64,000 nucleotides of DNA, from assembly GCF_037975245.1 (NCBI RefSeq), contig NC_092574.1, positions 18,693,713 through 18,757,712 on the forward strand, read 5' to 3'. The position numbers and the translations under genes are program-made. How positions within the stretch are numbered: position 1 is the first letter of the stretch; each line of letters starts with the position of its first letter. This DNA comes from Apostichopus japonicus. Its lineage: Eukaryota; Echinodermata; Holothuroidea; Aspidochirotida; Stichopodidae. Below, in pieces: positions 1-64,000 of this stretch. Under the pieces are notes generated by a model that was given only the letters and a program-made list of their open reading frames with translations, was not told the origin of the DNA and made no database searches.

Positions 1-25
1 TATAATAGCTATTTATCCTCTAGAG

Positions 26-534
26 CTGGGTTTCCCTAACTTTATCCCCCCCCCCCCCCACGAACCCCCTGTGGATGTCAGAGTTGTCCACGAACCCACA
101 ACTTTTCGAGACACGATCTGAGTCATTATTATACTATAATACGCATAACATGCAGTGCTTCGTAAAAGATCAAGTTCATAGTGTAATATTGTAATGAAAA
201 AAAAAACAAGAGATGCACAAATATTTATTTGGAAACTTCAAGATCAGATCAGATCAGCTCTTTATCTTCATGAAGTACTGTCATGCGGACACCAACTTCA
301 CAATTCAGTTATTTATCACATGCACGGTACGGTAGGCTACTACTATGGCAATATTTGCGTATGGAACGCGAAAAGAGTTTGTCGACTTTTGTACATTACT
401 AAATTATATATGATATATCAGATTTCACTTCAACAAAAAGTACTCTATTTTTGACTTCTGAAACGTCTCACGAACCCCCTGGGATGGACTCACGCACCCC
501 TGGGGGTTCATGCACCCCAGTTAGGGAACCCCTG
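26..534. mobile_element. hAT-type MITE, 8-bp target duplication
   Basis: A 509-bp non-coding element bounded by imperfect 16-bp terminal inverted repeats: CTGGGTTTCCCTAACT on the left, and CAGGGGTTCCCTAACT when the right end is read inward (2 mismatches). It is flanked by a perfect 8-bp direct repeat CTCTAGAG at 18-25 and 535-542. An 8-bp duplication with CAGGG-type ends is the hallmark of the hAT superfamily. A C homopolymer (about 47-59) lies just inside the left end. No transposase reading frame is visible, so it must be non-autonomous. CTCTAGAG is itself a palindrome. Confidence 0.8.
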
Positions 535-542
535 CTCTAGAG

Positions 543-1348
543 GTTATATGCAAAAATCCTACAACTGCGGGTATACTATACAATGACATATGTATGCACT
601 AGCTCATCAGATTTTTATAAATAGGTCAAACCTAGTTCGCATAAAATAAATCAACTGAAGACGAAAGTTTACTATGATCATAAATCAAGTCATTAGTGTA
701 ATTATCATCTGATTATGTTTTTTGGTAAGAAAACAATGCTTCATGCCGCCTTCATATAAGGAATTGTGTTTTTACTATAATTTGGGCCGGTCACACACGA
801 CCGGAGAAGACTGTACAGACGCAATGCAACTCGTCTGTCGTGATCCCTACTTTTGATTTGTGTGTCACGCCCCTCAGTAGTACAACTGACTTTCACACAC
901 CCCACACGACTGGGCTTTTCTCGCCGGTCCTAGCTCGCCTAGGCTTATGTCACATACACAGTTGTTGATTAAATATTTAGCCACTACATGGCACTTGTAG
1001 TCGTGAACCGCCAGACAATGCAAGACCATATAGTCGAATGTTTTCGATTCGCGAAGACGCTACGTGTTGAGGTCTCCCGACTCAAACTGACGCGACGAAA
1101 AAAACGGCTAAATCTTATTCAGATGTATTAATGGTCTTAAACGTTGGACGACTTTGCAACTAAACCGTTGACTTTCCACGTCATGGCGGTCGATTTGGGT
1201 TGGCACGCGTTCCGTCCACCAGTATGAAGCCGACAGTATAATAGAGCCGATTACGACCGATGGTACAAAGTCCACAGACAAAACCTTGCAGCTGCTTCAA
1301 GTCATCGACAGCTTTTGTTTTCAGTAACAGTCCACTAAAAGAGAGAGT
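543..1348. other. Intergenic, no gene seen
   Basis: No protein-like frame or RNA gene was recognised. A patch at about 780-960 is richer in GC than its surroundings and contains short self-complementary CACACGACCGG-type motifs, possibly an old DNA element. I could not define its ends. Confidence 0.4.
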
Positions 1349-2629
1349 TCACAGTTTCGTATCTTGCGTCTCCAACACTTCAGCCGAACTCCTAGTATTA
1401 TCATTCCAGTCGTTTGTACCTGCTGAGGTGTTAACAATTGGCGTAGATGAGACAGGACGCCCTCCTTGTTGTCCGTGGGTGTCCCTTTGACATGGGACAA
1501 TGCGGTAGTAGATGTCATGTACCGTCTCCTTGAAGGCTTGTCTGTATTTACTGCTAAATGAAACGTAAACGACTGGATTAATCAACGTATTGATATATGA
1601 GAGCGTGCGTGCTATCCACACAACTGTCCGGTACGTGAAACTATTGGTGGATATGAGAGTGTTCCCTGCCAGTCCGTTGAATAAGGTGCAGACGTTGAGA
1701 ATTTCGAAAGGAGCAAGTAATGCGAAAAAGGACAATCCATTTATGACCAACATCTTGATAGTTTGATTAATTGTTCGACTTTCTTCCTTCTTCCTCGATG
1801 TCGCTTTGGCTAATGAATCAAAGGATTGCACCCTCTCCGCAGATTCTTTCAGACCTTGTAATATATCCACGTATAAGTACATATTCATTGCCATCGCTAA
1901 GAAAAAGGGCAGGGTTTGGAGGATGTGTGTGAAATTCTCATACGATTTACTGACGGAACTGCAAATGTGGACCACGCGAGGGTACTGAAGGAATTGTTCT
2001 CCTTCTGGCCAAATTATGCAGATTTCTTTCAATATGGCAAAACTCGGTATGAACGACCCTGCCAGTAAAAACGATATTAACCAAGAGAATGTGATCATTT
2101 TGAAACATTTCTTCCGATTATGGAATCTATTTTTCCCAACCAGATGAGGATATCTAACAGCTTGCCGTCTTTCCCAGGCGACCAGAGTTATGAAACACAG
2201 AGATGCCAGATAAGTCACTGAACTACTGACGAAGAAAATGACGCATCCGAGTGAACCAAGACAAGAGTCGTCGATGGTAACCTGAGGAGAAGCGATAAAC
2301 TTCCAAAGCTTGTGTCCGATGACGAAGACCAGAAATAAGATATCTGCAATTGCCAAACTGGACAAATATGCGTTAGTAACATTTTTCATGGTGTCAATTT
2401 TCCTAACGACTAATAAAAACAGGGCGTTGTCTATCACTCCAATAACAAGAATCAATGGTAAGATTATACTTATATAAGCTATAAAAATACTTCGGTATTG
2501 TAAAGACGTGGCTACGGCTTCTGTAGATGCATTTATCGAATCTGTTCCGTTGCAAAATTCTTCGTCAAGAGTCGTAGCCACATTTGTGAAGCTCTCTGTT
2601 CCATACAGATCTGCCATTTTATCATGCAA
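1349..2629 (-). CDS. Class A (rhodopsin-like) GPCR, peptide-receptor-like, intronless
   Basis: A single-exon frame of 426 residues predicts a seven-helix plasma-membrane receptor that signals through G proteins. The N-terminus has two N-glycosylation sequons (N27, N33). Family landmarks seen: N68 in helix 1, LAIAD (92-96) in helix 2, C123 at the top of helix 3 for the disulfide, W183 in helix 4, P307 in helix 6 and NPVVY (351-355) in helix 7. Oddities: the DRY motif reads E153-R154-R155, and the usual helix-6 toggle tryptophan before P307 is leucine (L305). The third loop has a basic stretch (279-285) and the tail is Ser/Thr-rich. Overall layout resembles the neuropeptide/TRH-receptor group, but the ligand cannot be told. 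M1 is taken as the start; M5 is an alternative. Intronless GPCRs are common in marine invertebrate expansions, so a retrocopy origin is possible. Confidence 0.88.
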   Translation of the reverse strand: MHDKMADLYGTESFTNVATTLDEEFCNGTDSINASTEAVATSLQYRSIFIAYISIILPLILVIGVIDNALFLLVVRKIDTMKNVTNAYLSSLAIADILFLVFVIGHKLWKFIASPQVTIDDSCLGSLGCVIFFVSSSVTYLASLCFITLVAWERRQAVRYPHLVGKNRFHNRKKCFKMITFSWLISFLLAGSFIPSFAILKEICIIWPEGEQFLQYPRVVHICSSVSKSYENFTHILQTLPFFLAMAMNMYLYVDILQGLKESAERVQSFDSLAKATSRKKEESRTINQTIKMLVINGLSFFALLAPFEILNVCTLFNGLAGNTLISTNSFTYRTVVWIARTLSYINTLINPVVYVSFSSKYRQAFKETVHDIYYRIVPCQRDTHGQQGGRPVSSTPIVNTSAGTNDWNDNTRSSAEVLETQDTKL

Positions 2630-3535
2630 AGATTTGTTGCACTTTTCAAATTATCCACGCGTAATCATGTATAGAGCGTCAGAAGTTGGAAAAGTTTGCG
2701 TAAGATAATTCTGTTTCGCGTATCTGTATAATGATGATGCCGGTAAAGGTGTTCAACTTTAGCCTAATTAAAAAACTAGAAGAGAAATGAATGCTGCCAT
2801 ATAAAGATACATATGTTAAATTGAGGTATATTATGATACCGGTGAAGTTCAGGTTTTAACAGTAAATTATCCCATACAAAGTTCTTCCTTTTCTTGCGTT
2901 TTTATGGTAACATGGAATTCAGACTCTTCTCACGTCTGCTTCGACAAACTAATGATAAGTTAGTTAAGCAGAAGTAAATTATATGTTAGCAGGTAGAAAT
3001 ATCACAGTATCGCTATGGAGGTATTGACACAGTAAAGAGATATCAACAGTACTGAGATTGTCCCGACATCTCAATTCAGTCCGACGGTCTCTAAATTTAC
3101 TATAAATCCTCTTCGCTGTCGTGATGTCTTCTATTAAGTGATTAATCTGTTGAAGTGGAGGATCAAATCTGACTGGTAGTTTGTACAACTAATGTCTGGT
3201 ACTTGACACCACATTACTTAATGAAATCAAGAACTGATTTAACTTTATAGTTCAGGAATTCAACCACAGATGCGCTCAAGTGATTTGTTTGACAGAGTCA
3301 AGTCGTTTAACTTCCCGTAAAGTGATGGCTGCATTCCCGTATAAATCTTTTTTCCTCTCTCCTTTTTCTTTTTTCTTCTTCTACTCCTCGTCCTCCTAAT
3401 TGGCCTCTCCACCGAAATGTGGCTCGTTTTTTCTTGAGTTAAACTCAGACAGCACTTTATCCAAAACGATTGCTCCGTGAAGATGTTTCTTGAAAACAAG
3501 AGGTTCCTGAGAAACAAAACGTCAAATATAAACAT
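2630..3535. other. Intergenic upstream of the GPCR, no gene seen
   Basis: This is presumably the GPCR promoter and 5' UTR side, since the receptor reads leftward. A polypyrimidine tract lies at about 3348-3400. Short frames on the minus strand here have no recognisable domain. Confidence 0.4.
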
Positions 3536-5108
3536 TATTTGATTTGATTTGATTTATTTGATTTTCCACAGATAATAAATATATACATGTGGAGGGAAGT
3601 CCTCTAAAAAGCCAATTCAGGCTTAACAAGTTAAAGGACTCCCAAGAAAGAAAGAAAAAATACATATATACATAAATTAAAATATAATTAATGTCTTAAT
3701 AAGGAATAATTAATAACATACAATGTAAACGATGTATCAATACTGAGAAATTACTTTTTTTTTTTAAGCGTTTTCCTAAATGTTACTTTAGATGGTTTAG
3801 ATTTTATAGTAGCAGTTAGAGAATTCCATGTCCTCATAGCACGATTCTTTAAACTTAACGTACCGAATGTTGTATTACATAAGTTGTGGTGTGCTTGACC
3901 GGCACTTCTAGAGCGGTGACTATGTATGGCGCTGTTAATAGTAAAGAAGTCATGAAAGGCTGCAGGAAGTAAGCCATTCCAAGCCTTGTAAAAGAATGTG
4001 GCTTCATTCAGCCTAACAATATCGCTAAATTTTAATAAGTTGAGCAATTTGAAAAGTGAGCTGGTGTGTTCACGATATTCAGAATGAGTTATATGACGAA
4101 TGACTTTCTTTTGTAGGATTTCAAGAGGGTGAAGATAAACATTATGGGTGCCAGACCAGATTATAGAGCAATATGAAAAATGGGGGGGGGGGGAATTAAT
4201 GTTTGGTAAAGCATTCTAAGAATATTCTGAGGAAAGTAGTGTTTCAACTTAGAAATGATACCAACATTTTTCGCCACAGTGTTTGCAATATTTGATATAT
4301 GTTCACACCAAGTAAGTTTACTATCAATATATACTCGGAGAAATCTAATACTATGTACATGCTTGATAGGCTTACCATCCATTAAAATGTCTTTTTTCCA
4401 AGAAAAAGATTTACTTTTATTGAAAACAATGTAGCTGGTTTTATCAAGATTAAGTGATAGCTTATTAGTTGCAAACCAGTCGTAAAATTGATTCAACTCC
4501 ATGGATACTATGTCATGTAAAGTATTCAAATTATTGGATTCGAAAAATATACTAGTGTCATCTGCAAATAAAATAGTTTTTGCAATATTAGAGATATGAC
4601 AGATGTCTTTGATATATATCATGGAAAGAAGTGGTCCTAATATTGAACCTTGAGGAACACCACAGCGGATTTCAGCATAGTCAGACATGGTGTTCTTAAA
4701 CGAAGATATACTGTAAACGTTTCGATACGTAGCTGTCCATCCAGTTAAGGGTTGGTCCTCTAATGCCGTAGAATGATAACTTGTATAGGAGAATAGTATA
4801 CGATGGTCAATGGTATCAAATGCTTTTGATAGGTCTAAGAATTTACCAATACATGTTTTCTTTTTATCAAGGCTATCGTATAATTTATCAATGGCATCTG
4901 CCGGGGCAAGCTCAGTTGAGTGACTAGGGCGGAATCCATATTGTTCATTGCAAAGTATGTCATTAGCATCAAGAAAATTTATGATTCTGTTGGACATGAG
5001 GCGTTCGAGAATTTTGGAAAAGCATGATAGAATAGAGATTGGTCGGTAGTTCTCGTAGATATTGGATTCTCCTTTCTTAAAAATGGGTAAGACCGTAGCT
5101 TTTTTTTA
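3536..5108 (-). mobile_element. Truncated non-LTR retrotransposon (LINE, CR1/L2/Jockey-like) with broken reverse transcriptase
   Basis: This is the 3' part of a LINE. The minus strand encodes reverse transcriptase starting inside the first fingers motif (LPIFKKG, about 5090) and running through NYRPIS, GFRPSHST, DLSKAFDTIDH, GVPQGSILGP and the catalytic FADD box (about 4565) to a C-terminal segment with MRTWNSL (about 3820). Homology stops abruptly near 5108, as expected from 5' truncation. The 3' end is a TTTGATTTGA-type tail at 3541-3562. The frame is broken at least three times: two compensating shifts bracket about 4710-4800, where the in-frame text is not RT-like but a neighbouring frame reads LSFYGIRGPTLNWM, and a third lies at the G run 4182-4193, after which PHFSYCSIIWSG continues in another frame. 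It is non-functional. Confidence 0.9.
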
Positions 5109-6987
5109 AAAATAAGTTTCTAAGTGAATTTCTAAATTAAAATTATTAAATTTCCAAGTGATGAATCGTTTCAGCGATCATATTTTCATTATTATCCATT
5201 TTTTACATATCTCTCCGATTGATCAAGATAATAACGGAGATCAGTAATATTTAATGTCCTTTGAAGAACTTATATCGTTGAAGTCGAAATTGTTGAATCA
5301 TTGCAATGATTATGATATGAAGTGTCTCGTTTCAAATCATGCGAATATACATGACGCTTGCTCGTCGTCGTACAGAAGTATTATGATTAATTTATTGCCC
5401 CTCCGCTACCCACCTCTTCACCCTCTCCCTCCCACCCTCGGCAAAACGATACGATAAACTGTATAAGTACAATATTTTCTGCCGTACGAAAACACCCATG
5501 AAGGGAGCTCTTCGGTATGTAGTTTCTCTCTCATGATACTCAAGAACGGAAGTGGGTGATTGGGGATTATATTATTATTATTATTATTATCATCATTATT
5601 ATTATTATTATTATTTATGCAGTCTAAAGTTACTACAGAGACTAAGGTATAACAACTTACGACCGCAGATTAGTATTATGATAGCGCGTTCAGTCCTTGA
5701 AATGTCTATAGGTAACGTGGGCTGATAGTACAAACATTGTTAATTAAAAAAATGATTATGGATGACCAGTCATTTGTGCCACTTAGTTCATTGTTATGTT
5801 TTTATCATTAAATTTGATCCGTGGATCATAATGATCTGTATTTTGAAACTTTTCAATCATGAAGCTCATTTTCTGTTTAGAACAACATTACGCGGTACTT
5901 AGTCTACGTCAGCGTTTCAATCAAGCAATTCTTAGTTGCATGAGTATGGCAATATTAATTTTCTACTACATAATATATAATATTCTACTGCAAACATTAC
6001 CACTCAATTAAGCAGCAGAGTAAGGTTTTCATAGAGTGATGTATTGGGCAGTGGTATATAGAGTGGTACATTGGAGTGGAGGTTGCCTCAATATATATCA
6101 GTTCAGATCTTTATAATTATATGACGTTGTATATGTTGTTATATATATTACTGTAAAAATGAAATATCGTTACCAATATAGGTAAACAATATAAAATGTT
6201 CGTATTTGAGAAAAAGCGAGTGTTCAGTTTCTTGGGCTTATATCTATGTGACAACTATGTGTGAAAGTCATGGAACCGTTACACCACAGAGTGGCATATG
6301 ACCAGGAAGTATATATCACGGATATCCACACTCACCTCTTAGAAAGGAGAAGGAGAATATGAGCAACAAGGAGATAAATTCCAAAGATTCACATTAGCTC
6401 CTCATTCTGTCGTCCTTGAAATCGCTGTTAAGGAAGAGCAAGGAATAATTTGAAATTGCTTATAGGTCTTTCACATTTTATCTCACAAAACGCACAAAAT
6501 ACAACTATAGCGAAACATTCGTACATTATGCATGTGCTCCTGTTTTGACAATCGATACTTTTTTTAAGCGTTTAAAATGGCTCTGGTGTGAATTTTAAAT
6601 CTGATTCCTGCTATGAAGCTTTAAAATTCGAGCTGATTGAAACGTTGTTCCATAATAAATTGATTATGATCTCGCAACCGTATATGTAAGTGGGTCATCT
6701 TATTCTGAATCTGTTTTGAAGATCGCCGTATACTCACTGTACTATCAAATGCTCACATTCGCCATGGCAAGAACATATATAAAGAAAAAGAATATTTATC
6801 ACTAGTGTTGGCAGGTTCACTAAATCTCATTCAAAGCATCGATTTTTTGGGGTGAGGTGGGGTGGAGAGGGGAGAGTAATCAATTTAATGAAAGACGTTC
6901 AATTGACGATGTTATTTCCTATAGTGAGAAAACATGTTATGTCACAAATTTTAAGGATATAAATTACATTTCTTACGATGATCATTA
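5109..6987. other. Gene-free stretch with ATT microsatellite
   Basis: AT-rich DNA. An (ATT)n tract with a CATCATT interruption sits at about 5571-5615. No coding or RNA gene was recognised; the only frame of note, at 5254-5457, is low-complexity and looks fortuitous. Confidence 0.4.
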
Positions 6988-7228
<241 letters not shown>

Positions 7229-7264
7229 TACGTTGTTGTCATAGGCGCTGTTCAAAATTGCTAA

Positions 7265-7680
7265 ACCGCGTAATGTAAACCAGAATGCAAAATGCATCGA
7301 GGTTTCGAAGACTTTAGTACACAAGATTTCTGCTTGCTAGTATAAGCAGAACTAGCTGTTACAATAGAAATGGCCCGAACCACCACTTTGATACAATAAC
7401 ACTATGGCATGATAAACACAGGTCAGTCTACTGAACGTGGCTCTACACACCTCCACCAAAAACAATAGGGATGTTGGAGGTCCAAGTCCATTTGGGGTCA
7501 CTAGAGGTTAAATTGTGAAAATCTTGTAAACACGATAACTCAAGAAGGGAAGGATGGACGAATCTCATATTTAGTATGTAGTTGTGACACGTTTAGTAAA
7601 AGATTTTATGGAGGTCAAAGGTCATTTGGAGTCACCAGACGCCAAATTGTCGAAACCTTGTTTTATAAGCTATACCGTAT
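7265..7680. repeat. Dispersed repeat, copy 1 (related to 14215-14400 and to the 146-bp monomer family)
   Basis: The segment 7270-7475 matches 14220-14395 in order: ACCAGAATGCAA, AGAACTAGCTGTTACAATA, ACACAGGTCAGTCTACTG, then ACACACCTCCA and AAAACAATAGGG. It continues into AAGGTCATTTGGAGTCACC and CACGATAACTCAAGAAGG phrases typical of the tandem family seen at 11.4-12.0 kb. No coding potential. Confidence 0.7.
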
Positions 7681-7773
7681 CTCCCACTGCCAGCCTATCA
7701 GATAACATGTGCGTTACGCCTTATACGAATAGGATCCTGCACGGAAAACAAGTGTCCGTCTAGTGTCCGTCTT

Positions 7774-9720
7774 AAGGCGCATTTACACGACACGACAAAA
7801 TCGTCTGCGAATTTTTTTTAGCCGACTTGTGTACGATTGTGTCGGTACGTGTGAGTGGCTTCTCCTCTTGTCGTGAGGAATTATCATTCACGAAAAAATC
7901 GCCCACAATTTCTATTAAAATCGCGCACGACTTGGACGCAGCGTGTGAAAAGAATCTTGCTCAACATCCGTCGCGCGCGACAATATTTTGAGTTGTCGTG
8001 CAAAGTTGAGCACATTTCAACTTTTGTCACGATTTTCACCGGATGGTTTAGCGACCAGTGACAACAAAATGGCTGAATTTAGTGACTCAAGGACGTGAAG
8101 AAATGTGCGATAAAGACGATGGGCTGAAGGGAGGTATAATTTCGTAACTATTATTAAGACTACTTGAGACCCAGATAAAAGGATAAAAAAAAAATGGTAT
8201 ATAATATACTTGACTATTCCCACAAACTTAGAGAAAGATTTGTGCGTGGATGGTCACTGAAGTGATGCAATTGGTCCTATATATGTTTATCGTATAGCAC
8301 ATAATGCATACTATTATGCAATGTTTATGAGTACTGTCTAGCCTAGGCCTAACTTGCTTTAATACCAAACAAATTGTTGTTGAGTTTTGTTGGTTGAATT
8401 AATATAATGTTTTTGAAGTTCTTCTGTGTCATCGGCTTGTGAGTAGTCAGTGTTTGGGAAGTGTGCGTAATTTCAATGAAAAGTAATTTAAGATAACCTC
8501 GTTGTCATTAGAAGGCCTAAAAATGATACGGATACCTTGAAAAATCATAATGAATCGGATTAACGATATTTTGCATTATGGTAAAACCAGACAAAGCGAC
8601 ATGGTCGATAACCACATCCTTTATATCACAGTGTGTCGCTTTTGCATGCATGAACTGATACGCTAAGTTATGGTAATTTTTCTGAGGCTTCGACCGTCAA
8701 AATTTAGAGCAATATTGACCGTTATCAACATCTTCAAGGTAGTATAAGTTGACTTCATTTTAGTTAAACTATTGACAGGACAGTGTTATATTAAATAATG
8801 TTCATGAAACATAATGATCAGCTTCATCATTAATTTCATCATTAATTATGACAGTGAGCTAATCAAAACAATCTGTATTAAAAAGTCTGTCTGTCTCCAC
8901 TTCTCTCTCTTTCTCTCTCCGACTGAACACTTTGTCACTGTGAATGATGATCTCAATTATATTGCGTTGAAAAACTTAACTTCTTTTTCTCCTTTTTTAT
9001 TCCTTGTGTTCATTCATGCACGAGGCTGTGTATGTGACTTGAAGGAAATAATTTCAAATGAACATGGTTGTCTAAAACAGTGTGAAACCTTGTGAATACA
9101 TTGTCTTTAAATGTAATAAAAGGATAAATGTTCTCATAAAAGTGTAAGGAACCCCTATGCCTATTTGCTTTCTGGCTTACACTATTTAACCCTCTGCCAG
9201 ATTTTCTGATGCATCTATCACATGTAGCAGATAGTGAAATATTGGATTGGGTTAAAGAGATAACATGATTTAATGCTATATTATGCAATATCAGTTACAA
9301 TTGCTCATTAGGACTTGAAGATGTATTATTTCCTCTCTCTCTCCCCAGTATTTTTGTTTTTAGTGAGTTGGTTAAATTTCAATATTTTATTCCGGATATC
9401 TCGAAAGATGCCTTGTTTCTGGCACCTGTATCTCATACCCTCAACCATATAGCGTCAAACGCACGTATTTATCGCATACGACTGTCGTGTCGTGTCGTGT
9501 AAATGGCAAGTTATTCAAATGGAACAAATTGCTAACTGTAGTGTGATAAATCGTGCGCGACTCAAGACAACATTTACACGCTGCGATTCCAGACGTAGTG
9601 TAAACATATGCTCTACTTTGCCCGTCAAGTTGCTCACTGTTCAGTTTCTTCGAAAAGTCCCATACACACCCCACGAATTTGTCGCTCACGACACTTTTGT
9701 ATAAATAGATTCATTATGAT
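7774..9720. repeat. Possible old DNA element with ACACGACACGAC inverted ends
   Basis: Near 7778 the plus strand reads CATTTACACGACACGAC. Near 9508 the complement of GTCGTGTCGTGTAAATG occurs, giving a 17-bp inverted match. TTA triplets flank both sides (7772-7774 and about 9512-9514). Further GCGCACGA / CGTGTAAA motifs recur inverted at about 7915-7985 and 9550-9605. No transposase was recognised between them. Boundaries are uncertain and this could be two unrelated elements. Confidence 0.3.
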
Positions 9721-11435
9721 TTTGAAGGGGAAAAAAATGCAACAGCAACGGTCTTGTAAAGGTTTAAGCTGTATATTGTACTTTAGAATGATCATATGTT
9801 TCCAAGCATTTACCATTAAAATAGTACGTTGACTTCCAAGTTTACCATCAGGCTATATATTTCACTATGTGTAACTTTGACTTATTTTAGGACGAGACAT
9901 CTGCATTTTGCAGCTCAACATTACGAATGTTTGACCTAAAAATTTGACAACTTCCAGGACATTTCGACCTTCTTTTCTCAATTTCAAATTTTATGTCGAT
10001 TTTTAAAAGTTTCATCTCCAACTACTTTCTGAATATTTTGAAAATGTTAATGTACTAGGATCCGTGAATTCATATACGCCTATGCCGATAATGTTGTTGC
10101 AACCTTCTTTCAACTCCCAATTTTGCCAAGTTCTTAATCATTTAATCCATCATAAATCAACTTTGGTATCAATTTTCCCAAAAAATAATAATAAATGGGG
10201 GCCTATTATAGACCCAATAACCTACAGGATAATCTGTATCCATTCTTTTTTATACAAAACACCCGATAAAAGTATAAACAAGCACTACAGCGAAAAATGT
10301 CTATAGTAAATATAACTTACCAGCTATCATCAATATTTGGTTGAAATTTTATAATGAAGCCAAATCGATAACGTTTGTGACACTGACCCAGGAAGTTGCT
10401 AGGATACTGTCGATGATATTGTATTAAAATGCTGGAAACGCAGGTTTCTGTCTAACTCCGTGGAACTTTCTGTAACTCAGTTTAACTAACAACTGCTGCG
10501 AATGCATGCATGCATGTTATATTTATAACGATGGCTTACGATGATATATTCAACGAAATACAAATTACCCTCGAGTCGTGAACAAGTTGTGTACGCAGTC
10601 GACTGGGCGAGTATTATAACGGTTTCTATTTATCGGCATTCGTTGGAATTACCTTGCAAGTCAACACCACACCTCCGTAGTTGTGTGGCTATATGTTGTC
10701 AGTCACGTCCACACTGTCAGTGATTGCGAAGGGAAAATTGAATTAAATATTATCTGAGCTGAAAGATTTGTACCTATACGAACTTGTACTGCCAAGCCGG
10801 AGAGCCCTGGCACAGAGCGAGGTGGAGATAGGTGGAGAAATCGAGTGAAATATATTATTTCACGAGGTTATAGGGTTGGGAAAGATTTGGTTTACAGGCT
10901 GTGAAAACAATCCCGCCATATAACGAGATATATACCAATTTGGTACCAACCCAGAAATAGTTTATCTCCTCAAGGGTCAAAGGATCGCCGTGGGACGATA
11001 CGATGAACTTAGTAAATCAAATTGAAGATGGTAAAATCGGATGAGAAAATCTGAACAAATTCAATAATAAACAGGGATTGTACCCAAGCAAGCGAGAGAC
11101 GATAACATGAGAAAGAAAGGTCAGGTAGTTTGACATGGCGTGTCGAGTCGACGATAGTATGGCATTCCTTCCCATCTTTTCTTGGTAACCCACCTACACT
11201 ACATAGTAACGTGATACATGACGGACACAAATGGTATGCGGGGTGTGCGAGTTATCACACTATCAATTGTATTATGCGATGTTACAATCTTACAAACATA
11301 CTATGTAAAGCAAAAAGTAAAAAAAAAAAAAAGGATTCCTTTCCAAATGAGAACGTAAAGTACCACTATACATACAGTTCTTATATTGAATAAGGTGGAT
11401 TTGTATACCAACTGCTACGTTCATCTATAAGTTAT
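9721..11435. other. Gene-free stretch
   Basis: No gene, RNA or complete element was recognised. A short GCATGCATGCATG tract is at about 10504-10516 and an A homopolymer at about 11321-11333. Confidence 0.35.
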
Positions 11436-11439
11436 TTTT

Positions 11440-11990
11440 TTAGGTCTTCAGACATTGACCACTGTTGACCTCAAATGACCTTTAAGGTCCATGGAAAATG
11501 ATAAGGTTCTTGCGAAGTATACTATCTACCTATTCCGCATAGATAATACATCTAAGTTTGACTTTTTGAACTTTATCCCGTACACAGGGTTTCCATATTT
11601 TGACCACTGTTGACACCAAATGATATTTGACCTCCACAGAAAACAATAGAGATTTCGAACCCCATAAGCATGATACACAACCATGTATGAAGTTCGTCCA
11701 AGTTTTGCTTTCTGAGTTATGCTGTTTTACAAGGTTTTCACACTTTGAACTGTATTAAGCTCAAATGAGCATTGACCTCCACAGAAAATATTATGGCTTA
11801 TGTACTCAATTAGATAGATACGCATAGGCTACCAAGTATTAGGTCACTAAATCTTTAATTTTACGTTTCCTTGTTTATAAGGTTTTCAGACTTTTACCTT
11901 AAACGACCTTTGACATTCGCAGAGAGCAATAGGGATGTTGTGCTTAATAAGACAGAATAAACAATTTGGACCCTACCATTTGAAATCATG
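11440..11990. repeat. Degenerate tandem repeat, about 146-bp monomer, four copies
   Basis: Four diverged units start near 11440, 11587, 11733 and 11879. Each begins with a TTTTCAGAC-type phrase, passes through TGACC...CAAATGA(C)CTTTGACCTCCACAGA and ends with AACAATAGGGAT-like text. The period is about 146 bp. Same family as 7.5-7.7 kb and, by monomer length and the TGACCTTTGACC phrase, related to the array at 14643-15655. Confidence 0.7.
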
Positions 11991-14210
11991 TGCATGTCCA
12001 TGTTATGTCACCTATAGCCTCTAAATGGTCTAATGGAATTTGAATGCAAAGACTGTGGTGGGACTGTATAGAAGGATGGGGGAGGGGTGAAAGATGTTGG
12101 GACTGGGTTGCAATTGGTGAATAAATCCCGCTGACATTTTAACGGCAAACACGTCCATCTATAATAGTAATAATGTTAAAGGACAACAGACAGTATTGAC
12201 AAGTTTTGTGATTCCTTGTTAAATTGGGTGTGGGCGGAACATTCAAAAGAAACACAATGCTCAAACAATATTTTTAAGTGTTGACTGATTTAAGTTTAAG
12301 CGTGAGGAGGAACCTGTATAGAAGGGACGGATGCAAATCAAGGATTTGATCAAAGGAGACGGTGTGGCTATGGGATCGTTACTGAGCCGACGCCCATGTA
12401 AGAGATCTATATCCTCCTCCTGAAATTTGAATATGTCGATAGTGCATTCTGATGCATATTTATAGACAATAACTCACGTTTACAATAACGGGTTTAAACG
12501 CAAGGAGCGGTATAATTCTTACCGACTCAATGTAAAAACAAACCCTGATCAACGATGGAGTTGCGGTGGAATCCCCTCCCTCCCCATCCCCCCCCCCGTT
12601 GTTCACGCCACTGATGACCCTTCTCATGCAATACGTGGTCTGTCGTCAGAATCAGAGGAAGCGGGGGTGGTTGCTGGGAGTCGCAACCACGTATACTTCT
12701 GGGGAAGTTTAGCCCATAGTGCACACATTTATAACATTCAACATTGTTTCAAAAATTGGAAACATTGCCTAGCATCCATCCGTCATTTTGCATCTGGACA
12801 ACTCCAATTTCTGAAAAATTCTTACACCCTTCCCCTGGACGATTTGACATATTACCCCCCCCCCCCCACACCCCTCCAGTGTACAAACGGTGATTGCGCC
12901 CAAGGCAGGAAGTGACAGAATGAATACTAAATGGACCATGAGACCGATGAGTTTGGACAATAAACGTTATACTAGCACGAGCAATATACTGTGCGCAACA
13001 CGTGATGTAGAGGTTTACACGTTGTTGAAGCAGGTAATAATTTGACCAAATGGACAATGAGAACCCAATTATCCTTGTTTTTTTTTAAATAAAAACAAAA
13101 ATTTGGCCACGGGGCGCCTGAATTAGGAAGAAGAATCAGTCTTTAATAAATTAATGTAAGGCTTGAAATCTATATACACATTGGACTCAATTTTTTTAAT
13201 TTGTTCAAAGTTTCTCATTTCGATTATCGTTAGTTTCTTATAATGCATCTTTTTCTTTAATATTGTTTACTTGTGTAGGATTTTAGGTTCTTACCAAACA
13301 GACCGACAGTTGTGAAATTGAAAGTGTGACATATCGCAGTACCTTGTGTCCAAAAGAAATAATAATCTTAGCTAATTTTGATTAAAATAATTTCTTTTAA
13401 CTGGCTATTTTAACTATAGATATAATCTTTACACTTCTCCACAAATTTGTTTCAAAGTACTCTACACAGTTCAGCCATAACAAAGTTGACAAAGGCGTCC
13501 CAATTGATTTGATAAAAGTGCAGTTAGTACAACTATATAGTTTTCAGGTTCACGCTCGAAAAGAAAAGTCTCATCTGTTTATCAGATTGAGGATTATACC
13601 GTATAGTTACAGACCCAATGATGTCATCGTCCATTCCTCGATACTGACCCTGTTAATTGTAGGTGGTAAACAGCTGTCTGCAGCGTGATAATAAACATTC
13701 GCAGCGCTTCGGACATTTTGAGGGGAACTTAAAGAGGCTTACCAGTACATTTCTAGATAATTTACTGCCATACAGGAGTAGAGGCGTCGAGAGTAAGTTC
13801 GGGTCCTGCGGAAAAATTATCATTTCCCTTTCGTACATTATGAAAATAAATATCAAATTAAAGTATTCTTCAACCAATATGTTCGAGAGAACCTCTCCAT
13901 AGTTGACGCTGAGGCCCGGCGCTGTATCCCCTGACCCCTCCCCGCCACACCGCCACCTCCCGTTAGGTCTGATGACTAAAACATTAAGCACAGTTTCTGC
14001 GTTTTGTTAGTGTCTTAACCAAACCTAAACTGAGTCAAATAAGATTGTATTTGATCAGAAGTTATATATATCCTTCATCAAACTAAGACAATCTCCTAGA
14101 TTTTGAGATGTATCATGGTGTTTTTTTGTTTTTTTGTTATATGTTGAACCCATGGGCTATTACAAAACAGCTCCATGTTTAAACTTATTGATTGAGATTC
14201 ATGTCAATAA
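11991..14210. other. Gene-free stretch with C-runs
   Basis: No gene was recognised. C homopolymers at about 12588-12597 and 12847-12860 are next to CACGCCACTG and GATTGCGCCC phrases that look like isolated hAT-type ends, but I could not find partners or target duplications. Short frames here are proline- or glycine-rich products of those runs. Confidence 0.35.
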
Positions 14211-14214
14211 AAGT

Positions 14215-14400
14215 TATGTATGGCAAACACATTTAACCAGAATGCAACATGCATTGGGGTTTCGATGACTTCAATGCACTAGACTTATGCTTGTTGGTAT
14301 AACCAGAACTAGCTGTTACAATAACAATATGGCATGATAACACAGGTCAGTCTACTGTACGTGGTTATACACACCTCCATCTAAAACAATAGGGTTCTTG
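14215..14400. repeat. Dispersed repeat, copy 2
   Basis: Collinear with 7270-7475. It shares ACCAGAATGCAA, CCAGAACTAGCTGTTACAAT, GGCATGATAA, CACAGGTCAGTCTACTGTA and ACACACCTCCA, with small indels between. Confidence 0.75.
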
Positions 14401-14642
14401 TTCTCATTGTTATGAATCCACACACCAAGTATTACAAAACAAAACAAAACCTTGATCTCTAATAACTTCGCACATTAAGGTTGCAGAGGAGTCAAGATAT
14501 GGACAATTGAGATTGGAATATGCCCACGAAGCTTCAAAGAATCAACTTGAAAGAAGCTAATTCAGGGCACTGGAGGTCAACCTGAAGTCAAAAGTCACCA
14601 AAATGCAGGTCGACTATTGTATTACAATAGCGTAACTCCCAA

Positions 14643-15655
14643 CCTTGATGGACATTTCGTTCTCAAGTTATTGCAAAAATACAAGTTTTTGACCCCTAAT
14701 TGACCTTTGTTGACCTTGGATCATATGACTGTTATGTTTGGAATCGATCCTTTACCCCATTCACAACTAGTCCACAAATATCTACCAAGTCGGACCCTGT
14801 AATGGTAGTTTCACAAGTTATTGCCAAAAAACACATTTTGACCCATAAATGACCTTTGGTGACCTTGGATCACATCACGATTATTTTGGAAAACGTGCCC
14901 CTACTACATTCACAACTTGTCTTAATATATCAGCCATGTCAGACTTGGTGACTAGAAGTTGTTGCAAAAATTAGCATACTTTGGCAGTCTGGCACATAAG
15001 CAACCTTTGAATGACCTTGGATGACCTAATGATTTTTATCAAAACTGTTCCTCTTGATGATGTGCACTCTGTCCTAAAATCCCAGCCTTGATGGACATTT
15101 GATTATCAAGTTATTGCAAAAATACTAGTTTTTGACCCCTAATTGACCTTTGTTGACCTTGGATCATATTACCGTTATGTTTGGAAACGATCCCTTACCC
15201 CATTCACAACTAGTCCCCTAAATATCAACCATGTCGGACCCTGTCAATGGTAGTTTCACAGGTTATTGAGAAAAAAACACATTTTGACCCATAAATGACC
15301 TTTGGTGACCTTGAATCACATCATGGTTATCTTGGAAAATGCGCCCCTACTTCATTCACAACTTGTCCTAAAATACCAGCCATGTCAGACTTGGTGACTA
15401 GAAGTTGTTGCAAAAATTAGCATAAGTTGGCAGTTTTCTGCACATAATCAACCTTGAATGACCTTGGATGACCTGATGGTTTTTATCAAAAATGTTCCTC
15501 TCGATGATGTGCACTCTGTCCTAAAATCCCAAACCTTGATGGACTTATGGTTCTCAAGTTATTGCAAAAATACTAGTTTTTGACCCCTAATTGACCTTTG
15601 TTGACCTTGGATCATATTACCGTTATGTTTGGAAATGATCCCTTCCCCCATCAAA
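14643..15655. repeat. Higher-order tandem repeat: about 445-bp unit made of three about 148-bp monomers, with DR4 motifs
   Basis: The phrase CCTTGATGGAC recurs at 14643, 15086 and 15534, giving 443- and 448-bp periods and about 2.3 copies. Each unit contains three related monomers of about 148 bp, each with a TTGCAAAAA or similar phrase, a TGACC pair and a CATTCACAACT-like or TGTGCACTCTGTCC phrase. Every monomer contains TGACCT-N4-TGACCT: 14701-14716, 14850-14865, 15012-15027, 15144-15159, 15296-15311, 15459-15474 and 15592-15607. On the other strand these are perfect AGGTCA DR4 repeats. No coding potential. The third unit is cut short near 15655. Confidence 0.88.
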
Positions 15656-16727
15656 AAATATGTTTCTCTTAATCTTCATATCAACAACAATAGTGCCCAA
15701 GAATCGCATCACGCATAAAGAATCGCATAAAGATAATCTTTGAGCAGATAAAAACCTAGAATTCAAGCTTCCCTACTTGAGATATCGTGTTTACAAGCGA
15801 AGCGTCACACACACACACTCACACATGTTTGTGTTTCATTCAGACCGAGGACCCCATTGTATTTTCCATTGTTCAAATCCACGTACCCTAACTTTAACAA
15901 TACCCCATACAATAGAATTCTTCCGAGGACGTGGTGATTCTTTAGAAATCACAACCGAGGACCTGAAATTGTTTTGTTCAAGTCCTCGGTCAGATAGCAA
16001 AACAAACGCACACATACACACACTCTCCGCCTGCATGAATGCATAGGTTACGATTATCATCGAACCAAAAATGATACTCGGTCTGATCTCGATTAATGAC
16101 GTCATCGTGCGCATGCTTTGGCTGTATAGGGATCAAGTGACAGTCGTGTATTTCGAAGACACCAATATGGCAATACACACGGCATCAAATTTAAGACAAC
16201 ATCTATCCTCTTAATTAATGATGTAAAGGGTGTCAAAGAGCAGTTTTGACGGCCTTTTCCTATTCATAGACCTCCCTTCCTATAGTAAACCCTTCCCCTC
16301 CACTAGCCAAACCGGAGCCAATTTACTATATCAGGTATTGCAAATAAGAGCTGGCCATCACATATCAGACTACTACTGATACTCCATCATGAGTTGTGCT
16401 CTTGTAGATAAAATAACATATTCCTTTAAATTCAGTTCAAAAAGAAAGCATTACATTAGCTCGAATGGCATACGGAGGACTAATCTCTTGAATGATCACT
16501 TCAAGTTATTACATAATTAAGTGAAATGCACTGACACCATTCATGAACATCAAACTACAGGCAATTCTGTAATCTGGACAGTCTTGAAAACTCATTATCA
16601 TGTATGATGCGGTCAAGCGACAATCTCTGCTGTTCTGAGGCTACAACACGCAAAGCATGATCATGACACTATAGCTGTATACTCAACAATGAAAAGTATG
16701 AAAGCTACGTGAACATTAATTTGTTAT
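15656..16727. other. Gene-free stretch
   Basis: Contains a short (CA)n tract at about 15807-15825. The phrase GACCGAGGACC (about 15843) reappears inverted at about 15980, suggesting a small inverted-repeat structure. No gene recognised. Confidence 0.35.
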
Positions 16728-16818
16728 TCTCCTCTCCTCTCCTCTCCTCTCCTCTCCTCTCCTCTCCTCTCCTCTCCTCTCCTCTCCTCTCCTCTCCTCT
16801 CCTCTCCTCTCCTCTCCT
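16728..16818. repeat. Pentanucleotide microsatellite (TCTCC)n
   Basis: About 18 nearly perfect CTCCT units form a strong polypyrimidine/polypurine tract. Confidence 0.95.
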
Positions 16819-18345
16819 TCCCTTCTCTTTTCACTTCACTTCACTTTGGGACCAAAGTTCCTTATCAAACCATTTTATGTTTGTTGTGAACAGTATATAC
16901 ACTTATGTCGTAAATCCCTTAATAATATTTACCCTAGTTACGGGCATGTAGTGTTAGAAATACTAGAGCTGAAATCTTTATATATGTCAACTTGTTGCAA
17001 TTTATCGGTACGGTCTCTAAGAGGTGATTTTATCACTACACAAACTCCCCATAATATACTAAAATATATATCGTTTACCTTCCAACCAGCTTTAGTGAGT
17101 AAATATTTGGTAAATAGATCCAGAGTTCTCTGCCTATAATTATATATAGGACTTTCTCACTAATTATCCAGTCATTACGACCATATCCCACAATACATTA
17201 TAATTTTTCAACTATAAAGACTCATCCTTTATCAACAAACTGATCACATTACACAGATTATGCACCATAGTGACCACACTCAATGTCGGTGTACTTCTTG
17301 GTACTATGTATAAAGAAACTATAATTCTATATATGTTTGCGGTTTTTATTGTAAATAAATACACTGTTAATATCAGCTAAATGCAACTGTTACTCCTTTA
17401 TTGAAAAAAAAAGAACAACTATGCCTCCTGCTCCCTAAATAATTCCAAATCAAATATTTTAATCAGTGATATTCATCCTGAATATTGCGTTCAAACATCT
17501 TTGTGGCATAAATATATGACTTTGACTTTCAAAATTTTATTGTTTGCTTTGTTTATAATACTTTGCGATGATCATCAAAATAATGAACCGAAATTTGTTT
17601 CACAGAAAATTTTAATCTGGTCATAATACAGAGTATGGCTGGTTTGCGTGTGCGTGTGTGTGTGTGTTAGTATCTTATATAGGCTACCACCATTAGCTAT
17701 TAGAAAGCAAAACTTGTTTACTTTGACATTGGGTAAAATCTTGCAAAGATAACAAAATATGCAACCAATATTATACTGTTCACTACTATATTTCTAGTAT
17801 CCAAAATTATTGTTCCATTTTCTCTTATATACAGGCCTTTCTATTTAGCCACAAGAAACTAAATGTCACATGACACAAAGCAATAAGTTTAATTGAGGAG
17901 ACAGTGTAGGGAATGACATACAATAACGTAAATATTTGTATTTCGTTTGAATTGCGGTGGTGCCTATAGGGAACAAAAACTTAACTGCGTATAAAATGAC
18001 TCTCCAAAGTATTTAGTAGATGTAGTTATTGTTTTGTTTCTTTACATATCTTTCGTTCTCTCTTTAGTTATTTTTTATTTAAGTAATTATGATTTTATGA
18101 TTTTTCTTCTAATTTTAGCACCTTTAATGTAATTACTATACTTCCTATATCATACAAACAGACTCATTGTCTAACACCAATTACAAACAAAGGATTCATT
18201 TTATGCATTCACTCATTTCCTCCTATCGCACATTTATTCACAAATATTAAACGTATACTTATAGAAGATGAAATGCTGTATGGCTATACGGATTAATTCT
18301 CAGAAAAGAAGAAGAAAGAAGTGTACCAGCCACGTCGCTCCGACC
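16819..18345. other. Gene-free AT-rich stretch
   Basis: A short (GT)n tract is at about 17647-17668. No conserved frame, RNA or element ends were recognised. Confidence 0.35.
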
Positions 18346-18353
18346 ACAGGCAC

Positions 18354-18818
18354 CAAGGGCGGCGGAACCGAGGGGGCACAGGGGGCACGTGCCCCCCCCC
18401 ACTTTTCCTCAGGGTTAAAAATGTGCCCTTTTTCTACATAAAAATTGAGGTGTCTCAAGTTAGCAAGAGGCCATGGAACCAGAATGAACACTCGGGAAGG
18501 GCCGTTTCCGGCCATCTGAGGGGTTTGTAAAACCAAAAATTTTCTTGTACGCTCCGCTCCAACCGATGGTGGCGCTCCGCTCGGAATGTCGTGAATACAA
18601 CTTTGGATATTGCAGTGCTAGTGTGCATTTTTTCCATGAAAGGGGAGGGGGGGGGGGGGGCCGTTGATGGAGTGATGTGTATACGCGAAAAAGATAATAC
18701 AATAAGAGTTATAAAGGTTACTAAATATGGGGCTACATCAGTCCAATTGAATTTCTGCAAAGTGTCCTTTGATGTCGGTGCCCCCTCCCCCAGATTAAAA
18801 GTGCTTCCGCCGCCCTTG
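18354..18818. mobile_element. hAT-type MITE (GGCGGCGGAA family), copy 1
   Basis: A 465-bp element with perfect 14-bp terminal inverted repeats, CAAGGGCGGCGGAA at 18354 and TTCCGCCGCCCTTG ending at 18818. A perfect 8-bp target duplication ACAGGCAC is at 18346-18353 and 18819-18826. C/G homopolymers lie inside both arms. It contains the block GATGGTGGCGCTCCGC (about 18563) shared with other elements in this window. Its order is collinear, in inverse orientation, with 45551-46196. No transposase is encoded. Confidence 0.93.
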
Positions 18819-18826
18819 ACAGGCAC

Positions 18827-20033
18827 TTTTACATCCAGGGAGGGACCTAGGGTCACGGAGCCCCTCTTGAGAATATTTTTGGGAACGAATTAGTAACTAC
18901 AAATACATGTTTGTCACTCAGAAGATACCAAAAAACTGATGAAGTTTCGCAATCCTTGCCTATTACCGATGGTGTCTTATGCACGGTTAATTTCGTAGTT
19001 ATTTCGGTATCTAAAGATACTTACCTGTCAGGCCCCCTCTTCCGAGAACTCCTGGATGCGCCTCTGTTTATTTTACGAATTATTATGAGTGGCCCGAAAT
19101 CATTGTTAGCTTCTCGACGCTACCATAGGCAAATAAAGAGGGCGCATTTTTTTAATTAAAAAAAAAAGAAGAAGAAGATCTATACGCTATATAAAGTTTA
19201 GTAGAAATGAAAAAGTGTAAACGGGAGGAAACCAACTAGTCGTTGCCAAAGTTTGCCAATGGCTCTAATTTTTCTGTATACAGAATATTCTTGTTATTAG
19301 GAAGGTTGAGGATGACCTTGGGCACTAAAATTAATGCTGATATGTTTTATACAGTTAGAAAACACTGCTACCAGTCCATGTTGTATTCTATACCACTTTT
19401 AATGAGAAATGAAACTTTAAACATTTGGGGCTTACCAATTTAAGTGGCTACTTAGTTTTACACACAGGCCACCGTAGGTCAGTTACTCAGCAATAAACAT
19501 CTCGAAAAGCCCCCCCCCCCCCCCAAAAAAAATAAAACATTCATTTTGGCATCGAATAACATACTAGTGTATTACAATTTCTCATAGAAGAAATTATGCT
19601 AAATTTCATGAAAGGGTGTACGCTCTGTTGTTCGTACGAAGTTAAAAGGACATGTTTTACTTGAGTTATTAGACTTTATAAAACAATGGACAAACGATAA
19701 CAATTTTGGATGTGATGAGTCGACGTCAGTCCCAATTAAGTGTGAAAGGAGCTTTCCAGAGAATTAGCATATTTTTAAAAAGGGGAATAACTTCAATCCG
19801 GAATATGGTAACGAAAAATCACACTTTGCAATTAACTTCGGCTATGACTTATCAAGAATTTCAAGACTAATTTTTTGCCAATATTTCAAGACTGAAACAT
19901 TGACAACTATAAAGTATGCCAGTGGATACGACTCTTGTTAAGCCACTGAATGGTATGTGAACTCTCTGTTACATCTCATGAACCCTCATAATTGTCAAAT
20001 GCAACTTATAATTATGATGAAATATATTCTGAA
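18827..20033. other. Gene-free stretch with C-run and isolated element-end phrases
   Basis: A C homopolymer is at about 19509-19524. Phrases such as CTGGATGCGCCTCTG (about 19052) look like hAT-type ends without visible partners. No gene recognised. Confidence 0.35.
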
Positions 20034-20426
20034 CAGTGGCGGAGCGTCCATACAGTCAGGGGGCGGATGCCCCCCGCCCCCCCCCCCCCCGACGGACTCA
20101 AATGAACTGCTGGCGCCCTTTTCAGCTCTTTACCACTTTTTACTTATTCGCGATTATTGACTTTTTTATTGCGCTCTCATCTACTTATTGATATTTGTCA
20201 CAATTTGTATGTGTAATTTGGCGATGACACCTATTTATTCTTCGTTTATCTGCAAATTAGCCAGGCCTGGAAAGGGTCATTTCCGGCGATCTAGGGAGTA
20301 TTTTTACTCAAAAAATTTATGTACGCTACGCGCCAACCAGTGGTGGCGCTCCGCTTAGATAGTGTCGAAAGCGCCCCTACAGACCATTCTCGCCCCTCCT
20401 GACCAATACCCCAAGCTCCGCCACTG
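20034..20426. mobile_element. hAT-type MITE (CAGTGGCGGAGC ends)
   Basis: A 393-bp element with perfect 12-bp terminal inverted repeats, CAGTGGCGGAGC at 20034 and GCTCCGCCACTG ending at 20426. It is flanked by the perfect 8-bp duplication ATTCTGAA (20026-20033, 20427-20434). A C run lies at about 20080-20090. Its right half (20285-20375) shares the TTTCCGGCGATCT ... CAACCAGTGGTGGCGCTCCGC block with the 18.4-kb element, although its termini differ. No transposase. Confidence 0.93.
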
Positions 20427-21144
20427 ATTCTGAATGCATGTAATGAGCGACTACTACATAAATGTCAACTTACATCCCGTAATTCGATCATTAATGCGGT
20501 ACGTTACTGTCATATGTGTATGCAACTATCTTTTCCAACCCGTATCAGCATGCATGTATAAAATTATCAAATATATTGCCATGACAGTACCCAATTCGTT
20601 AAATAATTTATTCTAAACCCTAGATCGAGCAAAACTTGAAATAAAATATAGCTACACCTGAAGAAGTTACATATGAGTACGAATCTGATGAGACGGTCGA
20701 TAGCAAAGCTTCATAAAATGTTTATATACAATTATCTGCTGAAACGACAGTATATTTCATGAATTCGAATTTTGTCATTTCGGAAAGAAAGCCATGAATG
20801 TTAATGTTATCAGATGAACTGAGCTTCGCGACTATACATTTATATTGAGTGGTTTGGTCACAAACCGTTATAAGTGGCGTTCTACGTAAAACATTTTCCA
20901 TCATGACCAGGGTTACACTGGTGTTACACATTTTGCTTTTCAAGCATGACACACGAAAGTGATAAAAAAAATCACTAGCGCATGTATGCTAAAGTCAAAT
21001 AACCAGGACTAGCAGAACAAAGTTTTCGCGAAATCGGTTTGCGTACAAAACTGTAGTTCAAGTGGGTAGTCCTGTTAATTATTCTGTCGTGGAAATGTGC
21101 ATATTTCTTGAGTTTGATTAAATTTCTTACATTAATTATCAAGG

Positions 21145-21426
21145 ATGAGTTTGGGAAGCGGTGGCAGTGGTCAACCTGACCCAGAGTTGAACTATTTCAT
21201 TCAAGTAGAAAGCCAGAAACAAAAATTTACACAATTGGTGCATGAGCTAGCTGACACATGTTGGGAGAAATGTATGGTAGATGCGAAGATAGGTCCACGT
21301 TTGGAATCTAAAAACGAAGCTTGCCTAGTCAATTGTGTAGACAGATTTCTCGATACCACTAATTTCATCGTCCGAAAATTAGAAACGTCAAGTCGCAGTA
21401 GATCTTCCAAGTTGAGTATGGATTAG
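21145..21426 (+). CDS. TIMM8: Small Tim chaperone, TIMM8 family
   Basis: A 93-residue intermembrane-space chaperone of the mitochondrial TIM22/small-Tim pathway. In the family, Tim8 assembles with Tim13 as a hexamer and escorts hydrophobic precursors across the intermembrane space. The twin CX3C motif that forms the helical-hairpin disulfides is intact: C39-x3-C43 and C60-x3-C64, separated by 16 residues. Diagnostic Tim8 text is present: FIQVESQKQKF before the first motif and LVNCVDRFLDTTNFI over the second. Length matches the family (about 90-100). The start at 21145 is the first in-frame ATG; the preceding ...ATTATCAAG could be a splice acceptor, so a 5' UTR intron is possible. The coding part is uninterrupted. 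It is not resolved whether this is orthologous to vertebrate TIMM8A or TIMM8B. Confidence 0.95.
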   Translation: MSLGSGGSGQPDPELNYFIQVESQKQKFTQLVHELADTCWEKCMVDAKIGPRLESKNEACLVNCVDRFLDTTNFIVRKLETSSRSRSSKLSMD

Positions 21427-24400
21427 TCTTTCGGACAGATCTTCAAGTTCAGTTCTGGTAAATATAAATTACATGTTTTACTCAAATGATCTTTTAATTC
21501 GGAATGTTTGGGTGGTAGTATGCCTAGCTGTACCCCATGAACCCTTCCCAAACTTTCCCGCCAGGGCCATTACACATCTACACCATCTTCTAATACCACA
21601 ACTCCCTTTATCCAACACTTCCACCCACCCCTTCCCAAGCTCCCCACCACCTCCATCCCCAAACAATCCAGTTCTTAATTAGCACCGCCAAAAGAGTTTT
21701 GATTAGCTTCACTGGTACTGTGATAGTAGTCAGTTTGGAATGATAACTGTTGATCATTTTAGTTTAGTGTTCAAAAATATAGATCAAACTGGTTGTGAAC
21801 TGTATTTCCTGCATGACCGAAATTCAGTGAATTTAAAACAACAAACTGGTAACAAGATTTACCGTACATGGCATTACTAGTTCAAAATGTCTCAGAGGAA
21901 TAGGCTGTGATTGATTTTTGCTGAATGAAATTAGTAACCTTAATTGACATCTTTTAAATTGTTTGACTGCATTTTTATGTAAAGTTAGGTTGCTTTAATT
22001 AATTATCAAAGATTACCTAACTGTACCACCACTTGTAAACACAGCATACAGATTTATTTTGAGTTTATTTAAATGTACAGTAGATATTAAGGCAGTAGGC
22101 AAAATAACAAAAATGATGTGTTTTAATAATATTTACTGTACCTTCCCTACATGTTTGCTTGTTCAACAGGAGTAGACTGCTATGATGACCTTGCCAAGAT
22201 CTACACAGCATTGTTGTTTTCTAACAGTCAACAAAAATGAGGAGATCATTATGAGATGTGAAGACACTTTTGGAGAAATTACTTGGAATGTGATTGGCGG
22301 GTACATTCATGTTCCTTGGATGAAGTTGAAATTATAGGATATAAACTTTCTGAACTATTTAACATAGCAAATGGCGGCACCCACCAAAAATTTCTCGTCA
22401 AATCTAGCTTTGCCTATCTGTACATCTGGTCCTGAAAACCTGAAAACAAGAAACTGTAGTCCATTTAAAGGCATTGAAGACTCGCCCCTAACTGCGTGCC
22501 GCCCTCTGAACAAGTTAATTTTCCGTTGCTTGCAAGTGAAGTTTCCTTTTTGTCGCTACAAAATGCAGACAGTAATGAAACGTGATACCTTGTTATCTTG
22601 TTATCTTGACCTGAGATGTCCATCGCTGCTATGTACACTGTGTTGTGGGTATTGACTGTAGCTGTATGTATTGACTGTACACTAGTGTCTAATTACCGAT
22701 GGTAGCAAGCTGTGTGTGTGTATTTTCTTGGACCGATGGTGGTGTCTAACACTTCTGTTACACCTCATTCGAAACTAGGTCAGATTACCGGCATGAGAGG
22801 TTTCTTTGTGCACGAGTCTTCACAACCTATAATAGAAGCCACTCAAACATTTCTGTATCTGAGGTAATTTTTAGTAAACCTTTGTTACCCACCTGTCTGT
22901 TCAGAATGAGTGACCACCTTTGTATATCAGTAAAGCATCTAAAGGTTAAATAATTGATTCTAGACAAGAGATGAATAGAAAGTTTCAAATGTCATGATTG
23001 CTTTTTCTCTTCTGTGCCATGATTAATACTATCATTTTTGGGGTAAATTTCTTATAATTATCTTAATCAAGTTTTTGAATTGCAAACTACAGTACGTTAT
23101 GATGAACCGACATACTATTTGATACGGGATAAATTATTCCCTGCTCTCTTGATGTGTAGATCTGAAGTGTGTTAAGAAGCAAATTGTGAGGCATGTTTTG
23201 ATTGATCTTCCATAAGTGCTCTGACAAATTTGTCTTTTTTTTTCTAAGGAACTTCATGCCTCTCTCTCTCTTCACCTTTCTTATGGAATCCAACTTGGTT
23301 TGTATATGACTGAGACAAAACTGTGTTTGTAACTTGAACAATCACAGTAACTAAAATATATGGATCAAAGTTTAGTGATAATCTCAAATTAGCAAATTAT
23401 TTGAGTCTCAAGAGTTTGCAGATTATGTGGACCTAGTTAACACATATATAGATCTTGAATTTTTTTTTCTTCAAGTGCATATCAAGGTATAGTTCCTTAT
23501 TCCCAGCCTTACTCTACCTTAACAGAAGGTACAACTTTCATGCTTTCAAGCAAGCACAGGGCCCCAGGCACAGATTTTTAAGTGGACATGGCACCACCAA
23601 ATTGAATATTGATCTGACTTCTGACCCCCCTACCAATACCATCTCAAACCAGTGTCCTTCAAAGCAGTGTCTACTTATTTACTTTTACTGGAGAGTAGGG
23701 ATAAATAATTACAATTATATGAATTATTGTGAATCCAGTTGTATAGCCCCACCTTTTTTTGGTGTTTAACATCATCTGGATACCAGTTTGAAGCTGGTTT
23801 GTCAAAATCAATAGCCCAATCTATATCTAATGCAAAGTATTGTGACTTATTGTTGAAGGTAATGAAGTGATTAAAAGTGACTAGCTGTAGATAGAGAAAT
23901 GGCTGACGGGCATGAAGTATATATATTACATGAAAGTCTCCCAATTGTGACATAATATTCACTGGTCACCAGTAGTCTTTCATATATGGCAATATGTTTT
24001 ATTTAATTATGTGTCAAAGTTCACCTCACTTGGTATCAAGAGTGTGAAGAACATGCTGGCAATCATCTTCACAGTTCGCCTTCACAGTAATGACAATAAT
24101 TTGTCAGAAAAAATGCAGAATTTAGTACGCTTTGTGATCAAGCTCAGAAGAAATATACAAGAGGTTGGAGGTGGAGGGGTTTATGTGGAATTCTGAGATG
24201 AAGACCTTATCACTTAATGGAGAAGTTCGGTACATATCCATTGAGATTTTCTCTCTGTATTTATTCAACATACAAATACATGATAGTACATACTTCGATG
24301 GTCCCAAATAAGGCAACATACTGTCAGTATACCTTATATTCCCCCCCCCCCCCCGAAAAACACCTTTTCTTCACCAGTGTATAGTTTAACATCACCACCA

Positions 24401-24807
24401 TAAACACCCACTTAAAACACTCAAACATGCAAAAATGTACATTTCTGAAAATAGTGACCAAGGTATTACTTGCAGTAACAAAAGCATTAAAATTGTATTA
24501 CGGAGTGTGGTCTGTTCCACCAATTTGTCAAATATGTAAACAACTAACACGTGACTACAATCAACTACCCGGTGTAAGTACCTCAACATTGTGAGTGGGT
24601 AAGACAAGACTACCAAACATTCAATCAGAACACAAAATATAATCCCATGGTTTTTCGTGAGAACTTTGGATGTAGGAGGTATAAGATATTAAAATTGTAA
24701 TATTAATTTTATTTGGAATATCGCATTGTGCGATAACCAGTGATGTCAGAAATGAACTACACCAACAACTGCTTTTGTTTTCTTTTTAATGTGCTTGTTA
24801 TGTGCAG
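21427..24807. other. Downstream of TIMM8, no firm gene
   Basis: Probably includes the TIMM8 3' UTR. The frame at 22371-22655 is cysteine-rich but has no recognisable domain. A C run is at about 24341-24354. Mostly AT-rich unique-looking DNA. Confidence 0.35.
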
Positions 24808-24958
24808 TGAATTCAGAGCTACAACTGCTCATATCACGGGTAATCAAGTAATTTTGTATGCGACCAAAGATAAATACAGGTCATCAGCAGAAAACGGTCC
24901 ATTGTACGACCAACAGTCTCGACCAGTATCAAAGACTAGCTCACGACAGTCTAGTTGA
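24808..24958 (+). CDS. Possible 3'-terminal coding exon, product unknown
   Basis: A pyrimidine-rich stretch ends in TTATGTGCAG at 24807, a good splice acceptor. It is followed by an open phase-2 frame of 50 codons to TGA at 24956-24958. The predicted tail is hydrophilic and protein-like, ending RPVSKTSSRQSS, and an AATAAA occurs about 345 bp downstream (about 25302). I did not find a matching upstream exon and recognise no family. It may be fortuitous. Confidence 0.22.
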
Positions 24959-25493
24959 GTCAATTTTCTTCAGTGAAGCATTGTGTGACCTTGCTTACGA
25001 TCAAAAAAGAATGTATATTTAATGACAATCACAATATGTGACTCACTGCTAAGCCTAAAACATTTCACAGAATAGAATTCAATTCATATGAAGAAAAGTT
25101 CAAGACCAACACTGGACCTACGGTATGGTATACTTCTATTCACAGTTTTGAGAACAATGTTCCACAAGGAAAATTCACTTTTTAACATCACTTGTACTGT
25201 GCAATTATTCATTGCACTGAAACAAAAACTTGATCATGTAGTTTATATGTTACTTAATGAATGGGGTGTTTCTTCTTTAAATCCACATTGACTTCAATAC
25301 AATAAACATGCAAGGACTCTCTCGATGAGTTTGTGCAAAAATCTTTTCAAACTGAAATATTGAAACATGTCTTTCCCATAACCTTTCTACTTTTAAAGAA
25401 ATTAACCATACTAAAAAGTGACATCAAATCCACTTTTGTCCTCAAATAAAAGTTAATGTTCCCAACGAATGACATTGAGGGACTCTCATCACC

Positions 25494-28400
25494 CTACTGG
25501 TTGTACTTGTTGGGAAATGACACAATGGTACTTCCCGACCCACCGATTCGTGGCAAGAGGCCTGCATTTGGTATAACATTCCATGATAGTGTCAATGTCA
25601 CATTTTCATTCCCCCTGTAAATAAAAGAAGAAAGAATAACAATTACTACGGTTTGAACGCTAAAGGAAGATAAATGCTTACCCCAACTTATGGTTACTGC
25701 ACTCTCAGCCAAAATTGGAGAGCGCTTTACTATTAAAAGACATCACTCCCAGTACCAACCTTACTCTATGTGCCAACACATAGAGGAAGATAAATGTTTA
25801 CATCTAACCAATCAAAACCTGCGGTAGTTAATATGTTATTATCCTTGACTCTTATGTACATGTGTACATTGAATGTGTACATTGAATGCTGTACACTGTA
25901 TCTTTAACATTCATTCAATGTCACTTAACCGGTGGAAATCACAGGTAAATAGGTGAAGAGGATTAATTTACTGTGGCACCCCAGATTCTTAGCACCCATA
26001 TCAAACGACAAGATCCACCGTGATAGGCCCCATCTTACACTAGGTTTGTTTGGTTGGTAGAAACTATTAGTTTACAAGAGTAACTTACACTCCATCTTAT
26101 TGCTAAATATGATAGACACAATCAAAAAGTTTTAAGTTTTTCTGGTCATTCCAATTTCACACTACATGCACCCACCAGCTGCCTTACTTGGGAAGTAAGC
26201 TGAGATGAGCCAAATATTTGGGATATCAAAACTCAAATATGCACTTTAAAAGTGGAGTTCTTTCCCCCCTGTTCCTATAAATCTTCATTACCATGAGATT
26301 TGCATCAACCCTTCTAACCTAATAGTAATCTAAATTGTGCACACATGGTGGAATCAATGCAAAAAAAAAAAGAGGAAAGACCTGTGAGACTTAAAGCAAT
26401 AGTTGAGATGAAAATTAATCTTTAGCCTGCAATAAAAGAAATTAATGTAAGTATCCTGGTCATATTTTCATGCAATTCCTATCTTTTTGTGCTTTTGAAG
26501 TTCATGCAATAAAGCAAGCGTAGATGTTTTGTCTTTCTTTCTCACGTTACTGTTTTGACTTTGGATTCAGGACGGCGCCATCCTTCACTGAAGGAGTGCA
26601 CAGGCTGTGCAGTGCATACAGTATCCATGAATATAAAAGTCTTCACATTGTATAGTCGAAATTTGGATTCACATGTTATAGGAAACAAAAACAGTTTTTG
26701 TAGTTATGAATCCATTTCGGGTAAAAAATATCTAAACTTATCTCAGCACAGAAGATCTGTATGAAAAATTCACCAGGATGCTTTAAGCAAAATATGTCTA
26801 TAATCTAATAGGTTAAAGAAATGTTTATCATATCAAAAATGACTTCACCTCCGAACAATGCTTCCAAATGGAAAGCTGTATCATATCCAACGAAATTCAT
26901 ATCTACTGCCAAAACCCTACCAGTCTCTTCACCATTAATACATACAGTAAAGTTGTCTTCAGCAATGATGGGACATTTTACTTACTTTAAGAAATTTCCA
27001 TCATCATAGAAAGGGTACTTGATTTTTATTGTCTTCAGATGAAGGTTAGATTTAGCTCCACGAGGAATTATTTTATCCCACAAAACAACCTGGTTCAATC
27101 TCTGAAAAGGAAAGATACAAATAAGTAGTATAAGTAGAGTATTCTTGAAAAGATAACACCTAACCATCTACCTTTCAAAAGTGACAGATCTAGCTCTAAG
27201 TACCTTGATTTAATCTAATTTTTTCTTGTATGAGTACATTTTTAATCAAACACCAGAGTTTGACGAATACAATTATATGAAACTGCAGGACTTGTAACCC
27301 TGAGGACATATTTACAAAAACGTTTTTATTATTATTATTATTTTCCAAACATTTACAGTCTAAAATTTGGAAACAATACTGATAACAATATAAACAATTC
27401 AGGTTTTAGAATAGACAGCATCATCCATATCATCCAACAGTTATCTGTTAAAATAAAAAATATTACTTAAAAGATTGTTCTTGAGACTCACATTTGCCTT
27501 AGTTTTGTATTCTGCAGTTAAGTAAAGAAACAGCTGTTTCACATTCCAGTTGAAAATAGGTTCCAAATCTGTTTGGAGGCTTAGAGCAAAGTATCCTCTG
27601 TCAGATCTCTCCCCATAAGGTGTAAACAAACTCTTCCTGTAATGAAATATCATAAAATTCAAGCTACTTTGAGGGATCATTCATGCACAGTTGTTAACTT
27701 TTAAAGCAGCTTTCTCAATTTTGCCTGTAACGTTTCCAAGCCTTCCAAGTATTACTCAAAGTATCATTTCGAAGTAGCACGATAAATTCAATAATACACT
27801 GTAATTTATATACATATTTGGGTGTAACCAAATGAAGGTTAATGGACAAGTGAAAAAATGAATTTGAATATATATTCCAATCATTCCGACTTGGGAAGTT
27901 TTCAGTAGCATTAGGCACACATTAAATCAAATTGCAAAATAACAATCAACTTTTCCTTCGCTATTGAAATGGAAGGTGATTAATCAAGCTAATGACCTAT
28001 ATTGCTATGGGATTTTAGTACCAAACAGCATAAAAGAAAAATTGTCACAATGGACTTAAAAAGAGCTAATTTTAAAGATTAAATATATACAAACACTAGT
28101 AAAAGTACAGTCTGAAAATTGAAATTTTCCAGTTTTGTATATTAAACTAGGGCACACTGATATTGCTTGTACAACCATGCCAATTGAATTGGTTATTATG
28201 AAGTAATAAAGAATACACTGTTGGAAGTAAGTTTCTTTTAAGCAACAATATATTTCATAATTTTCTATAACATTGCTGAATAAGGTAATTGGTCAACAAC
28301 AAACACAGCATTTCTAGTTTGTATATTGTATCTTTCCTCTGAAGACTGTCTGTAATGGTTACAAAGGAAAGATTCAAATAGCAAAAAAAATATAAACATA

Positions 28401-29069
28401 TTGTAAACCTACATGTATTGTGAAATTGTAAAGATATTGTGAAACTATGAACATATTGTCTTACTTCCATTACAAATGTTGTATTTTGTAATTAAAAAAC
28501 CTCTGTAAGGAAACTGCATTCAGCAATACAAAACATAAAGCAGCAAATTATTGTCACCCTTAGCAAAAAATAGTTGGTCTTGAGATTTCGTTGTCTGGTC
28601 AATATTAAATTACATTTTTTAATAAGCCAAAAAAGTATCTCCAGAACTGATGGTCTTATTTTTTGACAAACAAATTGGGGTGTAATTTCTCTGGGTTGAG
28701 TAGCCATCACACTTTGCCGAATGTGCAGATACAACATTGTAATGTGCACCCAAAAAAATCTTACTTTTCTAGTGGCAATGCCTGGGCTAGAGCATTTGCA
28801 TTCTTGAACCTAATGTTAAGCTATACTATATATACATGACGTGTCCTAAGTATAGCCTATATTAGTCCAATATGCGACGATGTTCCGTATGGTAGACTAG
28901 GCCTAGAGCTGCAGAAAAAAACTTACACGATGTGATCTGATGTTTCAACCACTACATTTGCTGCGTTTGTATTGAACGATGTCGTAAGAAAGCAAGAAAA
29001 TGTTAAAAAGGCTAGCACACTTAATGTGAAGGCAAATATCGTATTTGCCCTAGAAAGAACAGAATTCAT
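25494..29069 (-). CDS. SPCS3: Signal peptidase complex subunit 3 (four exons)
   Basis: A subunit of the ER signal peptidase complex, a single-pass type II membrane protein required for signal-peptide cleavage. Exons (minus strand): 28927-29069, 27492-27636, 26986-27101 and 25494-25614. All junctions are GT-AG with matching phases (2, 0, 2) and sum to 525 nt, or 174 residues plus stop; the human protein has 180. The N-terminus [18 protein letters not shown] leads into one hydrophobic segment (about 11-30). Conserved luminal text follows: [25 protein letters not shown] (77-92), [19 protein letters not shown] and [10 protein letters not shown] with an N-glycosylation site at N139. The start is the first ATG and agrees with the family N-terminus. 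Nothing looks broken. Confidence 0.96.
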
Positions 29070-32000
29070 TTTGAGTATGATTTGTTTCACGCCGGTTCAA
29101 TAAATGTACAACTGCCAACTGGTAGGAGTTCCACGAAGATAAGCAGAGACTCACTGAACTAAAGTAAGCACCCGTAGCCTATATGCCGCTCTAGCTCTAC
29201 GTGCGGCTTTGATGATAAACAGAGCAGGTCGCAACGACGCCCTATTTAATGCAAGTTTCTACTTACCAGAGCCGACATTGTTTCATGTTATGGTTTTATC
29301 CCCAGAGGAACATTTTCTCCAGAGCAAACATCACATTTTACCTTACAAATGTTTCCTATGACATGGTCTTTTTTCCATAGCGGATGAACGTTACTATACT
29401 GTAATCGTTGTATGGTAACTACATGGACAGGACAAAAAGACCTGGTTGCCATCACCTATTCTTCAAAGTTGAGAGTTCTAGGAAACAGTATTTGAGATGA
29501 AAGCGGATACAAACGAATTGAGCAAACTAATAATTCGTTTATTTTAAGGTAATCCGCAATATAGGTACACTAAAACTGCTAAATGTCATCAAAGATCCAT
29601 TCCAGGAGGTTATGACCTCCAAATTATTCCCAAACATTACACAACTAAATATCACCGTAAAAACAATCCCTTGAGGTCAACAGTAAATGCACAGGGGCCA
29701 GAATATTTGGTTACAGTAATAATAATTTTTAAGCGAAAAATTATAGGGACAGACGGTGTCTTCAAGGGTGAATGCAAGCTTATGAGATTAGGCTGCAGTA
29801 CCTTGATACTAAGATGTAAATTATGCTAACTTTGTATGACTTCTTTACATTTTGCAGAAATATTAAACCGAATCGTCATAAAATTTGATTATGTTGTAAA
29901 AACTTATTTCAGTTTTTGTCCGAAACAGGTCAAAAGTCAGTCTAAAGAAATATGAAGATGATAGAATCAGTATTAGTGCCTATCGCGTAAGTTTATAGCC
30001 AGGTTCATTTTAATGAAATAACCATGCAGAAGCAATAGCACTCCGTGAAAAGGTTTATTGTGGGTTTGGTGATTCAAATAATTGGAATGATCTTATACTC
30101 TATAGTCTGAAGAGCAGACTTCTGCATTTCCATACATACATAGCAAATTACCAAGAAAGAAAGTGACGCCTCTGGTCGTGTTTGAGTTATTATTGCATCA
30201 AATGAAACAAAATATGCCAAGCAGTTTACAAATAGATAACTGTTAGCGATTAATAAGTATAAATATGTTGGAAATTTTCTATCAAAATGTGCTCATCAAA
30301 GTAATACAATGTACAACTCAAGTGAAATGCCATTTGGAATCAAATTATCTTAGTGTTTTCTTTAATAACAATAGTTAGAAACGTTGTTTAAGGTTGTTAA
30401 GGTATTAATCATAACAAACCCATCTTGAGTAAATATTGTAGCTAAAAGAATCACAGATAATTTCACTTTTTTTTTGTTTAAGCAAATGTTAGTTGTATTA
30501 ATAACAATGGTTCTATGTGATAACCATGGTAACTATAGTAAAATACATTCTGAAAATTTAGTCAAAAATTTATGTTTACTTTTGCAGTACAAAAGTAAAA
30601 ATCCTGAGGTATCCTCAATTTGAGAGTAAAACTTACATCATATGAATATTGTTGAAAGAATTTTAGTGACTGAATAACAATAACAATGTGTTATGATTCA
30701 TAACAAATTAACAATGCATTGCTTTCATACAGCAATGCTCATTTCTTACGTATTTTAAGATAATTTGCAACTTAAGGATTCAAGCTGTACAATAACTCTA
30801 TTCAAAATGTTGAGAAATGTAAGAACAATTAATTTAAATCACTGATTTAATTAGTATAACATTTGCATACATATTATGATGTTGTAATCTCTATTAATAA
30901 AGAATAATTTTATAAAAAAAAAAGATCAAACAAGTTACTTTTATTATTTTTGCTGTTCAAATGTGGCAATTTGAGTCTTATATATTTATATTAGTAATGA
31001 AACCACACAAAATGTCAAGGCACTTATTTCTGGTATATGGAATTCATATTATGAACCTGAAATCTTAGTTACAGAAAGAACACAACCACTTTTCTCTAAA
31101 AAATAACATACTTTAAAAAACACAAGTAACATTAAGAAGTTTTACCAAATTCTAAACACCTAATTTGACATTTAAATACTTATTATGTGAGCTGTTAATT
31201 CAAATAACATACTCGTTGTCGGTTCAGTCTGTTAATCTGACAGGATTCAAAGTCAATACTTTCAAACTTCAACATAAATCTATTGAAGTGCTTCTGCCTC
31301 ACCCCAAACCCCCTAATTTCCATTTTTTTTTTAAAAAAAGTCTTTTTTGAGTTGTCCAATTTTATAACCTTAAAAAATCTTCCAATATCCAACATCTTAA
31401 GAACTATCTAAGATATATAAAAATACATTTTACTGAATTGCCTTTTATCAAGGAAATAAAAAAATAAGCTATAAATTATTCAATTATGAAAGATAAATTG
31501 CCTAAACGTTCTCCACAGTTTACTGTCCTTATGTAGACGAGCATGATATCATGGTTTTTCTTCAAGGTTAAGTACTATAAACAATTGAATGAGAAAAAGT
31601 ACAAAATAATAACTTTTTCCTCTCTTTGGATTCGAATGGTTAATTTAATTAAAAACCCTACAATGCACTTCACCCAACTCGACTAGTCATGTTTCGTTTT
31701 GAGTAATGAATGCAAAAACTTGAACAAATATTTGATATAATTTGATTGATTTTTTTTTTATATATGATTAATGATACCTAAGGAAAAGTGTCTGCAAAAC
31801 AATATTCTTCAAGCTGAATTCAAATCAGTCACTACTAGCTACTTAATGTACATTTGGTAAAAAACAAATGCTAGTTGGTCTTGATCAGTCGTGATCATAT
31901 TGCAGTCTAACTTGGAGCACTGCTATGCACATATTTGGTACAATTAGCAAACAAGCACACAAAGCTTCTTTGATGATAGCCAGTCATTTCAAACAGATAA

Positions 32001-33846
32001 TTTCTTTCTTCATCTTCTGGACAAGGAATTGCAAATTACATGCAAGTTTTCTTTGGCATAGGCTACAGAAGGACCATCTCAATTTCAGTCCTAGAGTAAT
32101 TACAGTAATTTACATTTTTTTGTTCAAAAGAATAAATTATAGCAGACTCATTTTAAGTCTGTGCTGTTTTTAACTTAAATATCTTAGCATAATTACCTGC
32201 ACTCATATGCACCCTCGTGGATTTGTACTCATATTTGTACTCTGGCAGTTTGATATCTAGTATGGATGTGCGTGCAGTACAAGAATATGTACACATAGCG
32301 CTTAGATGATTGTTACTCATATCTGTACTCGTATCAAGGTGAATTCTACTTGTACTCACACCCATGCTGTTGTATTTGCACTACAATCTCCATTCCAATA
32401 TTATAAGCAACATTTATTTCAACGAAACAAAAAGGGAATGTCATCGTCTAGTATGATGACCTATGAGAACATTAATTAGATGCTTACATCACCCTTTAAA
32501 TATGTCACCAATTACTTTAAACGTACCTTTAAATATTACAAATTATTTGTCTACCCCGTCATCAAGACAGCAACAATATATTTATCGTATATTCTTCTGT
32601 AAACATGTACTGTATGTGGTTTTCATTTGAACATAATTTCTGATGCTCATGTGGAAAACATAAATAAATAAAATAATATCATGTCCAATCTGTTAAGTGA
32701 TTAAATGTATCCAATCATAATAATAATACTGTTTGTTATTGCATAGAGTGCTCAATATTTCTGTTATAAGTCAAAGTAAGAATATATATAATCTGTATAG
32801 CACAGTGGAATCATGCAAATTGACTCTGTGGTTTCTCAAGAATTTCTATTTTCTGTTAGACTAGCCAAACTTTCATTGATGCACTAACAGAACCTTGTCA
32901 TATCAAAACTGAAGTAAACTTATTAATACTGCATAGTAATATGAGGTACAACTTTGTCACCTCTCTTAATGTTTAAATGTTCCAAAATGTTTCAAGGTTT
33001 TCTCATAGCAGTGTCAGCTTTCTCATTAGTTCAAAATTGTCCCAGTGACTACTGTACTCTTGTTTGAAATAAATTTTTATCTTAGCATTTAATGTTTATA
33101 CCTTTGCACTGTTTATAAAATTTATCTGAAAAATACCCGAAAGACAATTGTCCCTTTGTCACACCTAAAATTTAATTTGTTTTGGTTTTTTACCAAAACT
33201 GTACAACTTCATTTTACGTCTGCCAAATTCACACTAAGAAAGACTTTGCAAGACTATGTTTTAGAAACAGTTCAGACCTGAATAATGTGACACAGTTATT
33301 TATATAACCTAAAAACAAGTTTAGCCTATGAAAATGTGCTTTGAACCCATGTTAAAATGTTTCCTTCTTCGCGCCATGCTAATGTACTACATTTTTTACC
33401 TCCAAAGGTTCTTTCAAAATTCAAGTTTACCCTGTAATATCTTCTTTTTTTTTACAGCTAATTAACATATAGATATATATATTAAACTGTTTTACACACC
33501 AAATGGTATGAGCTTACACCAAACTTCCCTTTTTCCTGACTTGAATAACTCTGACACAGTTATTTATATTTTCTAGAATCTAGCAAATACTCCAAGTTCA
33601 GCCTGGGAAATGTGCTTTGAATTCATGCTCAATGTTTCCTTCTTTGCTTCATGCTAATGCCCTAAATTTTTCACCTCCAAAGGTTATATCACACTTCAAA
33701 TTTACCCTGTAATATCTCATTTTGATTAACATATAAATATACATTTTCAAGTGTTTTACACACCAAAATTCTTAAAGCATCTCGTATAGTTGATGCCTAT
33801 AATTTATAGATATCTTACTCTGGAATACAAATATGGTAAGGCAGGT
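29070..33846. other. Gene-free AT-rich stretch between SPCS3 and the MFSD6-like gene
   Basis: The first few hundred bases upstream of SPCS3 are less AT-rich and probably hold its promoter and 5' UTR. Beyond that, no coding frame, RNA gene or element ends were recognised. The right end probably holds the 3' UTR of the leftward-reading MFSD6-like gene. A duplicated phrase (ATGTGCTTTGAA...TTTCCTTCTT...CATGCTAATG...CACCTCCAAAGGTT) at about 33332-33412 and 33610-33685 marks an internal duplication of about 275 bp. Confidence 0.4.
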
Positions 33847-36800
33847 TTATTGAATTCGATCATACTCTGTTTGACGAGATCTCCGTTTGACTAAGAAGTA
33901 GTCCAAAATGGCATAAATGATAAATAAAACGGTAGTTACAGAGCAAAGAATTCCACAGTAAACGAAAAGTGTTCTTGCACCTAGGTTGTTGTATATGTAG
34001 CCACCTCCAATAGTTCCAAGCCCAGCACCTTCAAATTCAAAGAAAATTAGGCATTTATTAATTTCTAAAAAATTATGTTGCCTAAAGTATTGAAATAAAG
34101 AAAATTAAAAAAAAAAAAAAACACACAACAAATAGTTTGTTATAAAATCTAAAACCAAAACTCTTTAAAAATTAATTTTCTTCACCATCCTTTTAATGCA
34201 GAATAGTAAAAAATTAGAATGAGATTCTAAAAGCATGGCATTTTTCTACATTATTTTGAATATATTCTATAACAAAAGACATTCAGACAACATTGTTATT
34301 TTCCATTAAAACTAAAACATTAAGTAATTTTGAGTAAACTTCAAACAATTATTTCACTATTTTTCTAATATTTCTTAACAACATTATTAAATATTTTAAT
34401 GGGTTGCTTGGCTTTTCCTTAAAGTTTCCACGAACGGAGGAAATGATTACTAAGAGCTGCTCAACATGTAATCATTTGGGTATTTGCCAAACGAATGCAC
34501 CCCTTTGTTATTTTCCTTTGGAAAGTTCATTTACCCATTGATAGAGATCTTAACTTTATGGAAATAACAGCATTTGTACAAAGTATATGCAGTACATTTC
34601 TGTAGCAGGCATGTGAGGAGAAGAGAGATGGAAAGCACCACAGTTGGGACAAGACAGATTAGAATAGAAATGATTATACAACAAAGTACCCAACCGAAAA
34701 CCACAAATTGTCTGCCCGTTTCCAATAGCAATGACAGGTTGCACAGCTAAGAGGTACCAGGGTATCAGGAAGACCACAAGGGGTAACATTATGTTCTCTG
34801 TCGGGATAATTTTAAGGGATTAACTTCTCTGATCTTTTGTCTCGTTTTCTAATCATCTCTTTAGTCTACTCTTTGGAAGTCCTTCCTCCATCTTGCTTCT
34901 CTATCTGCCTCTGAGGGAGGAGTGCAATCATTCCCCCCCCCCCCTCCCTCCCACCTGCTTCTCCTTCTGGTATGATCAATTAAATAATTACCGGTAATGA
35001 TGAACAGTCAGCCACATCAGATCTTACAGAAACTCGGTACTCACCTAAACCGAGGCTTGCAGCAGACATCAGGGTCTGGACTGTGGCACCCATCCCTTCA
35101 GGAGCGACTTTATTGGCAAATGACGCAGCAGCCGGCCAAAGGGCACCGAAACATATCCCATGTAACAACTCAATCGGAAGAATATGCCAAGGGTCTTGAA
35201 GAATAGAGTAAAGGAAGAAACGAAGGCTGTAGCAAAACAGGACAATGGAAAAGACCGTTTCGTGTCCAAACCACTGAATGAACCTGTCGGATAAGTACAT
35301 GAAGGGAATCTCGGAGACACACGTAAATGTAAGGGTCAGACCCATCACCAGGCTCGGAGCTTCGAGTTCATTGAGGAATAGAAACTGGAATGTACCAATC
35401 ACTCCTAAGGAAAGCCCACAGACTGCTGCGATAATGAAGAAGATGATAATTTTGACTTCTCTGAAAAGATTTAAAAGCTCTTTGCTGATAGACATTGGTG
35501 TTGAGTGAGGAGGAAATTTCATGATGAGTACTGGTATGATTGCCGGCGCCATCATCAGCGCAAATATGATGTAGGCTGGGAGGAAGCGGTTTCCGTCGGG
35601 ATTGTATTTTACATAGGTGTCCATTGCCAAGCCAGTTAAGCCAGACATGCTGCCCCATCCCACTGCACCCCAAAGTCTTTGTTTGCCATAGTCTGTATCT
35701 GGATGGTCCTTCAACAACTCCATTACGTTCGAGTCGATCATGGGATTTACGGGCGCCAGGAAAACGATAAAGACTGTTGAAAGACTGATCATGATGGAGA
35801 AGGTAAGGAGAGAGTCATCCCAATCAAGCGGTGGAGGAGAAGGCCCCCCAGAGGTAGAGTTGGTGGTGGTGGAGTTCAATGCAGAAGGGGTAAAGTATGT
35901 GGCACCAGATGCTGTGCATCCTACAGCAATTCCTATGAGGACCACAATGCGATGGATGCTAAATTTGTCTGCTACTGTTCCCCAAAACGGACAGGCAATG
36001 ATGGTGCATATGGGTTGCACCGCCCTGATGATACCAATCTGGAAGCTGTTTAACCCAAGCTGTTCCATATAGACTGGCACAAATGGCAGGAAGCTGACCA
36101 TACCTGTAAATGAGAAGGAAAACTTGAGAAAGAAGAAAAACTCAATTCTTTTGAAAGACACACATGAAACCTATTGAGTGTAGTCAACGTGATGATCTCT
36201 TATGCTCAAAAGTACAGACAAATGGTGCCCTATATTTGAAAGAAGAATGCTTCTTTTGCTACAAACATCCATAGCAGTTTTGATAATTGCAACATTTTAT
36301 CTTTTTCCCTGCAGTATGTCAGGTTCTAAAAACCATGAGGACTAGGAGTTAATTTGGGGGATTTTTTACCATATGTAGTATTATAATTTAGAGGTTACAG
36401 ATTAACTTCTTGTCCCTTCTTTACTATTGCATCTTCTTGCATCAAGTAACATAAATCTGAGAACATAAGTTATTGACCAATGGAAAACTCACTTGGAAAT
36501 CATAAAACAATAGAAAAGAGTAAAGAAATTAATTGATAGACCAGGATTCAAACCAGTGATGTCTGGTTTACATTCCAGTGCTCACTTGGAAATCACAAAA
36601 CAATAGAAAAGAGTAAAGAAATTAATTGATAGACCAGGATTCGAACCAGTGATGTCTGGTTTACATTCCAGTGCTCTATCAACTGAGTTATGCAGCCTTT
36701 AGTTAGTGCAATCACTATAGTCATTTCTTTAATGGGGGCCCCAGTTAGAAGCCACAGTACCTTGCATACCATGTAACCAAGGATCCCAGTTTCATTCAGT

Positions 36801-37819
36801 GACTGGGAGGTGATATCACAAGAAATTTCCATGTTTTAGGTACATATGAATATACTTAGAAGGTTACTAAGCGAGTAATTATACTGGCTAAAGAGTCCCT
36901 TCAATCCTGCAATATTTACATTCTTCACATACTTTTGTACAATATTAATTACATAACAAAAGCAACTTGAACATATATACTCTTAATTTATAGGTATAAG
37001 GTGCATTGTTAATATTGGATTTAGCAACGATATGAGACAAGCATAGTTGAAGGGAAAATATGTTAAGAAGGGCAAGATTTAAAAAGTGTTCAATGATCTC
37101 TGTATACTCACTGCCCATGAACAGAAAGTAGAAAATCTTTGCTGGCAAGAAGGTCTTGTTGATGTGGAAGAATCCATCAGTTTTGAGCTCTTTCACTGTC
37201 AAGAGCAAAAAGAATCCAATCAATTTAATGTACAGTACAGTTCCATTAATTCTAATTTGTACAGCAAAAGTTTAAAAAAGTACTTTCCTGCAAGCTCAGA
37301 CAAAGCAAATTATTCACAGCCATTAAGGAGTGTTCAACTATATCTCTGAGACCAAAAAACATTGAAAGGTGGTCATAAAACAATTAACTTGAAGTTTGAA
37401 AATGGATGATCAATCCTAAATCTGATTTTGCAGCATGCCTGTGTTGGAATATGAATGACAAGCAAAAGAGAGGTATGCCACACAAATGCATGTGAGATTC
37501 AGTTTAGTAACTACAGTAGTAGAAAATATGATTACTTGAAATCCTCACATGATTGTGGCTTTCTTGATCAAGTAGTTTGACTTCATATATACCCATGGAT
37601 GTGAAATTGGTCAATAGTAATGCATTTTTTCTCTTACACTCAGCTTATGGACTCACTGGCATTTAAGGTTATGAAAATAAGTATGAATCCATATAGTTTG
37701 CAGCATAAGATATCAAAGATAGAATCTCATTGTCTACAATTACCTTTGTCAATGGAATACTGCACTTGGTGGCCACTATAACCTGCACCAAGTTGAAAGG
37801 TTCTTCCATAAGCAGTCAT
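33847..37819 (-). CDS. MFSD6: Major facilitator superfamily protein, MFSD6-like (four exons)
   Basis: A predicted 12-helix membrane transporter of the MFSD6 / MFS_1-like group; the substrate is unknown. Exons (minus strand): 37744-37819, 37112-37195, 35045-36103 and 33847-34028. All three introns are GT-AG and in phase 1, and the spliced CDS is 1401 nt (466 residues plus stop). The N-terminal part reads NKTFLPAKIFYFLFMGS, then FLPFVPVYMEQLGL as in MFSD6. The MFS loop 2-3 motif is WGTVADKFSIHR (94-105). A luminal/extracellular loop carries sequons N130 and N135 and a proline run. Late helices include GICFGALWPAAASFANKVAP and, in the last exon, GAGLGTIGGGYIYNNLGART. Vertebrate MFSD6 is much longer (about 790), so this is a compact form. 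The ATG at 37819 has A at -3; upstream non-coding exons are possible. Confidence 0.92.
34530..34800 (-). pseudogene. Hydrophobic fragment inside the MFSD6-like intron 3, possible membrane-protein relic
   Basis: Two overlapping minus-strand frames are strongly hydrophobic, LPLVVFLIPWYLLAVQPVIA in one and GWVLCCIIISILICLVPTVV in the other. They look like two membrane helices joined by a frameshift. No family can be assigned, and splice sites linking them to the MFSD6-like exons were not seen. They may be chance products of T-rich DNA. Confidence 0.2.
36488..36673. repeat. 93-bp tandem duplication within a SINE-like sequence
   Basis: The phrase CTCACTTGGAAATCA begins at 36488 and again at 36581. 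The following roughly 80 bp are nearly identical (T/C and A/G differences only). The copies include the tRNA-like B-box region of the SINE annotated next. Confidence 0.85.
36589..36835 (-). mobile_element. tRNA-derived SINE, minus orientation, in MFSD6-like intron 2
   Basis: On the minus strand from about 36696 the text reads GGCTGCATAACTCAGTTGAT (A-box-like), then a CTGG...CCAG arm, then a perfect B box GGTTCGAATCC at about 36639-36649. The acceptor stem does not close, so this is a tRNA-derived retroposon head and not a functional tRNA gene. The body and limits are approximate. Confidence 0.55.
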
Positions 37820-38660
37820 TGTCTTTTTTTGTGAAATAAATTACTGAATGGTAAGACAACTCCACCTTAAATCTCTGTGATACTTCCTACAGTACAAGGA
37901 AATAAAAGTTTTGGATACTTTTAGTTTGTATTGGTGAGAAAACATTTCTACATCCAACAGCTTAAACAATGTGTTGGGATTTAAAATAACTAAAAAGAGA
38001 ATTCATTCAACTTAACTAAGAGCCAAATAAAATAAAACCCCTTCTTTCTGACTAGGCCACTGTTAGTCTTGCCTCCATTCTTAAGAAGGTAAAGCCAGGA
38101 TCTTATTTAAATACAAAAACTAGCCATGGGTAGGTGGGCCAAAGTATGATCATCTGTAGGCCTATTCAGTCTTGAACCATTTCTTTGTTATAATATCACT
38201 TTAATATTCTGATGTAACCATAATACTTCTGTCAGAATAAATAGCCTTTGCTAACAAGACAGATCCGTAAGCAGAACAACTGCAGCCAAACCATCGTTTC
38301 ATATGAACAAATTCAATATGTCCAGTAGTTCGAAGTATTAATATCCATGATGAGACATTACTTGGCAAAAATTTTGGAGATGATCCTACCTCCTATCAGA
38401 AAATGATCATAGTCTAAAATTCCACTCCCTCCTTGGCCCTTGTTCTCATCTCTCCCTCTTCCCCCTTTCCTTTTCGTGAAACTCTGTTCTTCAGTCAACT
38501 GGACAGACTGTATGGAGACATATATAGGCCTAGTGCAACTTTACAAAATTACACAACAAATAGCTTTTGTGTATTTGCATGATTTCAAATCGAATGATAC
38601 AATTTTTCAGAAAACATATCAAGACAAGAGCCAATTAACATGGTCCTAACAGGCCAAATA
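37820..38660. other. Upstream of the MFSD6-like gene, no gene seen
   Basis: Presumably 5' flank or a 5' UTR intron of the MFSD6-like gene. The short frame at 38440-38649 has no recognisable domain. Confidence 0.35.
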
Positions 38661-38667
38661 AAAGGCC

Positions 38668-38945
38668 GTGGCTATTCTTACGACGAGTCGTAACAATTAC
38701 TTATAAACTATTCTTACGACAAAGGCAAATTCAAGCGAAGTAAAGTAAATAAAGCAACTGCGCATGTAGTAGGGGTAACCCTAACCCTAAACATAACCCT
38801 AAACCTCAATCCTAACCCTTACCCTAACCCTAACCGGAAATTATTGTTTCTCCTCGTCGTAAAAATAGTACTCCTGGTCATGAAAATAGCAACTGCGCAT
38901 GCGTAGTAGGGAATTATTCTTACGACTAGTCGTAACAATAGCCAC
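38668..38945. mobile_element. Small inverted-repeat element around a telomere-like tract
   Basis: Ends are about 32-bp imperfect inverted repeats beginning GTGGCTATT[C/G]TTACGAC (left at 38668, right ending at 38945), about 5 mismatches. Each end itself contains a palindrome TTACGAC-NA-GTCGTAA. A 9-bp direct repeat CAAATAAAA lies 4 bp outside each end (38655-38663 and 38950-38958), possibly a target duplication. Internally, GCAACTGCGCATG...TAGTAGGG is directly repeated at about 38754 and 38888 on either side of the telomere-like tract. Confidence 0.6.
38775..38835. repeat. Interstitial telomere-like repeat (CCCTAA)n, degenerate
   Basis: About ten CCCTAA or near-CCCTAA units with variants (AAACAT, CTCAAT, CCTTAC) fit the TTAGGG telomere repeat used by most animals. 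The tract lies wholly inside the inverted-repeat element at 38668-38945, so it may have travelled with that element and not mark an old chromosome end. Confidence 0.85.
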
Positions 38946-39888
38946 TTTGCAAATAAAATGGGTTATACTTAGTTAAGAACTTACAAATAAAATAAAATAT
39001 ATAAATGCGCTTCATATGAACTGTTTACATGCTCACTATGATGGCTAAATTAAAAATCAATGGCATATGAAAAATTCTCGGCCATGGTACGCCCCTGCAA
39101 AAGTGTAGCTGGGTGTGTCATTGGAGAGCCCTACTATACGATCAAGTAGTGTCACTCTGCACTGTAAATTATGTATTATATATCCAATCTTTTGATTACA
39201 TTTCGCGGAACTGAAACAAGTTATGAAAGGGGCCACTCGGCGAATTTACCCGGTAGATATAATTACTTTATAAGTGATATTCTTATGATTTACGAGGGGT
39301 AATTTAGCTGAAAGCAAATTAAAGATGAAAAAGTTCGAAAATTGTACTGTTAGGAAAACATTAGATTGTGTTCTATACCTTTTCGTGCCTGTTTGCCCTG
39401 CAATAACGTAGGCCAGTTGAACTTTGGCTGTCACCTGAGATCACGTAACTATGGAACGCCAAAAGGACCACAGGTGGCGCTGCTATCCTAAATAGGATGT
39501 GCTACTTTTGCGGTAACAAATTTAAACGGAAATATTACTCACCAGTCTAGCACAGCAAAAGTAACTCCGGTCCACTGGGTCGGTCCGTTGCGAAATAATT
39601 TAATAGCAAATACAGGATCCATCCATAATTAAAGTTATGTTTAGATCCTTCACAAAATACGAAAAGTTAATGTAACGAAATGAAGGAATGCGGGTCCAAT
39701 AAAATATATCTATAGCGGTCAGACATGAACGTTTATCAAGTTGATAAGAATTATCCGATCGAAAGTAAATATAAGACGATTAATGTAGGCGATTAACGTC
39801 GTTGGTGGCTCGTCGTGTTGAGCGGTCGAAGTCGAAAGTCGAAGTGGTGTAAGTTCGAACTAGCGATACCACAAGGGTAATTGAGGGC

Positions 39889-40335
39889 GCTAACAGTTGA
39901 CGGAAACAGTAGCGGTGTCAAATTACGCCGCTACACTACCCTAAACTCGAGGTGCTACTACCCTAAGCAGGAGGTGCTACTACTCTAAACAGGAGAGGTG
40001 CTACTACTCCTAAGAGACGATGCTGCTGTAACAGCTGCCGCTACTACTCTAAATAGGCGATGCTACTATGCTACTACTACAGGCGGCGATGCTACAGTAA
40101 ATTAGTAGCGCTACTACCCTAAACGGAAGGTGCTAATTATGGAACACTAAAGGACCACAGGTGGCATTGCTACCATACACTGGTGGTGCTATACCCTAAA
40201 TAGGCGGTGCTACTACCCTAAACAGGTGCTGATACTACCCTTAACAAGAGGTGCTACTACCCTAAACAAGAGGTGCTACTACCCTAAACAGGCGATGCTA
40301 CTACCCTAAACAGGTGTTATTATCATAAACAGGGG
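39889..40335. repeat. Minisatellite arm, about 20-22-bp unit GGTGCTACTACCCTAAACAG
   Basis: About 15 to 18 units, variably diverged, with the consensus (A/C)GGTGCTACTACCCTAAACAG. They are interrupted near 40136-40175 by a copy of the element's terminal sequence (GGAACACTAAAGGACCACAG). The last units (40240-40315) are the most regular. Confidence 0.85.
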
Positions 40336-41399
40336 TCTATCTATTTGTAACTACGAACCGTTTCCAAAGTAAACCGCAGTGAAGGATATTGCCATTACAA
40401 ATCTGCTGGTTATTTCTTTTGCGGATACGTACACCTGCCATTCGGCCGCATTAAAGAGATACAATGTTTCAAACAAAGGTTAATTTTCAGCCGCTTAACA
40501 TATTTGAGAAAAGTATTAATGGATACAATTTTCTGGACCGAAGTCAAAATGATATCATGAGAAACAAAAGTCAAGGCTCGTTCAACCCGTCTGCCAGTAC
40601 AATCTTAAGTAAAACTAGATGCAATACTCTTCATGCCAAATTTTACCTGCCCAAGTTAGAGAACATCAACGTACTTGTATGCTATGTGAAAATCCTTTTA
40701 TTGATTGTGTGCTGCATTCAAAATTTACTGGTGAAAGCTAAATCGACCGGGAAGCTGTTGCTAGTTGCCGACCATTCCTGGACAGGCTAACAGAATAACA
40801 TGTATAGAATTTGTGTTAGGTATTTCTATAATTATTTTTGTTTGTTCGCTCATCATGAGAATATGTAACTCTGCAAGAGTGACAGGAGTGAGATGTAAAA
40901 TACCTTTATTTTCCGTGTATAGTTTAGAAAAGAAAGAAGATATAAAATACGACAGGGTGTCGCACCCCCAGAAGTAGATCCAAAAAGTGAAGCTGGCTCT
41001 TTGTCCCCCGCCCCCCCCCCCCCTACGCCTAATTTTGCCAGGTAAGGGTGATATCACAAGTACATCTAGTTTCGCCATCTGCTTGTGTTCACGGAATATG
41101 GGATCGAAACATCCTGAAATGAAATTGCATTTTACACTCATTGGTATTTTTTGCACGGTAACAAGTTTATATTATTCGAACAGCCGCTGGGAGGAGTAGG
41201 AACTGGGGTAGAAGTAATGGGGTTAAGTGCCCCCTTAATAAATTGGTTAAAATACAAGCCTTAACAGAGAATGAAGGAAATTCATTCCCAACTCTTCGCA
41301 ATTTCAGAGTAATCCCCTTTTCTGCATTTTTTTTTTGTGCTTCAAAATGGCTATGAAAGACAAGCACTGTCCGAAAATGCTATACCCCTTCCACGCACT

Positions 41400-42430
41400 T
41401 ATAGGCTGGATGAAAGTATCATTATGATCCCCTTCTAGGGGAACCATTATAACGACCTGACGATGATCACACAGTCTCGATGCAAGGGGACTGGGTTGAG
41501 AGCGGATCAGTCGTTCGGTTGTTTGGTTTTCGTGCCCAGGTTTTTTCCTGGGTGACTTTTCTTAAAAAGTATCACACAGTCAGTCTTGATGTAAGATGAA
41601 TGGGATTAAGAGCGGATCAGTCGGTTCGCAGTTTGGCTATTATTGGCCATGTTTCTTCCTGAGTGGCTTTTCTTACAAATCTAGCATTATGTTCTCCTTC
41701 TAGGGGAACCGTGATACACACCTGACATCGATAACCACACGGTCACAGTCTTGATGCAAGGGAACTGGGGTTGAGAGTGGATCAGTCGGTAGTTAGTTGT
41801 TTGGTGCCCAGGTTCTTTCCTGGGTGACTTTTCTTAAAAATCGAATGCTTTTTCGGCCTTCTGGCTAAGATCATGTGTAGAATCTGTGTTTACGGGAATC
41901 TGCCCAATTTGCATAAATGTCACGTCAAACGTGTACCCTAGCATTAGTTGAATTTTACTTGTTTCTCACGGTTTGTAGTAGTATTTGTTTTGTGCCTCAC
42001 GATATCATTTAACAATAAATGACGTGTATACCCCGCTTCAAAGATGCGACGAACGTAGAATGAATTGTGATATGACGTAAAGTTAGAAAAGAACCTATCA
42101 CGAAATAGCAATCGTTTTTTAATGAGTTAAACATGTCTTATGACGGATAACTTGTTATTTCTAAAGGTATCCTATTTAAAATTCTAACATTTATCGTAAA
42201 TGTAATTATAAACCATCTCAAATATTTGAAACAACCATCTTGAGGAAGATTTTACTTACATTCAGCTATTTTTGTGGTACAATATACTGTAACGTGTTAC
42301 GTGACAATACAGGCTGGATTAAAGTACTGGGTGACTGTTCTTAGCAAGCATCACGTGTAGCATCATGTTCTCCTTCTGTTCGCCTTCGTGATACACACCT
42401 GACGATGATCACATAGTCACAGTCCCGATA
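41400..42430. repeat. Diverged tandem units ending in snRNA-like text
   Basis: Recurring phrases include TTCTCCTTCTAGGGGAACC (about 41430, 41690 and, more diverged, 42367), ACACACCTGACGATGATCACA, GATGCAAGGG(G/A)ACTGGG, GAGAGCGGATCAGTCG and TTCCTGGGTGACTTTTCTTA (about 41546, 41818). They indicate at least three partial copies of a unit of about 150-280 bp. Confidence 0.7.
41840..41892 (+). pseudogene. RNU2: U2 snRNA 5' fragment (pseudogene)
   Basis: Reads ATCG then TTTCGGCCTTCTGGCTAAGA at about 41850-41869, followed by TCATGTGTAGAATCTGTGTT. This matches the first 45 or so bases of U2 spliceosomal RNA, including the U6-pairing segment and the branch-point region GTGTAG(T)ATCTGT. After about 41892 the text no longer matches U2 (no Sm site or downstream stems), so it is a truncated copy, not a working gene. 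It lies within the foldback-like element. Confidence 0.75.
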
Positions 42431-42935
42431 CTGGTGGCCCCTTGTATGCTTCAGTACACTATGGTGTACCTCAGCACGCTGTGGACTGGCGGCCCCCTGT
42501 ATGATTCAGTACACTGTGGTGTACCTCAGCACGCTGTGGACTGGCGCCCCCTGTATGATTCAGTACACTGTGGTGTACCTCAGGACGCTGTGGACTGGCG
42601 GCCCCCTGTGTGCTCCAGTACACTGTGGTGTACCTCAGGACGCTGTGGACTGGCGGCCCCCTGTATGCTTCAATACACTGTGGTGTTCCTCAGGACGCTG
42701 TGGACTGGCGGCCCTCTGTATGCTTCAGTACACTGTGGTGTACCTCAGCACGCTGTGATCAGTACACTGTGGTGTACCTCACCACACTGTGGTGTACCTT
42801 AGCACCCCTTAGTGCGCCGTGGACAGGGCGCCCTGTATGCCTCAGTACACCAGGGTGCACCTTAGCGCGCCGTGGACAGGTGGCCCCCTTTATGCCTCAG
42901 TACACCGGGGTGCACCTTAGCGCGCTGTGGACAGG
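42431..42935. repeat. Tandem repeat, 55-bp unit, about nine copies
   Basis: The unit CTGTGGACTGGCGGCCCCCT...CAGTACACTGTGGTGTACCT recurs with GTGGACT at 42481, 42536, 42590, 42645 and 42700 (54-55 bp spacing). It becomes more diverged and partly shortened from about 42745 to 42935. Each unit carries the near-palindrome GTACACTGTGGTGTAC. Open frames across it are repeat artefacts. Confidence 0.92.
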
Positions 42936-43030
42936 TGGGTAGGGTAGTAGCACCTCCTGTTTAGGGTAGTAGCACCTGCTGTTTAGAGTAGTAGCGCCAC
43001 CTGTAGTCCTTTTGGCGTTTCATACGTAAC

Positions 43031-45184
43031 ATAGAGCAAAACTAATTATCGAAAAAAGACAATTTTCCTCATGAAGCCCACCCCATCACATGTCTATTGT
43101 CCTCATCAAGACACTCCACCTGATTGGAGTGGGTTGGTTGGCGTGGCTGGGCTTGTGGTGGGGGTGGATGATCGGACGTCAGGGATGTGGTACGCTTAAC
43201 AAAAATTCCACTTAAACCTAGGGTTTCGAAATACAACACAATTAGGTTGCAAGAAAACAAAAACAGATTCTCTTCTAGCAAAATTGGAATGGGAAACTTC
43301 CAAGTCTTGAAAAACAGAACAGATATGAGTACGGTAATTTCGCGTGTTCCCTAACTTCGCATACTGTGCTTGCAGTGTGTTACACATGTGTAGCTGCAGG
43401 CTGATAGACACTGTAGTTGCTGTGTTCGTTGGTCAAATTGTAACCATTTTTTCAATACAATAACAGTGAAATTATGAAACAGTTATTTAGATTTTGAGAC
43501 TCTTTCTCGGATTACTTCACCCAAAAATAAATCGTGCCCCCAGGTATTCCCCCTCCCACAGATGCGATTTGTAGTGTTAAAAATAAATAATCAAACAAAA
43601 ACTTTGTCTGCCTCAATTAAAACCATAAATATTGGACAGACTAAGCCCGAAAATTCTTGAACATCAAGTTACTTCAAGTTGCAAATAAAGCACCAGATTG
43701 CATCTAAGGACCCTTGATTAATCATAACTTTCTTTGGCGTGTCCCCCTTCCCCAGGATGGAATTCACAAATAAACATTGTGCCCCCTAATTAAGTGATGT
43801 GCCCCCCCGCACCCCTGTGCCCCCCCCCCCAAGATTGAAATGTCTGGCGACGCCACTGTCGTCGTCACCGCTATCCTGTAAAAGAACATTAATGCGCCTG
43901 CTATCACGAATTTATCGTAAAATATTACATGGTATCCATAGGTGTCATCGGTTCCAGCGACTCCGTGAATGCACAGAATGAGAGTTTCATGCGTTTATAA
44001 ATAGCGCCGTATTTTATTCATCCTTGCGCGATTACACTACAGGTAGCATACACTAGTAAAAACCCATTGACTTATACATTAAATCATAAAAAATAATGTC
44101 GTTTCAAAGTCTAGATAGAAGTTCTCACTACCAATCACTGGATAATTGACAAGTTGGCCATTCTTGGCACCATCAATTTTCCGTATCTAACCATGCAGAT
44201 TTTTTGCTATGAGCTGCTAAGTTTTCGTCACTTGTAAACAAACCTCTTTACTCAGTATATAGAAAACAATTTTCATACGCTGCTCCTGCAGTGGCAGACC
44301 TGAAGGTGTCTAAAATTGCCTGAATTGACCCAATTTTTGCACCACATGTACTTCCATTCATGCTCTTCAACGTGCAAGCCACAAAATCCAGACCCTGATT
44401 GTAAACATATCAAAACGGATGCACTATGTGTATGTGTTAGCTGAGCCCATCTTAAAATATTTGTACACAGGGAAAAATTGCAGATGATAAGATAGTTAAC
44501 TCCACTTATCGCCAATAGCACTGAGGAAACCCATTAGAACTCGACGATATAGTTGATCGACCATGGCAACTGATTTTTTTAAGATAAACATATCCCTAAA
44601 TATTTTCTTATATGCAATATAATGATCATACAAATCAGTCGGGCCAACATCAAGAAACGCACCCATGTCAAAAATTCTGTCACCGACTCCCTTTTTTCAG
44701 GTCTTCATAAATTATGGCATCTTTATGGGCGCATGAGTATTTTTTCCGGAAATCATGAAAACCTGTGTATATATATAAACTAATTAGCTTATTCCTTATT
44801 CTACATTTCCGTTCACCCCTTGTTGAATCTGGGTCCAGTGCTCACGGAAGGACCTCCCTCTCCAATCCCTTCTCTTCCTGCCTGAGTGTGCCTTAAGTTT
44901 TAATTGAATCCTACCTCGGTTTCACTTTTACATATTTTCAAGGTTGGGCCATTACGTAATCTATTTCTGGTGTTTTCTTCATGAGTCGCCGGTGATCTGT
45001 TTGTTCCTAGCCTGGTGCTACACTCTGAAAATTAGTGATGTGAGTTCGATGAGGTTCATGTGTTCAAATTTGTAGCTATAGTTCCGTGGCAGACAATATG
45101 ACACATGGAAGTGAAAAGTACAGTGTTCAGCTACATGATACTGTTGCATACCGCCGCCCAGCAAATATCTTGTTCCGAAGACTA
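43031..45184. other. Gene-free stretch with isolated hAT-type end
   Basis: No gene was recognised. A C-rich patch and GGCGACGCCACTG at about 43800-43857 look like the right end of another hAT-type element, but I found no left partner or 8-bp duplication. Confidence 0.35.
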
Positions 45185-45550
45185 GATAGGCCCAGGGGCG
45201 TCAATCCGATTTGAAACGTGGGGGCGGGGGGGACGGAATCGATTCGAGTATTCCGGCCGTAAGTACTATCTAAGCGGAGCGCCACCATCGGTTGGCGCGC
45301 AGCGTACAAGAAAATTTTTCTTCTGGCAGACCCCTCAGATTGCAGGAAACGGCACTTCCCGTGCATTATGGCAGAAAGCAACACCCCTAAAATTGATAAA
45401 AATTTCCGGCAATTTTTTATTTTGGGAAATATTCTCGAAGGAAGTGATCGCCATTTATTCCTAAGTTTACCATTCCTCGTCTCCCAGAAGCGCCCAACAT
45501 TTAAGATATCGAAACATTTTCGTGTTGGCTGATCCATGATCACCGCCCAT

Positions 45551-46196
45551 CAAGGGCGGCGGAAGCACTTTTAATCTGGGGGGGGGGGCACCGACATCAA
45601 AGGGCACTTTGCAGCAATTCGATTGGACTGATGCAGCCTTATATTTAGTACCCTTTATAACTCTTATTGTATTATCTTATTTGTGTATACACATCACTCC
45701 ATCAAGGCCCCCCCCCCCCCAGGAAAATATGCATACTAGCACTGCAATATCCAATGTGCAAATTGGGAAACAAGGAACAAGTTTTCTTTTGAGACAAAAT
45801 GAGGCGAAATCATGCTAATTGCTAATGTAGGAATCTTCCGAATTAGAGTTTATTTCTTGTTAATATCTTAACAAATTTGCTTCATTCGAAATAGCTTTGA
45901 GTTTGACCCACAGAAATTCACTAAGAGTCAGAGGCGTAGCCAGGAGTTGCAAAGTTGTATGCACGACTATCTGAGCGGAGCGCCACCATCGGTTGGCGCA
46001 GAGCGTAGTAGAAAATTTTTGGTTTTACAAACTCCTCAGATGGCCGGAAAAAGGCCCTTCCCGAGTGTTCATTCTGGTTCCCTGGCCTCTTGCTAACTTG
46101 AGACACCTCAATTTTTATGTAGAAAATGGGCACATTTTTAACCTGGGGAAAAGTGGGGGCATGTGCCCCCTGTGCCCCCCGGTTCCGCCGCCCTTG
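45551..46196. mobile_element. hAT-type MITE (GGCGGCGGAA family), copy 2, nested
   Basis: A 646-bp element with ends CAAGGGCGGCGGAA and TTCCGCCGCCCTTG, flanked by a perfect 8-bp duplication CCGCCCAT (45543-45550, 46197-46204). It is collinear with the 18354-18818 element in inverse orientation, but has about 170-190 bp (about 45765-45950) absent from that copy. The extra part contains GAGGCGTAGCCAGG, itself a typical hAT-type end. Being inside the 45193-48799 element with its own duplication, it inserted later. Confidence 0.92.
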
Positions 46197-46609
46197 CCGC
46201 CCATGCCCGTGAGAAGTGGTGACTGGGTGAAGAAAAAGCCATGCCGTTTGAAAACATGGGCAGAAAAAGTGAAAGTAGCGAAACCTAAGGTAAAACGCGC
46301 GATAACGAAGTGATTATTTTCCAGGTTAATTGAGACTGTATCAAACGCGAGCTTAGGACAAACATATTCAAAGGTAATGGCATTACTAATCCCGATATGT
46401 CGTCTTTGAGGTGTGTGGAAAATCCGCAACGACCATCAAAGAGCAATTGAATATTTAGTCTACTTTTCGATTTCGAAAACACTTTTTTTTTAAATTAGAC
46501 AAAATTTTATGACACCTTTGATATTTTTTTTGGGGGGGGGGGGCCTGTGCCCCCGGGCCCCAATGGGCACGACGCCACTGACCCCAGGGCCTCAGATATA
46601 GGCCCATTG

Positions 46610-46970
46610 CAGGGGTGGGCAACCTTTTGAATGAATGGGCCAGATTTTAGGAGTGAAAGATTGACAGGGCCGCACCTAACCAACGGCCTGCAGCTGATTT
46701 CAAACCTTTGATTCTGAGGACGTTCAAGCAATAGGTGTGTGTACTTAATCTGTATTCACAAAACCATAATGTCAATACAGTCCTGTTGATAATTAATGGT
46801 GATAATAGACCAACCTGACAGCATCATAAGTGCAGATAAATTCTAAGCAGCTAGCTCGTTTTTGGTGATGATGCAAAATAGATTGATTTTTTTCTTTTTC
46901 TTGAGACATCTCACGGGCCGCAAAAAAATCACTGGCGGGCCGCATGTGGCCCGCAGGTTGCCCACCCCTG
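46610..46970. mobile_element. hAT-type MITE (CAGGGGTGGGCAACC ends), nested
   Basis: A 361-bp element with near-perfect inverted ends: CAGGGGTGGGCAACCTTTTG on the left, and CAGGGGTGGGCAACCTGCGG for the right end read inward (15 bp identical). The subterminal text GCGGGCCGCATGTGGCCCGC is typical of Charlie-like hAT MITEs. The flanking 8-mers (GCCCATTG, GTCTATAG) do not match, so the target duplication is lost or was never there. Confidence 0.8.
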
Positions 46971-48185
46971 GTCTATAGGAACGATGTCCCAAAATTTCCC
47001 CGGACATATAGGCGAAGGAAGCTATCCGCCGCGACTGCATGTGAGTTTCTCGACTTTCTGTCCTGGGAGTCATACCACAAAATGGTGCATTTCCTCATAC
47101 GCCATTATTAATAATTTAAATAACTAACTAATAAGGCACAGCCCATATCAGAGTTCGTATAGCGAGCTTAGCGCAAATTTGGCGCCAGCATGTTAAACCA
47201 GGTTGCTAGGTCTACGAGAATACATTTACATGAAATTTGAAAACAAGGATAGCAAGACAAACAACTTTTATTATGTTATCAGGACCTCACACATGTGCAT
47301 GTATCGTCAGACTTAGAATAGGTCCCATGTGAGTGGTGGCTAAAGTGATGAAGGCATGAAAATAAATCAGTGGTTGTTCGTTGGAGTCCTCAAGCAAGTT
47401 ACCTCGGTTGCTAGGTGGATTTGCATCTGGTTATCGGGTGAATTCTGGTCGGAGCGTACTATGTAACCACCATGTACCCAGGGACGTAGCTAAGGCCTGA
47501 TGATTGGGGGGGGGGGTAGTGGCTGAAAATCGGTTTTGAAGCCAGAAAATTCCAACTGCTGCTTTGTACCCCCCACCCTCCCGCTACTCGTGAACGATAC
47601 GGTCAGTGTCAGTCAGAAAACCCAATCTTTCGCGACTGCACTTCTGTTACGAACTTGTTGCGATACATTTGTACCCACTCATTTCAAAAACTTATTGCCC
47701 CCCCCCCCACCCCAACCAAATATTTTTGTAAAATTCGGGCAATATGCTGATAGCTTTTTGGATAATTTGCAATGTGTTTTTCAGTGGTTATACTGATATT
47801 ATTATTACCCAACAATTATCACCAATACGGAAGGGTAATAAGACGGAAAATGATTGTATGCTATTTGCATGCGATGTAAAAACCGATGCATGCCTGTATG
47901 ATATGCACATGATCATGTGTTTTGGTTATATTTTTCGGGCAAGTCGTTACAACCCCCCCCCCCCCCCCACAAAACAAATTGGGCTCCTACGCCTATGACG
48001 GTAGTTCTATTAGGCATTTTTTTGTAGTATTCAAAATCATAAGAAGTTTTGTACGGTGGAGTATAAGAATCGCGAGAAACAATTTCCCAAAGTGGCAAGG
48101 AAAACGTGGTAAATATGACAGGTTAAAGGTCAATTTTGACCGAAATTTAAAAAAAAATTTACATGAAAAGGCCTAGATAAACTAC

Positions 48186-48218
48186 AGTGCGACAGTCGGA
48201 AATTCCGACTGTCGCACT
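48186..48218. other. Perfect 33-nt hairpin palindrome
   Basis: AGTGCGACAGTCGGAA is followed by one A and then its exact complement TTCCGACTGTCGCACT, giving 16-bp arms with a one-base centre. No T-run follows. It lies within the 3.6-kb hAT element and could be the closing tip of a small foldback insert or a structural element. Confidence 0.9.
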
Positions 48219-48309
48219 CCAATTTTCCAACTAGCGTCAGTTTTACCATGGCTTGGGGGTGAGACACACCCACACCCCCTCTAACGACGTCCCTGCGCGG
48301 TGAATATGG

Positions 48310-48587
48310 AACACGATCACATGGTTCAGCCTCTGTTGAGTCATGGTGCTCCGTAGCCTTGTCTTCAAACGCCTCAAAGCACTAAAAGATCTCTCGGCTT
48401 CCGTCGAACTGGCGGAGGAGACGAGGAGCAACCGCACGAGAGCTTCGACTTCACCAAACATAGCCCATACCACTGGATTCATCAACTTGAATATTTGTCT
48501 ATACCCTTCAACCGACGACGAATGGAACTGGCCTCGAAATAAAGGCAGACTAAGCTTAAGATTGTTGGAGAGCTCAGGCGGTACCAA
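48310..48587 (-). pseudogene. hAT transposase C-terminal dimerisation domain remnant
   Basis: The minus-strand frame (open 48587 to 48243) contains SSASSTEAERSFSALRRLKT and LRSTMTQQRLNHVIVFHIH. This is the hallmark of the hAT-family C-terminal dimerisation domain, closest in style to the ZMYM1-like / Zisupton-hAT groups. The upstream BED finger and RNase H-like catalytic core are not visible, and the tail after about 48310 runs into a sequence with its own element-like end, so it is a fragment. Confidence 0.85.
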
Positions 48588-48807
48588 CTCACGAGATCTG
48601 GGTGGAATTCTCCATTCAGCAACATTGAGTGATATTCGAGGATATGAATCCTAAGATGTGTAAGCCGTAACCAAATAGAGCCACGACACTACTCTTTTTC
48701 CAAATGTGTGGGGGGACATTTGATATTGTTTCCCCCATCCATCGAAATGTGGGGGGGGGGGACGTGTCCCCCCGTCCCCCCCCTGGATTGACGCCCATGG
48801 ATAGGCC

Positions 48808-50012
48808 TATATGTTAATCATTCGTAATTACTGCGTGTTTCTGCATGAATTCTCGAAGTCATGACCGACACTATGTCTTCTGCCAAAAGATATATCTAGA
48901 CCGCTGTCCCTACTATAATTAGGTAGAAAAGGAAATTTCAGAGATAGTGTCCGTCTTTCTGTATTGTTGTATTGCACGTAAAATCGCCAGTAGCAAAATA
49001 GTATTGTTAAGACCCTAGAATATGACCAGCCTACTGTACCAAGTTTCTTTTTCACAAAGCTATTTTACCGTATCTATTTGCTGTACTGCCCAGAGAACGC
49101 CGCGACAACGATTTCCATTGATACTTTTTGTATCGGACAGATCCTCTGGCATGTAAAATACAGTGGGCAATTAGTGGTAGGCAGAAACGGACTCTGAGGT
49201 ATGTACAGTCGCACGCGAGAAAAGCAGTATATTACAAACGACTTGGCCAAGACTAGTACTAAAACAGAATCCATAGACCCCCCACCCCCACCCGTAGTTT
49301 GTGGCTCCCGGCACTAACAGCAAACAGTGTAGTCCGATAAAACATAATCTCTCACAATGAGAACAAAATGAACACAAAGAGAAAACCCATTTTGTCTTAT
49401 CTTTCGATTGTTTAAAATTTAGGCTTATTACAACGCCCCCAATAAAGAGATTCCATTTTCAGACTTTCATCTATAACAATTTCTCCGTGCAGACCTTCGG
49501 TAATCCTACAATTAATGAATGCATCTCTGTTACCTTCCTTCTATATTAAAATATAATTTTAAGTTAATTGCAGCATGTTTCAGAATAATTTATCGGATTA
49601 GATGCGGTCAGTGCAGAAAATCCGGACAATGGTCGTCCAAATGCAATTCCATGCCCGATCCGATTTATCCGTCAATTTTCCCTGGTCGAGTGAAATTTCA
49701 CAACCTTTCTTACTTACGAAATAAGACGCTAGCGATCAACGCTTATTTGGTCAAGTTGTAAAGTTGTAAAGCGCACAAAGGGTCTCATTGTTTTCCATTC
49801 ACAGACAATTGAAAAACTCATTGGTGTATCGGGGAAATATATGACAGGTGATTTCTTAATAAAATAGTATATGAACTACGCATGCGCTATCTTATGTTCG
49901 CTAATATGTTCACAGAGATAGGTACGGTATAAATATATCGTGAACATGGAGGCGTAGTCCTTGGTTATAGTCGTATTTTAACTCTTTTAACGGAAAATAA
50001 TACACAAGCAAC
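48808..50012. other. Upstream of the GRAF-like gene
   Basis: No other gene was recognised. The last few hundred bases probably include the promoter and 5' UTR of the GRAF-like gene. No clear TATA box can be assigned. Confidence 0.35.
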
Positions 50013-50166
50013 ATGGTTCTTCAGCCACTGGAATTTACGGAGTGTTTTCTAGACAGTCCAGAGTTTCGCGACAACCTACATTCCCATGAAGCGGAATTGG
50101 AACGGACTAATAAAGCAATTAAAGAACTCATTCGGAGTGGCAAAGCGTTAGTGGAGGCAGCGAAGA
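50013..50166 (+). CDS. First coding exon of a GRAF/oligophrenin family RhoGAP (partial gene)
   Basis: Encodes 51 residues plus one base of the next codon, then GTAAGT. The text LEFTECFLDSPEFRDNL, HEAELERTNKAIKELIRSGK is the start of the BAR domain of the ARHGAP26/10/42-OPHN1 family: multidomain BAR-PH-RhoGAP proteins (the ARHGAP members add an SH3) that bend membrane and inactivate Rho-family GTPases. Exon end and phase (1) match the position after K51, where the vertebrate genes also break. The ATG at 50013 fits the family N-terminus. No further exon was found up to the window end, so intron 1 is at least 13.8 kb if the gene is intact. Which paralogue it is cannot be told from one exon. Confidence 0.9.
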
Positions 50167-53100
50167 GTAAGTTCTCATATTCATACAGTACAGTTGTATC
50201 AGAGGATACTGCTGTTACTACTGTAGTGACTACTATGCATTATGATCATACCAGTGTGGTCTTTAGAACTTGCAGTGCGTACACCTCTAGTGGCTAGGCT
50301 ACGTAGTTTATCATTGGCACGGCAGTAGTACTAGTGAAATCACGACCACTGACTGTGATAGTTATGACCTTCTGTAGGCAGTCGGTATATAAGTTTTGTC
50401 TCATCAAGCGTAGGCTGATTTATCAGACTGGCATTTCTAACATAAACTTTACACGATCGTTTAATGACTTCTTTTAATTAATTGTTTTCTGCTAGCTGTG
50501 CTGCAGCAGGTTGTTGAATTTCGGCCAATAATAATGTGTAGGCCTAGCTTACCGGCTATATCATTATACAATATGATCATAAGGCTCAGTTTACGCAGCC
50601 CAAGAATGCGATTATATTAATTAATGTACTGCATTAAGAGGATAATGCATGCCCATAGTCAGGGATTTCAAGTTGGGCACCAATTTTTTGAAAGGGCACC
50701 ATACTACTTATGTACTAGTATAGGATATTGGCTAACTTGTGAAGCTCTTGAGTCTTGTACTTGTGCACATAGTGGTGGCATAGATGTGGGAGGAGGGTGT
50801 AGTCAACCCATGAATTTTTCTTGATATTTTGGCTATAGATAAACCCAATGCTGGAAAACTACTCCATTTATTACGTGCAAAAAGTCATTCCAATCTGGAC
50901 ATCTAATCTCGTATAACCTTTAGGATAGTCTAACACTACAGATAATTACATAATCAAATAAGTGTAAGTTCCTTAGATTATTACATTCTAGCAATAACAC
51001 TATATTAAAGATTATTATTGTTGACATATGAGTCTGACTTTAAAGATCGTTTTGTAAGGCATGCTTCTCACTCACACATCCCCGGTTAAACCACAGAATT
51101 TACAGGGTTTTACCTGTGAATTGCCTGCTGTTAATGTAACATGTGAAAACTACTTATTAGTCATACATTACCTCAACAGTGCCAACTTAGTGCAATTTTA
51201 CATATGCACTCTTGTTCAATTATATTTTTTATTTGAAGAACCAAGTCTGGAAATAAAAACTTGTTGATGTAGATGATAGTACTTTGACTAGTTTCAAACT
51301 TCAAGCAAGTGCAGTACAAGCTTTCTTAACAAAATGGCTACTAAAGGCTTTCTTGCGGTCTGCCTAATTAGCGATAGGAGTTCAGATAGAACTAGTTATG
51401 TAAATTAGAGAATTGAAGAATAGTTATTACAGAGCAGATGATTCTCATCAACAGAAGCAATGGAAAGTTGAATGAATATAGCACAGTTTACATTCTTAAG
51501 TGTTTAAATGAAAGACTTAGCTTTTAGTGTTCAGCTGTAAAGTTGATTTCTTGTTGCATTATGGATTTGTTGCACACTTTTTTCTTGTGGAGTCATGCAA
51601 GGTAACAAGACGACTTTAGGTGGGCTATGAGATTAGCCGATAGGAAATATTTGAGATTAATAGGGTTGTAAAATCATCTCATGAATCTAGTGGACAAGCT
51701 CATCTATTAAGACTAGAAGTATTCTTGGCTCTCTGGTACCATAAAAGGCCTCTTCAATTGTATGCGAAGTGAATACTCTGTTTTGATGTACATACCAATG
51801 TGCTACTTTATAAAATTATATTCTTGATTTTCCTCCAAAAAATGTATTTATTGCAACAGCAGTTATTGCTGTTGCAGTCAATTGTACGCAATGGATAAAA
51901 ATGCACGATATTTTGAGTTGCATGAATTGGAATGGTTCGTTGCATCTGTTTTTAAGCCTCCTATGCTCCACCTTGTATACATGTTGAGGGCTGTTCTACC
52001 ATATTCAAGTAACAAATTTGTAAACATCACATATTTACCTTCCAATAAAAGACTACAGTCCCCTTTCCCAAATTCTTGCAAAGAAATTGAAAACCAAAAT
52101 GTTACATTGTACAATGCAAAAGTACAGTAAAAATGTCCGGTCATTGGAAATGAACCCTGAATCCTATTGTCAACAGTGTTGTGTGATGATGAATATGTGG
52201 TTTCAATGTAAGCATTCTTGAATCATTGTTGTACAGTACTTTAAAAGAAAAATGCTTAATGAAGCCAGAAACCAAGCCATGATATCAGTATCTTTATCAC
52301 ATATATGCACAGCATGTATTGTATGCTGAATGTTACTGACAGCTGTAGGCTGTAGAAAATATTTTAATCAGGATAAAATGGTGAAGGGTCTGGTTTGCAT
52401 CTGAATAATAGGGGCGCATCCAGCCAGTTCCAGTTTGTTTGTGGAGATTAATCACCCGCTACTCTCCTAGATCGAAAGTATGCACAATCCTGTTTATTTA
52501 CTTAACAACTTGTTAAGTGCTGCTCTACATTCCATGGGGAACTTAATTGGATTTGAAAACAGGTTTATGGACATAGTTTAAATCTTTTGAAGCAGGGTCA
52601 CTGAACTTTTGGACAATATTGCTGAAGTTGTTCTGCTTCATCTGCTGTACAGTACTGTACCTATTGAAGGGAGAAAAAACATTACCTTTAAATGTGTAAA
52701 AGGGAGAATCAAATTCTGCATAATTTGTAACAAAAAACAATTATTTTCTTGTCTACTAAAAGCAAAGATACAAGAGAGAGAGAGAGAGAGTAAAAATGAG
52801 ACAAGCAGATCGGTCTGTTAGGTAAAAAAAATAGGAACTAACAGAGTCTTCTATGTAAGATGTACAGTATTCAGAACTTTTTAAAGCAATTGTTGGTATT
52901 GTTTTCATTATGTTCTACAGCTTTAATACATGTGTACTGCATGATAAATAATTTTTTAGCAATCGTATTAAATTGTTAGATGTTTACAATTTACTTTGTT
53001 TTAGTATCGATTTTACCTTTCTTATGTTTAAGCCATTATTTTGTATGTTTTATTTTCTTTTGTAAATTTTAAATTTTTCATGTACACACTTGACAAGCAT

Positions 53101-54941
53101 GTACAATATTCATCCTTTCAAGGAGATAATAAAGTTGAAATCAATTCAATCAAATAATAACTCCAAATTCAGTCTGTACATATTTTTGTACAAACCCAAA
53201 ATATTTGATGCTCTCTGTGAAGGAAAGATGGACGGTAGAATTTTATTTCATGGTATAGAAAAAAAGAATTTGGAATTAGATAGATTATCCAAGTTTTGGA
53301 CTTAACACAGAATTGCGGATTAACGCTATTGACTCTACATACAGTTTGTACTTTCCCATAGACCTGAAGTACATAATGCGTACGTTTCAGCTCTGTTCCC
53401 CCTCCCCCCTCCCCCCTCCCCCTTCCCAACCCACTTTCTCCTTCTGTCTTAATCTACTATGCAGAAGTCAATTGTACAGGTTTTTCTATAGGCTTTTTAT
53501 CCAAGAAATTTGTTTTGGATTGATTTTTGTCTGGTTTTCTTCACCAATCTTGAAGCATTGTATAAGTATCCTTTTGATTTTCCATGTTTTTTTCACAAAT
53601 GAAAACTTTCCGCACATTTTAGCCCCTTACTTGCTATATTATCGTACAGGTATCTGTTTCACCATAATCGCCATTCTAGCTTGCGAGTTGGCCTTGCTAC
53701 TGCGCTTGGAGACGTGGGCCTAGTCCCAACATGTTTCCAGTCATATGTACAGTAGTTTAGATCTTATAGAGATAGAAAAGTGCATGTACTGTAGACTGGA
53801 GACAGGTAAGTATCGTTGCTCATAAATCCCCAAACCAGTTAGTTTTGGGGAGTGATTATTAACAATTTATGCAGCCAGAACAAAGTTTTTAGGATTACCT
53901 GCAGTGTGATTACATACTGTATTTGCGGTACAACTTTAGGGATCATACAGAAAGCATTATATTTAGCTACAGTAAGTAGACTATTAAGCCCTTGTTAAAA
54001 ACAGTTTGTCAGGCATAATTGTGTCCATTTTGTTTTCTTCTATGCCATTCATTTTCATAATACTGAGATTGTCCTATTCTGTGAAGCATTGTTATACAAC
54101 AATTGGTACTTAAAATGTTTTGTGTAACTGTAATGTGTTGTATATAGTTTAAAAAGATCACTAGTGAGGTGGAGTATACTGTATATATATATCTCAATGG
54201 CTCAAAGTGTATGTAATCTCTCACCATAAAGGCTCTTCATGCATGAATTGCAAATATTGTACAGTAATATTGTATTTGTTCCTATGTACTGTATCTAATA
54301 CAACACTAAAACAGTACCAACAGTGTACCAAAGTCAAAGTGTGGAGGATGTTAGCTATTCAGTTAGAACTGCTAGTTTATTGTATTAGGTTGTCATTTAT
54401 CTTGCTACTTTCAGTTCTAAAGATTTTGTACAAAGATTACACACATGGTTTGGAGTGTTTCAGACAAATAATATAGCAAGCACAGACTATCATTTCTTTG
54501 TTTGTTTTAAGGCATCAACATATTTGTACATTGTACTGTACTTGTGGTTACTGTATCACATTCATCAGTCGTAATGTACAAAGTTCTTTCATTTAGCAAC
54601 TATGCTCTTTTAAAGTTTAAGGGCTGTGTGTATGAAAGTCTCTGTATACAGTATCTTGTTGAATCTCTAAACCTGACTGCAGATTAAAGGTTGATTTGAA
54701 CACATAAAAACTAGTTTATTTAAATGCCTGCAATGGTAAGTACAAGAATATACTGTACATGCTTTTATGGTGGTGGAACCACGACTACATGGCATTTCAG
54801 TAAACCACGTATCCCAGAACCGCATAACTTTTTAAACATTGACCAGATAAGGAAAATGTGAGTGAGATGAAATTGATCTCAAACTGTTTTATTTATGTAG
54901 ATGTCTGTAGTGTGAAAAGAGTAACGTGCCTTCCAAAAGCC
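50167..54941 (+). other. Probable GRAF-like intron 1, proximal part
   Basis: No BAR-domain exon or other gene was recognised. It contains a possible plus-strand LINE tail at about 53020-53155 (ending AGATAATAAAGTTGAAATC), a short (AG)n tract at about 52773-52790, C-rich TCCCCCC repeats at 53398-53425 and many TACTGTA/TACAGTA motifs. Confidence 0.45.
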
Positions 54942-56202
54942 TTAAAGGAATTGTCTGGTGGAAGATTTTTATACATTGTCCTTGTAGTTATTATTTTTCT
55001 CTTTCTAACCATGTAAAAATTGTCCCCATTCGACGTTTTCTTCTTGTAGAAATCTGGTTTTCAAATTCACCAGTTTCTCACCAAAAGTACCGTTTGTTCG
55101 AACGCTTCAATATGGTGATTGACGTAGTACTTGCAGATAGGCAAAACAGGCGACTTGAAGTTAGCACTCCCAATTCCGCAGTAAATAAACTCACGTGTAA
55201 GCACATTGGATTGCCTCATATATATAACGTACATACTCGCGAACGTATATACTACGATGCTCGGTTGGTGTACTTGTATAGCGTTACACATAGTAGACTC
55301 ACACTCAAACCACAGTTCATTAACTGTTCTTCGAAATCGCTGAAATAAAATTCACGGATCAAATTAACAGTAAAAGGAAACTTGTAAAGTATTCGTTAAA
55401 CCGAAAGATGAAACTTGGCGGAATCGATGTCATCGCAGAACTGTCCGATTGTAAACGTTAGAGTAGCCTATACACGCGAACATTCTTCGCGCTGGAGCTG
55501 GATACCGCGATGTATAAACAACGAAGAGCCTGCTGTTAAAACTTATCTTGTGTTACACAAAGACCACGAAACCACCGATCTACTACATATATGGCGGCTT
55601 AAGGAGTTTTTTAAATCATATATAATTTATAAGAAATTTCACCGGAAATTATTGAAGAAATTGATCGAATCGTTGTCAGAGCAGAATGTAGCACTGAGAA
55701 GCTTAGGCTTCGCAGAACTGTCCGATTGTCAACGTTTGAGTATAGCCTACATGAGAACATTTTTCGCGTTGGAGCTGGATAGCGCGATGTATAGGCTGAA
55801 CAACTCAGAGTCTGCTGTTAAAATTTACCTTGTGTTACACAAAGACCACGGAACCACCGATCAAGTACATGGCGGCTTAAGGAGCTTTTGAAAACATATC
55901 TAATTTTTAAGAAATTTCACCGGAAATTAAGGAAGAAATTTATCTGTATACAAACGCTGTTTTTGTTGTGATTACCGTATAGGTACTGTGCGGAGGGTGG
56001 GTTATGACGCAATCTGCTATGGCAGAGCTGACGTCACGTGTTGTACTGTTCAAATCATATTTGAAATGTCTATCCATAACGATTAAAAAATCGTTTCTCT
56101 GTCAAACGCAACATTAGCGTTCTCATACTTTGACAACATGTTTGGAAAATTATTTACTATTTTTTAAGGTAACTTCTTTGGGCCACCAGACAATCCTTTT
56201 AA
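54942..56202. mobile_element. TTAA-flanked inverted-repeat element containing a 277-bp tandem duplication
   Basis: The left side reads TTAA-AGGAATTGTCTGGTGG; the right side, read inward, TTAA-AAGGATTGTCTGGTGG. TTAA target sites are used by piggyBac and Kolobok elements, but no transposase is seen. The interior is GC-richer than its surroundings. A block beginning TCGCAGAACTGTCCGATTGT repeats at 55433 and 55710, giving the 55415-55891 frame two similar halves. Flanking DNA on both sides (about 54815-54905 and 56225-56315) shares a GACCAGAT(A/T)AGG...GAGATGAAA phrase. Confidence 0.55.
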
Positions 56203-56224
56203 ATATTCTCAAGTAAACACCATC

Positions 56225-56655
56225 CCACAACCACAGAAGCTTGACCAGATTAGGGAAATATGGGTGAGATGAAACATAAACTATTGTATTTAGATATATA
56301 TGTAGTGCAAATCTATAGGCTCTCCTTTATAAAGGAGTTCTTGCATCCCCATGAACCATCTAGACATTTCTGTAGTTCAAACAAATATTTTTTGGTCATT
56401 CCGAATATCCCACTGGATCCTACGGCGATCGTTCTCTGCAAATTCAGTCCTGTTCATTGGAACTCGCTCCGTATATCTATTAGAAATTCAACTTCTTTTG
56501 TAAACTTTAAGTCCAAATTAAAGATGTTTCTTTTTAATCAGATCTTTTCTTAACATGAAGTAGTGTAATTGTAACTTTGTGTATTAAATCGCTTTAGATC
56601 ATTGCTCTGCCAGAGTTGTATGTAGCACTATGTAAATGTATTATTATTATAAAGA
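56225..56655 (+). mobile_element. LINE 3' fragment, plus strand
   Basis: The frame to 56553 ends with FSPVHWNSLRISIRNSTSFV NFKSKLKMFLFNQ, the typical C-terminus of CR1/L2/Jockey-type reverse transcriptases (W-N-S-L ... F-K-x-x-L-K). Just upstream LLYLDIYVVQIYRL fits the preceding conserved helix. The tail ends in an ATTATTATTAT tract at about 56640. It is strongly 5' truncated. Confidence 0.75.
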
Positions 56656-56734
56656 AGTAATATGCTTTGATATGTCTGAAACCATTATTATATAACCTTC
56701 CAAAACCCATTTGTTTCAAGTTATGAAGAGCATT

Positions 56735-56960
56735 GTGGTAAGTGGTTAAGTCAGTGGACCTGTGATCTAAGGTTTGCAGGTTCGAGTCCTGGCCAGATCA
56801 TTATGTTGTGTCCTTGGGCAAGGTACTTTATCTCCATTGCCTCTCCACCCAGGTGTATAAATGGGGACCAGTGAGATAAATTGTCATTTGAACACTGTAA
56901 ATAGTTGCTGCCACATGGAGGGATTGTCTCTATATGTACAGTATATATGCAGAATCTTGT
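56735..56960 (+). mobile_element. tRNA-derived SINE
   Basis: The head has an A-box-like GTGGTAAGTGGTTAAGT and a perfect B box GGTTCGAGTCC (about 56778). It is followed by TGTGTCCTTGGGCAAGG (about 56808) and CACCCAGGTGTATAAATGGG, a central-domain phrase found in SINEs of several aquatic animals. No closing acceptor stem, so not a working tRNA. Confidence 0.7.
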
Positions 56961-59900
56961 AAGCATGTTGACATTTATAAGAACAGAAAAAAACCCAGAA
57001 CCAGTAATAAATCTGGCCCAATGTAATATGCAACAAACAAGTTTCTGTTCACTTGTATTCTTATTTGAGGGCATTAGAGGTTTAAGTTGCTAAAACTTAA
57101 CTGTCAGTGGTCAGATATCAAAATGAAAATGAGCAGAGATTCAGTGATCAGAGGGCCATGAAATCCTTCCAGTTACTGTGTACAGTACTGTATGGTGCAA
57201 TCACATTGTCATATTCTGATGATATTTCTTTCCTCTAACATGTGTTGAAGTCTTCATAAACTGGCAGGCTGTCAAGTGTCAAGCATTTGTGTAAAGGTCA
57301 TTTACAAGGCATTGTCAAAGCTTGATGGCTTAGGTAGTCTTTAATCCTTTCACAAATTTGAAGGTCAGTAAAGCCTTACTGGGTGGTATTGTTATTCACT
57401 GAACCCAACAAGAGTTATCACAGACTAACAATATGACTGGAAGATTATTATGTTTGTCCATTCAGTTGTTTTCATATTGTTTCCTGACCAGCTGTAATGC
57501 TACATGATATATTCCAAGGTCTGAATTAGCGACCGGTACTACAGATCAGATAATTACCAGACTGAAGTAGGCTAGAAATAAGCAAAGATCTATTTCCAGT
57601 TCTTTACACATCTTGAAAGAAATGATCAAATTATTTAGAGAGTTTATTTAAACTTGCCAATATAGCAATGTGTTTTGGCTAGAACAAGATTCGACCTGTT
57701 CAGTGACCTCAGGATTTCAAATCATTATACCATGCTCTTTCAGCTTAGCATACATTAGGCCCTGTTTACATCAGACCATGAGCATGGTGTGTTGAACCCT
57801 GTGCACGGTGTTAAAATTTGTAATCTACACACAGCTCTGGGTTGACCTGGATCAGTATGAACTTTGAACTTCTGTTGTTTGTTTCGCATGTAATGTGACA
57901 CAATAATAGACCCCCATATTTATAGCGGTGCATCACATAACATGGTTTATGGTTTTGCACCTTCTCTGAGAGAAACCAAGCAAGTTCCTGCTCGATGTTT
58001 GCGAGTGTGTGGCCTCATACCGAGCATGGGATCTAATGTAAACACTAAACATGCTGGTGTTCAAAATCAGTTCAATGTTGAACATGCACGGAGCGCCTGG
58101 TCTGATCTAAAATATAAGCACAGCCTTAGTAGCTATCCCTATACATCTTGACTGTAATTGATATACATATATAAATAGGGAAACTACATGTATTCCAGTC
58201 TGTCTGCATGGAATTGTTTAATTTTGTATTCAGAAAAGGTGTTTGCCACTTTCATACAGGGTACTTAACTAAACTACGTATTCACTTCACTTGTCTATGG
58301 TGAGCAAAATATCTCTCTGTTACAATCTTAACAATTCTTCAAAATACTGCACATAATATTTTCTCATTGTACAGGCATTCTACAGTACATGTGGAGATTA
58401 TTTGTGATTTCATATTAAATGATGTACTTTATTCCAATAAATCGGAGCTAAGTTAAATATGTATATGCAAATTTTTAGTATTATTTAACATAAATTTGTT
58501 ACACTTTTGTTGTTATAAACAAACCCCCACATGAAACTCACAAATTCAAAATTTTGCATTTTTGTCATTTAAAAGGTTGTGAAGGAAAATCATATCTGTT
58601 GTGTTCTCGAATATATCACACGACAAACCATATATATATATATGTCAGTGAGTATCGTTCTGCTCTCAAAGTAATTAGTACATCCATGCGCAGTCGAGAT
58701 CCTGAGCTGCATAAACCTCTGCCACAAATCTGTGATCAATTTCTGCGAGCACACCGTGTTTCACAGTCGAATAAGACTTTATTTAACTAATGCATTACAG
58801 ACTACAACATATTGCTAGATGTCTCCGAGTCATGACCTAATTAAATGCCGAACAGCTATCATGAGCGATACAAATCTGGTTTCAATTGTGGCTTTGGGTA
58901 GATACAAAGTTTATATATTGCCTTTTTCAACAAAATGTGTCCAAGAAAAAACCACCTTATTAAGAGCAATTTAATGGCAGTGGTTTGATAGAATACATTC
59001 AGTGAAAAAAATCTGACTGAGTTGCATGCAGTAGAAATATGTAAAAAAATGGAGGAAACAGAAAATTCCTGTGGCATGAACCATACAATATACATGATGT
59101 GGTAATATCCATGTCATTTGGCTTTCATTTTGTATTGAGTTATTATAACTGTTTTGAAAGTGGACACTGTACAGTGAAAGTGGATCATGTACAGTAGGCT
59201 CTTTGCCATATTTAGGCTCTGAAAGTTTTGTGAACTTCAATACTTGTGGCTTTGTTGAATTAGTGCTTAGGTTCATGTGATTGTGAGTTCTAAGGGTACA
59301 TGATTGTTTACAGAACTTTACATGAAAAGAATAAATATTACTCAGTATGAATTTCAATATCAGAGAGGATGCTTACTTTGCAATATTTTAGTCTCAATAG
59401 GACATTTATATATTAGTAATTAATACATAAACTGCTAGTTTGAAAGGCACTTTGTATATATACTTGTACAGATAATGAACTATATTTTGCTGAAAGGAAA
59501 CTGATAGTGGAGCCCTATGTTTAATAATAATCTGCTTGCAATAGCTATGAGTTTATCTCTTTTAGGTTTCTGTTTTTGTAGCCTTTGTTGCTGTTTTTAT
59601 ATCCAGTAGGCTGAATGGACAAATATTTTCTTAGTCTTGTTCTTGTACAGTATGTATTTATGTATGAGTGTGTATGTGATGGCTGGTTTGAAAACATGAT
59701 ATCTCAATATTAAAGTTGAATCAATGTCATGATTGGAGGATAGATGCCTCATAATGTGTAGATGTGCCCTATTGTTGCTGGTTACCACCTCATGAATATT
59801 AATGAGTGGGCAGGACTTAACATAAAATTATTAAAATGCCAATATGTCTTACTGTAAGTTCAATTTAGTTCATACTTGGTATGGTGATGTAACTACAAGT

Positions 59901-60050
59901 AAGTACATGTTCTTTCAACAACACCTTTACATCATTATTATTCATGAGTGAGTGGGGCTTAATGGTAAATGGTCAGAAACAGCTTTTAAGCATGATATCT
60001 CAACAAACACAAGCTGAATCAACATCATAGTGATTAGATGTGCCCTATTG
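56961..60050 (+). other. Probable GRAF-like intron 1, middle part
   Basis: No exon recognised. A diverged tandem pair with a period of about 297 bp (GATATCTCAA...GATGTGCCCTATTGTT at about 59698 and 59993) shares the AACAATAGGG phrase with the 146-bp monomer family. Confidence 0.4.
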
Positions 60051-60055
60051 TTTTT

Positions 60056-60370
60056 AATAATAATAATAATAATATTAATAATAATAATAAAATAAGAATT
60101 TGTAAAGCGCTTTTATCCAGTTAAAAAACTGCTCAGAAGCGCTGCAGGAGCAAAGTACCCAAAATGGACACAACAGTTATTAAACAAATGGATACCCATT
60201 CATGAATAAGAATGTCTTGAGTTCTTTCTGGAAAGTTGACACATGCTGGATTGTTTTCAAATGTAAGGGGAGACTGTTCCAGAGCTGTGGAGCTGATCTA
60301 GCAAAGCAACGTTCCCCATAGGTGGAAGTACGAACAGTAGGAACAGATAGCATATGTTTTAGTTACCATC
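60056..60370 (-). mobile_element. LINE 3' fragment, minus strand, with (TTATTA)n tail
   Basis: From about 60362 the minus strand encodes RTSTYGERCFARSAPQLWNS then LPLHLKTIQHVSTFQKELKT and FLF, a reverse transcriptase C-terminus (APxLWNSLP motif), stopping near 60180. The 3' UTR contains AAAGCGCTTTACAAATTCTT and ends in an ATT-repeat tail at 60056-60090. It is a different family from the 56.2-kb copy, judging by tail and sequence. Confidence 0.8.
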
Positions 60371-63300
60371 TGTGTTCAAATTTTGTGTAGCAGTTTGAAG
60401 GCTATGAATTTTGTCTCTTGTAAAATACTATGGTTCTTGGGTATATGAAACTATACAATTTTTGTGCTTATATAAAGCAATTGGATCATTTTGCAAAGTT
60501 TTTTGTTTTGTGATACAGGATTTATTCCATGCAGACCGAGTGCTCAGTGTTAAACTTGTTATGTAAATGCAACTCAGGGTTAACCCTGGATCAATCAATG
60601 CTGACAACTTTAAATTCAAACTTACCAAAGTATGTACATAGTTCAAGTATCTCCTGGCTATAAGTTTCAGTTGGGTCACATTAATGTGTATTGAAAATGT
60701 TTACCACATCACAGAAAATTTTCCTGCAGGGCTGCATGCGGCACATGAGCTCCCCTTTGCCTAGCTGTGAGTCTTGAATCGATACCGTAAATGAGGGTAT
60801 TTAGTGGGTAGTGTGCACTGAGGTTAATTGTGTATAAATGTCACAGTTTCAATGGCATAAAACGAGCTGCTACAGCAATTTTAGCTTCAGTTTATATACA
60901 CATTTGACTCAGTGATGGTTGAGTCTAGCATTAGATTGTTGCTTTCATTTTGTTTCTTGCTATTATTCACTGTTTAACCTCACAAGGTAAATTTATTTAA
61001 CAACTAAAATATTTCAGCTTGAATGGGTATACATTGTATGGTAAGAGTTCGTTGTTAAGGTGCTTTGCTGAACATTGTCACTGTGTTATGTGTTCAGTAT
61101 AAACAAGTGACCTGACCACATTACTGTCTACCTTTTTCATTGGTGTGATGTCATTATGATGTATGCAACCCTGAAAGGGCGTTTTCATGGATGCATCACC
61201 CTCATTCTGTGTTTTTTTACATCAACTAATCAATGTCTTTTCTCGCAAATTGTCTATTTTTTTCTTGGTTCTGATATGTGAGAAACAACATTTGGCATAT
61301 TGTAATCATGATGAGCTTTTTCTATTCCCAAATATTGCACATCCATCACAAAGATTGCAGTATGTTACTGTGTATCTGGACTTTGTGAACTTGTAGAGGG
61401 TTAGTCATCATGGTCGAACACATTGTCCATGGTACAGTATACTGTACAGTAGGTCTATTTCATGTATATAAAAATCTGTGCTAAGTTGCAATACCTTGAA
61501 TATATCTATATATACATTTCAATATGTGTTGCACATTGAAAGACCAATCTAGTATGCATATATACTGAATATGTTTTGCATACTGCAGATCTATGATCAT
61601 TGTTCACAAGGGGATTGCACTGTAAGCAATATAACTTGCAGTACTAGGAGGTTGAATGTCAAAGATGGACGGTGACTTTATTAATTAGAGTTATAATGCT
61701 ATATAGTCATAAGAAGGATACTCAATACATAGCTGATGTGTAGCTTTCCCCCCTGTACTGTAGCTAGCTTTTAATAAACAGATGCAAAATCATTCTCTAA
61801 CAACAGACAGGTGATCTGTCACTGAGAGAACCAAGAGGTGATTCTGTTTAATAAAGTCCACAGATTGAAATTAGTCTGATTTCAAAGGTTCTCAGATGTT
61901 CTTCCCAGACGATAATTTAGTTATGTTTCGATGCAGGCTATTGTTCATGTTGAATACCGGTCTGTAATCACTCTACAAGACACACTTGTTCAATTGTGAT
62001 GTTATCATTTATGTTTTTAAATAAATTAAAATAATGTGAGTTTTCTTTAGAAATAAATTTTGACCAATATTTTATTTTTTATATTTTATATATAACTCCA
62101 AATAATAAGATCTTTTCTTTATGTTTATAAATAAATTTCAAAAATATATAAATTTTGTTGTATTGTTGGAGAGCAGATCAAAGGCTAGGGAACACCATGT
62201 ATGTTCTGTAATCGTGTTTCGCATCATCCCTGGCAATTTTTGTCATGTCATGGGTTTCTTTTAACATTGCATGTCAGTATTATCGTCAGTAACTGTCACT
62301 GTATGCTAAATGTAGCCGTGTGTTCCTTGATGATTAATTCAAAGGATTTCATAATATTTTCCCCCTGTTGTTTTCTTCCTCTTTCATTTTCAGCTTCTTG
62401 GCAACGCTAAAAGTTATAATTGTTTGCCAGTTTTTGTTCTGGTATTTGGAAATAGTTTCTAAAGGCTCTTCCAAGAAGTCATACACACTGGTTATAAATG
62501 CACTGGCAGAACAACACTAATCACTCACCAAGTCCACCTGTATAGAACAATATTAACTGAAGCAAATGGGGCCAACCTGAGACAAAACATGAATAAAAAA
62601 AGGTGAAAAAGTTACTCTACGGCTGCAGTGTGTTAAGAAACTTTTTCTTCACGACAATGAGGTTTGAAAATACGGTTCAAACAGATCGTATGTGTATGAT
62701 CCTTTATGATAGACATTAATACCAGCATTGATCAGAATTGACTACTATACTCTGCAAATGGTAGATTCGGAATAAAGAGGTGATAGGCGTCTACCCAGAA
62801 GAGGGTCAGTTGGGGCGCTGCAGTCAGATATTACCAGTTAATAGGCTACGTAGGTAGGCAGGAATGTGTAATAGTTGAGTCAAGACAGGTCAGTATCCTC
62901 GCATGTAAATTAGCCAAACCAGGGAGTTTTTGGTGTTCATACAGAATCAGACTAAACTAGTTGATTTACTTTGCTCCTCTCTTACCTGTCTCCCACTCCA
63001 CATCTGCACTTTCTCATCTACCTAGCTACATACACCTAACTAGACTAGACTTGCATCATTAAGCAAAGGAAGTGTAACCTATTGTTTCAGATGTCATTCA
63101 CTTAATATAGTTTGTATAGGCACAGTACTGATTAATTCTTCAGCATCAGGAAGCTACAGTATTGCAGATTTGATACCTGCACTTTGTGCTGGACTGTGTC
63201 CAATATGCAATCCATGATATAAAAGTGGACGGTAGCACATCCAGCACTGAATAAGCTTCCGTGCCACAGGTCTATCAATGCTGCTGCCTGTTAGAAAGTT

Positions 63301-64000
63301 TTACACCATAATATGTCATAGTTGTTGAGTGGAATGTTATTGAAATGCCCTTTGCATTGGGTTATAACTCCAGTTGATACTCACACATACTTTTCGTAAG
63401 GCAGAACATGTCCATCAAACTTTCAAGGAGATCTATGAGGCTCAAAAAAATGTGGCTGTTATTAATTGTACAGTTGATAATGGACACATGTTTAGTACAC
63501 ATGTACATGAAACTTTCTCTTGCAAAATTATAATACAATGTTTCTTGTTTGTCATCCTGAAAACATCCTTGGCGCAATAAAGAAGGTTAGAAAAAAGTGT
63601 GAAAGAGGCAGAACAAAAGAGATCATTTGAAAAGCCAATAGCCAATGGACTGGCTTAAAAATGCCCAGGATAATCTGTCAGTTATTAATATGCAAATACT
63701 TTAGTAGCCAGTGCTAGCCCTGTTGGAGCAATGAATTCTGTGCTATACTTTCATGTCCAGCTTCAGGGCACTCGTACTGGTAGTATTAGCCGGTACAGGG
63801 CGCTGTGAAATATGGTTAGGGAGGGCAGTGTCAAGTGGTATTAGCATTACAAAATGGTCCCAGTTATTGGCTTCAAAATTTTGGTATAGTAAATAATTTA
63901 GATGCTGTTCAACTCCTCTCAAAAATAATTATTATTCCTGAGTGAAAGCTGTGGATAAAGTAACTACAAATATATACATGTCTATAAATATATATTCTAG
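60371..64000 (+). other. Probable GRAF-like intron 1, distal part
   Basis: No exon, RNA or complete element recognised. A phrase ACAGGT(A/C)AGTATC...CCAAACCAG..AGTTTT at about 62886-62933 is shared with 53805-53847, so a dispersed repeat is present. Confidence 0.4.

Follow-up and report, generated by a model that had tools for sequence, protein, structure and literature searches.

A foldback-like element family in the sea cucumber Apostichopus japonicus with ends and 6-bp target duplications of IS3EU/GingerRoot type

Introduction

The foldback elements FB, from Drosophila, and TU, from sea urchin, have inverted arms composed of short tandem repeats, and are flanked by target-site duplications (TSDs) of 9 bp in FB and 8 bp in TU. 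Two other systems from Drosophila are close to them in shape. Galileo, of the P superfamily, has long terminal inverted repeats (TIRs) with internal repeats, a P-type THAP transposase and, according to the available text of PMC3573991, a 7-bp TSD; in the excerpt available from PMC3688188, the tandem repeats in its TIR are reported as secondary transposase-binding sites. Tetris, a foldback of Drosophila virilis, is non-autonomous, with tandem repeats in long TIRs and a middle without coding sequence; the accessible sections of PMC4079207 give it a TSD of 8-10 bp, record that its authors placed it in Mutator and state that its enzyme was never found. The IS3EU transposons, on the other hand, are recognised by their termini. 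In the part of PMC12730594 that is available, fungal IS3EU families are described with 6-bp TSDs, TIRs longer than 30 bp and TAYGG..CCRTA ends, and the corresponding text of PMC10045372 describes complete IS3EU families as always having TA..TA termini and usually 6-bp TSDs. In one open-licence library we found no link between IS3EU and foldback elements (in the sole paper with both terms, foldback stands in a cited title and IS3EU in a table, and Repbase or Dfam may hold the family), nothing on foldback transposons in echinoderms, and, for IS3EU in echinoderms, no title that mentions foldback.

Results

In the window, by which we mean the whole stretch of 64,000 bp that was analysed (C14:18693713-18757712), we confirmed an element of approximately 3.6 kb at positions 39450-43024, with inverted ends, a target duplication and opposed repeat arrays. 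Its features are as follows.

39444-39449, no strand: left target-site duplication CGTAAC (sequence reading and end comparison)
39450-39485, plus strand: left terminal inverted repeat, beginning TATGG (33/36 against the right end; genome pattern matches)
39506-39929, no strand: unrelated repeat of about 424 bp inserted in the left arm, outside the family (genome matches; exact end set by eye)
39935-40314, plus strand: left arm, 22-bp minisatellite array (TRF rows 39935-40009 and 40170-40314; unit matches)
40138-40191, plus strand: further, degenerate TIR copy within the left arm (query 689-742 against 1-55, 78%)
40315-42429, no strand: non-coding core, common to subfamily B copies (no Pfam match)
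41417-41840, plus strand: two-copy direct repeat (41417-41568 and 41682-41840; 80% over 162 bp)
41845-42027, plus strand: degenerate U2 snRNA-like stretch (Rfam RF00004, below gathering score)
42430-42932, plus strand: 55-bp tandem array, 9 copies (TRF)
42940-43004, minus strand: right arm, inverted 22-bp minisatellite (TRF and self-alignment)
42989-43024, minus strand: right terminal inverted repeat (end comparison and self-alignment)
43025-43030, no strand: right target-site duplication CGTAAC (sequence reading and end comparison)

The left end and the reverse complement of the right end are identical at 33 of 36 bases, with a local alignment of 86% over 57 bp, and the CGTAAC copies that abut them are perfect; when duplication lengths from 3 to 10 were compared, 6 bp was the only one that matched fully. 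The original prediction, which had proposed inverted ends of about 36 bp, a perfect CGTAAC duplication, minisatellite arms of opposite orientation and a 55-bp array in the core, is corroborated on each of these points, the arms being the 22-bp arrays at 39935-40009, 40170-40314 and 42940-43004. It had also described U2-like repeats, and such a stretch is indeed present, but as a single, weak copy, with 38.8 bits (E 1.6e-5) against a gathering score of 46; at gathering score Rfam had no match anywhere in the window, and the fold of this stretch is no more stable than that of shuffled sequences (z 0.66). The claim that no transposase is visible stands as well: the longest of the 15 ORFs of at least 60 aa has 136 aa, and the 10 of them that were scanned against Pfam gave no match at E 0.1. 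The best other genome copies of the core are 85-91% identical to it. For the repeat inserted in the left arm, at least 12 places in the genome match approximately query positions 57-486 alone, at 84-91%, and most of their borders lie near 57 and 486.

The window element belongs to a multi-copy family. In the 671.6 Mb of genome searched (35 contigs), a 32-bp pattern of the TIR, three mismatches allowed, had 120 matches, of which 100 were listed, including all with at most two mismatches, and its reversed control had none. We assessed the TSD at 15 independent loci with two clean outer ends, namely the window and 14 of 20 regions fetched around TIR matches. The other six regions had ambiguous or missing ends: L021 had unmatched ends, L025-L028 were without a pair of opposite ends, and L024 had one candidate end pair with a duplication of 5/6 bases but its right end inside a minisatellite. 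A perfect 6-bp duplication lies directly outside TATGG..CCATA at 11 of the 15 loci, and with this the family passes the test of a consistent duplication among genome copies that the original prediction had put forward; the others have 5/6 (L017 and L022), 4/6 (L020) and 2/6 bases (L016), and at none of the 15 is there a full match for any other length between 3 and 10. Over the 30 ends, positions 1-5 read TATGG at 97-100%, and the terminal inverted alignments range from 48 to 464 bp. When single-end regions were searched with laxer matching, tolerating as many as 5 differences in 19 bases, opposite ends were found in 8 of 20; perfect 6-bp duplications flank L030 (TGAACA) and a 98-bp end pair in L042 (TATGAT), and L032, L038, L040, L041, L044 and L046 have none at their laxly matched ends. 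L030 was kept out of the count, being the same insertion as L014 with nearly identical flanks. That tandem repeats make up much of the length could suggest a chance assembly of satellites with no element behind it, yet the consistency of TSD and ends across 15 loci refutes this, the control patterns, which had no matches, also speak against it, and we regard such an assembly as having practically no chance of being the explanation. L015 and L016, two copies at separate sites, have 99.8% of their bases in common, which implies recent activity; L016, like L020, has no convincing TSD, and in L016 this would fit a later rearrangement.

In shape, the family is close to the foldbacks. Each of the 16 copies examined has opposed tandem units on its two sides (in L019, a single unit on one side), so the long inverted arms of short tandem repeats known from FB and TU are found here too, along with the internal repeats of Galileo and the tandem repeats in long TIRs and non-coding middle of Tetris. 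One could accordingly place it in the classical foldback line (FB/TU/Galileo/Tetris), with mobilisation by a transposase resembling those of Mutator or P elements, and THAP-domain fragments, as found in P-type transposases, do occur in L009 and L010. This reading is weakened by the length of the TSD, which is 6 bp here against 9 or 8 bp in FB and TU, whose ends also differ from those of the window element, 8-10 bp in the available text of PMC4079207 for Tetris, and 7 bp in that of PMC3573991 for Galileo (7-8 bp for Galileo and P elements together). Moreover, the THAP fragments, which we considered as a P-type clue and rejected, lie in separate insertions with their own duplications, TTAA in one case and 8 bp (AAACAGGA) in the other, as judged by eye. 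We therefore hold a classical foldback to be very improbable.

The ends and the TSD point instead to IS3EU/GingerRoot: a 6-bp TSD (11 of 15 perfect and two more at 5/6), TATGG..CCATA termini, which fit TAYGG..CCRTA and TA..TA, and a TIR of more than 30 bp (36 bp in the window element). The original prediction was right about a foldback-like architecture, a 6-bp TSD and an absent transposase, but a 6-bp TSD is not without a known home, since IS3EU has it. The window element differs from IS3EU/GingerRoot in that it has no gene and both of its arms are foldback-like 22-bp arrays.

A related element of 1,644 bp (4156-5799 of L013) has inserted into a larger copy, within its right arm, and has the TSD AGTAGC, which derives from the repeat of the host arm. 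It has the outer 24 bp in common with the window family, TATGGAACGCCAAAAGGACCACAG, and its 547-bp inverted arms (87%) are built from a different, 21-bp unit. Since it keeps the outer bases with different arms, approximately 24 bp at the outer end are the constant part. Compared with the inner half of the TIR, the 22-bp unit of the window family agrees at 19 of 22 positions, and the GCTACTAC bases are 98-100% conserved over 138 units from 15 loci, a conservation that is only suggestive because the units were chosen by similarity and arrays homogenise. Neighbouring copies of this motif are 22 bp apart in 195 pairs, against 15 pairs for the next most frequent distance, and the score of the alignment between the 21-bp and the 22-bp unit was reached by 1.8% of 500 shuffles.

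As candidate transposases we considered genes matching PF24764 (rva_4, integrase core), a domain that we take to be the IS3EU transposase. PF24764 has at least 150 matches in the genome (150 of 224 candidates scored), and a 178-aa piece of a two-exon copy, in L052, scores 257.5 bits. From the way matches were split over the profile we sorted, by eye, 13 three-exon loci, a list drawn up after a first 17-bp search had pointed to two of its members and before two later searches. All three pieces are present at 11 of the 13; at the C4 locus the first piece is weak and 5 kb away, and the C10 locus is without one piece. The outer 17 bp of the TIR with a different continuation, allowing one mismatch, had 950 matches (100 listed), and exact patterns had 114 (100 listed) and 89 (89 listed), with no match for any control. 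Among the matches listed for the 950-match pattern, neighbouring sites less than 30 kb apart faced inward in 25 of 25 cases; with the 114-match exact listing added and a limit of 40 kb, there were 41 inward, five same-direction and no outward pairs among the matches listed.

Using the 176 exact sites from the 950-match and 114-match listings, we found that five of the 13 three-exon genes (two on C6, one on C8 and two on C17) have an inward TIR whose distance upstream of the first exon is 1.9-5.2 kb, when 20,000 random placements never gave more than two of 13 and the other PF24764 loci compared gave 0 of 26. Neither earlier listing had reached the genes at C22:22.6 Mb and on C23, so these served as a later check: the C23 gene has an exact TIR 2.3 kb upstream, and for the C22 gene the one continuation searched gave none. 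Altogether, 6 of 88 PF24764 clusters (150 matches scored) are preceded, at no more than 6 kb, by an exact 17-bp TIR that faces inward, and all six are three-exon; apart from these, just one cluster lies close to a listed TIR, a single first-exon-like match (C6:12599551) beside the right-hand TIRs of a three-exon locus. For seven of the 13 genes there was no exact upstream TIR among the matches listed, and diverged ends would escape the pattern. A similar locus outside the 13, C17:23516658-23522319, has no listed TIR upstream. Four of the left TIRs have an inverted right-hand partner, at a distance of 23.5 kb (C6:17696204-17719724), 32.6 kb (C6:12566398-12599043), 25.1 kb (C8:15146972-15172105) and 40.7 kb (C23:7083954-7124671), and at the 32.6-kb span a second right-hand TIR comes 0.4 kb further on. 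Unlike IS3EU/GingerRoot elements, these candidate autonomous partners would thus have 23-41 kb between their TIRs, spans that are known from coordinates alone and that may hold nested insertions.

The 6-bp TSD would also suit a hAT6 element, as hAT families with TSDs of this length are described in the available text of PMC12730594. The TATGG..CCATA ends, however, fit the IS3EU rule, and the genes found behind the shared outer TIR are integrase-core genes by the PF24764 profile search, which leaves a hAT6 origin with a minimal probability. What joins the PF24764 genes to the window family is the outer 17 bp of the TIR only, and near the ends that match the 32-bp pattern (100 of 120 listed) there were no PF24764 clusters except on C5 (20 kb, two ends) and C6 (21 kb, one end). 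With no PF24764 gene between such ends among the 100 of 120 listed, the family could be an orphan, its own transposase lost or a different protein, sharing the outer 17 bp by common descent only. On the other side, copies 99.8% identical at different sites imply a recent supply of enzyme, and the nested element keeps the outer 24 bp while the arms change, hence we consider an orphan family unlikely.

Other routes to an autonomous partner were tried and rejected. The core of family A, taken as part of an autonomous element, was found near a PF24764 gene only at one disrupted C5 locus (best 40 of 829 and best 40 of 631 candidates), and the DNA to the left of that locus has one weak match elsewhere, away from PF24764 genes. 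Starting from the IS3 profile NF033516, one piece of a 383-aa group looks like a Ty3/gypsy-type integrase on reading its ORF. The query P0001 had no match in NCBIfam or PDB, and no element end was reached from L051, the 3' part of a PF24764 gene with two exons.

Discussion

Taken together, the ends, the TSD and the PF24764 integrase-core genes that share the outer TIR in the same genome make it very probable that the window element, with its foldback-like arms, is a non-autonomous member of the IS3EU/GingerRoot type of DNA transposons and that three-exon PF24764 transposases mobilise it in trans. The original prediction had left the mobilising enzyme without a name, and while it is true that the copy has no transposase, the enzyme now has a candidate, because the IS3EU features match and PF24764 genes lie behind the same outer 17-bp TIR.

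We envisage that an IS3-like DDE transposase, supplied by large elements elsewhere (those with the three-exon PF24764 genes), would bind the shared outer TATGGAACGCCAAAAGG ends of the short copies, and that these would then be excised, presumably by cut-and-paste, and inserted at a 6-bp staggered target, giving rise to the 6-bp TSD. By analogy with Galileo, the arms could supply secondary transposase-binding sites. The family, its ends and TSD, the nesting into a known target and the position of PF24764 genes close to the outer TIR are direct observations; we infer the action in trans on the window copy, the identity of PF24764 as the IS3EU transposase, the excision chemistry and the role of the arms.

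We hypothesise, tentatively and with more doubt than confidence, that there are at least two foldback families with only the outer 24 bp in common, whose arms, built from different 21- and 22-bp units sharing CTACTAC, are arrays of secondary sites for transposase binding, in helical phase (two turns), that evolved repeatedly under one IS3EU transposase line of very large elements. If this is true, foldback shapes would have arisen again and again as an adaptation to an enzyme and would not mark a lineage. Foldbacks are classed by shape, and for some, such as Tetris, the enzyme was never found. Here the foldback shape is tied, through ends and TSD, to IS3EU and to candidate transposase genes in the same genome. 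Because it is tied to a superfamily and to concrete candidate genes, both the mobilising enzyme of such elements and the idea of repeat-filled arms as arrays of binding sites are now testable.

Sequences within and beside the window element

The element under study, with its arms of 22-bp repeats (window 39450-43024), holds an inserted repeat and a U2 snRNA-like sequence, and arrays lie elsewhere in the window:

39506-39929, repeat of about 424 bp inserted in the left arm, with dispersed genome matches
41845-42027, degenerate U2 snRNA-like sequence within the core
6981-7228, 16728-16818 and 38776-38835, arrays of ATCATC and of TCTCC, both long, and a short telomere-like array of TAACCC

Among the matches listed, the repeat of about 424 bp was found in at least 12 dispersed places in the genome, at 84-91% identity, and a GCTAC duplication possibly marks its borders.

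Related copies and ends elsewhere in the genome

Two copies of the family carry foreign insertions, each containing a THAP fragment. In L009, a 1.6-kb insertion (about 2440-4033) with a TTAA duplication and inverted ends AGACCAA.. appears Kolobok-like, and in the left arm of L010 a 2.4-kb insertion (about 249-2686), which has inverted ends CAGAGCCTTATATAG.. and an 8-bp duplication, AAACAGGA, appears hAT-like. Loci L014 and L030, 2.4 Mb apart on C7, show one insertion in two places with nearly identical flanks and in opposite orientations, an inverted segmental duplication. The reverse-transcriptase ORF in L014 matches RVT_1, and that of L030 is near-identical to it by eye.

Matches to the integrase-core family PF24764 are densely clustered at C17:15-25 Mb, many of them broken among the matches listed. 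A further inward-facing pair of terminal inverted repeats (TIRs), spanning 18.1 kb (C14:17185598-17203698), had no PF24764 match among those listed (150 of 224 genome candidates scored), and may be a large element that carries different contents. Three exact TIRs on C8 (15172088, 15177352 and 15182616), in one direction and at intervals of exactly 5,264 bp, look as if the right end of one large element had been triplicated in tandem. In L042 (9240-9338), a 98-bp pair of family ends is flanked by a perfect 6-bp duplication, TATGAT, and is perhaps a minimal derivative.
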